Shown here: positions 1 to 64,000 of the stretch, in pieces
Numbering within the stretch: position 1 is the first letter of the stretch
Layout: each line of letters starts with the position of its first letter
Source: Kineococcus xinjiangensis
Lineage (GTDB): Bacteria; Actinomycetota; Actinomycetes; Actinomycetales; Kineococcaceae
DNA length: 64,000 nt
Assembly (NCBI RefSeq): GCF_002934625.1
Contig: NZ_PTJD01000003.1
Span: 62,001-126,000 of the forward strand
Reading direction: 5' to 3'
Program-made: the position numbers and the translations under genes
Notes under the pieces: model-generated
Seen by the model: the letters and a program-made list of their open reading frames with translations, nothing else
Told to the model about the DNA's origin: nothing
Database searches by the model: none

Positions 1-777
<777 letters not shown>

Positions 778-783
778 CGGACC

Positions 784-812
784 GCGGGGGCTGCGCCGAG
801 CGCAGCCCCCGC
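784..812 (+). terminator. Perfect 13-bp GC hairpin between rpoB and rpoC
   Basis: Bases 784-796 pair perfectly with 800-812 around a 3-nt loop, starting 7 nt after the rpoB stop. There is no U tract. It could be an attenuator, a partial terminator or an mRNA-processing/stability element that sets rpoC expression relative to rpoB. Its structure is seen directly; its role is inferred. Confidence 0.5.
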
Positions 813-872
813 ACCGCCGGCCAACGAGTCGATCCCGTCAGACCACGGACACTGAAGAGAGAGAAGGGCACG

Positions 873-4760
<3,888 letters not shown>

Positions 4761-4771
4761 CGCACGTGCAC

Positions 4772-4802
4772 GCGGCGGGGGCCCCTGCGGGGCTCCCGCC
4801 GC
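4772..4802 (+). terminator. Rho-independent-like terminator after rpoC
   Basis: Bases 4772-4785 pair with 4789-4802 (14 bp, one G-U wobble, 3-nt loop), 11 nt after the rpoC stop. A T-rich run is lacking, as is common for actinobacterial terminators. It separates the rpoBC unit from the rpsL unit. Confidence 0.65.
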
Positions 4803-4826
4803 CGTGTGTGGGGGAGGGGAGCCGTT

Positions 4827-4855
4827 TTGACCCCCTCCACCACAACGGGTAGCCT
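4827..4855 (+). promoter_or_regulatory. Probable principal-sigma promoter of the rpsL operon
   Basis: TTGACC at 4827-4832 and TAGCCT at 4850-4855 are separated by 17 bp, a good match to the actinobacterial housekeeping consensus. It lies just after the rpoC terminator and predicts a leader of about 160 nt before rpsL. The block starting at the TTTTGACCCCC run resembles the rplM promoter at 30794. Confidence 0.7.
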
Positions 4856-4923
4856 CGATCGTGCTTGGGACCGCCATGCCTGCTGCGTTCATCAGGACGA
4901 TGCAACGGAGCGGGTAGGACCCA

Positions 4924-4949
4924 GCGACACGCCCGACCTCGTGGGTCGG
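4924..4949 (+). repeat. Leader stem-loop element, copy 1 (rpsL leader)
   Basis: This 26-nt element is repeated at 9635-9660 in the rpsJ leader with a single change, in the loop. Its 3' half folds as CCGACC / GGTCGG around a 5-nt loop, and the 5' half GCGACACG is also conserved. The two copies sit 74 and 69 nt before the start codons of two separate ribosomal protein operons. This suggests a shared RNA control or processing element. Confidence 0.6.
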
Positions 4950-5023
4950 CGATGCCTACCGGGGCGAATTCTCAGGACGGGAATCGCCGGCCGAAGATCC
5001 AGAACGAAGAACACGGAGACAGG

Positions 5024-5398
5024 GTGCCCACGATCCAGCAGCTGGTCCGCAAGGGCCGGGAGGACAAGGTCGTCAAGACCAAGACGCCCGCGCTCAAGGC
5101 ATGCCCGCAACGGCGCGGCGTGTGCACCCGCGTCTACACGACCACCCCGAAGAAGCCGAACTCGGCGCTGCGCAAGGTGGCCCGCGTCCGCCTCACCAGC
5201 GGCATCGAGGTCACCGCGTACATCCCCGGTGTCGGCCACAACCTGCAGGAGCACTCCATCGTGCTCGTCCGCGGCGGTCGTGTGAAGGACCTGCCCGGTG
5301 TGCGTTACAAGATCATCCGCGGTTCGCTCGACACGCAGGGCGTGAAGAACCGCAAGCAGGCTCGCAGCCGCTACGGCGCGAAGAAGGAGAAGAGCTGA
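5024..5398 (+). CDS. rpsL: 30S ribosomal protein S12
   Basis: 124-residue S12 of the small-subunit decoding centre. The GTG start at 5024 gives the normal [16 protein letters not shown]-terminus. Frame-compatible starts further upstream would add a non-conserved extension. The streptomycin-response loops [16 protein letters not shown] and the [10 protein letters not shown] region are intact; both classical resistance lysines appear wild type. Its TGA overlaps the ATG of rpsG by one base, indicating translational coupling. It is the first gene of rpsL-rpsG-fusA-tuf. Confidence 0.97.
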
Positions 5399-5868
5399 TG
5401 CCGCGCAAGGGCCCCGCGCCGAAGCGTCCCCTCGTGGTCGACCCCGTCTACCAGTCCCCGCTGGTGACCCAGCTCGTCAACAAGGTGCTCCTCGACGGCA
5501 AGAAGTCCGTCGCCGAGAGCATCGTCTACGGCGCCCTCGAGGGTGCCCGCGCCAAGTCGGGCGCCGACCCGGTCGTGACGCTGAAGCGCGCGCTCGACAA
5601 CGTGAAGCCGGCGCTCGAGGTCCGCTCCCGCCGCGTGGGTGGTTCCACCTACCAGGTGCCGATCGAGGTCCGCCCGAGCCGCTCCACCACGCTCGCGCTG
5701 CGCTGGCTCGTCAGCTACTCGCGGCAGCGTCGCGAGAAGACGATGACCGAGCGCCTGATGAACGAGATCCTCGACGCGAGCAACGGCCTCGGCGCCGCGG
5801 TGAAGCGCCGCGAGGACACGCACAAGATGGCCGAGTCGAACAAGGCCTTCGCGCACTACCGCTGGTGA
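5398..5868 (+). CDS. rpsG: 30S ribosomal protein S7
   Basis: 156-residue S7, which nucleates assembly of the 30S head and binds the 3' major domain of 16S rRNA. It begins [18 protein letters not shown] and ends NKAFAHYRW, both standard for bacterial S7. The start is fixed by the one-base overlap with the rpsL stop. fusA follows after 76 bp. In Escherichia coli S7 is the translational repressor of this operon; no equivalent binding site was demonstrated here. Confidence 0.97.
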
Positions 5869-5944
5869 TCCAGCGCTGAGCGCGCACTGTCGTCCGGCCG
5901 GCCCGGACGCGACCCCGCCGAGCCCAGGGAAGAGGCAGTAGAAC

Positions 5945-8047
5945 GTGGCACTCGACGTGCTGACCGACCTCCACAAGGTCCGCAACATCGGCATCATGGC
6001 GCACATCGACGCCGGCAAGACGACGACGACCGAGCGGATCCTCTTCTACACCGGTATCAACTACAAGATCGGTGAGGTCCACGAGGGCGCAGCCACGATG
6101 GACTGGATGGAGCAGGAGCAGGAGCGGGGGATCACGATCACCTCGGCTGCCACCACCTGCTTCTGGGCCGACAACCAGATCAACATCATCGACACCCCCG
6201 GTCACGTGGACTTCACCGTCGAGGTGGAGCGCTCCCTGCGCGTCCTCGACGGTGCGGTCGCCGTCTTCGACGGCAAGGAGGGCGTCGAGCCCCAGTCCGA
6301 GACGGTGTGGCGCCAGGCTGACAAGTACGACGTGCCGCGCATCTGCTTCGTCAACAAGATGGACAAGCTGGGCGCCGACTTCTTCTTCACGGTCAACACC
6401 ATCATCGACCGCCTGGGTGCGGAGCCGCTGGTGATGCAGCTGCCCATCGGTGCGGAGAACTCCTTCACCGGCGTCATCGACCTGGTCTACAACCGGGCGC
6501 TCACGTGGCGCGGCGAGGTCAAGAAGGGCGAGGACTACACGATCGAGCCCGTGCCGGCAGAGCTGGCCGAGCAGGTCGAGGAGTACCGCCACAAGCTCGT
6601 CGAGCGCATCGCCGAGTCGGACGAGGCCCTCCTCGAGAAGTACCTCGGTGGTGAGGAGCTGACCCCCGAGGAGATCAAGGGGGCCGTCCGCAAGCTGACG
6701 ATCGCGAGTGAGGTCTACCCCGTCTTCTGTGGGTCCGCGTTCAAGAACAAGGGCGTGCAGCCCATGCTCGACGCGGTCATCGACTACCTGCCCTCGCCGC
6801 TGGACGTGAAGCCCATGGTCGGGCACAAGGTCGGCGACGAGGAGACCGAGATCGTCCGCCGTCCCGAGGCGGCGGAGCCGTTCTCCGCTCTGGCGTTCAA
6901 GATCGCCTCGCACCCCTTCTTCGGCAAGCTCACCTACGTCCGGGTGTACTCGGGCAAGGTGGCCTCCGGGTCCGGTGTCATCAACTCGACCAAGGGCAAG
7001 AAGGAGCGCATCGGGAAGCTCTTCCAGATGCACTCCAACAAGGAGAACCCGGTCGACGAGGCCAGCGCCGGCCACATCTACGCGATGATCGGCCTGAAGG
7101 ACACGACCACCGGCGACACGCTCTGCGACCCGCAGGCACCCGTCGTCCTGGAGTCGATGACCTTCCCTGCGCCGGTCATCTCGGTCGCGATCGAGCCCAA
7201 GACCAAGGGCGACCAGGAGAAGCTGGGCACTGCGATCCAGAAGCTCGCCGAGGAGGACCCGACCTTCCAGGTCCACCACGACGAGGAGACCGGCCAGACG
7301 ATCATCGCCGGCATGGGCGAGCTCCACCTGGACATCCTGGTGGACCGCATGCGCCGCGAGTTCAAGGTCGAGGCCAACGTCGGCAAGCCGCAGGTCGCCT
7401 ACCGCGAGACCATCCGCCGCAAGGTGGAGAAGATGGACTACACCCACAAGAAGCAGACGGGTGGGTCCGGGCAGTTCGCGAAGGTCCAGGTCTCCATCGA
7501 GCCGCTCGACACGGCCGACGGGGAGATGTACCAGTTCGAGAACAAGGTCACCGGTGGGCGTGTCCCGCGCGAGTACATCCCCAGCGTGGACGCGGGCATC
7601 CAGGACGCCATGCAGCTCGGTGTCGTCGCCGGCTACCCGCTGGTCGGCATCAAGGCGTCGCTCCTCGACGGTGCGGCGCACGACGTGGACTCGTCCGAGA
7701 TGGCGTTCAAGATCGCCGGCTCGATGGTGCTGAAGGAGGCCGTCCGCAAGGCGGACCCCGTCCTCCTGGAGCCGGTCATGGCCGTCGAGGTCCGCACCCC
7801 TGAGACCTACATGGGCGAGGTCATCGGCGACCTGAACTCCCGCCGCGGCCAGATCCAGTCCATGGAGGACGCCAGCGGCGCGAAGGTCGTGCGTGCGCTC
7901 GTTCCGCTGTCGGAGATGTTCGGCTACGTCGGCGACCTGCGGTCGAAGACCCAGGGCCGCGCGGTGTACAGCATGCAGTTCCACTCCTACGACGAGGTTC
8001 CGCGGAACGTCGCCGAGGAGATCGTCAAGAAGGTGCGCGGGGAGTAG
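5945..8047 (+). CDS. fusA: Elongation factor G
   Basis: Translocation GTPase of 700 residues. P-loop AHIDAGKT at residues 19-26, G3 DTPGH at 83-87 and G4 NKMD at 137-140 are all intact, followed by the domain IV segment with the GGSGQFAKV stretch. The GTG start has a GGGAAGAGG ribosome-binding site about 10 nt upstream. It is the third gene of the rpsL operon and is separated from tuf by a hairpin. There is no sign of the diverged EF-G2 type. Confidence 0.98.
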
Positions 8048-8069
8048 TCCCCCGACCGAGCCGCACGAC

Positions 8070-8100
8070 GGCCCGTCTGGCAAGCTGGCTCAGACGGGCC
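8070..8100 (+). terminator. Perfect 10-bp hairpin between fusA and tuf
   Basis: Bases 8070-8079 pair exactly with 8091-8100 around an 11-nt loop, 22 nt after the fusA stop. It may act as a partial terminator, attenuator or processing site that sets tuf output apart from fusA. No U-run follows. Confidence 0.5.
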
Positions 8101-8161
8101 CACCGGCCACCCGCCCGATCCACCGGGTCGGGGAAGAAACCAGTCCCGAGGAGGACCCCCA

Positions 8162-9355
<1,194 letters not shown>

Positions 9356-9388
9356 TCTGAGCGGTCTCGACCGCTCCGGCCACCCACG

Positions 9389-9425
9389 AGAACGGGGTGG
9401 ACCCTTCCCGGGTCCACCCCGTTCT
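9389..9425 (+). terminator. Strong terminator after tuf
   Basis: A perfect 16-bp stem, 9389-9404 with 9410-9425, around a 5-nt loop begins 33 nt after the tuf stop. It ends the operon before the S10 cluster. Confidence 0.8.
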
Positions 9426-9453
9426 GCTGGGACCAACGCCGTCAGGGGGCCGA

Positions 9454-9484
9454 TTGGCCAAGGACGGGGCTGGTCTGGCAGACT
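9454..9484 (+). promoter_or_regulatory. Possible promoter of the S10 operon
   Basis: TTGGCC at 9454-9459 and CAGACT at 9479-9484, 19 bp apart, lie just after the tuf terminator. The spacing is long and the -10 is weak. It is nevertheless the best candidate in the 374-bp gap between tuf and rpsJ, and would give a leader of roughly 240 nt. Confidence 0.4.
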
Positions 9485-9634
9485 GGACCGGTTGCTGCGC
9501 GCCGTTGATGCGGTGGGTTCTGCCCAACGCCAGGTGAGCGGGTGCCGTGAGCAGTCCTCCGGGACGGTTCTGCGGTCGCGACCATGACAAGACCACACCG
9601 GGCAACCGACGTGGGCGGAGTACGTCTCGCAGAG

Positions 9635-9660
9635 GCGACACGCCCGACCTCGGGGGTCGG
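9635..9660 (+). repeat. Leader stem-loop element, copy 2 (rpsJ leader)
   Basis: Second copy of the element at 4924-4949, matching at 25 of 26 positions with the only change in the hairpin loop. The flanking sequence is not similar over any length, so selection on the element itself is likely. The rest of the tuf-rpsJ gap contains no coding sequence that I can support. Confidence 0.6.
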
Positions 9661-9729
9661 GGCAGGGGAACCAGCCCCGCGCCGCGCACGAGTCAGTAGC
9701 GGTACGAAGAGAGAGAGTCAGACGACGCC

Positions 9730-10038
9730 ATGGCGGGACAGAAGATCCGCATCCGGCTCAAGGCCTATGACCACGAGGTCATCGACAGTTCGGCGCGCAA
9801 GATCGTCGACACGGTGACCCGCACTGGCGCCTCTGTCGCCGGGCCCGTGCCGCTGCCGACCGAGAAGAACGTCTACTGCGTGATCCGCTCGCCGCACAAG
9901 TACAAGGACAGCCGCGAGCACTTCGAGATGCGCACCCACAAGCGCCTCATCGACATCATCGACCCCACGCCGAAGACGGTCGACTCGCTCATGCGCCTCG
10001 ACCTCCCCGCGGGTGTCGACATCGAGATCAAGCTCTGA
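9730..10038 (+). CDS. rpsJ: 30S ribosomal protein S10
   Basis: 102-residue S10 (also NusE), a 30S head protein that takes part in NusG-linked transcription-translation coupling and antitermination. The sequence [19 protein letters not shown] is the classic actinobacterial start. The ATG is preceded by a GAAGAGAGAGAG stretch. It is the first gene of the S10 cluster. Confidence 0.97.
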
Positions 10039-10051
10039 GGGACTGCACACG

Positions 10052-10711
10052 ATGAGCGACAGGCAAGTGCGAGGGGTGCTCGGCACCAAGCTCGGCATGA
10101 CCCAGGTGTGGGACGACGCGAACCGCCTCGTCCCCGTCACCGTGGTCCAGGCCGCGCCGAACGTCGTCACCCAGGTCCGCACCAAGGACACCGACGGCTA
10201 CGAGGCCGTCCAGCTGGCCTTCGGGGCCATCGACCCGCGCAAGGCGAACCAGCCCGCCTCGGGCCACTTCGCCAAGGCCGGTGTGGCGCCCCGTCGTCAC
10301 CTGGTCGAGCTGCGCACCACCGACGCGGCGAGCTACAGCGCCGGCCAGGAGGTCACGGTCGAGATCTTCGCGGCGGGCCAGGTGGTCGACGTCGTCGGCA
10401 CCACCCGCGGCAAGGGCACCGCCGGCGTGATGAAGCGTCACGGCTTCGCCGGTGTGAGCGCCTCCCACGGTGCGCACCGCAACCACCGCAAGCCCGGCTC
10501 GATCGGCGGGTGCTCCACCCCCGGTCGCGTCTTCAAGGGCATGCGCATGGCCGGCCGCATGGGCGCCGAGCGTCAGACCACCCAGAACCTGAAGGTGCAC
10601 GCCATCGACGTGGAGAAGGGCCTGTTGCTGATCGCCGGCGCGATCCCGGGTCCCCGCGGTGGGGTCGTGCTCGTCAAGAACGCCGCCAAGGCGCGCGTCA
10701 AGGAGGCCTGA
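10052..10711 (+). CDS. rplC: 50S ribosomal protein L3
   Basis: 219-residue L3, an early-assembly 50S protein near the peptidyl-transferase centre. It contains [10 protein letters not shown] near the N-terminus and the loop with the glutamine-methylation-type context [23 protein letters not shown] 10052 is chosen over the longer frame because it gives the conserved start and follows a GAGG motif. It lies 13 bp after rpsJ. Confidence 0.97.
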
Positions 10712-10715
10712 GCTC

Positions 10716-11444
10716 ATGACCGCGACGACTGAGGCCGCAGCGCCGATCACCGTCGACGTGCGGACCGCCGGTGGCGGCACCGCCGGCACCGTCGAGCTGC
10801 CGGCCGAGCACTTCGGTGTGCAGACCAACATCCCGCTGATCCACCAGGTCGTGGTCGCGCAGCTCGCGGCCGCCCGCCAGGGCACCCACGACACGAAGAA
10901 CCGCGGTGAGGTCAGGGGTGGCGGCAAGAAGCCGTACAAGCAGAAGGGCACCGGCCGCGCCCGTCAGGGTTCGCTGCGCGCCCCGCAGTTCACCGGTGGT
11001 GGCGTCGTCCACGGCCCCACGCCGCGCAGCTACGCGCAGCGCACCCCGAAGAAGATGAAGGCCGCCGCCCTGCGGGGCGCCCTCTCCGACCGGGCGCGCC
11101 ACGGCCGCATCCACGTGGTCGACAGCCTGGTCACCGGCGAGGCGCCCTCCACCAAGGCCGTCGTCGGCCTCCTCGCCGAGGTGACGGCGCGTCGTCACGT
11201 GCTCGTCGTCATCGCCCGCGGCGACGACCTGGCGGCGAAGAGCCTGCGCAACGTCGACCGCGTGCACCTGCTGCCGGCCGACCAGCTGAACACCTACGAC
11301 GTGCTGGTCTCCGACGACGTCGTGTTCACCCGCGCTGCCCTGGATGCGTTCGTGACCGGGCCCGCCAAGGGGCGCGGCGCGAGCGCGGTGGCGACCGAGT
11401 CCGAGGCCGCAGCGCTCGCGGCCGCAGAGGGGAGCGCTCAGTGA
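10716..11444 (+). CDS. rplD: 50S ribosomal protein L4
   Basis: 242-residue L4, which lines the exit tunnel with the loop containing [20 protein letters not shown]. An Ala/Glu-rich C-terminal tail extends beyond the core fold, as in other actinomycetes. It starts 4 nt after the rplC stop and overlaps rplW by 4 nt (GTGA). In E. coli L4 autoregulates the S10 operon; no such site was shown here. Confidence 0.96.
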
Positions 11445-11752
11445 GCAGCATCGGGAACACGCAGAAGGACCCGCGCGACATCCTGCTCGCACCGGTCGTC
11501 TCGGAGAAGAGCTACGGGCTCATCGACGAGGGCAAGTACACCTTCCTGGTGGACCCCGCGGCGAACAAGACCGAGATCAAGGTCGCTGTCGAGCGTGTCT
11601 TCGGCGTGAAGGTGGCGTCGGTGAACACGGCGAACCGCCAGGGCAAGAGCCGCCGGACCAAGTTCGGCACCGGAAAGCGCAAGGACACCAAGCGGGCCAT
11701 CGTGACGCTGCGCGAAGGCACTATCGACATCTTCGGCGGCTCGGTCGCCTGA
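11441..11752 (+). CDS. rplW: 50S ribosomal protein L23
   Basis: 103-residue L23, located at the tunnel exit where trigger factor and SRP dock. It has the conserved segments [12 protein letters not shown] and [19 protein letters not shown]. The GTG start overlaps the rplD stop by 4 nt, so translation is probably coupled. Confidence 0.96.
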
Positions 11753-11797
11753 GGCGACCGGACCGCAGGACCTATCGAAGTCGAGGACTGACTCACC

Positions 11798-12634
11798 ATG
11801 GGAATCCGCAAGTACAAGCCGACGACGCCGGGCCGGCGCGGCGCCAGCGTCGCCGACTTCGTCGAGGTGACGCGCACGCAGCCGGAGAAGTCGCTCGTCC
11901 GTCCGCTCACGAAGAGCGGTGGGCGCAACAACACCGGTCGCGTCACGACGCGCCACCACGGTGGCGGCCACAAGCGCGCCTACCGGGTGATCGACTTCCG
12001 GCGTCACGACAAGGACGGCGTGCCGGCGAAGGTCGCGCACATCGAGTACGACCCGAACCGCACCGCCCGGATCGCACTGCTCCACTACGTGGACGGCGAG
12101 AAGCGCTACATCATCGCGCCGAACCGCCTGAAGCAGGGTGACCCGATCGAGAACGGCCCCACCGCCGACATCAAGCCGGGCAACAACCTGCCGCTGCGCA
12201 ACATCCCCGTCGGTACCGTGATCCACGCGATCGAGCTCCGCCCCGGCGGCGGCGCGAAGATCGCCCGGTCCGCTGGTGCGAGCGTGCAGCTGGTCGCACG
12301 CGAGGGGCAGTTCGCCCAGCTGCGGATGCCCTCCGGTGAGATCCGCAACGTCGACGTCCGCTGCCGCGCCACCATCGGCGAGGTCGGCAACGCCGAGCAG
12401 TCGAACATCAACTGGGGCAAGGCCGGTCGCATGCGCTGGAAGGGCCGTCGTCCTACGGTCCGCGGTGTGGCCATGAACCCGATCGACCACCCGCACGGTG
12501 GTGGTGAGGGCAAGACGTCCGGTGGTCGCCACCCCGTGAGCCCCTGGGGCCAGCCTGAGGGCCGCACCCGGCGTCCGGGCAAGGAGAGCGACAAGCTCAT
12601 CGTCCGCCGCCGCCGCACCGGCAAGAAGCGCTGA
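11798..12634 (+). CDS. rplB: 50S ribosomal protein L2
   Basis: 278-residue L2, needed for subunit association and peptidyl-transferase function. It starts [18 protein letters not shown] and ends RRRRTGKKR. The [24 protein letters not shown] segment, with the functionally important His, is present near the C-terminus. rpsS follows after 17 bp. Confidence 0.97.
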
Positions 12635-12651
12635 TAGGAGTACTGGCGACC

Positions 12652-12933
12652 ATGCCTCGCAGCTTGAAGAAGGGTCCCTTCGTCGACGACCACCTGCAGA
12701 AGAAGGTGGACGAGCAGAACGACAAGGGCACGCACACCGTCATCCGCACGTGGTCTCGGCGCTCGATGATCACGCCGGACTTCCTCGGCCACACCTTTGC
12801 GGTGCACGACGGCCGCAAGCACGTTCCCGTGTTCGTGACCGAGGCGATGGTCGGGCACAAGCTCGGCGAGTTCGCACCCACGCGCACGTTCCGCGGCCAC
12901 GAGAAGGACGACCGCAAGGGTCGTCGCCGCTGA
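12652..12933 (+). CDS. rpsS: 30S ribosomal protein S19
   Basis: 93-residue S19, which forms a complex with S13 at the head and contacts the A-site finger. It has [19 protein letters not shown] and the basic C-terminus GRRR. A TAGGAG ribosome site lies about 10 nt upstream. A 103-bp gap with a hairpin separates it from rplV. Confidence 0.97.
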
Positions 12934-12945
12934 CGCGAGCGGACC

Positions 12946-12967
12946 GGCCCCGGCGCCAGCCGGGGCC
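12946..12967 (+). other. Hairpin between rpsS and rplV
   Basis: A perfect 9-bp stem (12946-12954 with 12959-12967) and 4-nt loop lies in the only sizeable gap of the early S10 cluster. It may be an internal attenuator or RNA-processing site. No promoter was convincing nearby. Confidence 0.4.
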
Positions 12968-13036
12968 CCCGCCGCGCCCGGCGCGAGCAGCCCCCCACGT
13001 AGTGACGAGCACTTGAGACAAGAAGGCAGGACAGGG

Positions 13037-13417
13037 ATGGAAGCCAAGGCGCAGACGCGGTACCTCCGCGTCACGCCCCAGAAGGCGCGCCGAGTCGTCG
13101 ACCTGATCCGGGGCAAGCAGGCCACCGAGGCGGTCGCCGTGCTGCAGTTCGCCCCGCAGGCGGCGGCGGAGCCGGTTCGCAAGCTCGTCGAGAGCGCGAT
13201 CGCGAACGCCCGGTTCCTGGCGGACAAGCACTCGCAGGCCTTCGACGAGCGTGACCTCGTCGTGCAGACGGTCTACGTGGACGAGGGGCCGACCATGAAG
13301 CGCTTCCGTCCGCGGGCGCAGGGGCGCGCCGGCCGGATCCTGAAGCGCACCAGCCACATCACGGTCGTCGTCGCCCCGCCGGCCGACGGCGCCAAGAAGA
13401 CGAGGAGGACCCGCTAG
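13037..13417 (+). CDS. rplV: 50S ribosomal protein L22
   Basis: 126-residue L22, whose beta-hairpin lines the exit tunnel near the macrolide site. ATG 13037 gives [24 protein letters not shown] 24 nt upstream is in frame but would bypass the AAGAAGG ribosome site. The tunnel loop [15 protein letters not shown] is intact. The last base of its stop is the first base of the rpsC start. Confidence 0.96.
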
Positions 13418-14265
13418 TGGGACAGAAGGTCAACCCGCACGGGTTCCGACTGGGCATCACCACCGACCACAAGAGCCGGTGGTTCGCCGACTCCACGCGT
13501 CCGGGACAGCGGTACTCGGACTACGTGAAGGAAGACGTCGCGATCCGTCGCCTCATGTCCAAGGGCATGGAGCGCGCCGGCATCTCCAAGGTCGAGATCG
13601 AGCGCACCCGCGACCGCGTCCGGGTGGACATCCACACCGCGCGTCCGGGCATCGTGATCGGCCGCCGCGGCGCCGAGGCCGACCGCATCCGCGGCGAGCT
13701 GGAGAAGCTCACCGGCAAGCAGGTGCAGCTCAACATCCTCGAGGTCAAGAACCCCGAGATCGACGCCCAGCTCGTCGCCCAGGGCATCGCAGAGCAGCTC
13801 GCCAGCCGCGTCTCCTTCCGCCGCGCCATGCGCAAGGGCATGCAGACCGCGCTGCGCTCCGGCGCCAAGGGCATCCGGGTGCAGTGCTCCGGCCGTCTCG
13901 GCGGCGCCGAGATGAGCCGCTCGGAGTTCTACCGCGAGGGCCGGGTGCCCCTGCACACCCTGCGCGCCAACATCGACTACGGCTTCTACGAGGCGCGTAC
14001 GACGTTCGGTCGCATCGGCGTGAAGGTCTGGATCTACCACGGCGACGTCACCAGCCGTGAGCTCGCCCGTGAGCAGGCCACCGCGCCCCGCGCCCCGCGC
14101 CGTGGCGAGCGTGGCGAGGGCGGTCCGCGTGGTGCGCGTCGTCCCCGCTCCGACGCTCCCACGACCACCGCGCCCGTCGCCGAGGCGACTGCGGCCGGTG
14201 GCGAGGCCGGGGTCACCACCGAGCAGCCGGCCACCGGCAAGAGCCCGAACGCAACGGAGGCCTGA
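13417..14265 (+). CDS. rpsC: 30S ribosomal protein S3
   Basis: 282-residue S3, part of the mRNA entry site and its helicase activity. The KH domain appears as [13 protein letters not shown] near residues 77-90. About 50 C-terminal residues form an Arg/Gly then Ala/Thr-rich tail that is variable among actinobacteria. GTG start overlapping the rplV stop by one base. Confidence 0.96.
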
Positions 14266-14267
14266 CC

Positions 14268-14687
14268 GTGCTGATCCCACGTCGCGTCAAGCACCGCAAG
14301 CAGCACCACCCCCGCCGCACCGGCGCAGCAACCGGCGGCACCCGCGTCACCTTCGGTGAGTACGGGATCCAGGCGGTCGAGGGTGGCTACATCACGAACC
14401 GGCAGATCGAGTCGGCTCGTATCGCGATCACCCGCCACATCCGTCGTGGCGGCAAGGTGTGGATCAACATCTACCCCGACCGCCCGCTCACGAAGAAGCC
14501 GGCCGAGACCCGCATGGGTTCCGGCAAGGGCTCCCCGGAGTGGTGGATCGCGAACATCAAGCCCGGACGTGTCATGTTCGAGCTGTCGTTCCCCAACGAG
14601 AAGGTCGCTGCGGAGGCGCTCACCCGCGCCATCCACAAGCTGCCGGTGAAGTGCCGGATCGTCCGGCGCGAGGGTGGTGAGGCGTGA
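14268..14687 (+). CDS. rplP: 50S ribosomal protein L16
   Basis: 139-residue L16, which helps position A-site tRNA. It starts [15 protein letters not shown] and contains [21 protein letters not shown]. The Arg in the ETRMGSGKG loop, hydroxylated in some bacteria, is present. The gene is 2 bp after rpsC and overlaps the rpmC start by one base. Confidence 0.97.
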
Positions 14688-14941
14688 TGGCAGTCGGGAC
14701 CAAGGACCTGGCGCCGGAGAAGCTGCGCGAGTTCGACGACGCGCAGCTGATCGAGGAGCTCCGGAAGGCGAAGGAGGAGCTGTTCAACCTGCGCTTCCAG
14801 TCCGCCACCGGGCAGCTCGAGAACAACAGCCGCCTGCGCGCCGTCAAGCGCGACATCGCGCGCATCTACACCACTATGCGGGAGCGTGAGCTCGGGATCA
14901 CCGAGGCGCCGGCCGCCAAGGACTCGGAGGGGGCCAAGTGA
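14687..14941 (+). CDS. rpmC: 50S ribosomal protein L29
   Basis: 84-residue L29, located beside L23 at the tunnel exit. The two-helix core with [23 protein letters not shown] is clear. ATG 14687 is preferred over an in-frame GTG three bases upstream because [10 protein letters not shown] is the usual actinobacterial start. It overlaps rpsQ by 4 nt. Confidence 0.93.
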
Positions 14942-15228
14942 GCGAGAGCACTGCGCAGGGCTCCGCGAGCGGCGAGGCTCGCGGCTACCGCAAGACGCGC
15001 CGCGGCTACGTCGTCAGCGACAAGATGCAGAAGACCGTCGTGGTCGAGGTCGAGGACCGCGTCAAGCACCCGCTGTACGCCAAGGTCATCCGCCGCACCA
15101 CCAAGGTGAAGGCGCACGACGAGGTCAACACCGCCGGTGTGGGCGACCTCGTGCTCATCGCCGAGACGCGTCCGCTGTCCGCCACCAAGCGGTGGCGGGT
15201 CGTCGAGGTGCTCGAGCGCGCCAAGTGA
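14938..15228 (+). CDS. rpsQ: 30S ribosomal protein S17
   Basis: 96-residue S17, a primary 16S rRNA binder with an OB fold. It shows [20 protein letters not shown] and [17 protein letters not shown]. About 20 residues precede the core, as in other actinomycetes. GTG overlaps rpmC by 4 nt. A 109-bp gap with a hairpin follows. Confidence 0.96.
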
Positions 15229-15280
15229 CCGGCGGCGGTCCCCGGGCCGCCGTCACCACGTCCACATCAGTTCGGCCAGG

Positions 15281-15312
15281 CTCGCGCCCTGTCGGCCCAG
15301 ACGGGGCGCGAG
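15281..15312 (+). other. Hairpin between rpsQ and rplN
   Basis: Bases 15281-15292 pair with 15301-15312 (12 bp, one wobble, 8-nt loop) shortly before the rplN ribosome site. It marks the boundary between S10-type and spc-type gene sets and could be an attenuator or the site of a regulator such as S8. The latter is speculation. Confidence 0.45.
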
Positions 15313-15337
15313 AACCAGCGCGACGAAGGAGTAGAGA

Positions 15338-15706
15338 GTGATTCAGCAGGAGTCGCGGCTCAAGGTCGCCGACAACACGGGTGCCAAGGAGATCCTCTGC
15401 ATCCGCGTGCTCGGCGGCTCCGGCCGCCGCTACGCGGGCATCGGCGACGTGATCGTCGCCACCGTGAAGGACGCCATCCCCGGTGGCAACGTCAAGAAGG
15501 GCGACGTCGTCAAGGCGGTCGTCGTCCGCACTTCCAAGGAGCGTCGTCGCCCGGACGGCTCCTACATCCGCTTCGACGAGAACGCCGCGGTGATCCTCCG
15601 CAACGACGGCGACCCGCGCGGCACCCGCATCTTCGGGCCCGTCGGCCGGGAGCTGCGCGAGAAGCGCTTCATGCGGATCATCTCGCTGGCGCCGGAGGTG
15701 CTCTGA
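15338..15706 (+). CDS. rplN: 50S ribosomal protein L14
   Basis: 122-residue L14 at the subunit interface (bridges with 16S rRNA). It starts [19 protein letters not shown], a near-invariant sequence. GTG start, with a GAAGGAG ribosome site upstream. First gene of the spc part of the cluster; rplX follows after 2 bp. Confidence 0.97.
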
Positions 15707-15708
15707 CC

Positions 15709-16086
15709 ATGGGGAAGCTGCGGATCAAGAAGGGTGACCTCGTGCAGGTCATCACGCGCGTCCGGGGCCGTCGCAACGAGGACGGGACCCGCACGTCGGA
15801 CCTCGGCAAGCAGGGCAAGGTGCTCGACGTCTTCCCGGACACGCAGCGCGTGCTGGTCGAGGGCGTCAACCAGATCAAGCGCCACACCAAGGCGGGCCCG
15901 GGCAACCAGGGCGCCGGCGGCATCGTGGTGCGCGAGGCCCCGATCCACGTGAGCAACGTGCAGCTCGTGGACCCGGAGACCAACAAGCCGACCCGCGTCG
16001 GCATGCGCACGGAGACGGTGGAGAAGAACGGCGTGCAGCGCATCCAGCGCATCCGCGTGGCCAAGCGCTCCGGTAAGGACATCTGA
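15709..16086 (+). CDS. rplX: 50S ribosomal protein L24
   Basis: 125-residue L24, an assembly initiator at the tunnel exit with a KOW motif ([18 protein letters not shown]) at the N-terminus. The [22 protein letters not shown] segment is typical. It lies between rplN and rplE with almost no spacing. Confidence 0.96.
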
Positions 16087-16087
16087 G

Positions 16088-16660
16088 ATGACTGAGACCC
16101 TCGAGACCGCCCGGGCGCTGCCGCGCCTGAAGCAGCGCTACCGCGAGGAGATCCGCGGCGCGATGCAGGAGCAGTTCGCCTACCCGAACGTCATGCTGAT
16201 CCCCGGCCTGGTCAAGGTCGTCGTCAACATGGGCGTCGGCGAGGCGGCCCGCGACTCCAAGCTCATCGACGGTGCCGTGCGCGACCTGGTCACCATCACC
16301 GGGCAGAAGCCGCAGGTGACCAAGGCCCGCAAGTCCATCGCCCAGTTCAAGCTCCGCGAGGGCATGCCGATCGGCGCCCACGTCACGCTGCGCGGTGACC
16401 GCATGTGGGAGTTCCTGGACCGGCTGCTCACGCTGGCCCTGCCCCGCATCCGCGACTTCCGCGGACTCTCGCCGAAGCAGTTCGACGGCAACGGCAACTA
16501 CACCTTCGGCCTCACGGAGCAGTCGATGTTCCACGAGATCGACCAGGACCGCATCGACCGCGTCCGCGGTATGGACATCACCGTCGTGACGACGGCGAAG
16601 AACGACGAGGAGGGCCGGGCGCTGCTGCGTCTGCTCGGCTTCCCGTTCAAGGAGGCGTGA
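16088..16660 (+). CDS. rplE: 50S ribosomal protein L5
   Basis: 190-residue L5, which binds 5S rRNA in the central protuberance and contacts P-site tRNA. Conserved stretches include [29 protein letters not shown] and [20 protein letters not shown]. It is tightly packed between rplX and rpsN. Confidence 0.97.
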
Positions 16661-16662
16661 CC

Positions 16663-16848
16663 GTGGCCAAGACGGCTCTCATCCAGAAGGCAGCGCGCAA
16701 GCCGAAGTTCGCAGTGCGTGCCTACACCAGGTGCCAGCGCTGCGGCCGGCCGCACTCGGTCTTCCGCAAGTTCGGCATCTGCCGCATCTGCCTTCGGGAG
16801 ATGGCGCACCGCGGTGAGCTGCCCGGTGTGACCAAGAGCAGCTGGTGA
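16663..16848 (+). CDS. rpsN: 30S ribosomal protein S14, type Z (zinc form)
   Basis: 61-residue S14 with the zinc site Cys24, Cys27, Cys40 and Cys43, so this is the C+ short form. Actinomycetes often carry a second, zinc-free S14 elsewhere that replaces it under zinc limitation; none is in this window. The GTG start follows a GGAGG in the rplE end. It would be missed by a simple ORF length filter because a longer out-of-gene frame covers it. Confidence 0.95.
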
Positions 16849-16942
16849 CGGCTGTGCGTGACAACCTCGATGTGACGACGCCGCAGGTCCGCACCGCTGT
16901 CAGCGGTGTGGAAACCCCGGCGAGGAAGGGCGGGCGAGCCCG

Positions 16943-17341
16943 ATGACGATGACCGACCCCATCGCAGACATGCTGACGCGTCTGCGCAACGCCAACTCGG
17001 CGTACCACGACAGCGTGGTCATGCCCTACAGCAAGCTGAAGTCCCACATCGCCGAGATCCTCCAGCAGGAGGGCTACATCGAGTCGTGGAAGGTCGAGGA
17101 CGCGGAGGTCGGCAAGAAGCTGATCATCGCGCTGAAGTTCGGCCCCAACCGCGAGCGCTCGATCGCCGGCGTGCGCCGGGTCTCGAAGCCGGGTCTGCGC
17201 GTGTACGCGAAGTCGACCAACCTGCCGCGCGTCCTCGGCGGCCTCGGCGTGGCGATCCTGTCCACGTCGTCGGGGCTCCTGACGGACAAGCAGGCGGCCA
17301 AGAAGGGCGTGGGTGGGGAAGTCCTCGCCTACGTCTGGTGA
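16943..17341 (+). CDS. rpsH: 30S ribosomal protein S8
   Basis: 132-residue S8, which binds the central domain of 16S rRNA. It starts [18 protein letters not shown] and carries the [12 protein letters not shown] segment near the C-terminus. The gap upstream (16849-16942) holds a short 7-bp hairpin and the AGGAAGGG ribosome site. In E. coli S8 represses the spc operon; this was not testable here. Confidence 0.97.
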
Positions 17342-17357
17342 GAGGGGAGGAGAACTC

Positions 17358-17897
17358 ATGTCGCGCATCGGACGACTCCCCGTGCCCGTTCCCACGGGCG
17401 TGGACGTGACCGTCGACGGTCAGACCGTCACCGTGAAGGGCCCCAAGGGCACCCTCACGCACACCGTGGCCGAGCCCATCACGGTCGACCGCTCCGAGGA
17501 CGGCACGCTGCAGGTCAGCCGGCCCAACGACGAGCGCATCGCCAAGGAGCGCCACGGCCTCACCCGCACCCTGATCAACAACATGGTCCTGGGTGTGACC
17601 GAGGGCTACGTCAAGCGGCTGGAGATCCACGGCACCGGCTACCGCGTCGCCGCCAAGGGCTCCGACCTGGAGTTCGCGCTCGGCTTCAGCCACCCGGTCG
17701 TCGTGACGCCGCCCGCCGGCATCACGTTCGCCGTGGAGAACCCGACCCGCTTCTCGGTGCAGGGCATCGACAAGCAGCTGGTCGGCGAGGTCGCCGCCAA
17801 CATCCGGAAGCTGCGCAAGCCCGACCCGTACAAGGGCAAGGGCGTGCGGCTCGCCGGCGAGATCATCCGCCGCAAGGTCGGGAAGGCTGGTAAGTAA
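17358..17897 (+). CDS. rplF: 50S ribosomal protein L6
   Basis: 179-residue L6, near the sarcin-ricin loop. ATG 17358 gives [19 protein letters not shown] after an AGGGGAGGAG ribosome site; the frame runs further upstream but without homology. The C-terminal [25 protein letters not shown] is standard. Confidence 0.97.
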
Positions 17898-17900
17898 GTC

Positions 17901-18278
17901 ATGTCGCTTGCTGTGAAGCGGACCCAGAAGGGCAAGGACGTTGCCCGCGGCCGGCGCCACCTGCGCGTGCGCAAGAAGGTCGCCGGCACCACGGAGCGCC
18001 CCCGCCTGGTCGTGACGCGCTCCGCCCGCCACGTCTTCGTGCAGGTGATCGACGACAGCGTCGGCAAGACGCTGGCCTCCGCCTCCACGATGGAGGCCGA
18101 CCTGCGCGCGTCGGGCGACGACAAGTCGGCCAAGGCGCGCCGCGTCGGCGAGCTCGTCGCCGAGCGCGCCAAGGCGGCCGGCATCGACGCCGTGGTCTTC
18201 GACCGCGGCGGCAACCGCTACGCCGGTCGCGTGGCAGCCATCGCCGACGGCGCCCGCGGCGCCGGCCTGGCACTGTGA
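17901..18278 (+). CDS. rplR: 50S ribosomal protein L18
   Basis: 125-residue L18, a 5S rRNA binder. It contains [18 protein letters not shown] and the closing segment [22 protein letters not shown]. It follows rplF by 3 bp. Confidence 0.96.
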
Positions 18279-18306
18279 GCCCCCTGCGAGAGATGAGGAA
18301 CGCCTG

Positions 18307-18939
18307 ATGCCTGGACCCCAGCGCCGCGGCGCCGGCGCCGGTGCGGCCGGTGGCGGCGACAACAACCGTCGTGACGGTCGCCGCGACGGCGGCCGTGACA
18401 ACCGTCGCGGCGACAGCTCGGACCGCAGCAACTTCGTCGAGCGCGTGGTGACCATCAACCGCGTCGCCAAGGTCGTCAAGGGCGGTCGTCGCTTCAGCTT
18501 CACCGCCCTCGTGGTCGTGGGCGACTCCGACGGCACCGTCGGCGTCGGCTACGGCAAGGCCAAGGAGGTGCCCGCGGCGATCGCCAAGGGCGTCGAGGAG
18601 GCCAAGAAGAACTTCTTCAAGGTGCCGCGCATCCAGGGCACCATCCCGCACCCCGTCCAGGGGGAGAAGGCCGCGGGCGTGGTCATGCTGCGCCCCGCCT
18701 CGCCCGGTACCGGTGTGATCGCCGGTGGTCCGGTGCGCGCGGTCCTGGAGTGCGCCGGAATCCACGACGTGCTCAGCAAGTCCCTGGGCAGCGACAACGC
18801 CATCAACATCGTCCACGCGACGGTGGCGGCGCTGCGCGGCCTGGAGCGTCCTGAGCAGGTCGCGGCCCGTCGCGGCCTCCCGCTGGACCACGTCGCTCCG
18901 GCGGCGCTGCTGCGGGCGCGTGCGGAGGGGGCTGCCTGA
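18307..18939 (+). CDS. rpsE: 30S ribosomal protein S5
   Basis: 210-residue S5, involved in accuracy and the mRNA entry tunnel. The N-terminal 40 residues are Gly/Arg/Asp-rich and low complexity, then the core starts [21 protein letters not shown]. The spectinomycin-loop segment [10 protein letters not shown] is wild type in form. Its stop overlaps rpmD by one base. Confidence 0.96.
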
Positions 18940-19121
18940 TGGCGCAGTTGAAGGTCACGCAGATCCGCTCCGAGATCGGCGGCAAGCAGAACCAGCGGGA
19001 CACGCTGCGCAGCCTCGGGCTGCACCGCATCGGGGACGTCGTCATCAAGGACGACCGCCCCGAGTTCCGCGGGATGGTCCGCGCGGTGGCCCACCTGGTC
19101 ACCGTCGAGGAGGTTGACTGA
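18939..19121 (+). CDS. rpmD: 50S ribosomal protein L30
   Basis: 60-residue L30. The sequence [24 protein letters not shown] followed by [14 protein letters not shown] is diagnostic. It overlaps rpsE by one base and precedes rplO by 2 bp. Confidence 0.96.
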
Positions 19122-19123
19122 CG

Positions 19124-19576
19124 ATGGCGAACGAGCACGTGCTCAAGGTGCACCACCTGCGCCCGGCGCCCGGTGCCAAGACCGCGAAGACCCGCGTGGG
19201 TCGCGGTGAGGCCAGCAAGGGCAAGACCGCCGGTCGCGGTACGAAGGGCACCAAGGCCCGCTACCAGGTGCCGGAGGCCTTCGAGGGCGGGCAGATGCCG
19301 CTGCACATGCGGCTGCCCAAGCTCCGCGGCTTCAAGAACCCCTTCCGGGTCGAGTACCAGGTGGTCAACCTCGACCGCCTGTCCTCGCTCTTCCCCGAGG
19401 GCGGCGCAGTGAGCGTCGACGACCTCGTCGCCAAGGGCGCCGTGCGCCCCGGGCACCTGGTCAAGGTCCTCGGTACCGGCGAGATCGGCGTGCCGCTGCA
19501 GGTCAGCGCGCACAAGTTCTCCGCCAGTGCGGAGCAGAAGATCACCGCAGCGGGTGGGACGACCACCCAGCTCTGA
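19124..19576 (+). CDS. rplO: 50S ribosomal protein L15
   Basis: 150-residue L15 with the Gly/Lys/Arg-rich N-terminal arm ([19 protein letters not shown]) and the [15 protein letters not shown] motif. It is the last ribosomal gene before secY, from which it is separated by a terminator and a 250-bp leader region. Confidence 0.97.
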
Positions 19577-19587
19577 CGATCGCCCCG

Positions 19588-19635
19588 ACGCGGCGGTAAC
19601 GGACACGTGAGATCAACCGTCCGTTGCCGCCGCGT
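19588..19635 (+). terminator. Terminator after rplO
   Basis: Bases 19588-19604 pair with 19619-19635 (17 bp, one G-U wobble) around a 14-nt loop, 11 nt after the rplO stop. It implies that secY-adk-map are at least partly transcribed from their own promoter. Confidence 0.7.
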
Positions 19636-19828
19636 TCCTGTTCGTGCACGGGGTAGGGTCGTCTCGCCGGAGGCCCCCTCCGGTGTGGCGGTCCTGCCCT
19701 CTGCCCTGCAGGGACGGCCGGCCGCCAGGCAGTAGGACCCACCGGTACCCGCACGTGCGCGGGCACCACCGACAGGCACCACCCATTCGCGTCAGCACCC
19801 CGCCCTCTCAGGCGGTGCAGGAGGTCAC
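19636..19828 (+). other. secY leader region
   Basis: This 193-bp non-coding stretch between the rplO terminator and secY has a -10-like TAGGGT at 19654-19659 without a good -35. Small GC hairpins follow, for example CCGGAG / CTCCGG near 19669 and CCCGC / GCGGG near 19746. I see no coding sequence. It probably carries the secY promoter and a structured leader. Confidence 0.35.
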
Positions 19829-21130
19829 GTGCTCACCGCTTTGGCTCGGGCGTTCCGGACGCCGGACCTGCGCCGGAAGCTGCTCTTCACGCTCGGCATC
19901 ATCGTGATCTTCCGCTTGGGCTCCTTCATCCCCACCCCGGGCGTCGACTACACGGCGGTGCAGGAGTGCCTCACGCAGGCGGAGACGAACAGCAGCCTCC
20001 TCGGTCTGGTCAACCTCTTCAGCGGCGGGGCGCTGCTCCAGCTGGCCGTGTTCGCGCTGGGGATCATGCCCTACATCACGGCGAGCATCATCGTGCAGCT
20101 GCTCACCGTCGTGATCCCCCGCTTCGAGGAGCTGAAGAAGGAGGGGCAGACGGGGACCGCGAAGCTGACGCAGTACACGCGGTACCTGACGATCGCCCTG
20201 GCCATCCTGCAGTCGACGACGTACGTCTCGATCGCGCGCGACCCCGCGCGCCTCTTCGGGGCGCAGTGCACGGCGCAGGTCGTGCCCGACCAGAGCGTGC
20301 CGATCCTGGCGCTGATGGTGCTCACCATGACGGCCGGCACCGGCCTCGTGATGTGGATGGGTGAGCTGATCACCGAGCGGGGCGTCGGCAACGGCATGTC
20401 GCTGCTGATCTTCACGTCGATCGCCTCGACGTTCCCGTCCTCGATCTGGGCCATCGGGCAGGAGAACGGCTACGCGATCATGGCGGCCGTCATCTTCATC
20501 GGTCTCTTCGTCGTGGCCGCCGTCGTGGCCGTGGAGCAGTCCCAGCGGCGCGTGCCGGTGCAGTACGCCAAGCGGATGATCGGCCGGCGCATGTACGGCG
20601 GGACGAGCACCTACATCCCGCTGAAGGTCAACATGGCCGGCGTCATCCCGATCATCTTCGCCTCGTCGCTGCTGTACCTGCCCGCCCTGGTGGCGCAGTT
20701 CAACGACCCGCGTGCGGAGTGGGTCCTGTGGATCGACCGGTACCTCGTCCGGGGCGACCACCCGCTCTACATGGCGATCTACTTCCTGCTGATCATCTTC
20801 TTCGCGTACTTCTACGTGGCCATCACGTTCAACCCGGACGAGGTCGCCGAGAACATGCGGAAGTACGGCGGCTTCATCCCCGGTGTCCGGGCCGGTCGCC
20901 CGACCGCCGAGTACCTCGACTACATCCTCACCCGCATCACGCTGCCCGGTGCCCTCTACCTGGGGCTGGTCTCGCTGATCCCCCTCATCGCCCTGGTGCT
21001 CTTCAACGCGAACCAGAACTTCCCCTTCGGCGGAACGTCGATCCTCATCGTGGTCGGTGTGGGCCTGGAGACGGTGAAGCAGATCGAGTCCCAGTTGCAG
21101 CAGCGGAACTACGAAGGGTTCTTGCGATGA
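19829..21130 (+). CDS. secY: Protein translocase subunit SecY
   Basis: 433-residue channel subunit of the Sec translocon in the cytoplasmic membrane. Ten hydrophobic segments can be followed. The N-terminal LARAFRTPDLRRKLLFTL, the plug-side FIPTPGVDY, and the cytoplasmic loop NPDEVAENMRKYGGFIPGVRAGRPT are all canonical. The GTG start at 19829 has a GCAGGAGG ribosome site. Its stop overlaps the adk ATG by 4 nt. Confidence 0.97.
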   Translation: MLTALARAFRTPDLRRKLLFTLGIIVIFRLGSFIPTPGVDYTAVQECLTQAETNSSLLGLVNLFSGGALLQLAVFALGIMPYITASIIVQLLTVVIPRFEELKKEGQTGTAKLTQYTRYLTIALAILQSTTYVSIARDPARLFGAQCTAQVVPDQSVPILALMVLTMTAGTGLVMWMGELITERGVGNGMSLLIFTSIASTFPSSIWAIGQENGYAIMAAVIFIGLFVVAAVVAVEQSQRRVPVQYAKRMIGRRMYGGTSTYIPLKVNMAGVIPIIFASSLLYLPALVAQFNDPRAEWVLWIDRYLVRGDHPLYMAIYFLLIIFFAYFYVAITFNPDEVAENMRKYGGFIPGVRAGRPTAEYLDYILTRITLPGALYLGLVSLIPLIALVLFNANQNFPFGGTSILIVVGVGLETVKQIESQLQQRNYEGFLR

Positions 21131-21702
21131 CGCGTCTCGTCCTCCTCGGTCCGCCCGGCGCGGGCAAGGGCACCCAGGCGTCCCGGCTGGCGGAGCACCT
21201 CTCCGTGCCCGCCATCTCCACCGGTGACATCTTCCGGGCCAACGTCGCCCAGGGCACTGACCTGGGGACCCTGGCGAAGGAGTACATGGACGCCGGCAAG
21301 TACGTCCCCGACACGGTCACCAACGGGATGGTCCGCAGCCGGCTCGCGGAGCCCGACGTGGAGGGTGGCTTCATCCTCGACGGCTACCCGCGCACCACGG
21401 ACCAGGTCCGAGAGCTCGACGCGATGCTGGCGGAGAGCGGCACCCAGCTGGACGCCGTCGTGCAGATCACCGCGGACAGCGACGAGCTGGTCCGCCGCCT
21501 CGTGCAGCGCGCCGCCATCCAGGGGCGCAGCGACGACACCGAGGACGTCATCCGCGAGCGGCAGCGGGTCTACCTGGAGCAGACGGCCCCGCTGGTCGAC
21601 GTCTACCAGTCGCGCGGGCTCCTGCGCACGGTGGACGGCCTCGGCCCCATCGACGAGGTCACCGAGCGCCTGCTCGCCGCTCTCGAGACGGGCCGGTCCT
21701 GA
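21127..21702 (+). CDS. adk: Adenylate kinase (short-lid form)
   Basis: 191-residue enzyme interconverting AMP + ATP and 2 ADP. P-loop GPPGAGKGT is at residues 8-16, the AMP-site TGDIFR at about 32-37, and the FILDGYPRT segment follows. The LID is the short type without the four-Cys zinc site, usual in actinobacteria. It overlaps secY by 4 nt (ATGA). Confidence 0.96.
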   Translation: MTRLVLLGPPGAGKGTQASRLAEHLSVPAISTGDIFRANVAQGTDLGTLAKEYMDAGKYVPDTVTNGMVRSRLAEPDVEGGFILDGYPRTTDQVRELDAMLAESGTQLDAVVQITADSDELVRRLVQRAAIQGRSDDTEDVIRERQRVYLEQTAPLVDVYQSRGLLRTVDGLGPIDEVTERLLAALETGRS

Positions 21703-21727
21703 CCGCCGGCACCGGCGGGGGAGTGCA

Positions 21728-22555
21728 GTGAGCGTGTTCCACCGCGAGCGCATCGAGTGGAAGACCCCCGAGCAGGTGCGGCGCATGCGCACGGCGGGTC
21801 TGCTCACGGCCGCGGCCCTGGAGCGGGTCCGGGCCGAGCTCCGCCCCGGGATCACCACCGCGCACCTGGACGCCGTCGCCGCGGAGGTCATCCGGGACGG
21901 GGGCGGGCGGGCGTCCTTCCTCGGCTACCACGGGTACCCGGCGACGCTGTGCGTCTCGGTCAACGAGGTGGTCGTCCACGGGATCCCCGGGGAGAGGGTC
22001 ATCGCCGAGGGTGACGTCGTCTCCGTGGACTGCGGGGCCGTGGTCGACGGGTGGCACGGCGACTCCGCCTTCACCGCGGTCGTGGGCTCACCCCTGGACC
22101 AGGCCGACGCCGAGCTCATCGAGCTGACGCGCCAGGCCATGTGGGGGGGCATCGCCGCGCTGGACGCCCGCGGCCGGCTCAACGACGTGGGCGCCGCGGT
22201 CGAGGACGCCGTCGACGGCAGGCTCGGCATCGTCGACGGGTACACCGGTCACGGCATCGGCACCGAGATGCACCAGGCGCCGGAGGTCCTCAACTACCGC
22301 GTCCGCGAACGGGGCCCGAAGGTGAAGCCCGGGTTGGTCGTCGCCGTCGAGCCGATGTGCACGCGCGGCGGGGAGGACACCGACGTCCTCGGCGACGACT
22401 GGACGGTGGTGACGCGCGACGGCACGAGGGCCGCGCACTGGGAGCACACGGTCGCCGTGCTGGAGGACGGGCTGTGGGTGCTCACCGCCCCCGACGGGGG
22501 TGCGGAGGAACTCGCCCGGCGCGGGGCTCGACTGTCGGGCCTCGCCTCGGCCTGA
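21728..22555 (+). CDS. map: Methionine aminopeptidase, type I
   Basis: 275-residue metalloprotease that removes the initiator Met co-translationally. Metal-ligand motifs are visible: the two Asp in DCGAVVDGWHGDSAF, the His in GHGIGTEMH, the Glu in VEPM and the last Glu in EHTVAVLE. There is no N-terminal SH3-binding extension. GTG 21728 is chosen because it follows a GGGGGAG ribosome site and gives a family-length protein. A small 7-bp hairpin lies at the adk-map junction. Confidence 0.94.
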   Translation: MSVFHRERIEWKTPEQVRRMRTAGLLTAAALERVRAELRPGITTAHLDAVAAEVIRDGGGRASFLGYHGYPATLCVSVNEVVVHGIPGERVIAEGDVVSVDCGAVVDGWHGDSAFTAVVGSPLDQADAELIELTRQAMWGGIAALDARGRLNDVGAAVEDAVDGRLGIVDGYTGHGIGTEMHQAPEVLNYRVRERGPKVKPGLVVAVEPMCTRGGEDTDVLGDDWTVVTRDGTRAAHWEHTVAVLEDGLWVLTAPDGGAEELARRGARLSGLASA

Positions 22556-22577
22556 GCCAGCCCCGCCGACGGGATCC

Positions 22578-22607
22578 GGGACGGGGTGCGATTTCGTCTC
22601 CCGTCCC
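22578..22607 (+). terminator. Hairpin after map
   Basis: An 8-bp stem, 22578-22585 with 22600-22607, lies 22 nt after the map stop and overlaps the candidate infA promoter. A weak terminator is the simplest reading. Confidence 0.4.
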
Positions 22608-22621
22608 GTGTCCACTAGACT
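22592..22621 (+). promoter_or_regulatory. Candidate promoter of infA
   Basis: TTTCGT at 22592-22597 and TAGACT at 22616-22621, 18 bp apart. The -10 is good and the -35 poor. It would give a leader of about 100 nt in front of infA. Confidence 0.4.
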
Positions 22622-22729
22622 CGTCTTTCGGTCCGCCCTGTCTGCCGCTCGAACGGTTCGGCTGCTTCCTCGGCACGGGTGCGCGTCCAGCCAGAGCACC
22701 TGAGAAGCACCGACGGAAAAGCGGAGGAC

Positions 22730-22951
22730 ATGCCGAAGAAGGACGGCGTCATCGAGATCGAAGGCACCGTGATCGAAGCCCTGCCGAACGCGATGTTCCG
22801 CGTCGAGCTGAGCAACGGTCACAAGGTGCTCGCCCACATCTCCGGGAAGATGCGGCAGCACTACATCCGCATCCTCCCCGAGGACCGGGTCGTCGTCGAG
22901 CTCAGCCCCTACGACCTGTCCCGCGGGCGCATCGTCTACCGCTACAAGTGA
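22730..22951 (+). CDS. infA: Translation initiation factor IF-1
   Basis: 73-residue OB-fold factor that occupies the A site during initiation. [27 protein letters not shown] is standard. The ATG at 22730 follows GCGGAGGAC. It leads the rpmJ-rpsM-rpsK group. Confidence 0.97.
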
Positions 22952-23021
22952 CCCCACTGGCCGCTGCCACCCGCCCTCCCCACCCGGGGTCGGTCGGGGG
23001 GCCGGCACGACCGGAGACGTG

Positions 23022-23135
23022 ATGAAGGTCAAGCCCAGCGTCAAGAAGATCTGCGACAAGTGCAAGGTGATCCGCCGCCACGGGCGCGTGATGGTCATCT
23101 GCGACAACCTGCGCCACAAGCAGCGTCAGGGCTGA
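23022..23135 (+). CDS. rpmJ: 50S ribosomal protein L36 (zinc form)
   Basis: 37-residue L36, starting [20 protein letters not shown]. The zinc ligands Cys11, Cys14, Cys27 and His32 are present, so this is the C+ paralogue. The GGAG ribosome site lies 6-9 nt upstream. The gene is shorter than common ORF cut-offs. The 172-bp gap to rpsM contains three small GC hairpins and no coding signal. Confidence 0.94.
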
Positions 23136-23307
23136 GACCCCGGCGGACCGCAGCAGCGGCCGCTGACGGTCCAGGAGCACGACCTCCGCGCAGCACCCAC
23201 CCGGTCAGCTAGGCCGGGTGACACCCCCGGTCGGAGGCCGGGGACCCGCCGGACGAGGGCGGGAACGGTGCTGCGGTAGACCTCCGTGAAGGAAGAGGAA
23301 CATCCAC

Positions 23308-23688
23308 ATGGCACGTCTCGTCGGCGTGGACCTGCCCCGCGAGAAGCGGGCAGAGATCGCGCTCACCTACATCTTCGGCATCGGGCGCACCCGCGCGAAG
23401 GAGACGCTGGCGGCGACCGGCGTCAGCGGCGACACCCGCGTGCGAGACCTCGGGGACGACGACCTCGTCCGCCTGCGCGACTACATCGAGGGCAACTTCC
23501 GCGTCGAGGGTGACCTCCGCCGCGAGGTGGCCGCCGACATCCGCCGCAAAGTGGAGATCGGGAGCTACGAGGGCCTCCGCCACCGTCGTGGCCTGCCCGT
23601 CCGCGGGCAGCGCACGAAGACGAACGCTCGCACCCGCAAGGGTCCGAAGCGCACCGTGGCAGGCAAGAAGAAGCCGGGCCGCAAGTAG
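23308..23688 (+). CDS. rpsM: 30S ribosomal protein S13
   Basis: 126-residue S13 of the 30S head, with [22 protein letters not shown] and the basic C-terminus [31 protein letters not shown] ribosome site is upstream. rpsK follows after 105 bp. Confidence 0.97.
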
Positions 23689-23793
23689 CAGCGGGCGGCC
23701 CTCCGGCCGCCCCATCCGCGAGCGCCCCGCTCGCAGCTCCCGAGGTTCCGCCGCCCGCGCGGACCTGCCACGTCGTTCCCTGGAGTTCACCGC

Positions 23794-24201
23794 ATGCCTC
23801 CCAAGAGCCGCATGGCCACCGGTGCGCGCAAGCCGCGCCGCAAGGAGAAGAAGAACGTCTCCCACGGCCACGCCCACATCAAGAGCACGTTCAACAACAC
23901 GATCGTCTCCATCACCGACCCCACGGGCGCTGTGATCGCCTGGGCGTCGGCCGGTCAGGTCGGCTTCAAGGGCTCGCGCAAGTCGACGCCCTTCGCCGCC
24001 CAGATGGCCGCGGAGGCCGCCGCCCGCCGTGCGCAGGAGCACGGCATGCGCAAGGTCGACGTCTTCGTGAAGGGCCCGGGTTCGGGCCGCGAGACGGCGA
24101 TCCGCTCGCTGCAGGCGACCGGCCTCGAGGTCGGGGCGATCCAGGACGTCACGCCCAGCCCGCACAACGGCTGCCGTCCGCCCAAGCGTCGTCGCGTCTG
24201 A
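23794..24201 (+). CDS. rpsK: 30S ribosomal protein S11
   Basis: 135-residue S11, forming the 30S platform around the mRNA exit. It shows [33 protein letters not shown] and the end [15 protein letters not shown]. rpsD, frequent after rpsK in bacteria, does not follow; two hairpins and then rpoA do. Confidence 0.97.
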
Positions 24202-24234
24202 CGTCCTCCACCGGCGTGCTTCCAGCAGCGCCGG

Positions 24235-24259
24235 GCCCCCGGTCCGCGGGACCGGGGGC
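24235..24259 (+). terminator. Terminator-like hairpin between rpsK and rpoA (first)
   Basis: A perfect 11-bp stem, 24235-24245 with 24249-24259, and 3-nt loop lies 33 nt after the rpsK stop. It suggests that rpoA-rplQ can be expressed apart from the upstream genes. Confidence 0.55.
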
Positions 24260-24283
24260 TCCGGCCTGCCGGGACAGCGCACC

Positions 24284-24310
24284 GGGAACCACTGCGCCGC
24301 GGTGGTTCCC
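24284..24310 (+). other. Second hairpin between rpsK and rpoA
   Basis: A perfect 9-bp stem, 24284-24292 with 24302-24310, with a 9-nt loop. It lies 86 nt before the rpoA start and is less GC-extreme than the first hairpin. It may belong to the rpoA leader. Confidence 0.4.
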
Positions 24311-24396
24311 CGCACACGTGAAGTACCCCGCCGGTGGACCGATGCCGACGGGTTCGCGGGACGTCATATGGCGGACGTCCGCGGGAAGGAGATGCC

Positions 24397-25410
24397 GTGC
24401 TGATCGCCCAGCGACCCACGCTCACTGAGGACGTCCTCAGCGACTACCGCTCCCGGTTCGTCATCGAGCCGCTCGAGCCGGGCTTCGGCTACACCCTGGG
24501 CAACTCGCTGCGCCGCACGCTGCTGTCGTCCATCCCGGGTGCCGCGGTCACGAGCATCCGCATCGACGGCGTGCTGCACGAGTTCACCAGCGTTCCCGGG
24601 GTCAAGGAGGACGTCACCGAGCTCGTCCTCAACATCAAGAACCTCGTGGTGTCCAGCGAGCACGACGAGCCCGTGGTGATGTACCTGCGCAAGCAGGGCC
24701 CCGGCGCCGTCACCGCTGCGGACATCGCCCCCCCGGCCGGCGTGGAGGTCCACAACCCGGACCTGCACATCGCCACCCTCAACGCCAAGGGCAAGCTCGA
24801 GCTGGAGCTGACGGTCGAGCGCGGTCGCGGCTACGTCTCCGCCCAGCAGAACAAGTCCGGCGAGCAGGAGATCGGCCGCATCCCGGTCGACTCCATCTAC
24901 TCGCCGGTGCTGAAGGTGACCTACAAGGTCGAGGCCACCCGCGTCGAGCAGCGCACCGACTTCGACCGCCTCGTGGTGGACGTGGAGACCAAGCGCTCGA
25001 TCGCCCCCCGCGACGCCGTGGCCTCCGCCGGCAAGACGCTGACGGAGCTGTTCGGCCTCGCCCGCGAGCTCAACGTCGACGCCGAGGGCATCGACATGGG
25101 TCCGTCGCCGACCGACGCGGCGCTGGCCGCGGACCTCGCGCTGGAGATCGAGGCGCTGGACCTGACGGTCCGCTCCTACAACTGCCTCAAGCGCGAGGGC
25201 ATCCACACCGTCGGGGAACTGGTCTCGCGCAGCGAGGCCGACCTGCTCGACATCCGCAACTTCGGGCAGAAGTCCATCGACGAGGTCAAGGCCAAGCTCG
25301 TCGGCATGGGTCTGCACCTGAAGGACAGCCCGCCCGGCTTCGACCCGAGCGCCGTCGTCAACGACTTCGAGGAGGACGACGCGTCCTTCGCCGAGGACGA
25401 GCAGCTCTGA
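24397..25410 (+). CDS. rpoA: RNA polymerase alpha subunit
   Basis: 337-residue alpha subunit that dimerises to scaffold polymerase. The N-terminal domain shows [22 protein letters not shown]. The C-terminal domain (about residues 250-320) has [17 protein letters not shown] and [13 protein letters not shown], which contact upstream DNA and activators. GTG 24397 is selected because it gives [12 protein letters not shown] after a GGAAGGAG ribosome site; the frame stays open upstream but lacks homology. A short acidic tail ends the protein. Confidence 0.97.
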
Positions 25411-25475
25411 CCGACCGCCCAGTCGTGGCTCCCTGACTCGGGCGCCACGGGAAGCACCCGAGGAGATCGACAACC

Positions 25476-26036
25476 ATGCCCACCCCCACCAAGGGTCCGC
25501 GGCTCGGCGGCGGGCCGGCGCACGAGCGGCTCATCCTCGCCAACCTGGCGACCCAGCTGTTCGAGCACCGCAGCATCACCACCACCGAGGCGAAGGCCAA
25601 GCGGCTGCGTCCGTTCGCGGAGCAGCTCATCACCAAGGCCAAGCGGGGTGACCTGGCCAACCGTCGCCGGGTCATGCAGACCATCCGCGACAAGAGCGTC
25701 GTGCACTTCCTCTTCACGGAGATCGCCCCGGCCATGGCCGAGCGCGAGGGTGGCTACACCCGCATCGTGAAGATCGGCCCGCGCAAGGGCGACAACGCCC
25801 CCATGGCGGTCATCCAGCTGGTGCTGGAGCCCCTGAGCGCCAAGCAGGCCACGGTCCGCGAGGCCGAGAAGGCCACCGCCGCGTCGGCTCCCGCCGCGGA
25901 GGAGACCCCCGAGGTCGCCGTCGAGGAGACCGACGACACCGCCGCCACCGACGCGGAGGCCCCCGCGGCCGACGCCGAGGCCGGCAGCGTCGCCCAGCCC
26001 GACACCCTCCCCGAGGACGGCGAGGGCAAGGCCTGA
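25476..26036 (+). CDS. rplQ: 50S ribosomal protein L17 with acidic C-terminal extension
   Basis: 186-residue L17. The first 120 residues are the conserved core ([39 protein letters not shown]). The remaining 60 or so are Ala/Glu/Asp-rich and disordered in appearance, a common actinobacterial addition. It ends 8 bp before the truA start codon. Confidence 0.96.
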
Positions 26037-26044
26037 GCACCCAG

Positions 26045-26956
26045 GTGTTCCCCAGCGAGCCCGCCCTCCCCGAGCAGGGGAGCGGCGGGCTCGCTGCTGC
26101 GGGCGCCGAGGCGAGCGTCCGCCTGCGCCTCGATCTCGGCTACGACGGCACCGGCTTCTCCGGCTGGGCCGCGCAGCCCGGTCTGCGCACCGTGGAGGAG
26201 ACCCTCGCGGAGGGCTTGCAGCGGGTGCTGCGGCTGTCGCGGGTGCGCCTGGTCGTGGCCGGGCGCACGGACGCCGGCGTCCACGCCACGGGCCAGGTGG
26301 CGCACCTGGACGTGCCCGTCGAGGCGTGGCTCGCGGTGCCGGGACGGTCCGACCGGCCGCCTGCCGAGGCGCTGTTGCGGCGGCTGGCGGGCGTCCTCCC
26401 TCCGGACGTGCGCGTCCACGCCGCGCAGGAGGCCCCGACGGGCTTCGACGCCCGGTTCTCGGCCGTGCAGCGCCGCTACGCCTACCGCGTCAGCGACCAC
26501 CCGGCGGGCGCCCCGCCGCTGCGACGCCACGACGTGCTCGCCCACCGCAGGCCCCTCGACGCCGAGGCGATGGACGCCGCCGCCGGCCGGTTGGTCGGGC
26601 TGCACGACTTCGCCGCGTTCTGCAAGCCCCGCGAGGGCGCCACGACGATCCGCACCCTCCTGCGCTACCGCTGGTGCCGTGACGCGGACGGCCTGCTGGT
26701 CGCCGACGTCCGGGCGGACGCCTTCTGCCACTCCATGGTCCGCGCGCTCGTCGGTGCGCTGTTGCCCGTCGGAGAGGGCCGTCGCGACATCGACTGGCCC
26801 GTCGAGGTGCTCACCGCCCGCCGCCGCGACCCCGCCGTGGCCGTCGTGCCGCCGCTCGGGCTGAGCCTGGAGGAGGTGGGCTACCCGCCCGAGGACCGGC
26901 TCGCCGATCGCGCCCAGGAGGCACGGGCCGTCCGGCAGCTGCCGCCGGCCTGCTGA
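26045..26956 (+). CDS. truA: tRNA pseudouridine(38-40) synthase
   Basis: 303-residue TruA, which makes pseudouridine in the anticodon arm. The catalytic aspartate is Asp76 in GRTDAGVHA; the N-terminal [11 protein letters not shown] and the later DFAAFCKPR region fit the family. GTG 26045 is the only usable start in frame, because the next 30 codons hold no ATG, GTG or TTG before the conserved [10 protein letters not shown]. The first codons lie within a very strong hairpin (26055-26094), so translation may be restrained or coupled to rplQ. Confidence 0.9.
26055..26094 (+). terminator. Very strong hairpin after rplQ, inside the first codons of truA
   Basis: Bases 26055-26065 pair with 26084-26094 and 26066-26071 with 26077-26082, a 17-bp stem with one bulged C and a 5-nt loop. 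It is placed like an rplQ terminator (19 nt after the stop) yet starts 8 nt after the truA GTG. Confidence 0.65.
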
Positions 26957-27022
26957 GCGCAGCGGGACGCGCACCGGGCGGACGAACCTGCCCCGGAGCG
27001 GGGCATCGGGCAGGCTGGGGCC

Positions 27023-27520
27023 GTGCCCACTCTCGTCGTCGTGCGCCACGCCAAGGCATCCAACCCGCCGGGCGTTGCCGACCTCTCCCGGCCGCTGTCG
27101 CCGCGCGGTGCCCGTGACGCCGCCGCCGCCGGCCGCTGGATCCGCGAGCACGTCGCGCCACCGGGGCTGCTGCTCACCTCGCCGGCGCGCCGCACCGAGG
27201 AGACCACCGCCGCCCTCCTCGGCCAGTGGGACGAGCTGCCGCCCGTGGTCGAGGAGGAGCGGATCTACGAGGCGTCCCTCGGCGACCTGATCTACCTGGT
27301 GCGCGGGCTCGACGAGCAGGCCCCCGTGGTGCTCGTGGGCCACAACCCCGGCCTGAGCGCCCTCGTCGAGGACCTCACCGGGGAGGTGCTGGAGCTGCAG
27401 ACCAGTGGGATCGCGGTCGTCGAGGCCTCCGGGAGCTGGACGGACGTCGCCCCGTGCGAGTGCGCGCTCGTCGCCGTGCACACCGCGCGCGACGACGGGC
27501 CGGACGACGAGCTCGCCTGA
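27023..27520 (+). CDS. SixA-like histidine phosphatase
   Basis: 165-residue member of the histidine phosphatase (phosphoglycerate mutase) superfamily, closest in layout to SixA-type phosphohistidine phosphatases. The RHAK motif gives the nucleophile His9 at the N-terminus, the second catalytic His is His107 in VGHNPGLS, and the SPARRTEETT segment provides phosphate-binding Arg. The substrate is unknown. It begins the small island between truA and rplM. The start has a -10-like CAGGCT 6 nt upstream and no ribosome site, so it may be leaderless. Confidence 0.82.
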   Translation: MPTLVVVRHAKASNPPGVADLSRPLSPRGARDAAAAGRWIREHVAPPGLLLTSPARRTEETTAALLGQWDELPPVVEEERIYEASLGDLIYLVRGLDEQAPVVLVGHNPGLSALVEDLTGEVLELQTSGIAVVEASGSWTDVAPCECALVAVHTARDDGPDDELA

Positions 27521-27527
27521 CCCCGTC

Positions 27528-27567
27528 TGAGCCCGCCGGAGCCGGCCTGAGCCCGCCGGAGCCGGCC
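27528..27567 (+). repeat. Exact 20-bp tandem duplication
   Basis: Two identical 20-bp units, 27528-27547 and 27548-27567, lie between the convergent phosphatase and rsgA genes. Each unit contains GCCGGAGCCGGC, which is nearly palindromic, so it can form hairpins and may act as a terminator for either strand. Confidence 0.7.
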
Positions 27568-27590
27568 GGGGTGCCGACGCCGCGGCGGCC

Positions 27591-28769
27591 CTACCCGTCA
27601 CCGCGCTCCTGCTCGCGCTCCCGTCGCGAGCGGCGGTGCTCCCGGGTGGTGCTGCGGCGGTGGCGGCGCTGCTCCGCGCGCAACCGCTGGTCGGTGCGGG
27701 CGGCGGCTCGCGCCTCCTCCCGCAGCAGCTTGCGGTAGCCGTCCAGCCGTCGCGTCGGCAGGACGCCGTCCACGATTGCGGCGAGCACCGCGCACCCCGG
27801 TTCACCGACGTGCCCGCAGTCGCCGAACCGGCACGCCGCCGCCAGCTCCTCCACGTCCGCGAACGCCCGCCGCACGCCGTCGGCCGTCTCCGGCAGCCCC
27901 ACCGCCCGCAGCCCGGGGGTGTCGATCAACGCGCCCCCACCGGGCAGCGGCAGCAGCTCCCGGCGCACGCTGGTGTGCCGGCCCCTCCCGTCGACCGCGC
28001 GCACCGCGCCGACTGCCAGCGCCTCCCGCCCCAGCAGCGCGTTGGCCAGGCTCGACTTGCCGGCGCCGGACGGCCCGACGAGCACGGCCGTGCCGGTGAG
28101 CTCGGCGGCCAGCACGGCCAGGCCGGCGCCGGACGCGGTGCTCACCGCCCGCACCCGGGCACCGGGTGCGGCGGCGCCCACCTCCGCGAGTTCCAGGCCC
28201 GGATCGTCCACCACGTCGGCCTTGGTGAGCACCACGACGGGGCGGGCGCCGCTGGCCCAGGCGATCGCCAGGAGGCGCTCCACCCGCGCCAGGCGCAGCG
28301 GGACGTCGAGGGGCACGGTGATCAGCACCTCGTCGACGTTCGCGGCCAGCACCTGCCCCAGCGAGGAGCCGGTGACCGCGGAGCGCCGCAGGGCGTTGCG
28401 GCGAGGCAGGACCGCCAGCAGGCGCGCGGTGGCCCCTCCGGCCCCGCTCACGGCGGTCCAGTCGCCGGTGGCGGGGGCGGTGGCGGGGTCGACGGCGAGG
28501 GCTGGTGGGACCTCGGCGTGCAGCAGACCCGCAGCGGTCAGGACGTCGCAGCGGCCCCGGTCCGTCCGCACGACGCGGCCGGGCTGCGGCGGGCCCGTCC
28601 CGGAGTCCGGGGACGCGGTGCCGGTCGCCTCCGGCAGGGACTGCCGGCTGGTCTGCCAGGTGGACTGCCAGTGGTCGTCCCAGCCGTGGCGCAGCAGGAG
28701 CGGATCGGGCTCGCCGGTCCCGCTCGGTACGGGTGCGGCGGAGGGCGGTGGGGGGTGGTTCGACGGCAC
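27591..28769 (-). CDS. rsgA: Small-ribosomal-subunit biogenesis GTPase RsgA
   Basis: 392-residue circularly permuted GTPase acting late in 30S maturation. The order of motifs is the permuted one: G4 TKAD at residues 182-185, then P-loop GPSGAGKSS at 232-240, then DTPG at 283-286. The zinc site follows as Cys313, Cys318, His320 and Cys326. The first 65 residues are Pro/Ser-rich and the last 45 are strongly basic, likely for rRNA contact. GTG start with a GGAG site. An 18-codon ORF lies just upstream. Confidence 0.93.
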   Translation of the reverse strand: MPSNHPPPPSAAPVPSGTGEPDPLLLRHGWDDHWQSTWQTSRQSLPEATGTASPDSGTGPPQPGRVVRTDRGRCDVLTAAGLLHAEVPPALAVDPATAPATGDWTAVSGAGGATARLLAVLPRRNALRRSAVTGSSLGQVLAANVDEVLITVPLDVPLRLARVERLLAIAWASGARPVVVLTKADVVDDPGLELAEVGAAAPGARVRAVSTASGAGLAVLAAELTGTAVLVGPSGAGKSSLANALLGREALAVGAVRAVDGRGRHTSVRRELLPLPGGGALIDTPGLRAVGLPETADGVRRAFADVEELAAACRFGDCGHVGEPGCAVLAAIVDGVLPTRRLDGYRKLLREEARAAARTDQRLRAEQRRHRRSTTREHRRSRREREQERGDG

Positions 28770-28802
28770 GAGGGGCTCCAGGAGGGGAGTCCCGCCGCGC
28801 TC

Positions 28803-28859
28803 TCAGCCGCGGCGGGTGGGGAAGGGGATCCGGTGGGGAACGCGCTCGTCGACGGCCAT
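28803..28859 (-). CDS. Possible 18-residue small ORF upstream of rsgA
   Basis: ATG at 28859 with GGGAGGTGG upstream (GGAGG followed by 6 nt) and a TGA at 28803, 33 nt before the rsgA start. The peptide begins MAVDERVPHRIPF. The ribosome site is among the best in the window, which is why I list it. No family is recognised. It could be a small protein, a leader peptide for rsgA or chance. The rest of the 289-bp divergent gap up to 29058 shows nothing else I can support. Confidence 0.4.
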   Translation of the reverse strand: MAVDERVPHRIPFPTRRG

Positions 28860-29045
28860 GACCCACCTCCCTCGTCCGCGCCCCCTCGGCGGTGGCGACG
28901 ACGCGACGCTAGCCCGGGCCCCGGAGGCCGGGCACCTGCTTTTCCGCCTGTTCCCGCGCCGGCCCCGCCGCTCCGCCTGCTGCACGGCGTCGGCGTGTGC
29001 GGCGGCCCGGGGGGAAGGCGGGTGCGGGCGGGCGCCTGCGGCGTG

Positions 29046-29051
29046 CACACT
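29046..29051 (+). promoter_or_regulatory. -10 element of a probable leaderless ABC-F transcript
   Basis: CACACT lies 7 nt before the GTG at 29059, where no ribosome site is visible. A clear -35 is absent. Confidence 0.35.
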
Positions 29052-29058
29052 CGCTCCC

Positions 29059-30741
29059 GTGGGCTTCCTCGACCTCCAGGCCGTCGGCTACGAGCTCCCC
29101 GACGGGCGCCCGCTCCTCGACGAGGTGTCCTTCCGGGTCCCGGAGGGCAGCACCACCGCTCTCGTCGGCCCCAACGGCACCGGCAAGACGACGCTGCTGC
29201 GCCTCGTGGCCCAGGACCTGCCGCTGCAGTCCGGCGGCGTCGGCCGCGCCGGATCCCTCGGCGTCATGCGGCAGTTCGTCGGCTCGGTGCGCGACGACAC
29301 CACGGTCCGCGAGCTGCTGACGTCCGTCGCGCCGCCGCCCCTGCGCGCCGCCGCGGCTGCGGTCGACGCGGCGGAGCTGGCCATGCTCGAGCGCGACGAG
29401 GAGCGGGAGCAGATGCGCTACGCCCAGGCGCTCGCCGACTTCGCCGACGCCGGCGGCTACGAGGCGGAGGTGGTGTGGGACGAGTGCACCTCCGCGGCCC
29501 TGGGGACGGGCTTCGAGCGCTGCCAGCACCGCCTCGTGCGCACGCTCTCCGGCGGCGAGCAGAAGCGGCTCGTGCTGGAGGCGCTGCTGCGCGGCGACGA
29601 CGAGGTGCTGCTGCTCGACGAGCCGGACAACTACCTGGACGTCCCCGGCAAGCGGTGGCTCGAGGAGCAGCTGCGGGCCACGACGAAGGCGGTGCTGCTG
29701 GTCAGCCACGACCGGGAGCTGCTGGCCGCGGCCGCGGACCGGATCGTGACCCTGGAGCCGGGTGCGCTGGGTGCGACGGCCTGGGTGCACGGCGGCTCCT
29801 TCGCGACGTACGCCGCCGCGCGCGCCGCCCGCGGGGAGCGGCTGGAGGAGCTGCGCCGGCGCTGGGACGAGGACCGGGCGAAGCTGCGCACCCTCGTCGT
29901 GACGCTGCGGGAGAAGTCGAAGTTCAACGACGGCATGGCCTCGCGCTACGCCGCGGCGCAGACCCGCCTGCAGCGCTTCGAGGAGGCCGGCCCGCCGCAG
30001 GCGCCGCCGCTGCCGCAGGACGTGCGGATGCGCCTGCGTGGCGGCCGCACGGGCAAGCGGGCCGTCGTGTGCGAGGGGCTGGAGCTGACGGGGCTCATGC
30101 GGCCCTTCGACGCCGAGCTGTGGCTGGGCGACCGGGTGGCGGTGCTGGGCTCCAACGGCTCCGGCAAGTCGCACTTCCTGCGGCTGCTGGCCGCGGGCGG
30201 CAGCGACCCCTCCCCGGAGCACCGGCCGGTCTCGGGGGCGGTCGTGGCGCCCGTCGCCCACCGCGGCACGGCGCGCCTCGGTGCGCGGGTGCGGCCGGGG
30301 TGGTTCGCGCAGACCCACGACCAGCCGGGCCTGACGGGCCGGACGCTGCTGGACGTGCTCCACCGCGGCGACGAGCACCGCAGCGGCCTGGACCGGGAGG
30401 CCGCCTCCCGCGCCCTGGACCGCTACGGGCTGGCCGCGGCCGCGGAGCGGCGCTTCGGGGAGCTCTCCGGCGGGCAGCAGGCGCGCCTGCAGATCCTCCT
30501 GCTGGAGCTGTCGGGCGCCACGCTGCTGCTGCTGGACGAGCCGACCGACAACCTCGACCTGCACTCCGCGGAGGCGCTGGAGAGCGCGCTGGCCGCCTTC
30601 GAGGGGACCGTCGTGGCCGTGACGCACGACCGCTGGTTCGCGAGGGGCTTCGACCGCTTCCTCGTCTTCGGCGCCGACGGGGGGGTCCGCGAGGAGCCGG
30701 CGCCGGTGTGGGACGAGGCCCGGGTGGTCCGGGCCCGCTGA
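29059..30741 (+). CDS. ABC-F family ATPase
   Basis: 560-residue soluble protein with two ABC ATPase domains and no membrane segment, the ABC-F layout (ribosome-associated translation factors, some giving antibiotic protection). Domain 1 has Walker A GPNGTGKT at residues 37-44, LSGGEQ and LLLDEPDN. The linker near residues 250-310 is charged and helical. Domain 2 has [14 protein letters not shown] and LLLDEPTDN. The subgroup (EttA-like housekeeping or resistance type) cannot be decided from sequence alone. It diverges from rsgA. Confidence 0.88.
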
Positions 30742-30793
30742 CGACCCCGCGGGGGTGCGGCCGCGGTGCGGACGGCCCCCGCGTCCGGGCGTT

Positions 30794-30823
30794 TTGACCC
30801 CCGGCACGGGCGGCGGGTATCGT
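30794..30823 (+). promoter_or_regulatory. Probable promoter of rplM-rpsI
   Basis: TTGACC at 30794-30799 and TATCGT at 30818-30823 are 18 bp apart. It resembles the rpsL promoter in having TTTTGACC followed by C-rich spacer. The predicted leader is about 100 nt. Confidence 0.65.
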
Positions 30824-30931
30824 CGGATGCCGTTGTGCCCTCACGTGGCGGGTCGTGATCGGAAGGTCCGCGATCCACGGTTGCCACGGGGCGCCTCCCC
30901 GATGACCGCATCGAGAACGAAGGCCAGGCCT

Positions 30932-31375
30932 GTGCGCACGTACACCCCGAAGCCCGGCGACGTCGAGCGTCGCTGGCACGTCATCGACGCGGAAGACGTC
31001 GTGCTCGGCCGCCTCGCGTCCCAGAGCGCCATCCTCCTGCGCGGCAAGCACAAGCCGACGTTCGCGCCCCACGTCGACGGTGGCGACTTCGTCATCATCG
31101 TCAACGCGAGCAAGGTCGCCCTGACCGGCTCGAAGCGCGACCAGAAGCTCGCCTACCGGCACTCCGGCTACCCGGGCGGCCTCAAGGCCACCCGCTACAC
31201 CGACCTGCTGGAGCAGGACCCCGCGAAGGCGGTCGAGAAGGCCATCCGCGGGATGCTGCCGAAGACCACCCTGGGTCGTCAGATCCTGAAGAACCTGAAG
31301 GTCTACGCCGGCCCGGAGCACCCGCACGCCGCGCAGAAGCCCCAGCCGTACGAGTTGACCCAGGTCGCGCAGTGA
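30932..31375 (+). CDS. rplM: 50S ribosomal protein L13
   Basis: 147-residue L13, an early 50S assembly protein. GTG 30932 gives [20 protein letters not shown], the usual start, with GAAGG upstream. An in-frame ATG at 30902 would add ten residues and is less likely. [18 protein letters not shown] and [11 protein letters not shown] are conserved. It pairs with rpsI as in nearly all bacteria. Confidence 0.95.
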
Positions 31376-31413
31376 GCCACTCCGCGCCCGCTGCGAACTG
31401 ACTGAGGAGAAAC

Positions 31414-31914
31414 GTGTCCGAGATCACGACCGACGACGTCGCTGAGGACATCACCGAGTCCGACGACTTCACCGGCACGTACACCACCGAGTCGACCCAG
31501 CCGCGCACCGGCGGGTCGAGCATCATCGCCCCCGGCGCGGCCACCGGCCGTCGCAAGGAGGCCGTCGCCCGGGTGCGCATCGTGCCCGGCACCGGCCGCT
31601 GGACGGTGAACGGCCGCGACCTGCAGTCGTACTTCCCGAACAAGGTGCACCAGCAGCTCGTCAACGAGCCGTTCCGGGTCACCGAGCTCGAGGGCTCCTT
31701 CGACGTCATCGCCCGCATCCACGGCGGCGGCGTCTCCGGCCAGGCCGGTGCGCTGCGCCTCGGCGTGGCCCGGTGCCTGAACGAGATCGACGTCGAGGCC
31801 AACCGCCCGGCGCTGAAGAAGGCCGGGTTCCTGACCCGCGACCCGCGCGTCACCGAACGCAAGAAGTACGGCCTCAAGAAGGCCCGTCGCGCCCCGCAGT
31901 ACAGCAAGCGCTGA
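31414..31914 (+). CDS. rpsI: 30S ribosomal protein S9
   Basis: 166-residue S9, whose C-terminal tail ending in QYSKR reaches the P-site t[20 protein letters not shown] and [15 protein letters not shown] are conserved. The N-terminal 40 residues are acidic/Thr-rich, a usual actinobacterial extension. GTG start after GAGGAG. Confidence 0.96.
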
Positions 31915-31946
31915 TCCCACCGCAGGGGCCACCGGTTCCTGCAGTG

Positions 31947-31972
31947 GCCGCCGCCCGACCACGGGCGGCGGC
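31947..31972 (+). terminator. First hairpin after rpsI
   Basis: Ten base pairs, 31947-31956 with 31963-31972, around a 6-nt loop, 32 nt after the rpsI stop. Confidence 0.55.
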
Positions 31973-31983
31973 GCCAGCAACGC

Positions 31984-32026
31984 ACGACGAACGGCCCCGG
32001 GGGCGCTCCCCGGGGCCGTTCGTCGT
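31984..32026 (+). terminator. Main terminator after rpsI
   Basis: A perfect 19-bp stem, 31984-32002 with 32008-32026, and a 5-nt loop. With the preceding hairpin it makes a tandem terminator before glmM. Confidence 0.85.
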
Positions 32027-32119
32027 GGAGCGGCACCGCCGACTGCGGCACGGGAGCGGCGTGCGGGGAACGCGGGCGACCGCGGACCCCAGAGACCGGG
32101 AACGAGGGAGGACGACAGG

Positions 32120-33499
32120 GTGGGCCGACTCTTCGGAACCGACGGCGTGCGGGGCCTGGCCAACGTGGACCTGACGGCGGAGCTCGCCCTGAACCTCGCG
32201 GTCGCCGCGGCGGGCGTGCTCGGCGGCGCCTCCCCGGGGGGTGCGCCGGGAACTGCGCGCCCGCGGGCGGTCGTCGGCCGCGACCCGAGGGCGTCGGGTG
32301 AGTTCCTCGCCGCCGCCGTCGTCGCCGGGCTCGCCAGCGCCGGCGTCGACGTGGACGACGTCGGGATCCTGCCCACCCCGGCCGTCGCGCACCTCGTGGC
32401 CGCCCGCGGCGCCGACTTCGGCGTCATGCTCTCCGCCTCCCACAACCCCATGCCCGACAACGGCATCAAGTTCTTCGCCCGCGGCGGGACCAAGCTGCCC
32501 GACAGCGTCGAGGACCAGATCGAGGCGAGGCTGGCCGCGGGCCCGGCCCAGCGCCCCACCGGCGCGGGCGTCGGGCGCGTCCGCCGCGGTGCCGAGGTGG
32601 AGCGCGCAGCGTCCGACACCTACGTCGAGCACGTCCTCGCCGCCCTGCCGGCGCGGCTCGACGGGCTGCACGTCGTCGTCGACTGCGCACACGGGGCCGC
32701 CAGCGACGTAGCCCCCCGCATCCTCGCCGCGGCGGGGGCCCGGGTCACCGCCGTCTCCGCCGACCCCGACGGGCTGAACATCAACGACGGGTGCGGCTCG
32801 ACGCACCTGGAACCCCTCCGGGACGCCGTCCTGGCCCACGGCGCGGACGCCGGGATCGCGCACGACGGCGACGCCGACCGCTGCCTCGCCGTGGACGCGG
32901 CCGGGAACGTCGTCGACGGCGACCAGATCATGGCCGTCCTGGCCGTGGCCATGCGCGACGCCGCGGTGCTCGCGGAGGGCACTCTCGTCGCCACCGTCAT
33001 GAGCAACCTCGGCCTGCGCCTGGCCATGGAGCGCGAGGGCATCCGCCTCGTCGAGACCGCGGTGGGCGACCGCTACGTGCTGGAGGCCCTCACCGCCGGC
33101 GGCTACACCCTCGGCGGGGAGCAGTCCGGGCACGTGGTGCTGCCGCAGTACGCCACCACCGGCGACGGCGTCCTCACCGCGGTGCTGCTGCTGGCCCGGA
33201 TGGCGGCCACGGGGCGCACCCTCGCCGACCTCGCCGCCGTCGTGCAGCGCCTGCCGCAGGTCCTCGTCAACGTGCCGGGTGTGGACAAGGCGCGGGCGGG
33301 CTCCGACGCGGGCGTGCTCGTCGCCGTCGCCGCCGCGGAGGAGGAGCTCGGCTCCACCGGCCGCGTCCTGCTGCGCCCGTCCGGCACCGAGCCGCTCGTG
33401 CGGGTGATGGTGGAGGCCGCCGCGCAGGAGCAGGCCCAGGCGGTGGCGGAGCGCCTCGCCGCCGTCGTGCGCGACCGCCTCGCCCTGCAGCACTCCTGA
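32120..33499 (+). CDS. glmM: Phosphoglucosamine mutase
   Basis: 459-residue enzyme converting glucosamine-6-phosphate to glucosamine-1-phosphate for UDP-GlcNAc and peptidoglycan. The phosphorylated catalytic serine is Ser107 in [14 protein letters not shown]. The metal loop is HDGDADRC and the sugar-binding [18 protein letters not shown] binds phosphate near the C-terminus. GTG start after GGGAGGACGAC. It is the pathway partner of glmS at 35891. Confidence 0.96.
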
Positions 33500-33584
33500 C
33501 CGGCCAGGGCGCACCGGCCTGAGCGGCCGGGTGCCGGCGGGAAAACCCGTGGCGCGCGCCCTGCGTCCGTGCCGTACTGGTGCG

Positions 33585-34700
33585 GTGGACACCACCGCAG
33601 CCGCCGGTCGCGCCGGCCGGACAGGACGTGCCGGGGCGGCGGTCGTCGCGGAGGTCGTGGCCACCTCGACCCGCTCCGCCGGGTTCCAGGAATGGATGCA
33701 CCGCTGGTTCGACGCCTGGTACGAGGTGGACGCCGCGGCCTGGTCGCACGAGCGCGAGGACCCCGCGCTGGAGAGCCCCGACGAGGTGCGCGCCGAGCTG
33801 GCCGCCGACGACGGCCTCAGCGCCTCCCACCTGCTGCTCGCCCTCGGCCCCGACGGCGGCCCCCGCGGCGCCGCGAGGATCGACCTGCAGCTGCCGGACA
33901 ACACCCACGTCGCGGACGTCGGCGTCGCGGTCGCGCCGCAGCACCGCCGCCGCGGCGTCGGCCGGCTCCTCCTCGAGCGGGCCTGCGCCGTCGCGCGGGC
34001 CGAGGGGCGCACCCGGCTGCGCGGCGGCGTCGAGCGGCCCGTCGACGCCGCGACCTGGCCCGGGTCCGCCGCCTGCGACCGTTGGGGCCTGCCCCTGGGG
34101 CAGACGGAGGCGCGCCACCGGCTGGAGCTGCCCGTGCCGCCGCAGCGGCTGGTGGAGCTCGAGACCGCCGCCCTCCCGCACGCCGCAGGCTACCGGGTGC
34201 GCACCTGGGCCGGTCCCTGCGCCGACGCCGACGTGGACGCCCTCGCGGCCCTCACCGCCCGCATGAGCACCGACGCCCCGACGGGGGACCTGCACGTCGA
34301 GCCCGAGACGTGGGACGCCGCCCGGCTCCGCGCCGCCGAGGCCCGCGCCGCCGCGCAGGGCCGCCGCTCCTGGACGGCGCTCGCCGAGGACGCCGCGGGC
34401 CGCGCGGTGGGGTTCACCCAGCTCGTGCAGAGCCGCCACGAGCCCCACCGCCTCCAGCAGTGGGACACCCTCGTCCTGCGCGAGCACCGCGGCCACCGCC
34501 TCGGGACGCTGCTGAAGATCGCCGCCCTGCGCGCCGCCACCGCCGACGCCCCCGCAGCCCGACACGTCACGACGTGGAACGCCGCGGAGAACCGGCCGAT
34601 GATCGCGGTGAACGAGGCGATGGGCTACCGGCTCGACGAGCTCGTCGAGGCCCGCGAGGCGCCGCTGGAGGACGTGGAGACCGCCCTGCGGGCGCGCTGA
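33585..34700 (+). CDS. Tandem GNAT-domain acetyltransferase
   Basis: 371-residue protein with two GNAT folds. Each half has an acetyl-CoA motif [15 protein letters not shown] in the N-terminal half (about residues 115-130) and [14 protein letters not shown] in the C-terminal half (about 295-310). The double-GNAT layout is shared with mycothiol synthase and some antibiotic-modifying enzymes. This protein is not clearly MshD, and its substrate is unknown. The start is uncertain: GTG 33585 is the last reasonable codon before conserved sequence. It converges on coaA with a 7-bp gap. Confidence 0.78.
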
Positions 34701-34707
34701 CGCCGCC

Positions 34708-35709
34708 TCACAGCTTGCGCAGCATCACCTTGCGCACCGAGTGGTCCGAGCCCTTCGTCAGGACCAGCGTCGCGCGGCTGCGCGTGGGCAGGACGTTCTC
34801 CACCAGGTTCGGCTCGTTGATGTCGTGCCAGATCTGCTGCGCCCGCGACACCGCCTCCGCGTCCGACAGCGACGCGTAGCGGTGGAAGTAGGACTCCGGG
34901 CGGCTGAACGCCGTCTGCCGCAGGCGCAGGAACCGCTCCGCGTACCAGTGCCGGACGTCCTCCGTGCGGGCGTCGACGTAGACGGAGAAGTCGAAGAAGT
35001 CGCTCACCGCGAGCCCCTGGCGCCCGTCCGCGCGCGCCCGCGGGGGCTGCAGCACGTTGAGGCCCTCGACGATGAGGACGTCCGGGCGGTTCACGACCGT
35101 CTCCGAGCCGGGGACGATGTCGTAGACCAGGTGGGAGTACACCGGCGCGCGCACCTCCGGCGCCCCCGACTTCACCGCCGTCAGGAACCGCAGCAGGGCG
35201 CGGCGGTCGTACGACTCCGGGAACCCCTTGCGCTGCATGAGGCCGCGCCGCTCCAGCTCGGCGTTCGGCAGCAGGAAGCCGTCGGTGGTGATGAGCTCCA
35301 CCCGCGGGGTCTCCGGCCAGTGCCGCAGCAGCTCCCGCAGGATGCGCGCCGTCGTGGACTTGCCCACCGCCACCGACCCGGCGATGCCGATGACGAACGG
35401 GGTGCGGGCGGCGCTCTCGCCGAGGAAGGTGGTGGTGGCGTCGTGCAGGCCGCCGACCGCGTGCACGTACATCGTCAGCAGCCGGGACAGCGGGAGGTAG
35501 ACCTCCTCCACCTCCCGCACGTCGATGCGGTCGCCGAGACCCTGCAGGCGGGTCAGGTCCGAGGCGGTGAGGGTCATCGGCGTCGAGGCCCGCAGCTGGC
35601 TCCACGCCTGCCGGTCGAGGACCACGTAGGGCGAGCGCGGCCCGTGGGCCTCCCGCGTGCCGGGGGTCCGGGGGATCCGCTCGTTCGTCGTCGAACCGGC
35701 AGAGGACAC
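34708..35709 (-). CDS. coaA: Pantothenate kinase, type I
   Basis: 333-residue P-loop kinase catalysing the first step of coenzyme A synthesis. The Walker A motif is GSVAVGKST at residues 111-119. The [10 protein letters not shown] segment, [11 protein letters not shown] and the EGLNVLQ segment are family signatures. The GTG start has TAGCGT six bases upstream and no ribosome site, so the mRNA is predicted to be leaderless. It diverges from glmS, sharing a 181-bp regulatory gap. Confidence 0.95.
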
Positions 35710-35715
35710 GCCCGC

Positions 35716-35721
35716 ACGCTA
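35716..35721 (-). promoter_or_regulatory. -10 element for leaderless coaA
   Basis: TAGCGT on the minus strand, 6 nt before the coaA GTG. No good -35 is seen. Confidence 0.5.
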
Positions 35722-35876
35722 CCCGCTGCGGCCCGGGGCGTCCGCAGGCCGCCCCGGGCGCGGGACCGTCCCGCCGGGCGGCCGCGTCCCCTGCCCGGTC
35801 CAGCCGGGAGCGGACCGACCGGGTGGTCCGGGCGCGCCGCGGCGGGTTCCTGCAGGGGGGTGCCGCGACGGCGCCG

Positions 35877-35882
35877 TAGGCT
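35877..35882 (+). promoter_or_regulatory. -10 element for probable leaderless glmS
   Basis: TAGGCT, 8 nt before the glmS ATG, with no Shine-Dalgarno sequence between. No good -35 is seen. Confidence 0.5.
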
Positions 35883-35890
35883 CGAGAGCC

Positions 35891-37783
35891 ATGTGCGGCA
35901 TCGTGGGCTTCGTCGGGACCCCTCCCTCCAGCAGCGCCCCGGTGGGCGACCACCCCGACGGTGCGGGCGTCGTCCTCGACGGCCTGCGCCGCCTGGAGTA
36001 CCGCGGCTACGACTCCGCGGGCATCGCCGTCCTCGCCGACGGCGCGTCCGGCGCCGGCATCGCCGTGCGCAAGCGCGCGGGCAAGCTGGCGAACCTGGAG
36101 AAGTGCCTCGCCGACGACCCGCTGCCGCCCTCGGCCACCGCCGTCGGGCACACCCGCTGGGCCACCCACGGCGCCCCGACGGACGAGAACGCCCACCCGC
36201 ACCTGGACGCCACCGGCCGGGTCGCGGTGATCCACAACGGCATCGTGGAGAACTTCGCCGGGCTGAAGGCCGAGCTGCTCGCCGACGGCGTGGTCTTCGC
36301 CAGCGAGACCGACACCGAGGTCGTCGCGCACCTGCTCGGCCGCGCGCACGAGGAGACCGGCGACCTCACCGAGGCGATGCTGCAGGTCTGCCGCCGCCTC
36401 GAGGGCGCCTTCACGCTGCTCGCCGTGCACGCAGGCACCCCCGGCACCATCGTCGGCGCGCGCCGCAACTCCCCGCTGGTGGTGGGGCTGGGCGAGGGCG
36501 CCAACTACCTCGGCTCGGACGTGACGGCGTTCATCTCCTCCACCCGCGAGGCCATGGAGCTCGGCCAGGACCAGGTGGTGACCATCACGGCGGACGACGT
36601 CGAGGTGCGCTGCTTCGACGGCTCGCCCGCGCAGGGGCGCCGCTTCCACGTGGACTGGGACGCGGCCGCTGCGGAGAAGGGCGGCTACCCGTCCTTCATG
36701 GCCAAGGAGATCCACGACCAGCCGCGCGCCATCGCCGACACCCTGCTGGGGCGCACCGACGCCGCCGGGCACCTCGTCCTCGACGAGATGAAGCTCGACG
36801 AGTCGGAGCTGCGCAGCATCGACAAGATCGTTGTGATCTCCTGCGGGACGTCGGCCTACGCCGGGCAGGTCGCGAAGTACGCGGTCGAGCACTGGTGCCG
36901 CATCCCGGTGGAGGTCGAGTACGCCCACGAGTTCCGCTACCGCGACCCCGTGGTGAACCAGCGCACCCTCGTCGTGGCCATCTCGCAGTCCGGGGAGACG
37001 ATGGACACGATCATGGCCGTGCGCCACGCCCGCGAGCAGGGCGCCCGGGTGCTGGCCATCTGCAACACCCACGGCTCCACCATCCCCCGCGAGTCCGACG
37101 CGGCGCTCTACACCCACGCCGGCCCCGAGATCGCCGTCGCCTCCACCAAGGCGTTCCTCGCCCAGATCACCGCCTGCTACCTGCTCGGCCTCTACCTGGC
37201 GCAGATCCGCGGCAACAAGTACGCCGACGAGATCGCCGACGTCCTGCAGCAGCTGCACGAGGTCCCCGCCAAGGTGCAGGAGGTCCTCGACGGCCTGGAG
37301 CAGGTGCGCGCCCTCGCCCGCTCCATGGCGGACACCCGCTCGGTGCTCTTCCTGGGCCGCCACGTCGGCTACCCGGTGGCCATGGAGGGGGCGCTGAAGC
37401 TGAAGGAGCTGGCCTACATCCACGCCGAGGGGTTCGCGGCGGGGGAGCTCAAGCACGGGCCCATCGCCCTCATCGAGCCCGGGCAGCCGGTGTTCGTGGT
37501 CGTGCCCTCCCCGCGCGGGCGCGACTCCCTGCACGCCAAGATCGTCTCCAACATCCAGGAGATCCGGGCCCGCGGCGCCCGCACCATCGTCATCGCGGAG
37601 GACGGCGACACGGACGTGGAGCCCTACGCGGACACCGTCCTGCGGGTGCCGCAGACCTCCACCCTGCTCTCGCCGCTGCTGACGATCGTGCCGCTGCAGG
37701 TCTTCGCGTGCGAGCTGGCCACCGCCAAGGGCCTCGACGTGGACCAGCCGCGCAACCTGGCGAAGTCCGTCACGGTGGAGTGA
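35891..37783 (+). CDS. glmS: Glutamine:fructose-6-phosphate aminotransferase (isomerizing)
   Basis: 630-residue enzyme making glucosamine-6-phosphate. Cys2, exposed after Met removal, is the glutaminase nucleophile (MCGIVGFVG). GYDSAGIAV and GHTRWATHG mark the glutaminase domain, and CGTSAYAG and SQSGETMDT the first SIS domain of the isomerase half. It ends in the canonical [13 protein letters not shown] 35891 is certain because of the needed Cys2. It feeds glmM, encoded upstream. Confidence 0.97.
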
Positions 37784-37944
37784 GCGCCCGCGGCGGGGCC
37801 GCAGCCGTGGAACCCCGCGGCGGGGGCGCGGCCGGGAACCCCGGCGCAGGCGCTTCCGGGAACGCGTGCGCCACCCCCGCCGATCCGGGCGGGAGCGCCC
37901 GTGCCACGCTGGCAGCGCCCGGGTGCCGTGCGGAGGGGTGGCCA

Positions 37945-38298
37945 GTGATCGTCGGAGTGGGGATCGACGTCGTCGACATCGCGCGCTTCGTGCGCCAGGT
38001 CGAGCGGACCCCCCGGCTCGTGGACCGCCTGTTCGGCGACGGCGAGCGGGGACTGCCCGCGGCGTCGCTGGCGGCGCGCTTCGCTGCCAAGGAGGCCGTC
38101 GCCAAGGCGCTCGGCGCCCCCGTGGGCCTGCGCTGGACCGACGTCGTCGTCGTCCGCGAGGACGGCGGGCGCCCGCGGGTCGAGGTCAGCGGGACCGTCG
38201 CCGCGCGCGCCGCGGAACTGGGCGTGGAACGCTTCCACCTGTCCCTCTCGCACGACGCGGGGATCGCCTCGGCGATGGTGGTCGCCGAGGGCGCCTGA
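37945..38298 (+). CDS. acpS: Holo-acyl-carrier-protein synthase
   Basis: 117-residue phosphopantetheinyl transferase that activates acyl carrier protein with coenzyme A. Magnesium ligands Asp8 (GIDVVDI) and Glu50 ([12 protein letters not shown]) are present, with [13 protein letters not shown] near the end. GTG after CGGAGGGG. The neighbourhood acpS-nnr-alr is common in actinobacteria. The 161-bp gap behind glmS is very GC-rich with no coding signal. Confidence 0.94.
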
Positions 38299-38357
38299 GA
38301 CCTGCGGGGCCCCGCGCCGGACGTCCCCGCCGACCGGATCGACGGGAGCCGCCCACC

Positions 38358-39872
38358 GTGATCGTTTCCCACTGCGCCGCCGACGTGCGCGCCGCCGAGG
38401 CCGCCGTCCTCGCCGCCCTGCCCGACGGGGCGCTCATGGACCGCGCCGCCGCCGCGCTCGCCACCGCGTGCACGCAGGAGCTGCGCCGCAGCACCGGCGG
38501 GGTCTACGGCCGCAGCGCCGTCCTGCTCACCGGCGCCGGGGACAACGGCGGCGACGCCCTCCTCGCCGGCGCCCTCCTCGCCCGCCGCGGGGTGCGGGTC
38601 CTCGCGCTGACCACGGCGGAGCGGGCGCACGCCCGGGGGACGGCGGCGCTCCTCGCGGCCGGCGGGGGGGTGCGCCCCTACGGTCGCGACGGCGCCGAGC
38701 ACTGCCTGGCCGCGGACCTGCTCGTGGACGGCATCGCCGGCCTCGGCGGGCGCGGCGGGCTGCGCGCCCCGCTGGACGTGCTCCCCGCCCGCCTCGCCGC
38801 GGCCGGGCGCGCGGGCCGCGGCCGGCCCGTCGTCGTCGCCGTGGACCTGCCCAGCGGCGTGGACGCCGACACCGGCGCCGTGGACGGGCCCGTCCTGCCC
38901 GCCGACCGCACCGTCACGTTCGGCACCGCCAAGCCCGGGCTGCTGCTGCCCCCGGCGTGCACCCGCACCGGCCGCCTCGACGTGGTCGACATCGGCCTCG
39001 GCGCCCACCTGCCCGCGCCGGCGGCCGTGCGCGTGGAGGAGGCCGACGTGGCCCTGCGCTGGCGCCGCCCCACCGCCGGCGACGACAAGTACTCCCGCGG
39101 GGTCGTGGGCGTGGTGGCGGGCGGCGCGGACTACACCGGCGCCGCGCTGCTGGCCGTGGAGGGCGCCGTGCGCGCCGGTGCGGGCATGGTCCGCTACCTC
39201 GGGCCGCAGCACCCCACGGAGCTCGTCCGGCAGCGCCGCCCCGAGGTCGTCCCCGGGCCGGGGCGGGTGCAGGCGTGGGTGCTCGGGCCCGGCGTGGACC
39301 CCGACGACGCCGAGCAGGGCCGCCGGGTCCGCGAGGCGCTGGAGTCGGGGGAGCCCGCGGTGGTCGACGCCGGGGCGCTGCCCGCCCTGCCGCGGCGCAG
39401 CGACCCCACGCGCGTCCTCACCCCGCACGCCGGGGAGCTGGCGCGGCTGCTGTCCGCCCGCGGCCGCGAGGTGGAGCGGGCGGCGGTGGAGGCCGACCCG
39501 GTCGGGCACGCCCGCGCCGCGGCGGAGCTGACCGGCGCCACGGTGCTCCTCAAGGGCGCCACCACCGTCGTCGTCGGCTGCGACGGCGTCGTGCGCACCG
39601 CCGCCTCGGCCCCGGCGTGGCTGGGCACCGCGGGCGCCGGTGACGTCCTGGCGGGGATCCTCGGGGCGGTGCTCGCCGCACGGGCGGAGGACGTGCAGGC
39701 CGAGCCGGAGCTGGCCGCCACCCTCGCCGCCGACGCCGCCGTCGTGCACGGCTGGGCGGCGAGCCTGGCCAGCGCCTCCGGCCCGGTGGCGGCGCTCGAC
39801 GTGGCCGAGGCGGTGCCCGCGGCGCTGACGAGCCTGCCGGGCTGGCACGAGGCCGACGCCGCCGCCTGGTGA
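38358..39872 (+). CDS. nnr: Bifunctional NAD(P)HX epimerase/dehydratase
   Basis: 504-residue metabolite-repair enzyme that epimerises and dehydrates damaged NAD(P)HX. The N-terminal YjeF domain (residues 1 to about 215) has TGAGDNGGDALLAGALLARRG and VAVDLPSGVDADTG. The C-terminal ribokinase-like dehydratase domain (about 225-500) has GDDKYSRGVVGVVAGG, LTPHAGELARLL and GTAGAGDVLAG near residue 424. The GTG start has no convincing ribosome site. Confidence 0.92.
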   Translation: MIVSHCAADVRAAEAAVLAALPDGALMDRAAAALATACTQELRRSTGGVYGRSAVLLTGAGDNGGDALLAGALLARRGVRVLALTTAERAHARGTAALLAAGGGVRPYGRDGAEHCLAADLLVDGIAGLGGRGGLRAPLDVLPARLAAAGRAGRGRPVVVAVDLPSGVDADTGAVDGPVLPADRTVTFGTAKPGLLLPPACTRTGRLDVVDIGLGAHLPAPAAVRVEEADVALRWRRPTAGDDKYSRGVVGVVAGGADYTGAALLAVEGAVRAGAGMVRYLGPQHPTELVRQRRPEVVPGPGRVQAWVLGPGVDPDDAEQGRRVREALESGEPAVVDAGALPALPRRSDPTRVLTPHAGELARLLSARGREVERAAVEADPVGHARAAAELTGATVLLKGATTVVVGCDGVVRTAASAPAWLGTAGAGDVLAGILGAVLAARAEDVQAEPELAATLAADAAVVHGWAASLASASGPVAALDVAEAVPAALTSLPGWHEADAAAW

Positions 39873-39937
39873 CCGCCCGCGGCGACGGGCACCACCCGGA
39901 CGCCGCCGGGTGCGAGGCCCGGGGCGGGGTGCGCGGG

Positions 39938-39943
39938 TAGGGT
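39938..39943 (+). promoter_or_regulatory. -10 element for leaderless alr
   Basis: TAGGGT exactly 6 nt before the alr GTG, and no ribosome site between. No -35 match. Confidence 0.5.
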
Positions 39944-39949
39944 CGGACG

Positions 39950-41137
39950 GTGGCAGAGAACCCCTCACCGGCCCCGGCCGGCGAGCACTTCGCGGAGGTG
40001 GTCGTCGACGTGGCGGCCGTGCGCGCCAACGCGGCCGCCCTGCGCGAGAGGGTCGCCCCCGCCGCCCTGATGGCCGTCGTCAAGGCCGACGCCTACGGCC
40101 ACGGCCTGCTGCCCTGCGCCCGGGCCGCGCTCGAGGGCGGCGCCACGTGGCTCGGCGTCGCCCAGCCCGCGGAGGCCCTCGCGCTGCGCGCCGCGGGCAT
40201 CGAGGCGCCCCTGCTGACGTGGCTGTACCCGCCGGGCGGCGACCTGGAGCCCCTGGTGCGCGCCCGCGTCGACGTCTCGGTGTCCTCGCAGTGGGCGCTG
40301 GAGGAGGTGGTCGCCGCCGCCCGCGCCGCCGGGGCCACGGCCCGCGTCCACCTCAAGGCCGACACCGGCCTGTGCCGGGGCGGCGCCTCCCGCCAGGAGT
40401 GGCCGGACCTGGTCCGGGCGAGCGCCAAGCACGCGGCCGAGGGCGCCGTGCACGTGGTGGGGGTGTGGTCCCACCTGGCCTCCAGCGACGTGCCCGCGGA
40501 CGCGGCGAACGCGGAGCAGGTGGCCGCGTTCGAGGAGGCGCTGGGCGTGGCCGCCGCGCACGGGGTCGAACCGGAGGTGCGCCACCTCGCCAACTCCGCC
40601 GCGACCCTGACGAACCCCGCGTCGCACTACGACCTGGTGCGCTGCGGGCTGGCCCTCTACGGCCTCACGCCGGTTCCCGACCTCGCCGCCCCGGCGGACC
40701 TCGGCCTCGTCCCCGCGATGACGCTGAGCGCGTTCCTGGCGCTCGTGAAGCGGGTGCCGGCCGGCAGTCGGGTCTCCTACGGCGGCACGTACACGACGCG
40801 GACCGACACCACCCTGGGCCTGGTGCCCCTCGGCTACGCCGACGGCGTCCCCCGCTCCGCCTCCGGGTCCGGTCCGGTCCTCGTCGCCGGCCGGCGCCGC
40901 AACGTCGCCGGCCGCGTCTGCATGGACCAGTTCGTCGTCGACCTCGGGTCCGGGCCCGACGCGGTGGCGGCAGCGGCCGGGGACCGCGCCGTCCTCTTCG
41001 GCCCCGGTGCCGCCGCCGGCCGCCCGCAGGAGCCCACCGCGCAGGACTGGGCCGAGGCCGCCGGCACGATCTCCTACGAGATCGTCAGCCGCCTCGGGGC
41101 GCGGGTGCCCCGCCGCTGGACGGGGGAGCGGGCGTGA
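39950..41137 (+). CDS. alr: Alanine racemase
   Basis: 395-residue PLP enzyme supplying D-alanine for peptidoglycan. PLP-binding Lys45 lies in AVVKADAYGHG and the second catalytic residue Tyr277 in SRVSYGGTY. The C-terminal beta domain shows NVAGRVCMDQFVVDLG. It is the first gene of a run alr-hydrolase-hydrolase-tsaE with 4-nt overlaps. Confidence 0.96.
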   Translation: MAENPSPAPAGEHFAEVVVDVAAVRANAAALRERVAPAALMAVVKADAYGHGLLPCARAALEGGATWLGVAQPAEALALRAAGIEAPLLTWLYPPGGDLEPLVRARVDVSVSSQWALEEVVAAARAAGATARVHLKADTGLCRGGASRQEWPDLVRASAKHAAEGAVHVVGVWSHLASSDVPADAANAEQVAAFEEALGVAAAHGVEPEVRHLANSAATLTNPASHYDLVRCGLALYGLTPVPDLAAPADLGLVPAMTLSAFLALVKRVPAGSRVSYGGTYTTRTDTTLGLVPLGYADGVPRSASGSGPVLVAGRRRNVAGRVCMDQFVVDLGSGPDAVAAAAGDRAVLFGPGAAAGRPQEPTAQDWAEAAGTISYEIVSRLGARVPRRWTGERA

Positions 41138-42222
41138 ACCGCCGGGGCCTGCTGCTGCGGCCCGAGCGGCCCCTGCGGGTGGAGCGCACCCCGCGGCGGG
41201 AGCCGCACCCCGCCCCCGCGTCCGCCGTCGGCTACGGCAGCCTCCGCGGGGAGGTCGTGCCGGTGCGCGCAAGTGACGGCACCGCCCTGCACGTGGAGGT
41301 GGACGAGGCGCCGGACGCCGCGCCCGACGCCCCCACCGTCGTCTTCGGCCACGGCTACGGGCTCAACCTCGACGCCTGGCACCACCAGCGCGCGGCGCTG
41401 CGCGGGCGCTACCGGCTCGTGCTGTGGGACCACCGCGGGCACGGCCGCTCCGCGCAGGGGCCGGCCGGCTCCGGCACCATCCAGCAGGTCGGCGACGACC
41501 TGCATCGCGTCCTCGCCGAGGTCGCCCCGCGGGGGCCCCTCGCCCTCGTCGGGCACTCCATGGGCGGCATGGCGATCATGGCGCTGGCCGCGGCGCACCC
41601 CGACCTCGTCACCGAGCGGGTGCGGGCGGTCGCCCTCGTCGCCACCAGCGCGGGGGGCCTGGCCGGCGTCGACCACGGCATCCCCGTCATCGGCCCCTGG
41701 GTCGCCCGGGCGGCGCCCTACGCCCTGGCCCTGGCCCTGCGCGGGTCGGGGCTCGTCGAGCGCGGCCGCCGGCTGACGGGGGAGGTGGAGCAGCGCCTCG
41801 TGCGGCGCTGGTCCTACGCGTCCCCGGTGCCGCAGGAGCTGTCCCGCTTCACCGCCGCCATGGTCACCTCCACCCGGCTGGAGGTCATCTCCGACTTCCT
41901 GCCCACCTTCTCCACCCACGACGAGCGGGAGGCGCTCGCGGCCCTGGCCGGGCGGGAGGTGCTCGTCCTCGCCGGCGAGCGCGACCTCATGACACCCGCC
42001 TCGCACAGCGCCGAGATCGCCGAGCTGCTGCCCGGCAGCAGGTTCGTGCTCGTGCGCTCCGCGGGGCACCTCCTCATGCTCGAGCACCCGGCCATCGTCA
42101 ACCCGCGGCTGCTGCGGCTGCTGGAACGGGCGTGCGGCCCCGGCCGCGGCGCCCCGGTGCCCGCCGAGGTCGTCTCGCCCGTGCTGCGGCAGCGGCGGCG
42201 CACCCCGAGGAGGCGACGGTGA
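41134..42222 (+). CDS. Alpha/beta-fold hydrolase
   Basis: 362-residue hydrolase. The oxyanion region is FGHGYGLNLDAWHHQ, the nucleophile is Ser142 in GHSMGGMA, the acid is probably the Asp in LAGERDLMTP, and the His lies in SAGHLLMLE. The gene sits between alr and tsaE as in many actinobacteria, where its substrate is not known. The basic C-terminus (RQRRRTPRRRR) is unusual. GTG overlaps the alr stop by 4 nt. Confidence 0.86.
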   Translation: MNRRGLLLRPERPLRVERTPRREPHPAPASAVGYGSLRGEVVPVRASDGTALHVEVDEAPDAAPDAPTVVFGHGYGLNLDAWHHQRAALRGRYRLVLWDHRGHGRSAQGPAGSGTIQQVGDDLHRVLAEVAPRGPLALVGHSMGGMAIMALAAAHPDLVTERVRAVALVATSAGGLAGVDHGIPVIGPWVARAAPYALALALRGSGLVERGRRLTGEVEQRLVRRWSYASPVPQELSRFTAAMVTSTRLEVISDFLPTFSTHDEREALAALAGREVLVLAGERDLMTPASHSAEIAELLPGSRFVLVRSAGHLLMLEHPAIVNPRLLRLLERACGPGRGAPVPAEVVSPVLRQRRRTPRRRR

Positions 42223-43034
42223 GCGCGGTCATGCCCGGTGCGGAACCGTTCGAGTTCCGCTCCGGCTCCGGGCGGGGCGTCCTGCTGTGCCACGGCTTCA
42301 CCGGCACCCCGCACAGCATGCGCGGCTGGGGCGAGGCCTTCGCCGCCGCCGGCTACGACGTGCTCTGCCCGCTGCTGCCCGGCCACGGCACCACCTGGCA
42401 GGAGATGAACCGCAGCACGTACGGGGACTGGGTGGCCGCGGCGGAGGCCGCGCTGGCCGCCCTGCGCGGGCGCAACTCCCGCATCGTGGTCGGGGGGCTG
42501 TCGATGGGCGGGTCGCTGGCCCTGCGCCTGGCGCAGCTGCACCCGGAGCAGGTCGACGCCCTGGTGCTGGCGAATCCGGCGGTGCTGCTGACGGATCCGC
42601 GGGTGCGCGCGCTGCCCCTCGTGCGGCGGCTGGTGCCGTCCCTGCGCGGCATCGCCAGCGACATCAAAGCGCCCGGCCGCACCGAGGTCGGCTACGACCG
42701 CACTCCGCTGCACGCCCTGCACTCGCAGCTGCGCGGCTGGCGGGAGGTGCGCGCCGACCTGCCACGGGTGCGCCAGCCGCTGCTGCTGGCGCGCACCGCC
42801 GTGGACCACGTCGTGCCCGCCGCCAGCAGCGCGGCGGTGCTCGCCGGGGTGTCCTCGACGGACGTGACGGAGATCGTGTACCGGGACAGCTACCACGTCC
42901 TGACCCTGGACAACGACGCCCCGGCGTTCTTCGCGGCGTCGGTGGCGTTCGCGGCGCGGGTGCTCGGGACGGTGCAGGACCAGGCGGTGCAGGACCGGAC
43001 GGTGCGGGACGGGACGGAGGAGGCGCAGCGGTGA
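42219..43034 (+). CDS. Carboxylesterase-type alpha/beta hydrolase
   Basis: 271-residue enzyme resembling Est30-type carboxylesterases: LLCHGFTGTPHSMRGWGEA, lid-type PLLPGHGTTWQEM, nucleophile Ser95 in GGLSMGGSLA, acid in AVDHVVP, and His in DSYHVLTLD. A short imperfect duplication near the 3' end encodes repeated VQD/VRD. It overlaps its neighbours by 4 nt on both sides, so it is part of the alr-tsaE transcription unit. Confidence 0.86.
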   Translation: MSAVMPGAEPFEFRSGSGRGVLLCHGFTGTPHSMRGWGEAFAAAGYDVLCPLLPGHGTTWQEMNRSTYGDWVAAAEAALAALRGRNSRIVVGGLSMGGSLALRLAQLHPEQVDALVLANPAVLLTDPRVRALPLVRRLVPSLRGIASDIKAPGRTEVGYDRTPLHALHSQLRGWREVRADLPRVRQPLLLARTAVDHVVPAASSAAVLAGVSSTDVTEIVYRDSYHVLTLDNDAPAFFAASVAFAARVLGTVQDQAVQDRTVRDGTEEAQR

Positions 43035-43588
43035 GCGGCGACGGCGACGGGACCACGTGCGAGGTGCCCACCGCGGAGGCGATGCGGGACCTGGGGCGCC
43101 GCCTCGCGGCGCGGGTGCGCGCCGGGGACCTGCTGGTGCTCTCCGGCGGCCTCGGGGCGGGGAAGACGACCTTCGTGCAGGGTCTCGCGGACGGCCTCGG
43201 CGTGCGCGGGCCGATCACCTCCCCGACGTTCGTCATCGCCCGCGTCCACCCCTCGCTGGTGGGCGGCCCGGCGCTCGTGCACGCCGACGCCTACCGGGTG
43301 GGCTCGCTGGGGGAGCTGGAGGACCTCGACCTCGACGCCTCCCTCGACGAGGCCGTCACCGTGGTCGAGTGGGGCGCGGGACTGGTGGAGGACCTGGCCG
43401 AGGCACGGCTGGAGCTGCATCTGCACCGCCGCACCGGCGGCGCGGCGTCCCCGCAGGACCCGCACGTGGAGGAGGCGGAGGTGGACGAACCGCGCCACGT
43501 CGTCCTGCGCGCCGTGGGCGCCCGCTGGGCCGATGTGGACCTCGGGGCGGTGGCCGCCGCGCCGTCCACCGCAGGAGGTGCCCGGTGA
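43031..43588 (+). CDS. tsaE: tRNA t6A biosynthesis ATPase TsaE
   Basis: 185-residue P-loop ATPase of the threonylcarbamoyladenosine pathway. Walker A GGLGAGKTT is at residues 39-47, with SPTFVI and HADAYRVGSLGELEDLDL following. It works with TsaB, encoded 23 bp downstream, and TsaD. TsaD is not encoded in this window. Confidence 0.93.
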   Translation: MSGDGDGTTCEVPTAEAMRDLGRRLAARVRAGDLLVLSGGLGAGKTTFVQGLADGLGVRGPITSPTFVIARVHPSLVGGPALVHADAYRVGSLGELEDLDLDASLDEAVTVVEWGAGLVEDLAEARLELHLHRRTGGAASPQDPHVEEAEVDEPRHVVLRAVGARWADVDLGAVAAAPSTAGGAR

Positions 43589-43599
43589 GGAACGCCGTC

Positions 43600-43605
43600 T
43601 AGGGT
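43600..43605 (+). promoter_or_regulatory. -10 element for leaderless tsaB
   Basis: TAGGGT exactly 6 nt before the tsaB GTG. It suggests an internal leaderless promoter inside the cluster. Confidence 0.45.
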
Positions 43606-43611
43606 CTGACC

Positions 43612-44301
43612 GTGCTCCTGCTCGCCCTCGACACCGCCACCGCCACCGCCACCGTCGCCCTCCACGACGGCGAGCGGGTGCTGGCCTCCCTGCGCGCCGC
43701 CGACGCCCGCAAGCACGCCGAGAACCTCGTGCCCGCTGTGCAGGCCGTCCTCGCCGAGACCGGCCGCGCCCGCCGCGACGTCACCGCGATCGCCGCCGGG
43801 GTGGGGCCGGGTCCGTTCACGGGCCTGCGCGTCGGGCTGGTCACGGCCCTCTCCCTCGGCATGGCCCTCGGAGTGGACGTGCACGGCGTCTGCTCCCTGG
43901 ACGCCCTCGCCGCCGAGGCGCTGGCCACGGGTGCCGTCGCCGAGGGCGAGGAGTTCGTCGTCGCCACCGACGCCCGCCGCCGCGAGGTGCACTCCGCCCG
44001 CTACGGCGGCTCCCCGCTGCGCCGCCTCACCGGCCCGCAGGTGGGCCCGGCCGCCGACGTGGAGCGTTCCGGGCTGCGTGTCGTCGGCAGCGGCGTGCCG
44101 CTCTACCCCGACGCGCTGGGACCCCGCCCGGGGCGCGCGGAGGACTCCGGGCCGCTGGACGTCGACGCCGCCCACCTCGCCGCCGTCGCCGCGGCCGCGC
44201 TGCGCGGGGAGGGGGGCTGGCAGCTGCTGCCGCCCGAGCCGCTGTACCTGCGCCGTCCCGACGCCGTCGAGCCGGGCGCCCGCAAGCGCGTCACCGCGTG
44301 A
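43612..44301 (+). CDS. tsaB: tRNA t6A biosynthesis protein TsaB
   Basis: 229-residue ASKHA-fold partner that activates TsaD. MLLLALDTATATATVALHDG and the central GVGPGPFTGLRVGL are diagnostic. In actinobacteria it is usually followed by rimI and tsaD; here rimI follows with a 4-nt overlap, but tsaD does not. Confidence 0.93.
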   Translation: MLLLALDTATATATVALHDGERVLASLRAADARKHAENLVPAVQAVLAETGRARRDVTAIAAGVGPGPFTGLRVGLVTALSLGMALGVDVHGVCSLDALAAEALATGAVAEGEEFVVATDARRREVHSARYGGSPLRRLTGPQVGPAADVERSGLRVVGSGVPLYPDALGPRPGRAEDSGPLDVDAAHLAAVAAAALRGEGGWQLLPPEPLYLRRPDAVEPGARKRVTA

Positions 44302-44753
44302 GCGCTGCACCGCCGGGGGTGGAGCTGCGGCCCCTGCGCTGGTGGGACCTGGACGCCGTCCTCGGGGCGGAGCGGGAGCTGTTCGGGCCGACGGCCTGGT
44401 CGGCGGAGTCGTTCTGGGCCGAGCTGGCCCAGCCCAACCGCCGCTACCTCGCGGCGGTGCGCGGGGAGGACCTGCTCGGCTACGGCGGGGTGATGGTCAA
44501 CGGCGCGGACGCCGACGTGCAGACGCTGGCCGTCGCACCGGCCGGGCAGCGGCAGGGCGTCGGCGCGGCGCTGCTGCAGGCCCTGGCGGGCATCGCGGCC
44601 GACCTCGGCGCGACGGTGCTGCTGCTCGAGGTCGCGGCGGGCAACGCGGCCGCGCTGCGGCTGTACGAGCGGTCGGGGTTCGAGCGCATCGCCCTGCGGC
44701 GGCGGTACTACCCCGACGGTGGCGACGCGGTCATCATGCGCCGCCGGCTCTGA
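44298..44753 (+). CDS. rimI: Ribosomal protein S18 alanine N-acetyltransferase
   Basis: 151-residue GNAT enzyme. Motif A is LAVAPAGQRQGVGAALLQAL and motif B VAAGNAAALRLYERSGFERI. Position after tsaB supports RimI rather than another GNAT. It ends in a 111-bp convergent gap facing cysH, in which only small GC hairpins are seen. Confidence 0.9.
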   Translation: MSAAPPGVELRPLRWWDLDAVLGAERELFGPTAWSAESFWAELAQPNRRYLAAVRGEDLLGYGGVMVNGADADVQTLAVAPAGQRQGVGAALLQALAGIAADLGATVLLLEVAAGNAAALRLYERSGFERIALRRRYYPDGGDAVIMRRRL

Positions 44754-44864
44754 CACCCCCGCGGAGGAACCCCCTCCGCCGCCGCAGGGGCGCTGCTCAC
44801 GACGGAGGGGGCCCGCCACGGAACCGCCGGGGACCCGCTGCGGGCCACCGGGGCGGACGGGGCG

Positions 44865-45611
44865 TCAGACGTGCAGGCCGCACTCCGTCTTGGAGCTGCC
44901 GGCCCAGCGGCCCGCGCGCGGGTCCTCACCGGGCTTGACCGCCCGCGTGCAGGGGGCGCACCCGATGGACGGGTAGCCGCGCAGGGTGAGCTCGTGGCGC
45001 GGCAGGTTCCGCTCCACGATGTGCGCCTCGACGTCCTCGGCGCTCCAGCGCACCAGCGGGTTCACCTTCACGAGGAAGTTCTTCTCGTCCCACGTCACCA
45101 CGGGAGTGCCCGCCCGGGTGGGGGCCTCGTCGCGGCGCACGCCCGTGGCCCACGCGGCGTACCCGTCCAGGGCGTCGGCGAGCGGGAACACCTTGCGCAT
45201 CGAGCAGCACAGGGCGGGGTCGCGCTCGAACAGGCGCGCGCCGAACTCGGCGTCCTGCTCCGCCACCGACTGCCGCGGCAGCACGTCCTTCACGGTGATC
45301 GGCAGCGAGCGCCTCACCTGCTCGCGCATGAGCAGCGTCTCGGGGAAGTGGTAGCCGGTCTCCAGGAACAGCACGTCCACGCCGGGGCTGACCTGGGCGT
45401 AGAGGTCCAGCAGGACCGCGTCCTGCATCGAGCCGGCCACGGCGATGGAGGTGCCGAACTGCTCCACCGACCAGCGGACCACGTCGAGGGCGTCGGCGCC
45501 CTCCAGCTCCTCGCCCGCGCGGAGGGCGAGCTCGCGCCGCGCGGCGTCGTCGAGTCCGAGGGCCGCGCCGGCGGGGTGCGCGCCGGCCGCTCCGGCCACG
45601 TGTGCGGTCAT
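44865..45611 (-). CDS. cysH: Adenylylsulfate (APS) reductase, CysH type
   Basis: 248-residue reductase producing sulfite. The [4Fe-4S] ligands typical of APS-type enzymes are visible: Cys135-Cys136 and Cys218/Cys221. The catalytic Cys244 lies in the C-terminal ECGLHV. This predicts APS, not PAPS, as substrate. ATG 45611 follows GGAGGAGG and overlaps the stop of the small zinc-ribbon gene by 4 nt. It is the last gene of the sulfur operon; sulfate activation genes (cysD, cysN) are not in the window. Confidence 0.94.
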   Translation of the reverse strand: MTAHVAGAAGAHPAGAALGLDDAARRELALRAGEELEGADALDVVRWSVEQFGTSIAVAGSMQDAVLLDLYAQVSPGVDVLFLETGYHFPETLLMREQVRRSLPITVKDVLPRQSVAEQDAEFGARLFERDPALCCSMRKVFPLADALDGYAAWATGVRRDEAPTRAGTPVVTWDEKNFLVKVNPLVRWSAEDVEAHIVERNLPRHELTLRGYPSIGCAPCTRAVKPGEDPRAGRWAGSSKTECGLHV

Positions 45612-45778
45612 GCCGAACCTCCTCCGGGGATGGGGGCGACGCCCAGGATGCGGACGCTGAAGATGCGCAGGCACTCCGCGCAGCGCCACGCCGTGGGTGA
45701 GGCCTCGTCGGGGAACAGGCGCTCACCCGCGCACATCGGGCAGTGCAGCGGCGTGCTGCGTCCGCCCTCCTCGCTCAC
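45608..45778 (-). CDS. 56-residue double-CxxC (zinc-ribbon-like) protein
   Basis: A small gene fixed by its neighbours: its GTG overlaps the sulfite reductase stop by 4 nt and its TGA overlaps the cysH start by 4 nt. The peptide has LHCPMCAGERLF and WRCAECLRIFSVRIL, so Cys13/Cys16 and Cys33/Cys36 form two CxxC pairs, a probable zinc ribbon or iron-sulfur holder. I recall a small hypothetical gene at the same place in Streptomyces, but no function. Roles could be an assembly factor, an electron or sulfite carrier, or a regulator of the reductases. Confidence 0.82.
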   Translation of the reverse strand: MSEEGGRSTPLHCPMCAGERLFPDEASPTAWRCAECLRIFSVRILGVAPIPGGGSA

Positions 45779-47487
45779 CGCAGGTCCTCCTCGTCGGCGC
45801 GGGTCGCCCACTGGGCGAAGCGCTCGCCGTCGCCGCGTTGTTCCAGCCAGCGCCGGGTGAGTCGCTCGACGTAGTCGGGCAGCTCCGCGGCGGTCACCTT
45901 GTGCCCGCGCAGCTTGCGGCCGAAGCCGACGTCGAGGCCGAGCCCGCCGCCGAGGTGCACCTGGAAGCCGGGCACCTGCTCCCCGGCGTCGGTGGTGACG
46001 ATCTGCCCCTTCAGGCCGATGTCGGCGGTCTGGATGCGCGCGCACGAGTTCGGGCAGCCGTTGATGTTGACCGTCACCGGCTCGGCGAGGTCAGGGAGGC
46101 GGCGCTCCATCTCGGTGATGAGCTCCGTGGCGCGGTGCTTGGTCTCCACGATCGCGAGCTTGCAGAACTCCACGCCGGTGCAGGCCATCGTGGAGCGGCG
46201 CCACTGGCTGGTGCGGGCGGGCAGCCCGAGCTCGTCGGCGGCGGCGACGAAGGACTCCACCTGCTCGTCGGCGACGTCGAGGACCACGAGCTTCTGGTGG
46301 GCGGTGGTGCGCAGGCGCTGCGAGCCGTGCGCCTCCATCACGTCGGCCAGGCGCAGCAGCAGTTCACCGTTGACGCGGCCCACGGCCGGGGCGACGCCCA
46401 CGTAGTTGCGGCCGTCGACCTGCTTGTGGACGCCGATGTGGTCGGGGGCGTTGACCGCCTCCGGTGCGGGGCCGTCGACGAGCTTGCGGTGGAGGTACTC
46501 CTCCTCCAGGACCTGGCGGAACTTCTCGGCGCCCCAGTCGGCCACGAGGTACTTCAGCCGGGCGCGGTTGCGCAGCCGCCGGTAGCCGTAGTCGCGGAAG
46601 ATGCCCACGACGCCGGCCCACACGTCGGGCACCTCCTCCAGCGGCACCCACGCGCCCAGGCGCTGGGCGAGGTGGGCGCTCGTGGAGAGGCCGCCGCCGA
46701 CCCAGACGTCGAAGCCGGGGCCGTGCTCGGGGTGCACCGAGCCGATGAAGGCCACGTCGTTGATCTCGTGGACGACGTCCTGGCGGGGGGAGCCGGAGAC
46801 GGCGCTCTTGAACTTGCGCGGCAGGTTGGAGTACTGCGGGTCGCCCACGTAGCGGCGGTTGATCTCCTCCACCGCCCAGGTGCCGTCGAGGATCTCGTCG
46901 GCGGCGATGCCCGCGACGGGGCTGCCGAGGACGACGCGGGGGCAGTCGCCGCAGGCCTCGGTGGTGGACAGGCCCACCGACTCCAGGCGCCGCCAGATCT
47001 CGGGGACGTCCTCGACCCGGATCCAGTGGTACTGGATGTTCTGCCGGTCGGTGACGTCGGCGGTGCCGCGGGCGAAGTCCACGGAGATCTGCCCGAGGAC
47101 GCGCAGCTGCTCGGTGGTCAGCGCCCCGCCGTCGATGCGCACGCGCATCATGAAGTACTCGGCGTCCAGCTCCTCCGGCGGGATGCTGGCCGTGCGGCCG
47201 CCGTCGATGCCCTCCCGGCGCTGGGTGTACAGCCCCCACCAGCGCATCCGGCCCCGCAGGTCCTTGGGGTCGATGCTGGCGAAGCCCTGCTTGGAGTAGA
47301 CGTCCTCGATCCGCTGCCGGACGTTGAGGCCGTCGTCCTCCTGCTTGAACTCCTCGTTGCCGTTGAGGGGCGTCGTGCCGTCGACCTTCCACTGGCCCTC
47401 GGAGCGCTTGGCGGCCGCGCGGGGACCGCGGGCGCGCGGCGGGGTGGTGGCTGCGGAGTCGGCGGGGGCGGCGGGTCCGGCGTTCAT
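45775..47487 (-). CDS. sir: Ferredoxin-dependent sulfite (nitrite) reductase
   Basis: 570-residue siroheme enzyme reducing sulfite to sulfide; context with cysH favours sulfite over nitrite. The [4Fe-4S]-siroheme ligands are in ACTGVEFC and NGCPNSC. The N-terminal half has TDRQNIQYHWIRVEDVP and ACGDCPRVVLGSP. ATG 47487 is chosen, with GAGGA upstream. A GTG at 47586 is in frame but would start inside the repeat array and add a Pro/Arg-rich stretch. Confidence 0.92.
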   Translation of the reverse strand: MNAGPAAPADSAATTPPRARGPRAAAKRSEGQWKVDGTTPLNGNEEFKQEDDGLNVRQRIEDVYSKQGFASIDPKDLRGRMRWWGLYTQRREGIDGGRTASIPPEELDAEYFMMRVRIDGGALTTEQLRVLGQISVDFARGTADVTDRQNIQYHWIRVEDVPEIWRRLESVGLSTTEACGDCPRVVLGSPVAGIAADEILDGTWAVEEINRRYVGDPQYSNLPRKFKSAVSGSPRQDVVHEINDVAFIGSVHPEHGPGFDVWVGGGLSTSAHLAQRLGAWVPLEEVPDVWAGVVGIFRDYGYRRLRNRARLKYLVADWGAEKFRQVLEEEYLHRKLVDGPAPEAVNAPDHIGVHKQVDGRNYVGVAPAVGRVNGELLLRLADVMEAHGSQRLRTTAHQKLVVLDVADEQVESFVAAADELGLPARTSQWRRSTMACTGVEFCKLAIVETKHRATELITEMERRLPDLAEPVTVNINGCPNSCARIQTADIGLKGQIVTTDAGEQVPGFQVHLGGGLGLDVGFGRKLRGHKVTAAELPDYVERLTRRWLEQRGDGERFAQWATRADEEDLR

Positions 47488-47530
47488 GGCGGGGTCCTCG
47501 TCGTCGGGTGCGGGCTGCGGCGGGCGGGCG

Positions 47531-47548
47531 CCCGGGAACCGGCCCGGG
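47531..47548 (-). other. GC hairpin in the sir leader
   Basis: CCCGGG at 47531-47536 and again at 47543-47548 flank a 6-nt loop, with further G/C pairing possible outside. It lies between the 14-bp repeats and the sir ATG, where a transcription attenuator would be placed. Confidence 0.35.
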
Positions 47549-47580
47549 GAGGGGGCGCGGCGGGGCGCTCGGGAGGAGCG

Positions 47581-47650
47581 GGTCACCGGGGGGCGGTCAC
47601 CAGGGAGCGGTCACCAGGAAGTGGTCACCGGGAAGTGGTCACCGGGCAGG
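47581..47650 (-). repeat. Five tandem 14-bp repeats in the sir leader
   Basis: Units start at 47581, 47595, 47609, 47623 and 47637. Every unit begins GGTCACC on the plus strand (GGTGACC in the mRNA). The second 7 bases vary (GGGGGGC, AGGGAGC, AGGAAGT, GGGAAGT, GGGCAGG). The array begins at the stop codon of the leader peptide and ends about 95 nt before the sir ATG. It may be an operator/iteron array, an RNA anti-terminator module or a variable-number repeat. Confidence 0.85.
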
Positions 47651-47725
47651 ACACAGCGACGCGCTCTGCAGGCGGCAGAGGTCCACGTGCAGGCGCGCCA
47701 CGAGTCGCAGCGAGACCGCAGGCAC
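47639..47725 (-). CDS. Probable 28-residue cysteine-containing leader peptide of the sulfur operon
   Basis: GTG at 47725 to TGA at 47639. The peptide contains RLHVDLCRLQSASLCPAR at its C-terminus. The pattern R-x-HVDL-x-R-x-x-SA-x-x-C resembles short putative leader peptides found before sulfur genes in actinomycetes (from memory of such annotations). Two Cys codons (TGC, TGT) lie 8 codons apart near the stop. A -10-like CACCAT sits six bases before the GTG, so the transcript may be leaderless. It probably senses charged tRNA-Cys to control sir-cysH. Confidence 0.7.
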   Translation of the reverse strand: MPAVSLRLVARLHVDLCRLQSASLCPAR

Positions 47726-47731
47726 GTCCTC

Positions 47732-47737
47732 ATGGTG
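47732..47737 (-). promoter_or_regulatory. -10-like element for the leader peptide transcript
   Basis: CACCAT on the minus strand, 6 nt before the leader GTG. A good -35 is not seen. Confidence 0.35.
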
Positions 47738-47772
47738 CCACGGCGGGCGGGGCGCGGCGTACGGAAGCACCC

Positions 47773-47796
47773 GGGTGCGAGACGGCTGTCTCACCC
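47773..47796 (-). terminator. Hairpin overlapping the methyltransferase stop
   Basis: GGGTG and AGAC (47773-47777, 47780-47783) pair with GTCT and CACCC (47788-47796) around a 4-nt loop, with a 2-nt bulge. It overlaps the stop of the upstream gene and would separate it from the sulfur operon. Confidence 0.45.
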
Positions 47797-49050
47797 TTCG
47801 AGAGCAGCGCGGCCGCCGCGCGCCGTCCGCGACGGCAGTGGCCGCACCACGAGGACGCTCTGGCGGCCCGCGACGCGGGTGAGCACGACGGTCGCCTCGG
47901 CCGTCCCCTCCAGCCGCAGCTGCCGGCGCAGGACCTCCGGCTCCACGGCGGTGCCGCGCTTCTTGACCACCAGCCGGCCGACGCCGTGCGCGCGCAGCCA
48001 CGCCCGCAGCGGCTTGAGGCCGAACGGCATGACGTGCTCGACGGCGTAGCCGCGGGCGAGCGGGGTGGGGACGGCCCCGTCGGCGGTGACGTAGGCGATC
48101 GTCGGGTCCAGCAGCCGCCCGCCCACCTCGGCGGCGACGGCTCCGACGAGGCCGGCGCGGATCACCGCGCCGTCCGGCTCGTACAGCACCTCGCCGACCG
48201 CGCCCACCCCGGTGGTGGACGGGGCGGTGTCGTCCACCTCGTGCCAGGTGCTCGCGCCGTCGGGTCCGGTGACGGCGAGCGCGGCGCCGCGCCGCACGCC
48301 GGGGCGCGCCAGCGGCCCGCACCACAGGGCGCACTCGACGACGTCGCCGTCCACCGACGTCCACTGCGCCTCCGTGCCGCGACCGGCCACCTCCGGCGGC
48401 AGGGCGTCGTGCGGAACGCCGGGGGCGAGCTTGGCGCCGGTGGCGGCCACCCGGGCGGCGACGTCGAGCACGAAGGACAGCGGGGGGGAGGTGGACTCCG
48501 GGTCGAAGACCCGCCGTCCGCCGCTGCGGCGGGCCGGGTCGAACCAGGCTCCGCCGTCGGCGCCGACGGCGTCGGCCACCACGCCGGGCGCCGTCACGTC
48601 GGCGCAGCGGACCCGCGCGCCGGGGTGGCCGGCGAGGTTGGCGGCGGCGACGGCCGCGGTGACCGGGTCGGCGTCGACGGCGGTGACGCCGAGGCCGGCG
48701 TCGAGGAGGGCCAGGGCGTCGGCGCCGATGCCGCAGCCGAGGTCGGCCACGTGCCGCAGCCCGGCCGCGGCGTAGCGCCGGGCGTGGCGCTCGGCGACCA
48801 GCGCGCGGGTGGCCTGCTCGACGCCGTCGGGGGTGAGCAGGAGCCCCGCGGCGCGCTCGCCGAGCTTGGGGCGGGCCCGCTCCCGCAGCCGGGCCTGGGT
48901 GAGGGCGGCGGCGACCAGGGCCGCGGGGTGGCCCGCCGCGCGCAGCCGCTCGCCCTGGGCCAGCGCCGAGCCCGGGTCGTACGGCGGCAGGGCACGCAGC
49001 AGCTCCTGCCCGGTGGGGGAGAGCAGGGCGGCCACGTCCTCGGCGTCCAC
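47791..49050 (-). CDS. Class I SAM-dependent methyltransferase-like protein (THUMP-like C-terminal domain)
   Basis: About 419 residues. The SAM-binding motif I is [12 protein letters not shown]-like (here [15 protein letters not shown]), followed by [15 protein letters not shown], and a DPARR motif in [15 protein letters not shown]. The C-terminal part with [23 protein letters not shown] resembles the THUMP-like domain of actinobacterial homologues. The substrate is unknown, perhaps RNA. The start is uncertain: GTG 49050 is used; GTG 49119 in the same frame would overlap the CIRCE operator. It diverges from groES. Confidence 0.8.
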
Positions 49051-49112
49051 CGGGCGATCCCACCACGGCGCGGCCCGTGTGACCGGTGCGGGTGACGGAA
49101 CCGGGGTGCGCG

Positions 49113-49139
49113 CTAGCACTCGAAAGCTCGGAGTGCTAA
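49113..49139 (+). promoter_or_regulatory. CIRCE operator (HrcA site) of groESL
   Basis: CTAGCACTC, 9 nt, GAGTGCTAA: one base from the perfect TTAGCACTC-N9-GAGTGCTAA inverted repeat. It predicts repression of groES-groEL by HrcA, relieved on heat stress. It is also close to the start of the divergent methyltransferase. Confidence 0.92.
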
Positions 49140-49156
49140 CGTCGGCGTCGCGTCGG

Positions 49157-49183
49157 CTGGCACTCCCCCGGGGAGTCTGCCAG
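49157..49183 (+). promoter_or_regulatory. Second, degenerate CIRCE-like inverted repeat
   Basis: CTGGCACTC at 49157-49165 and GAGTCTGCCAG at 49173-49183 form an imperfect palindrome with a 2-nt interruption in the right arm. It could be a weak second HrcA site or a leader hairpin. Confidence 0.4.
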
Positions 49184-49282
49184 TGCGCGAGGGGGCGCCG
49201 CCCGGCACCCGCGACGACGGTCGACCGCCCCTCCCGCCCGACTGCCACCCGTACCGACGTTGGAAGAAGGGGAGGGCCGCAC

Positions 49283-51317
<2,035 letters not shown>

Positions 51318-51332
51318 GCTGAGCCCCGCACG

Positions 51333-51360
51333 CCGGGCCCGCCCTCCGCGGCGGGCCCGG
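51333..51360 (+). terminator. First hairpin after groEL
   Basis: A perfect 11-bp stem, 51333-51343 with 51350-51360, around a 6-nt loop, 15 nt after the groEL stop. Confidence 0.65.
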
Positions 51361-51365
51361 TGAGC

Positions 51366-51408
51366 ACGACGGAGGCCCGGTCCCCTGAGGGGACCGGGCC
51401 TCCGTCGT
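51366..51408. terminator. Strong bidirectional terminator between groEL and whiB
   Basis: A perfect 20-bp stem, 51366-51385 with 51389-51408, with a 3-nt loop, in the gap of two convergent genes. It can stop transcription from both sides. Confidence 0.85.
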
Positions 51409-51486
51409 CTGTTCCGGGTGTCGTCCTGTCCGGTGTCCGCTGCTACGGCGTCGTGCGCTCCGCCGCCCCTGCTGTGGTGCGGGAGC

Positions 51487-51789
51487 TCAGCTGGCGATGC
51501 GGAGGCTGCGGCCGCGCTTCTCCGCGTAGATGGCCTCGCGGTCGTCCTCGGTGAGCCCGCCCCAGACGCCGTAGGGCTCGCGCACCTTCAGGGCGTGCTT
51601 GCGGCACTGCTCGATGACGGGGCACGCGCCGCAGACGGCCTTGGCGGCGGCGTCGCGGTTGCGGCGGGCCGGGCCGCGCTCGCCCTCGGGGTGGAAGAAG
51701 AGGTCCGGGTCCGCCTCGCGGCATGCTCCGTCGAGCTGCCACTCCCAGATGTCGGCGATCGGTCCGGGAAGGCGAGAGATCTCGGCCAT
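51487..51789 (-). CDS. whiB3: WhiB-family transcription factor, WhiB3/WhiD type
   Basis: 100-residue iron-sulfur regulator. The four cluster ligands are Cys23, Cys53, Cys56 and Cys62, followed by the GVWGG turn and a basic C-terminus. The N-terminal LPGPIADIWEWQLDGACR and FFHPEGERG match the WhiB3 (Mycobacterium) / WhiD (Streptomyces) group. So does the location beside groEL and a BldM/SigD block. Such proteins bind sigma-A region 4 and respond to redox or nitric oxide. The ATG has AGGGAG upstream. Confidence 0.9.
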   Translation of the reverse strand: MAEISRLPGPIADIWEWQLDGACREADPDLFFHPEGERGPARRNRDAAAKAVCGACPVIEQCRKHALKVREPYGVWGGLTEDDREAIYAEKRGRSLRIAS

Positions 51790-51853
51790 GGTGCGCTCCC
51801 TGCTGGCGTGATGGTCCGGTGCGACGTGCGACGACCGGGTGGGCGACGCCGCA

Positions 51854-51882
51854 ACCGTACAAGCGCGTCAGAGGTTGTTCAA
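51854..51882 (-). promoter_or_regulatory. Promoter of whiB3
   Basis: On the minus strand TTGAAC (51877-51882) and TACGGT (51854-51859) are separated by exactly 17 bp. The start point would lie about 58 nt before the whiB ATG. The -35 overlaps one of the TGAACAAC-type repeats. Confidence 0.7.
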
Positions 51883-51953
51883 GCCCCTTCGCGCCGAAAG
51901 TTGTTCACGTCGCTCCTCGTGAGCGTGCCATCGCCCGGAGTGGGGGTTGTTCA
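51874..51953 (-). repeat. Three direct octamers upstream of whiB3
   Basis: GTTGTTCA (TGAACAAC on the whiB strand) occurs at 51874-51881, 51900-51907 and 51946-51953, all in the same orientation. The first overlaps the -35 box; the others lie upstream. They look like binding sites of a regulator. The rest of the 361-bp divergent gap to 52150 has no coding signal. Confidence 0.6.
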
Positions 51954-52138
51954 CGGGCTGTCCGGGCGTCCGCGGCGACCCGATCGAGGCGAAATCCGGT
52001 CGGGAACTCTTCACTCCCGGGTCGCGACGCGGTCAGCTCGCCGGTCGGGTCGGCCCCCCGGAGCGCGCCGCAACCGCGCCAGAACCGCGCCGCGCCTGCG
52101 TGGTCGTGGGGCGGAGTGGCGCCGCGGAGGGCGCAGGG

Positions 52139-52144
52139 CACAAT
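52139..52144 (+). promoter_or_regulatory. -10 element for a probable leaderless MerR-like transcript
   Basis: CACAAT exactly 6 nt before the GTG at 52151; no ribosome site is seen. Confidence 0.4.
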
Positions 52145-52150
52145 CGAGCC

Positions 52151-53203
52151 GTGTCGTCGCCCCCAGGTGCGGACGCGTCGGAGCAGCCGCGCGTGACGCT
52201 GACCGTGGCAGCCGTCGCGCGTCGGCTCGGCGTCGCCCCGGCCACCCTCCGCACGTGGGACCGCCGCTACGGCGTGGGGCCCTCCGAGCACACCGCCGGC
52301 GCCCACCGGCGCTACTCCGCCAGCGACCTCGCCCGCCTCGTCGTCATGCGCCGCCTCACCCTGGAGGGCGTCGCGCCCGCCGAGGCCGCCGCCATCGCCA
52401 GCTCCGCGACGGCAGGCGACGCCGACGCCGCCCTCGCCGAGGTCACGTCCGTGCCGCGCTCCCTGCTGGAGGCCGCGGTCAGCGACGCAGCCGCCGTCTC
52501 CAGCACCGTCGACGGCGCGCTGGAGCAGGAGGGGGAGGACCCCGCGGCCGCCGACGAGGCCCCGGGCGAGACCGACCCCCGCGAGCAGCGCCGCCCGGAG
52601 CGGCTGGTGCTGCCCCTGGACGCCCCCACGGCGGCGCGCGAGCTCCTGCGCAGCGCCGACGCCTCCGACGTCCACGAGACGGCGGAGCGGGTCGCGGCCG
52701 CCGTCCGGGAGTTCGGCACCGCCCGCGCCTGGGACGAGGTGCTCGCCCCGGTCCTCGCGCAGGCAGGCCCCGGCCGCGGGCTCGTCCTCGGCTGCGCGAC
52801 GTCCGTGCTGCAGCAGTCCGCGCCGCTGGTGGCCGCCGCCGCCGCCGCCAGCGGGCACCGCTGCGCCCTCGTCGCCACCTGCGAGGAGGACAGCGGCGGC
52901 CTGCCCGTGCTGGCGCTCGCCACCGCGCTGGCCGAGGCGGGCCTGGGCTCCCGCTCCCTCGGTGCCCGCGTGCCCCGCCGCGTCGTCGCCGCCGCCGTGC
53001 GCCGCTCCGCCCCGCCGGTGCTCGTCCTGCACGCCCAGGACGAGGCGGCGGCGCCCGCCCAGCTCGAGGAGCTGCTCCTCGTGCGCCCGGCGCCCCTCGT
53101 CCTGCTGAGCGGGCCCGGCTGGCAGGGCGTCCCCCGCGGCGGTCAGCACGCGGGCAGCGTCGCCGACGTCGTGCGCGCCGCCGTCGACGCCGTGCGCCGC
53201 TGA
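52151..53203 (+). CDS. MerR-like regulator with degenerate cobalamin-domain-like C-terminus
   Basis: 350 residues. The N-terminal winged helix (about residues 15-75) has TVAAVARRLGVAPATLRTWDRRYGVGPSEHTAGAHRRY, close to MerR/CarH-type DNA-binding domains. The C-terminal part (about 165-345) follows the layout of B12-binding sensor domains. The DxHxxG cobalamin-binding motif is missing where CEEDSGGLPVLAL appears, so it probably does not bind B12. It sits between whiB3 and bldM, but its target genes are unknown. Confidence 0.8.
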   Translation: MSSPPGADASEQPRVTLTVAAVARRLGVAPATLRTWDRRYGVGPSEHTAGAHRRYSASDLARLVVMRRLTLEGVAPAEAAAIASSATAGDADAALAEVTSVPRSLLEAAVSDAAAVSSTVDGALEQEGEDPAAADEAPGETDPREQRRPERLVLPLDAPTAARELLRSADASDVHETAERVAAAVREFGTARAWDEVLAPVLAQAGPGRGLVLGCATSVLQQSAPLVAAAAAASGHRCALVATCEEDSGGLPVLALATALAEAGLGSRSLGARVPRRVVAAAVRRSAPPVLVLHAQDEAAAPAQLEELLLVRPAPLVLLSGPGWQGVPRGGQHAGSVADVVRAAVDAVRR

Positions 53204-53409
53204 CCTCCAGTCGCTGGTCCCGGGCGCCGACCCGTCCGGGAGGGCTCCGTCCGGCGGGGCATCCGGGTGCTCACCGGCGCCGGTCGACGGGATGTGGTAT
53301 TACGCCCCTCAGGTCGGCGGACGGACGTGCCGACACTTCTGGTGGTGCCACCCGTGCACCGGCAGGACCACGGAAGGTCCGGCTCCACCAGGCAAGGAAG
53401 AGGTACACG

Positions 53410-54021
53410 GTGGCAACCGTTCTCGTCGTCGACGACCTGCCGCTGGCCCGCGAGGCCATGCGGCGGATGGTCGCAGCAGTTCCTGGGGTGACCCGCGTGG
53501 TCGGGGCGTCCTCCGGCGAGGAGGCGCTCGCGCGCTGGCCCGTCGAGCGGCCCTCGCTCGTCATCATGGACGTGCGCATGCCCGGCATCGGCGGGGTCGA
53601 GGCCGCGCGCCGGCTCCTGGCCCGCCACCCCGAGGCCAACGTGCTGATGGCCACCATGGCCGAGGACGGCGACGGGGTCGCCCGGGCGGTCGCCGCCGGC
53701 GTGCGCGGCTACCTCGTCAAGGACGTCTCCCGCGAGGAGCTGGCCACCGCCGTGCTGCAGTCCCTCCAGGACGTCTCCCGCCGCCGTGGCGCCCCGCGGG
53801 CCCGCACCGTCATGACGGGGCGCGCCCCCAGCCTGACCGAGCGGGAGTCGCAGGTCCTCGTCGGCATGAGCCGCGGCCGCAGCAACGCCGAGATCGGCCG
53901 CGAGCTCTTCCTCTCCGAGGACACCGTCAAGACGCACGCCCGCCGCCTCTTCCGCAAGCTCGAGGCCGCAGACCGCGCGCAGGCCGTCGCTGTGGGATTC
54001 CGCTGGGGTCTCGTACGGTAG
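53410..54021 (+). CDS. bldM: BldM-like orphan response regulator (NarL/LuxR family)
   Basis: 203 residues. The receiver domain has Asp8/Asp9, Asp54 and the conserved Lys in GYLVKD. The C-terminal LuxR-type HTH includes RSNAEIGRELFLSEDTVKTHARRLFRKL, near-identical to what I recall of Streptomyces BldM. The length (203) and location beside whiB3/whiD and sigD also match. No histidine kinase gene is adjacent. GTG start after AAGGAAGAGG. In Streptomyces BldM controls development, alone or with WhiI; its target here is unknown. Confidence 0.87.
   Translation: MATVLVVDDLPLAREAMRRMVAAVPGVTRVVGASSGEEALARWPVERPSLVIMDVRMPGIGGVEAARRLLARHPEANVLMATMAEDGDGVARAVAAGVRGYLVKDVSREELATAVLQSLQDVSRRRGAPRARTVMTGRAPSLTERESQVLVGMSRGRSNAEIGRELFLSEDTVKTHARRLFRKLEAADRAQAVAVGFRWGLVR
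54014..54019 (+). promoter_or_regulatory. -10 element for leaderless sigD, overlapping the bldM stop
   Basis: TACGGT exactly 6 nt before the sigD GTG. Its last base is the first base of the bldM TAG stop codon. Confidence 0.45.
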
Positions 54022-54025
54022 GGGC

Positions 54026-54700
54026 GTGGGCCTCTGGGGCGACCCGGCCGGGACGGCCGGGCCTGACAGCGAGACGCAGGGCGGGGACGGTGTAACACCG
54101 ACCCGCCCTGCGGCGATGTCAGGGGTGGATGCCGGGGGGCTCCAAGCACTGGCGACTCGCGCTCTCACGGGGGATCAGGGCGCGGTCGCCGACCTCCTGG
54201 CAGCGGTCCGCCGCCTCGTCCATCGATACTGCCGGGCTCGGCTCGGGCGCATGCCCGGTGCCGATCACGCCGCGGAGGACGCGGCACAGGAGGTCTGCAT
54301 CGCCGTGCTGACGGCCCTGCCTCGCTACCGCGACACCGGTCGCCCGTTCGAGGCCTTCGTCTACCGCATCGCGGCCAACAAGGTGGCCGACGTGCAGCGG
54401 CAGGCCTACCGCGCCCCGATGCCGACCGACGAGGTGCCCGACGCGCCGACGACCGCGCCGGGCCCCGAGCAGTCCGCCCTCGACGCCGCGGACGCCCGGG
54501 CCGTGGCCGGCCTGCTGGACCAGCTCCCCGAGAAGCTGCGCGAGATCATCACCCTGCGCGTGGGTGCCGGCCTGTCCGCCGAGGAGACCGGCCGCGCCCT
54601 GGACATGACCGCGGGCGCCGTCCGCGTCGCCCAGCACCGCGCCATGCAGAAGCTCAAGCGCCTCGCCGCCGAGGACCGCAACCTGCAGGTGACGTCGTGA
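54026..54700 (+). CDS. sigD: SigD-type ECF RNA polymerase sigma factor
   Basis: 224 residues. Region 2 covers about residues 63-127 (EDAAQEVCIAVLTALPRYRDTGRPFEAFVYRIAANKV). Region 4 follows (LPEKLREIITLRVGAGLSAEETGRALDMTAGAVRVAQHRAMQKLKRL). Gene order whiB3, bldM-type, sigD, anti-sigma, guaB matches the sigD locus of Mycobacterium and its Streptomyces counterpart. The next gene overlaps by 4 nt and encodes the likely anti-sigma factor. Confidence 0.88.
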   Translation: MGLWGDPAGTAGPDSETQGGDGVTPTRPAAMSGVDAGGLQALATRALTGDQGAVADLLAAVRRLVHRYCRARLGRMPGADHAAEDAAQEVCIAVLTALPRYRDTGRPFEAFVYRIAANKVADVQRQAYRAPMPTDEVPDAPTTAPGPEQSALDAADARAVAGLLDQLPEKLREIITLRVGAGLSAEETGRALDMTAGAVRVAQHRAMQKLKRLAAEDRNLQVTS

Positions 54701-56244
54701 GCGCCGCCCCCGAGACGCACGGCTCCGCGGCGCCCTCCGTCCCGGAGCTGCTGGAGACCGACGCCCTGCTGGACCGGCTCGCCGGTCACAGCGCCAGCAC
54801 CGCCGACCTGGAGCAGGCGGTGGCGCGGATGCTGGACGCCTACGCCCGCCACGCCGACCCGGAGACCGCCGGCGTGCCGCTGCCGCCCCCGCTGGACATC
54901 CCCGCGACCCTCGCGCCGGAGGCCCTGCCGCACCCCGGGCCCCGGGTGCTGCTCGCCCACCGCCGCATGCTCAGGACCCTCGGTCGCGGTGCGGCCGCGG
55001 CCGCGGCCGCGCTGGCCATCGCCGGCGGCAGCGCCGCGGTCGCCGCGACGCCGCCCGACCGGTCCCAGGTGCAGGCCGTTCCCGCCGTCGGCGCTCCCGT
55101 CCACGGCGCGACGATCGCCATCCTGGGCATCGGCGACCGGCTCGACGCGTTCGGCGACCCCCTGGCCATCACGGAGCAGCAGGCCGCGGTGAGCATCCTC
55201 GACCGGCTGCAGATCGCGGTGCAGCAGGGCCAGGCGGAGAAGCCCGAGGTCGCCATCGCGCAGGTCCGACGGCGTCTGCTCGCCGCCGGAGCGGACGCCG
55301 AGGTCCTGCGGAAGGTGGACCGGCTGGCCGCGCAGGTGCAGGAGCCGACCGCGCCCGTCGGGCCCTACGCCCCCGGCGTGGTCCCCGCACCGCCCGGCCA
55401 GGCCCCGGCCGGCGAGTCCCCGCTGGTCGTCGGCCGCCCGACGGCACCCACGCCCGCTCCGACGACGCCCGCCCCCGCGACGCCGACACCGACGTCCACC
55501 CCGACGGCGACAGCGACGCCGTCGGCTCCGACGACCGAGCCGACGACCGCGCCGACGCCCGTGCCGACGGCCTCCGCGCCGACCGCCCCGCGTCCCGGCG
55601 GGCCCGGCTCCGGGGACTCCGGGCCGACCCGGCCCGTGCGCCCGGTGCCGAGCGAGCCGACGGCCCCGGTGCCGAGCGAGCCGACGGCCCCGGTGCCGAG
55701 CGAGCCGACGAGCCCGGTGCCGAGCGAGCCGTCGAACCCGGTCCCGCCGAGCCCCGTCCCGCCGAGCCCGACGCCGACGAGCCCGACGAGCCCGGGGCAG
55801 CCGACGCCGACCGAGCCCGCGACGCCCCCCTCGCCCCCGGTCGGGGACGGCGCCACGACCTCACCGCCGGTGCCCGTCGACCCCGGCGCACCGGGCACGG
55901 GCGGTTCCGGGCAGCCGGGGCCGCCCCCGTCCGGGCCGGACCGGGCGAGCTCCGCCCCGCCCGAGGGCGCCGCCTCCCTGCAGGTGCCGCCGGCGCCGCC
56001 CGTGGTCGGCCCGACGCCGCCCGCGGCGCCACCCGTGCCGGAGCCCGACCCCACGCCCACCCCGCACGACGCCCCCGCCCAGGAGGCACCCCTGCAGGTG
56101 ACGCCCGTCGCGGAGGCACCTGCCGAGGAGCCGCCTGCCGAGGAGCCGCCTGCCGAGGAGCCGCCCGCCGAGGAGCCGCCGGCACAGGCGGCCCCCGTGG
56201 ACGACGGCTCGGCGACGGCGCCCGGAGAGCCCTCCACCACGCCG

Positions 56245-56247
<3 letters not shown>
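54697..56247 (+). CDS. rsdA: RsdA-like membrane anti-sigma-D factor with repetitive Pro-rich tail
   Basis: 516 residues. The N-terminal cytoplasmic part contains TDALLDRLAG, fitting a short sigma-D-binding helix. One membrane segment lies at about residues 98-117 after HRRMLRTLGRG. Roughly 100 residues follow, and then a Pro/Thr/Glu-rich tail of about 290 residues with tandem PVPSEPTA and AEEPP units, likely spanning the cell wall. Position and 4-nt overlap with sigD support the anti-sigma role. The tail would be outside the cell. Confidence 0.8.
55642..55737 (+). repeat. Four tandem 24-bp repeats in rsdA
   Basis: Units at 55642, 55666, 55690 and 55714 encode PVPSEPTA, with the last two changed in their final codons. 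The first two are identical. Such coding repeats can vary in copy number between strains. Confidence 0.85.
56122..56181 (+). repeat. Four tandem 15-bp repeats in rsdA
   Basis: Units at 56122, 56137, 56152 and 56167 encode AEEPP near the C-terminus; only the last base of the unit varies. Confidence 0.85.
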
Positions 56248-57804
<1,557 letters not shown>

Positions 57805-57812
57805 GCCCGGCG

Positions 57813-57845
57813 GCGCCCCGGCCCGTGGATCCCGGGCCGGGGCGC
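57813..57845 (+). terminator. Terminator after guaB
   Basis: A perfect 13-bp stem, 57813-57825 with 57833-57845, around a 7-nt loop, 8 nt after the guaB stop. Confidence 0.75.
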
Positions 57846-57893
57846 GCTGGTCCGGCCGGGGTGCGCCGGGCACGGGGCACCCCCCGGCGCGGG

Positions 57894-57899
57894 TAGCCT
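57894..57899 (+). promoter_or_regulatory. -10 element for leaderless guaB3
   Basis: TAGCCT exactly 6 nt before the GTG at 57906, after the guaB terminator. Confidence 0.5.
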
Positions 57900-57905
57900 T
57901 GGCCG

Positions 57906-59030
57906 GTGCACGAGATCGAGATCGGCCGCGGCAAGCGCGGACGCCGCGCCTACAGCTTCGACGACATCGCCATCGTCCCGAGCCGTCGCACCCGCGACCC
58001 CGAGGACGTGTCGACGAGCTGGCAGATCGACGCCTACCACTTCGAGCTCCCGGTGCTGTCCGCGCCGATGGACTCGGTGGTCTCCCCGGCGACCGCCGTG
58101 GAGCTGGGCCGCCTCGGCGGGCTGGGCGTCCTCGACCTCGAGGGCCTCTGGACGCGCTACGAGGACCCCGAGCCGCTGCTCGAGGAGATCGCGGCCCTGC
58201 CCCCGGGGGGCGCCACCGCCCGGATGCAGCAGATCTACGCCGAGCCGATCAAGCCCGAGCTGATCGTGGCCCGCCTGGCCGAGGTGCGCGCCGGTGGCGT
58301 CACCGTCGCCGGCGCCCTCTCCCCGCAGCGCACCCAGGAGCTGTGGAAGGTCGTCGTCGACGCGGGCGTGGACCTCTTCGTCATCCGCGGCACCACCGTC
58401 TCCGCCGAGCACGTCTCCGGCAGCGCCGAGCCGCTCAACCTCAAGCGCTTCATCTACGAGCTCGACGTGCCCGTCGTCGTCGGCGGCGCCGCCACCTACA
58501 CCGCGGCCCTGCACCTGATGCGCACCGGCGCGGCGGGCGTGCTCGTCGGCTTCGGCGGCGGTGCGGCGCACACCACCCGCAAGACCCTCGGCATCCACGC
58601 CCCGATGGCCAGCGCGGTGGCCGACGTCGCCGCGGCCCGGCGCGACTACATGGACGAGTCCGGCGGCCGCTACGTCCACGTCATCGCCGACGGCGGCATG
58701 GGCACCTCCGGCGACATCGTCAAGGCCGTCGCCTGCGGGGCGGACGCGGTGATGCTCGGCGCGGCGCTGGCCCGGGCCCAGGAGGCCCCCGGCGACGGCT
58801 GGCACTGGGGGCCCGAGGCCCACCACGCGGTGCTGCCGCGCGGCGAGCGGGTGCGGGTCGGCACGGTGGCCTCCCTCGCGGAGATCCTCAACGGCCCCGG
58901 GCGCTCCGCCGACGGCACCACGAACCTCATGGGCGCGCTGCGCCGCTCCATGGCCACCACGGGCTACTCCGACCTGAAGGAGTTCCAGCGCGTGGAGGTC
59001 GTCGTCTCGCCCTACCAGCCGACCTCCTGA
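57906..59030 (+). CDS. guaB3: GuaB3-family IMP dehydrogenase-related protein
   Basis: 374-residue TIM-barrel protein of the IMPDH/GMP reductase superfamily, without CBS domains. The IMPDH-like APMDSVVSPATAVELGRLGG and the late ADGGMGTSGDIVKAVACGADAVMLG are clear. Where IMPDH has GPGSICTTR this protein has GFGGGAAHTTR, so the catalytic Cys is absent. The gene is the standard downstream neighbour of guaB in actinobacteria; the reaction is not settled for this group. Confidence 0.88.
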   Translation: MHEIEIGRGKRGRRAYSFDDIAIVPSRRTRDPEDVSTSWQIDAYHFELPVLSAPMDSVVSPATAVELGRLGGLGVLDLEGLWTRYEDPEPLLEEIAALPPGGATARMQQIYAEPIKPELIVARLAEVRAGGVTVAGALSPQRTQELWKVVVDAGVDLFVIRGTTVSAEHVSGSAEPLNLKRFIYELDVPVVVGGAATYTAALHLMRTGAAGVLVGFGGGAAHTTRKTLGIHAPMASAVADVAAARRDYMDESGGRYVHVIADGGMGTSGDIVKAVACGADAVMLGAALARAQEAPGDGWHWGPEAHHAVLPRGERVRVGTVASLAEILNGPGRSADGTTNLMGALRRSMATTGYSDLKEFQRVEVVVSPYQPTS

Positions 59031-59040
59031 GGCCGCCCCC

Positions 59041-60006
59041 GTGGATCCCGAGAAGCACTCCTGGTACGTCCCCGACCAGTCCGGCCGCACCGCGCTGGTC
59101 ACCGGCGCCAACGGCGGCCTCGGCTACCACGTGAGCCTGGAGCTGGCCCGTGCCGGCGCGCGCGTCCTGCTCGCCTGCCGCAACGCCGAGCGGGGCGAGG
59201 AGGCGCTGCGCCGGCTGCGCGCCGAGCTGGAGCCGTCCGGGGCGCCCGTCGCCGCGGAGCTGCTCCAGGTGGACGTGGCGGACCTGACCAGCGTCCGCCG
59301 CGCGGCCGCGGAGGTGGCCGAGCGCGCCCCCGTGCTCGACGTCCTCGTCAACAACGCCGGGATCATGGCCACCCCGCGCTGGGAGACCCCCGACGGTTTC
59401 GAGGGGCAGCTCGCCACGAACCACCTCGGCCACTTCGCCCTCACGGGACTGCTGCTGCCGTCGCTGCTGGCGGCACCGCACCCGCGCGTGGTGAGCGTCG
59501 CGAGCATCGCCCACTGGTTCGGCCGCCTGAAGCGCGGGGACCTGATGTGGGAGCGGAACTACTCGCCGTGGGCCGTCTACGGGCAGTCGAAGCTGGCGAA
59601 CCTGCTCTTCGCCTCGGAGCTGCAGCGCCGCGCCCGCGCCGCCCGCACCCCGCTGCTCAGCCTCGCCGCCCACCCGGGCATCTCCAGCACCGAGCTGTTC
59701 TCGGTGGGGCCGCGGATGTCCGGCAGCAGGGCGTGGAAGCTCGTCCAGGAGGGCGGCATGCGCCTCGTCGCCCAGCACCCCGCCCAGGGCGCCCGGCCGC
59801 TGCTGCGCGCCGCGACGGACCCGAGCGTGGCGGGCGGGGAGTACTTCGGCCCCGACGGCCCCTTCGGGCTGCGCGGCGACCCCCGCCGCACCCGGGCGAT
59901 GCCGTGGGCGCGGGACGCCGAGGGCGCGCGCTGGCTGTGGGAGCGCTCCGCGGAGCTGACCGGCGTGGACTACGCGCAGCTGCAGCCGGAGGACCTCGCC
60001 GCCTGA
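59041..60006 (+). CDS. Short-chain dehydrogenase/reductase
   Basis: 321-residue Rossmann oxidoreductase of the retinol-dehydrogenase-like type. The cofactor motif TGANGGLGY is at residues 21-29, NNAG near residue 102, and the catalytic Tyr180-x3-Lys184 in VYGQSKLANLLF. The Arg after the second strand (ACRNAERG) favours NADP(H). The substrate is unknown. It starts 10 bp after guaB3 and converges on the ABC exporter genes. Confidence 0.86.
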   Translation: MDPEKHSWYVPDQSGRTALVTGANGGLGYHVSLELARAGARVLLACRNAERGEEALRRLRAELEPSGAPVAAELLQVDVADLTSVRRAAAEVAERAPVLDVLVNNAGIMATPRWETPDGFEGQLATNHLGHFALTGLLLPSLLAAPHPRVVSVASIAHWFGRLKRGDLMWERNYSPWAVYGQSKLANLLFASELQRRARAARTPLLSLAAHPGISSTELFSVGPRMSGSRAWKLVQEGGMRLVAQHPAQGARPLLRAATDPSVAGGEYFGPDGPFGLRGDPRRTRAMPWARDAEGARWLWERSAELTGVDYAQLQPEDLAA

Positions 60007-60037
60007 CGGGCGCGCCGGCCCGATCGTCCCCGCCCGA

Positions 60038-61810
60038 TCACCGGCGCCCGTGCCAGGACTCCCACAGCGCCGCGTACGAGCCCCCGCGCCGCAGCAGCTC
60101 CTCGTGGGTGCCCAGCTCGCTGATCCGGCCCCGCTCCACCACCGCGATGCGGTCCGCGTCGGAGGCGGTGTGCAGCCGGTGCGCGATCGCCACCACGGTG
60201 CGCCCGGCCAGCACCGCCGACAGCGACCGCTCCAGGTGCCGCGCGGCCGTCGGGTCCAGCAGCGACGTCGCCTCGTCCAGCACCAGGGTGTGCGGATCGG
60301 CCAGGACCAGCCGCGCCAGCGCCACCTGCTGCGCCTGGGCGGGGGAGAGCGGATGCCCGCCCTCACCCACCACCGTCCCCGCCCCCGCCGGCAGCCGGTG
60401 CACCCAGCCCGCCGCGTCCACCGCGCGCAGGGCCGCTTCCACCTCCGCGTCGGCCGCGTCCGGGCGGGCCAGCACGACGTTGTCGCGCAGCGTGCCGGCG
60501 AAGACGTGCCGCTCCTGCGTCACCAGCGCCACCTCCCGGCGCAGCCCGTCCAGCGGCAGCCCGGTGACCTCCGCCCCGCCGACGCGGACGCTGCCGCCGG
60601 TGGGCGGGGCGATGCCCGCGATGAGCCGCCCCAGGGTGGACTTGCCCGCGCCGGAGGGACCGACGACGGCGAGGCGCTCACCGGGGCGCAGGTCCAGGTC
60701 CACCCCGTGCAGGACGTCCGCACCGAGGGAGCCGTCGGGGCGCGGGTAGGCGTAGCGCACGCCCTCGAGGCGCACCTCGCCCCCCTCGGGCACGTCCGGG
60801 CGCTCCGTGCGGTCCGGCTCGACCTCGCGGAGCCCCACCACCCGGGCGAAGGACGCCTGCCCCACCTGCAGCTGGTCCCACCACATCAGCAGCTCCGTGA
60901 CGGGGCCGACGAGCTGGCGCAGGTAGAGCACGACGGCCGCCACCTCCCCGGCGCTCGCCGAGCCCCGCAGCACGAGGTGCCCGCCCCACAGCAGGGCGAC
61001 GACGACGGGCAGGGAGTACGCCAGCTCGATGCTCGGGAACCAGCGGGTCCGCAGCGCCAGGGTGCGCCGCTCCGCCGCGCAGGTGGCGCGCAGCACCTCG
61101 TCGAGCACGCGGTCGCGGTGCGGGCCGAGGGCGAGGGCGTCGACCGTGCGCGCCGCGTCCGCCGTCTCCGCCAGGGTGCTGTTCAGCCGCGCCCAGCAGG
61201 CGCGCTCGGCGAGGTAGGCCGCGGGTGCCCTCCGCAGGTACCAGCGGGTCGTCAGCACCAGCCCCGGCACGCCCACGAGCATCGCCAGCGCCACCAGCGG
61301 CCCGGCCAGGAACGCCGCGCCGGCGGTGAGGAGGGTGGTGAGCGACGCGACGAGGATGCGGGGCGCGCCGTAGCGGACGGTGTGGCTGAGGGCGTCGATG
61401 TCGTTGGTGGTGCGGGAGACGAGGTCCCCGGTGCCGGCGCGCTCCACCACGGACAGCGGCAGGCCCGTGGCCCGCTCCAGGAACTCCTCCCGCAGCCGTG
61501 CGAACACCTGCTCCGCGAGCACCAGGGAGCGCAGGTGCGCGGCGCGGACGAGGACCGTCTGCGCGAGGACCGCCACCAGCAGCAGGGCGACGGTGCGGTC
61601 GACGTCCGCCGGGGACGCCGCCCCGCGCCCGGAGGCGGTGAGGGAGTCGACGAGGTCGCCGAGCAGCCACGGGCCGGCGAGCCCGGCGACGGCCGCGGCG
61701 GCGTGCAGTGCCAGCATCCGCGACGCCGGGCGGCGGTGCAGGCGCACCAGGGCGCGCACCTCGTCGCGCACGGTCGCCCGGGCGGCCACGGGCAGGGCGG
61801 TGCCGCTCAC
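60038..61810 (-). CDS. ABC exporter half-transporter B (functional Walker site, degenerate signature)
   Basis: 590 residues with an N-terminal six-helix exporter domain and a C-terminal ATPase domain. Walker A GPSGAGKST is at about residue 383, Walker B TLVLDEATS at about 508 and the H-loop AIAHR at about 540. The signature, normally LSGGQ, reads LSPAQAQQ (about 487). It overlaps its partner gene by 4 nt, so they form a heterodimer. The substrate is unknown. Confidence 0.87.
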   Translation of the reverse strand: MSGTALPVAARATVRDEVRALVRLHRRPASRMLALHAAAAVAGLAGPWLLGDLVDSLTASGRGAASPADVDRTVALLLVAVLAQTVLVRAAHLRSLVLAEQVFARLREEFLERATGLPLSVVERAGTGDLVSRTTNDIDALSHTVRYGAPRILVASLTTLLTAGAAFLAGPLVALAMLVGVPGLVLTTRWYLRRAPAAYLAERACWARLNSTLAETADAARTVDALALGPHRDRVLDEVLRATCAAERRTLALRTRWFPSIELAYSLPVVVALLWGGHLVLRGSASAGEVAAVVLYLRQLVGPVTELLMWWDQLQVGQASFARVVGLREVEPDRTERPDVPEGGEVRLEGVRYAYPRPDGSLGADVLHGVDLDLRPGERLAVVGPSGAGKSTLGRLIAGIAPPTGGSVRVGGAEVTGLPLDGLRREVALVTQERHVFAGTLRDNVVLARPDAADAEVEAALRAVDAAGWVHRLPAGAGTVVGEGGHPLSPAQAQQVALARLVLADPHTLVLDEATSLLDPTAARHLERSLSAVLAGRTVVAIAHRLHTASDADRIAVVERGRISELGTHEELLRRGGSYAALWESWHGRR

Positions 61811-63573
61811 GCCCCGGCCCGCCCGCAGCCGGCGCGGCGGGGCGCCGGTGGCAGCCGCGGTGGGGGAGCGCCGCCCCCGCGGGTCACGAAGTCGCGGTAG
61901 CCGTCGACGCGCAGCAGGTCCTCGTGGCGGCCGGCCGCGAGCAGCCGGCCCCCGCGCAACCAGTGCACCTCGTCGGCGGTGGCCAGCACCAGCGGGCTCG
62001 CCGTGGTCACGACGGTGGTGCGGCCGGCGCGCTCGGCGTGCAGCCGCCGCGCGATGCGGGCCTCGGTGTGGGCGTCGACCGCACTGGTCGGCTCCACCAG
62101 GACGAGGACGTCGGGATCGCGCAGCACGGCGCGGGCCAGGGCCAGGCGCTGCCGCTGCCCGCCCGAGAGGGACCGGCCCCGCTCGCTGACGTCGCCGTCG
62201 AGGCCTCCGGCGACGAGGTCGAGCACGTCCTCGGCGGCGGCGACCCACAGGGCGGCCAGGACGTCGGCGTCGGGGTGCTCGCCGGTGGGGTCCACCTGCT
62301 CGCGCAGGGTTCCGCTGAACAGCTGCGCGTCGTCCTCGGCGAGCAGCACCCGGCGGCGGACCTCGGCCAGCGGCAGCTCGCGCAGCGGCACCCCCGCCAG
62401 CAGCGCACCCGGGCCGGGGTCGGTGTCGTCGACGCGGGCGAGGCGGCGCGCGAGCGAGGCGGCGTCCTCGGGCGGGTCGGCGACGACGGCGGTGAGGCGT
62501 CCCGGTGCCGCCCGCAGCCCCGTGGCAGGGTCGGCCACCTGTGGGGCGCCGGAGGGCGGGGCGGCCGGTCGGGCGGGCTCGCGCACGAGGGGCTGCACCC
62601 GCAGCAGGGTCACGACGCGGCGGGCGGCGACGAACGCGCGGGAGTACTTGTCGGCCGTCTCCACGAGGGTCCGCAGCGGGATGGTGAGGAACGCCGCGTA
62701 GCCGTACAGGGCGACGAGCTGCCCGGGGGTGATCTCCCCGCGGAGGGTGGCCCGGGCGCCGCCCCAGACGAGGGCCGCCACGAGCAGGCCGGGGGCGAGG
62801 ACCTGCAGGCCCTCCAGCGCGGACTCCCACCGGGCCACCCGCACCCCTGCGCGCCGGACCTCCTGGGAGCGGTCGCGGTAGCGGCGGGTGAAGACCTCCT
62901 CCCCGCCGATGCCGCGCAGCACCCGCAGGCCCGCGACCGTGTCCGCCCCCAGGGAGGTCAGCTCCCCGGAGAGGCGGCGCTGCTCCCGCTGGCGCTCCTG
63001 CAGGGGCCGCACCGCGCAGACGAGGACCAGCACCACGGCGGGCGTGCCGAGGAGGACCAGCAGGCCCAGCGGCACGGAGGTCCGCAGGACGAGCACGGCG
63101 ACGAGGGCGATCGCCAGGACGGAGCCGGTCGCGCGCTGCGTGACGTCGTAGGCGTCGCCGAGGCGGGGGGCGTCGGAGGAGGTCCCGGCCAGCACCTCGC
63201 CCACCGGCACCTCCCGCGTCAGCGCGGTGCCGGCCGCGCTGGTGCGCCGGCCGAGCTGCTGGCAGACGCGGAAGCGGGCGGTGAGGCGGTTCGCCACGGC
63301 GCAGCGGTGCCGCATCACCGCGGCGGCGGCCTGCACGAGCGAGAGGGCCAGCACGACGCCGCACCAGCGCAGCAGCTCACCGGTGCCGAGCACCACGGCG
63401 TCGAGGGCCCTGCCCACCACGGCGGGGAACACGGCCTGGCAGAGCATCCACGTGATGCCGAAGGTCATGCCCGCGGCGAGCGTGGCGCGCTGCTGCCATC
63501 CGGTGCGCAGCAGGAAGTGCGCGGGGGAGCGCAGGTCGGCGGGGCCCGGGTCGTCCAGGGGCAGGGCGCGCAC
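61807..63573 (-). CDS. ABC exporter half-transporter A (degenerate Walker motifs, intact signature)
   Basis: 588 residues with a six-helix exporter domain and an ATPase-like domain. The Walker A loop is replaced by VADPPEDAASLARRLA (about residues 360-372) with no Gly-Lys. Walker B reads VLVLVEPTSAVD (about 488), Val replacing Asp, but the signature SLSGGQRQRLALARA (about 468) is intact. It can therefore complete the partner's ATP site but probably does not bind ATP itself. GTG start with TACCGT 8 nt upstream. Confidence 0.85.
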   Translation of the reverse strand: MRALPLDDPGPADLRSPAHFLLRTGWQQRATLAAGMTFGITWMLCQAVFPAVVGRALDAVVLGTGELLRWCGVVLALSLVQAAAAVMRHRCAVANRLTARFRVCQQLGRRTSAAGTALTREVPVGEVLAGTSSDAPRLGDAYDVTQRATGSVLAIALVAVLVLRTSVPLGLLVLLGTPAVVLVLVCAVRPLQERQREQRRLSGELTSLGADTVAGLRVLRGIGGEEVFTRRYRDRSQEVRRAGVRVARWESALEGLQVLAPGLLVAALVWGGARATLRGEITPGQLVALYGYAAFLTIPLRTLVETADKYSRAFVAARRVVTLLRVQPLVREPARPAAPPSGAPQVADPATGLRAAPGRLTAVVADPPEDAASLARRLARVDDTDPGPGALLAGVPLRELPLAEVRRRVLLAEDDAQLFSGTLREQVDPTGEHPDADVLAALWVAAAEDVLDLVAGGLDGDVSERGRSLSGGQRQRLALARAVLRDPDVLVLVEPTSAVDAHTEARIARRLHAERAGRTTVVTTASPLVLATADEVHWLRGGRLLAAGRHEDLLRVDGYRDFVTRGGGAPPPRLPPAPRRAGCGRAGA

Positions 63574-63581
63574 GTGCAGCC

Positions 63582-63587
63582 ACGGTA
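63582..63587 (-). promoter_or_regulatory. -10 element for the exporter operon, probably leaderless
   Basis: TACCGT on the minus strand, 8 nt before the GTG of half-transporter A, without a ribosome site. Confidence 0.4.
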
Positions 63588-63646
63588 GTGAGGACGCTCT
63601 CCCGGGGCCATGCGGTTTCCGGCCCGCGGGCGCAGGGCCCGGGCGC

Positions 63647-64000
63647 TCAGCTCCCGGGGAGGTCGTGCCCCTCGTCCCGCGGCCCCGCCTGCCGCAGCAC
63701 CGCCCGCCGCTCCACGGGGCCGAGCCGGTCCACGTGGAGCAGCCCGTCGAGGTGGTCCACCTCGTGCTGCAGGCAGCGCGCCAGCAGCCCGTGGCCGGCG
63801 ATCGAGACGGGGCGGCCGTCGGCGTCGGAGCCGGTGACGCGCGCCGAGGCGTTGCGCTCGACCACCCCCGAGGCGCCGGTCAGCGACAGGCACACCTCGG
63901 CCGCGCGCACCGCGTTGCGGGGACCGGGGAAGGTGAGCCGCGGGTTGACGACGTGGGCGCGCACCCGCCGGCCGCGCTCGTCGGGGCAGTCCACGACGAA
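63647..64000 (-). CDS. def: Peptide deformylase, C-terminal part (5' end outside window)
   Basis: Open to the window edge on the minus strand; 117 residues are visible. The metal-binding HEVDH motif lies in LQHEVDHLDG and the second motif reads EVCLS where EGCLS is usual, keeping the metal-ligand Cys. The GxGLAAxQ motif must be beyond base 64000. The enzyme removes the formyl group from nascent proteins. The EVCLS form suggests a secondary deformylase paralogue. Confidence 0.85.
   Translation of the reverse strand, partial: FVVDCPDERGRRVRAHVVNPRLTFPGPRNAVRAAEVCLSLTGASGVVERNASARVTGSDADGRPVSIAGHGLLARCLQHEVDHLDGLLHVDRLGPVERRAVLRQAGPRDEGHDLPGS

Follow-up and report, generated by a model that had tools for sequence, protein, structure and literature searches.

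A probable cysteine-responsive leader-peptide attenuator before sir-cysH in Kineococcus xinjiangensis, and a conserved UGU codon in its actinobacterial family

Mycobacterial poly-Cys leaders, reportedly the subject of work by Canestrari et al. in 2020, are among the closest relatives of the locus considered here. Represented by the NCBIfam models NF042933 (Ms5788A) and NF042936 (Ms4527A), they contain the sequence R-R-A-VDL-C-R-V and terminal Cys codons, and are probably leaderless. Control of cysteine genes in M. smegmatis by such Cys-leader open reading frames (ORFs) is reported, as cited in two papers (PMC13236596, PMC9094748), the first of which describes these genes as being under translation attenuation (PMC13236596). 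A further model, NF042934 (cis_reg_atten, "putative leader peptide"), represents short ORFs with an R-x-H-VDL-x-R core that are located before sulfur genes in actinobacteria. A described system with no claimed sequence relation is tnaC of E. coli. In the TnaC peptide, four residues that stand at fixed distances from one another are critical; a rut site adjoins the stop codon, and this Rho site is covered when a ribosome is detained at the leader's end (PMC10941005). For mycobacteria, termination is reported to proceed mainly through Rho, and intrinsic terminators are reported to be rare (PMC11260477).

The DNA analysed here, called the window, is a stretch of 64,000 nt (64 kb) from the genome of Kineococcus xinjiangensis. 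All of the elements that an earlier note on this DNA had named upstream of sir were present on the minus strand when the sequence was checked, and its coordinates match the recomputed ones to within a few bases. In the direction of transcription, the leader region contains a -10-like box, CACCAT (47732-47737); 6 nt; an ORF of 28 codons with a GTG start (VPAVSLRLVARLHVDLCRLQSASLCPAR, followed by its stop codon; 47639-47725); an array of 14-bp direct repeats (47581-47646); a pair of CCCGGG sequences (47531-47548); a Shine-Dalgarno-like GAGGA (47495-47499); and the ATG of sir (47487). Thus, about 150 nt separate the leader ORF from sir-cysH. The sir gene (45775-47487, minus strand like the other window features described) encodes a ferredoxin-type sulfite reductase of 570 residues with NIR_SIR domains (Pfam PF01077, 5.8e-63; PF03460, 6.2e-34); the scores of the protein against the NCBIfam equivalogs are below cut-off. 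The cysH gene (44865-45611) encodes a PAPS/APS reductase (PF01507, 1.9e-42). Between the two lies an ORF of 56 residues (45608-45778), whose GTG overlaps the sir stop codon (GTGA). It carries CxxC pairs and is zinc-ribbon-like, with a weak match to PF12760 that falls below cut-off. A Cys-rich ORF in another frame of the leader region, beginning at an ATG at 47733 (47733-47614, MRTCLRSRCDSWRACTW and onward), has no family match, is not conserved, and was taken as chance. An Rfam search of the 64-kb window gave no match.

The window peptide contains the core R-x-H-V-D-L-x-R and a Cys after it (RLHVDLCRLQSASLC), and the core columns are invariant in alignment A1. NF042934 matches the peptide with an E value of 2.8e-5 and a score of 23.6 bits, under the curated cut-off of 27 bits. 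Among the other leaders linked to sir, that of Streptomyces passes (33.0), while those of Quadrisphaera (25.9) and of L105, a locus from the same bacterial family as the window (18.7), also fall under 27. Because its score lies under the cut-off, as do those of Quadrisphaera and L105, the window peptide is, as judged from sequence, a divergent homologue of NF042934 and no formal member. Its core, its short ORF, and its position before sulfur genes are shared with NF042934; besides the score, it differs by an extra residue between VDL and Cys and by the 14-bp array that follows. The sir orthologue of Quadrisphaera granulorum also has a homologous leader before it (VPAVLLLVARRHVDLCRQRSVAVCPASR), as do those of two genomes from the same bacterial family as the window and of 77 among 79 Streptomyces loci, where MSGTGIALVSRRHVDLGRMSSAICPAR is typical. 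The NF042934 match and the sir-linked homologues bear out the kinship with actinobacterial sulfur-gene leader peptides that the earlier note had seen. One could argue from the sub-threshold score that the ORF arose by chance and that sir simply has an unremarkable promoter and 5' region. This is extremely improbable, given the synteny with sir, the conservation of the motif across families, and the two Cys-codon rules, described below, which the window ORF obeys. Furthermore, when all six frames of the 64 kb were searched with a profile made from 150 relatives, leaving out the window's own peptide, that peptide was the sole significant match (E = 4.1e-7, with the next best at 0.23).

Leaders of this family were found in 199 of 297 sampled genomes of the class and in 0 of 14 control genomes. 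The genes that follow them encode sulfite reductase, PAPS reductase, APS kinase, TauD, TauE, sulfatase, luciferase-like monooxygenase, and solute-binding proteins. By its sequence, the window leader is a new homologue in an already known and widespread actinobacterial family of sulfur-gene switch peptides. Outside the window, the same genome contains a second leader of the family (L103, MRATGLLVELRLTARHHVDLRRCASAICCAPTPR followed by a stop codon, at G000:C8:138170-138232), located before a gene for a TauE-type sulfite exporter. Seven of the 11 other genomes of the window's bacterial family (G002, G004, G005, G007, G008, G010, and G011) lack a clear sir orthologue; in these seven, leader peptides of the family are still present, at other genes.

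The start of the leader ORF is probably at or near the start of the transcript. CACCAT is a poor -10 sequence, yet its distance to the start codon agrees with that of relatives; the 6-nt spacing between box and start is also present in Q. granulorum (CAAGAT), same-family L105 (TAACGT), and Streptomyces (CACGCT). More generally, the sequence TANNNT lies 6 to 8 nt before the start codon in 40 of 46 members of the AVDL branch and in 29 of 83 members of the HVDL branch, compared with 7 and 11 of 46 and 1 to 3 of 83, respectively, at shifted control positions. No σ70 consensus promoter was found in the leader region. The ORF is probably leaderless, as had been suggested, and the CACCAT box 6 nt upstream would fit such an arrangement. 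A string close to TGCTTCCGCCAGGACCGATGG is located upstream of leaders L107, L109, L110, L111, L119, L130, L142, L144, and L145. It is perhaps a shared promoter or operator, and a short similar piece, GGGTGCTTCCG, is present in the window.

The window ORF has two Cys codons, a TGC at codon 17 (47675-47677), within HVDLC, and a TGT at codon 25 (47651-47653), three sense codons before the stop codon. In contrast, the mycobacterial poly-Cys leaders carry up to eight, often in a run. The earlier note had placed the two Cys codons of the window on an equal footing; among relatives, the Cys of SLCPAR is nearly invariant and encoded by the rare codon UGU, whereas the residue after VDL is variable (G, A, L, V, or C). 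The nearly invariant "sensor" Cys is found seven residues after VDL (index 7 in 70 of 80 HVDL-branch members), and the window and Q. granulorum, with index 8, have one spacer residue more than most. In 140 of 168 members it lies 0 to 4 codons before the stop codon. Of the 168 distinct members, which represent 31 families, 165 use TGT at this position and 3 use TGC. Elsewhere the preference is reversed: Cys codons of the downstream genes are TGC in 139 cases and TGT in 16, and other Cys codons within the same leader ORFs are TGC in 152 and TGT in 37. The Fisher test of 165:3 against 16:139 yields a p of about 1e-68, which is overstated and only indicative, since kin members are not independent. 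Where the residue after VDL is a Cys, the HVDL branch has TGC in 28 cases and TGT in none, and the AVDL branch has TGC in 39 and TGT in 2. The window, with TGC at codon 17 and TGT at codon 25, follows the rule.

The UGU rule also extends to the poly-Cys branch, in the same register, where it covers LTKRRAVDLCRVAGCCCCCCSC-like leaders with a match to the Ms5788A model (NF042933). Because it holds in these leaders, it ties the window peptide to the M. smegmatis leaders that are reported to be cysteine-responsive, as cited in PMC13236596 and PMC9094748. An RNA structure that would require UGU was considered and rejected; in folding predictions, the third base of the sensor codon has an ordinary pairing probability, and its partners scatter. 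Given that no consistent pairing partner appears in these models, a codon-level cause of the preference seems more likely than a structural one. The conserved UGU points to this codon as the place where the ribosome would pause upon cysteine shortage, and the decoding of Cys is very likely to be what the leader senses.

The peptide itself is also conserved. Among 80 distinct members of the HVDL branch, four core residues (R, D, L, and R) never change, and H and V are nearly invariant. The codons for these residues vary freely; Arg, for example, is encoded by CGC (33), CGT (21), CGG (17), CGA (7), and AGG (2). Since the residues are conserved while their codons are free to vary, selection, as read from this alignment, is acting on the leader peptide. 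This pattern, together with the fixed distance between VDL and Cys, raises the possibility that R-x-HVDL-x-R acts within the exit tunnel and is needed, with the UGU or with a small sulfur metabolite, for arrest of the ribosome, as in TnaC, where residues at fixed spacing are likewise combined with a rut site by the stop codon (PMC10941005). Such nascent-chain arrest would be compatible with the attenuation mechanism favoured below, and we regard it as possible, if somewhat the less likely case: a peptide cannot account for the preference for UGU over UGC, and the fixed distance is broken by the extra spacer residue in the window and Q. granulorum.

How the state of the ribosome on the leader is transmitted to sir was addressed by looking for terminators and by folding. 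An attenuator of the trp type, with terminator and antiterminator, was rejected, as no intrinsic terminator was found between the leader and sir. The CCCGGG inverted repeat (copies at 47548-47543 and 47536-47531), which the earlier note had taken for a hairpin, is indeed present. It has no T run after it, its hairpin competes with other pairings, and the region after the leader stop codon folds no better than shuffled sequences (z = -0.8). Another way of coupling leader to gene would be that leader or post-stop RNA masks the ribosome-binding site of sir, which a ribosome stalled at the Cys codon sets free. Translation attenuation is what is described for the M. smegmatis cysteine genes (PMC13236596), and suitable pairings can be drawn, between CTCCTC and GAGGA in the window and between CCTCCTCAC, by the leader stop codon, and the GTGAGG before sir in L105. 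However, when a stalled ribosome was modelled by folding, a weak test, the accessibility of the sir site in the window stayed at 0.54 with the block at any leader codon. In 30 Streptomyces leaders the values were 0.40 free and 0.39 stalled with no peak at the sensor Cys, and in L105 the change was slight. Masking of the site is unlikely to be the main route. When 77 Streptomyces leaders were folded jointly with alifold, no one switch stood out convincingly. For the earlier proposal of Cys-tRNA-responsive attenuation, this means that Cys decoding as the sensed signal is supported, while neither a terminator/antiterminator pair nor simple masking of the binding site is favoured by folding.

What does follow the leader stop codon is a bias in base composition. 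Over the 100 nt after the stop codon, C minus G averages 0.20 for Streptomyces sir leaders, 0.18 for the HVDL branch, and 0.13 for the AVDL branch, compared with 0.01 in 142 control upstream regions, of which 19 come from the window and the others from Streptomyces; for many of the downstream genes, the start codon was assigned by rule. In the three leader groups, the excess of C over G sets in at the leader stop codon and fades within the downstream gene, and C and G are balanced upstream. In the window, the stretch from the leader stop codon to the sir start (47489-47638) has 53% C and 27% G and is a candidate Rho-loading region. Its C minus G of 0.26 over 150 nt ranks among the highest 0.055% of all 150-nt segments on both strands of the window, and the 19 other upstream regions within the window reach 0.11 at most. 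With 27% G, this RNA is not especially G-poor, and stable structure within it is possible. Taken as a proxy for a Rho site, the C-richness suggests the involvement of Rho. Because no terminator was found, folding gave no release of the ribosome-binding site, and the excess of C over G begins at the stop codon, Rho-dependent attenuation resembling that of tnaC is favoured. In both systems there is a short leader with fixed critical residues and a stop codon by a known (PMC10941005) or putative Rho site, which a stalled ribosome shields or would shield. They differ in what is sensed, since TnaC responds to an excess of free tryptophan at the stop codon, whereas the window leader would most likely respond to low Cys-tRNA at a sense codon.

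Together, these features make it rather likely that sir-cysH is preceded by a leader-peptide attenuator that responds to cysteine, is probably leaderless, and shares ancestry with the R-x-[HA]-VDL-x-R leaders of actinobacteria. With ample Cys-tRNA, the ribosome would pass the UGU, end the peptide three codons on, and leave. The C-rich RNA from the stop codon onward would then be exposed, and transcription would most likely be ended by Rho ahead of sir. Under cysteine shortage, the ribosome would stall at the UGU and cover the stop codon together with the start of the C-rich region, shutting out Rho and allowing transcription to go on into sir. Of these steps, the role of Rho as effector is put forward tentatively, with a little less than even expectation, and both the direction of the cysteine response and the leaderless start are what we infer.

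The remaining element, the 14-bp array (CCYGGTGACCRCTY), is most likely not needed for this mechanism. Tandem Repeats Finder places it at 47581-47646, with a period of 14, 4.7 copies, 90% matches, no indels, and a score of 83; it is C-rich, with GTGA in each unit. The array of five repeats reported earlier is therefore real at 4.7 copies, and it begins 5 nt before the leader stop codon instead of at it. Its repeat score is 2.79, whereas none of 200 shuffles exceeds 1.65, which indicates that it is not due to chance. The array is unique within its genome and is absent upstream of sir in the relatives examined (Quadrisphaera, same-family, and Streptomyces sir leaders), and it was thus rejected as a conserved element. 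Of the 396 genomes in the order, 37 besides that of the window carry GGTGACC arrays at unrelated loci, with a period of 7 or 14 bp and different spacers (38 of 396 with the window's genome; up to two mismatches allowed). Examples are L247, L249, L250, G057:C205, and G137:C1, and the reversed pattern is nearly absent. Because such arrays arise at unrelated places in so many genomes, the GGTGACC unit, on this sequence survey, is one that tends to expand. A function for the array has some appeal, either as protein-binding sites or as a relay of five-codon mini-ORFs, in which a terminating ribosome could restart at each GTGA until it reaches the GTG at 47586. GTGA is present in every unit, successive mini-ORFs stay in frame thanks to the period of 14 nt, the frame of the last GTG runs into sir, and reinitiation at an overlap of stop and start codons is known for ppe2 of M. 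tuberculosis (PMC11260477). Yet the units have no Shine-Dalgarno sequence, the in-frame arrangement has a chance of one in three, the array is missing in relatives, and its unit is repeated at those unrelated loci. As a family feature, the relay was rejected, since GTGA is found at only 3 of 169 leader stop codons. A functional array is consequently quite improbable. The preferred reading is that the array is probably a lineage-specific minisatellite, expanded within a region that was already C-rich.

While the leader merely adds a homologue to a known family, the UGU rule is the valuable outcome of the analysis. The window copy scores under the cut-off, and annotation pipelines that call "putative leader peptide" would miss it. 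No description of the UGU rule, of the peptide motif at a fixed distance, or of the C-rich stretch from the stop codon was found in the open-access literature; the UGU rule may be described elsewhere. With these three testable features, sensing of Cys-tRNA, arrest by the nascent chain, and termination by Rho could be told apart. A bolder idea, which we consider rather doubtful, is that the whole VDL family is a dual sensor. Here R-x-HVDL-x-R, held at a fixed distance from an obligatory UGU, would cause an arrest that gauges Cys-tRNA by wobble decoding and shields a Rho site extending from the stop codon, and in the window's lineage this Rho region would have been lengthened by tandem duplication. 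If this were true, sulfur genes throughout a bacterial class would be under the control of a single device.
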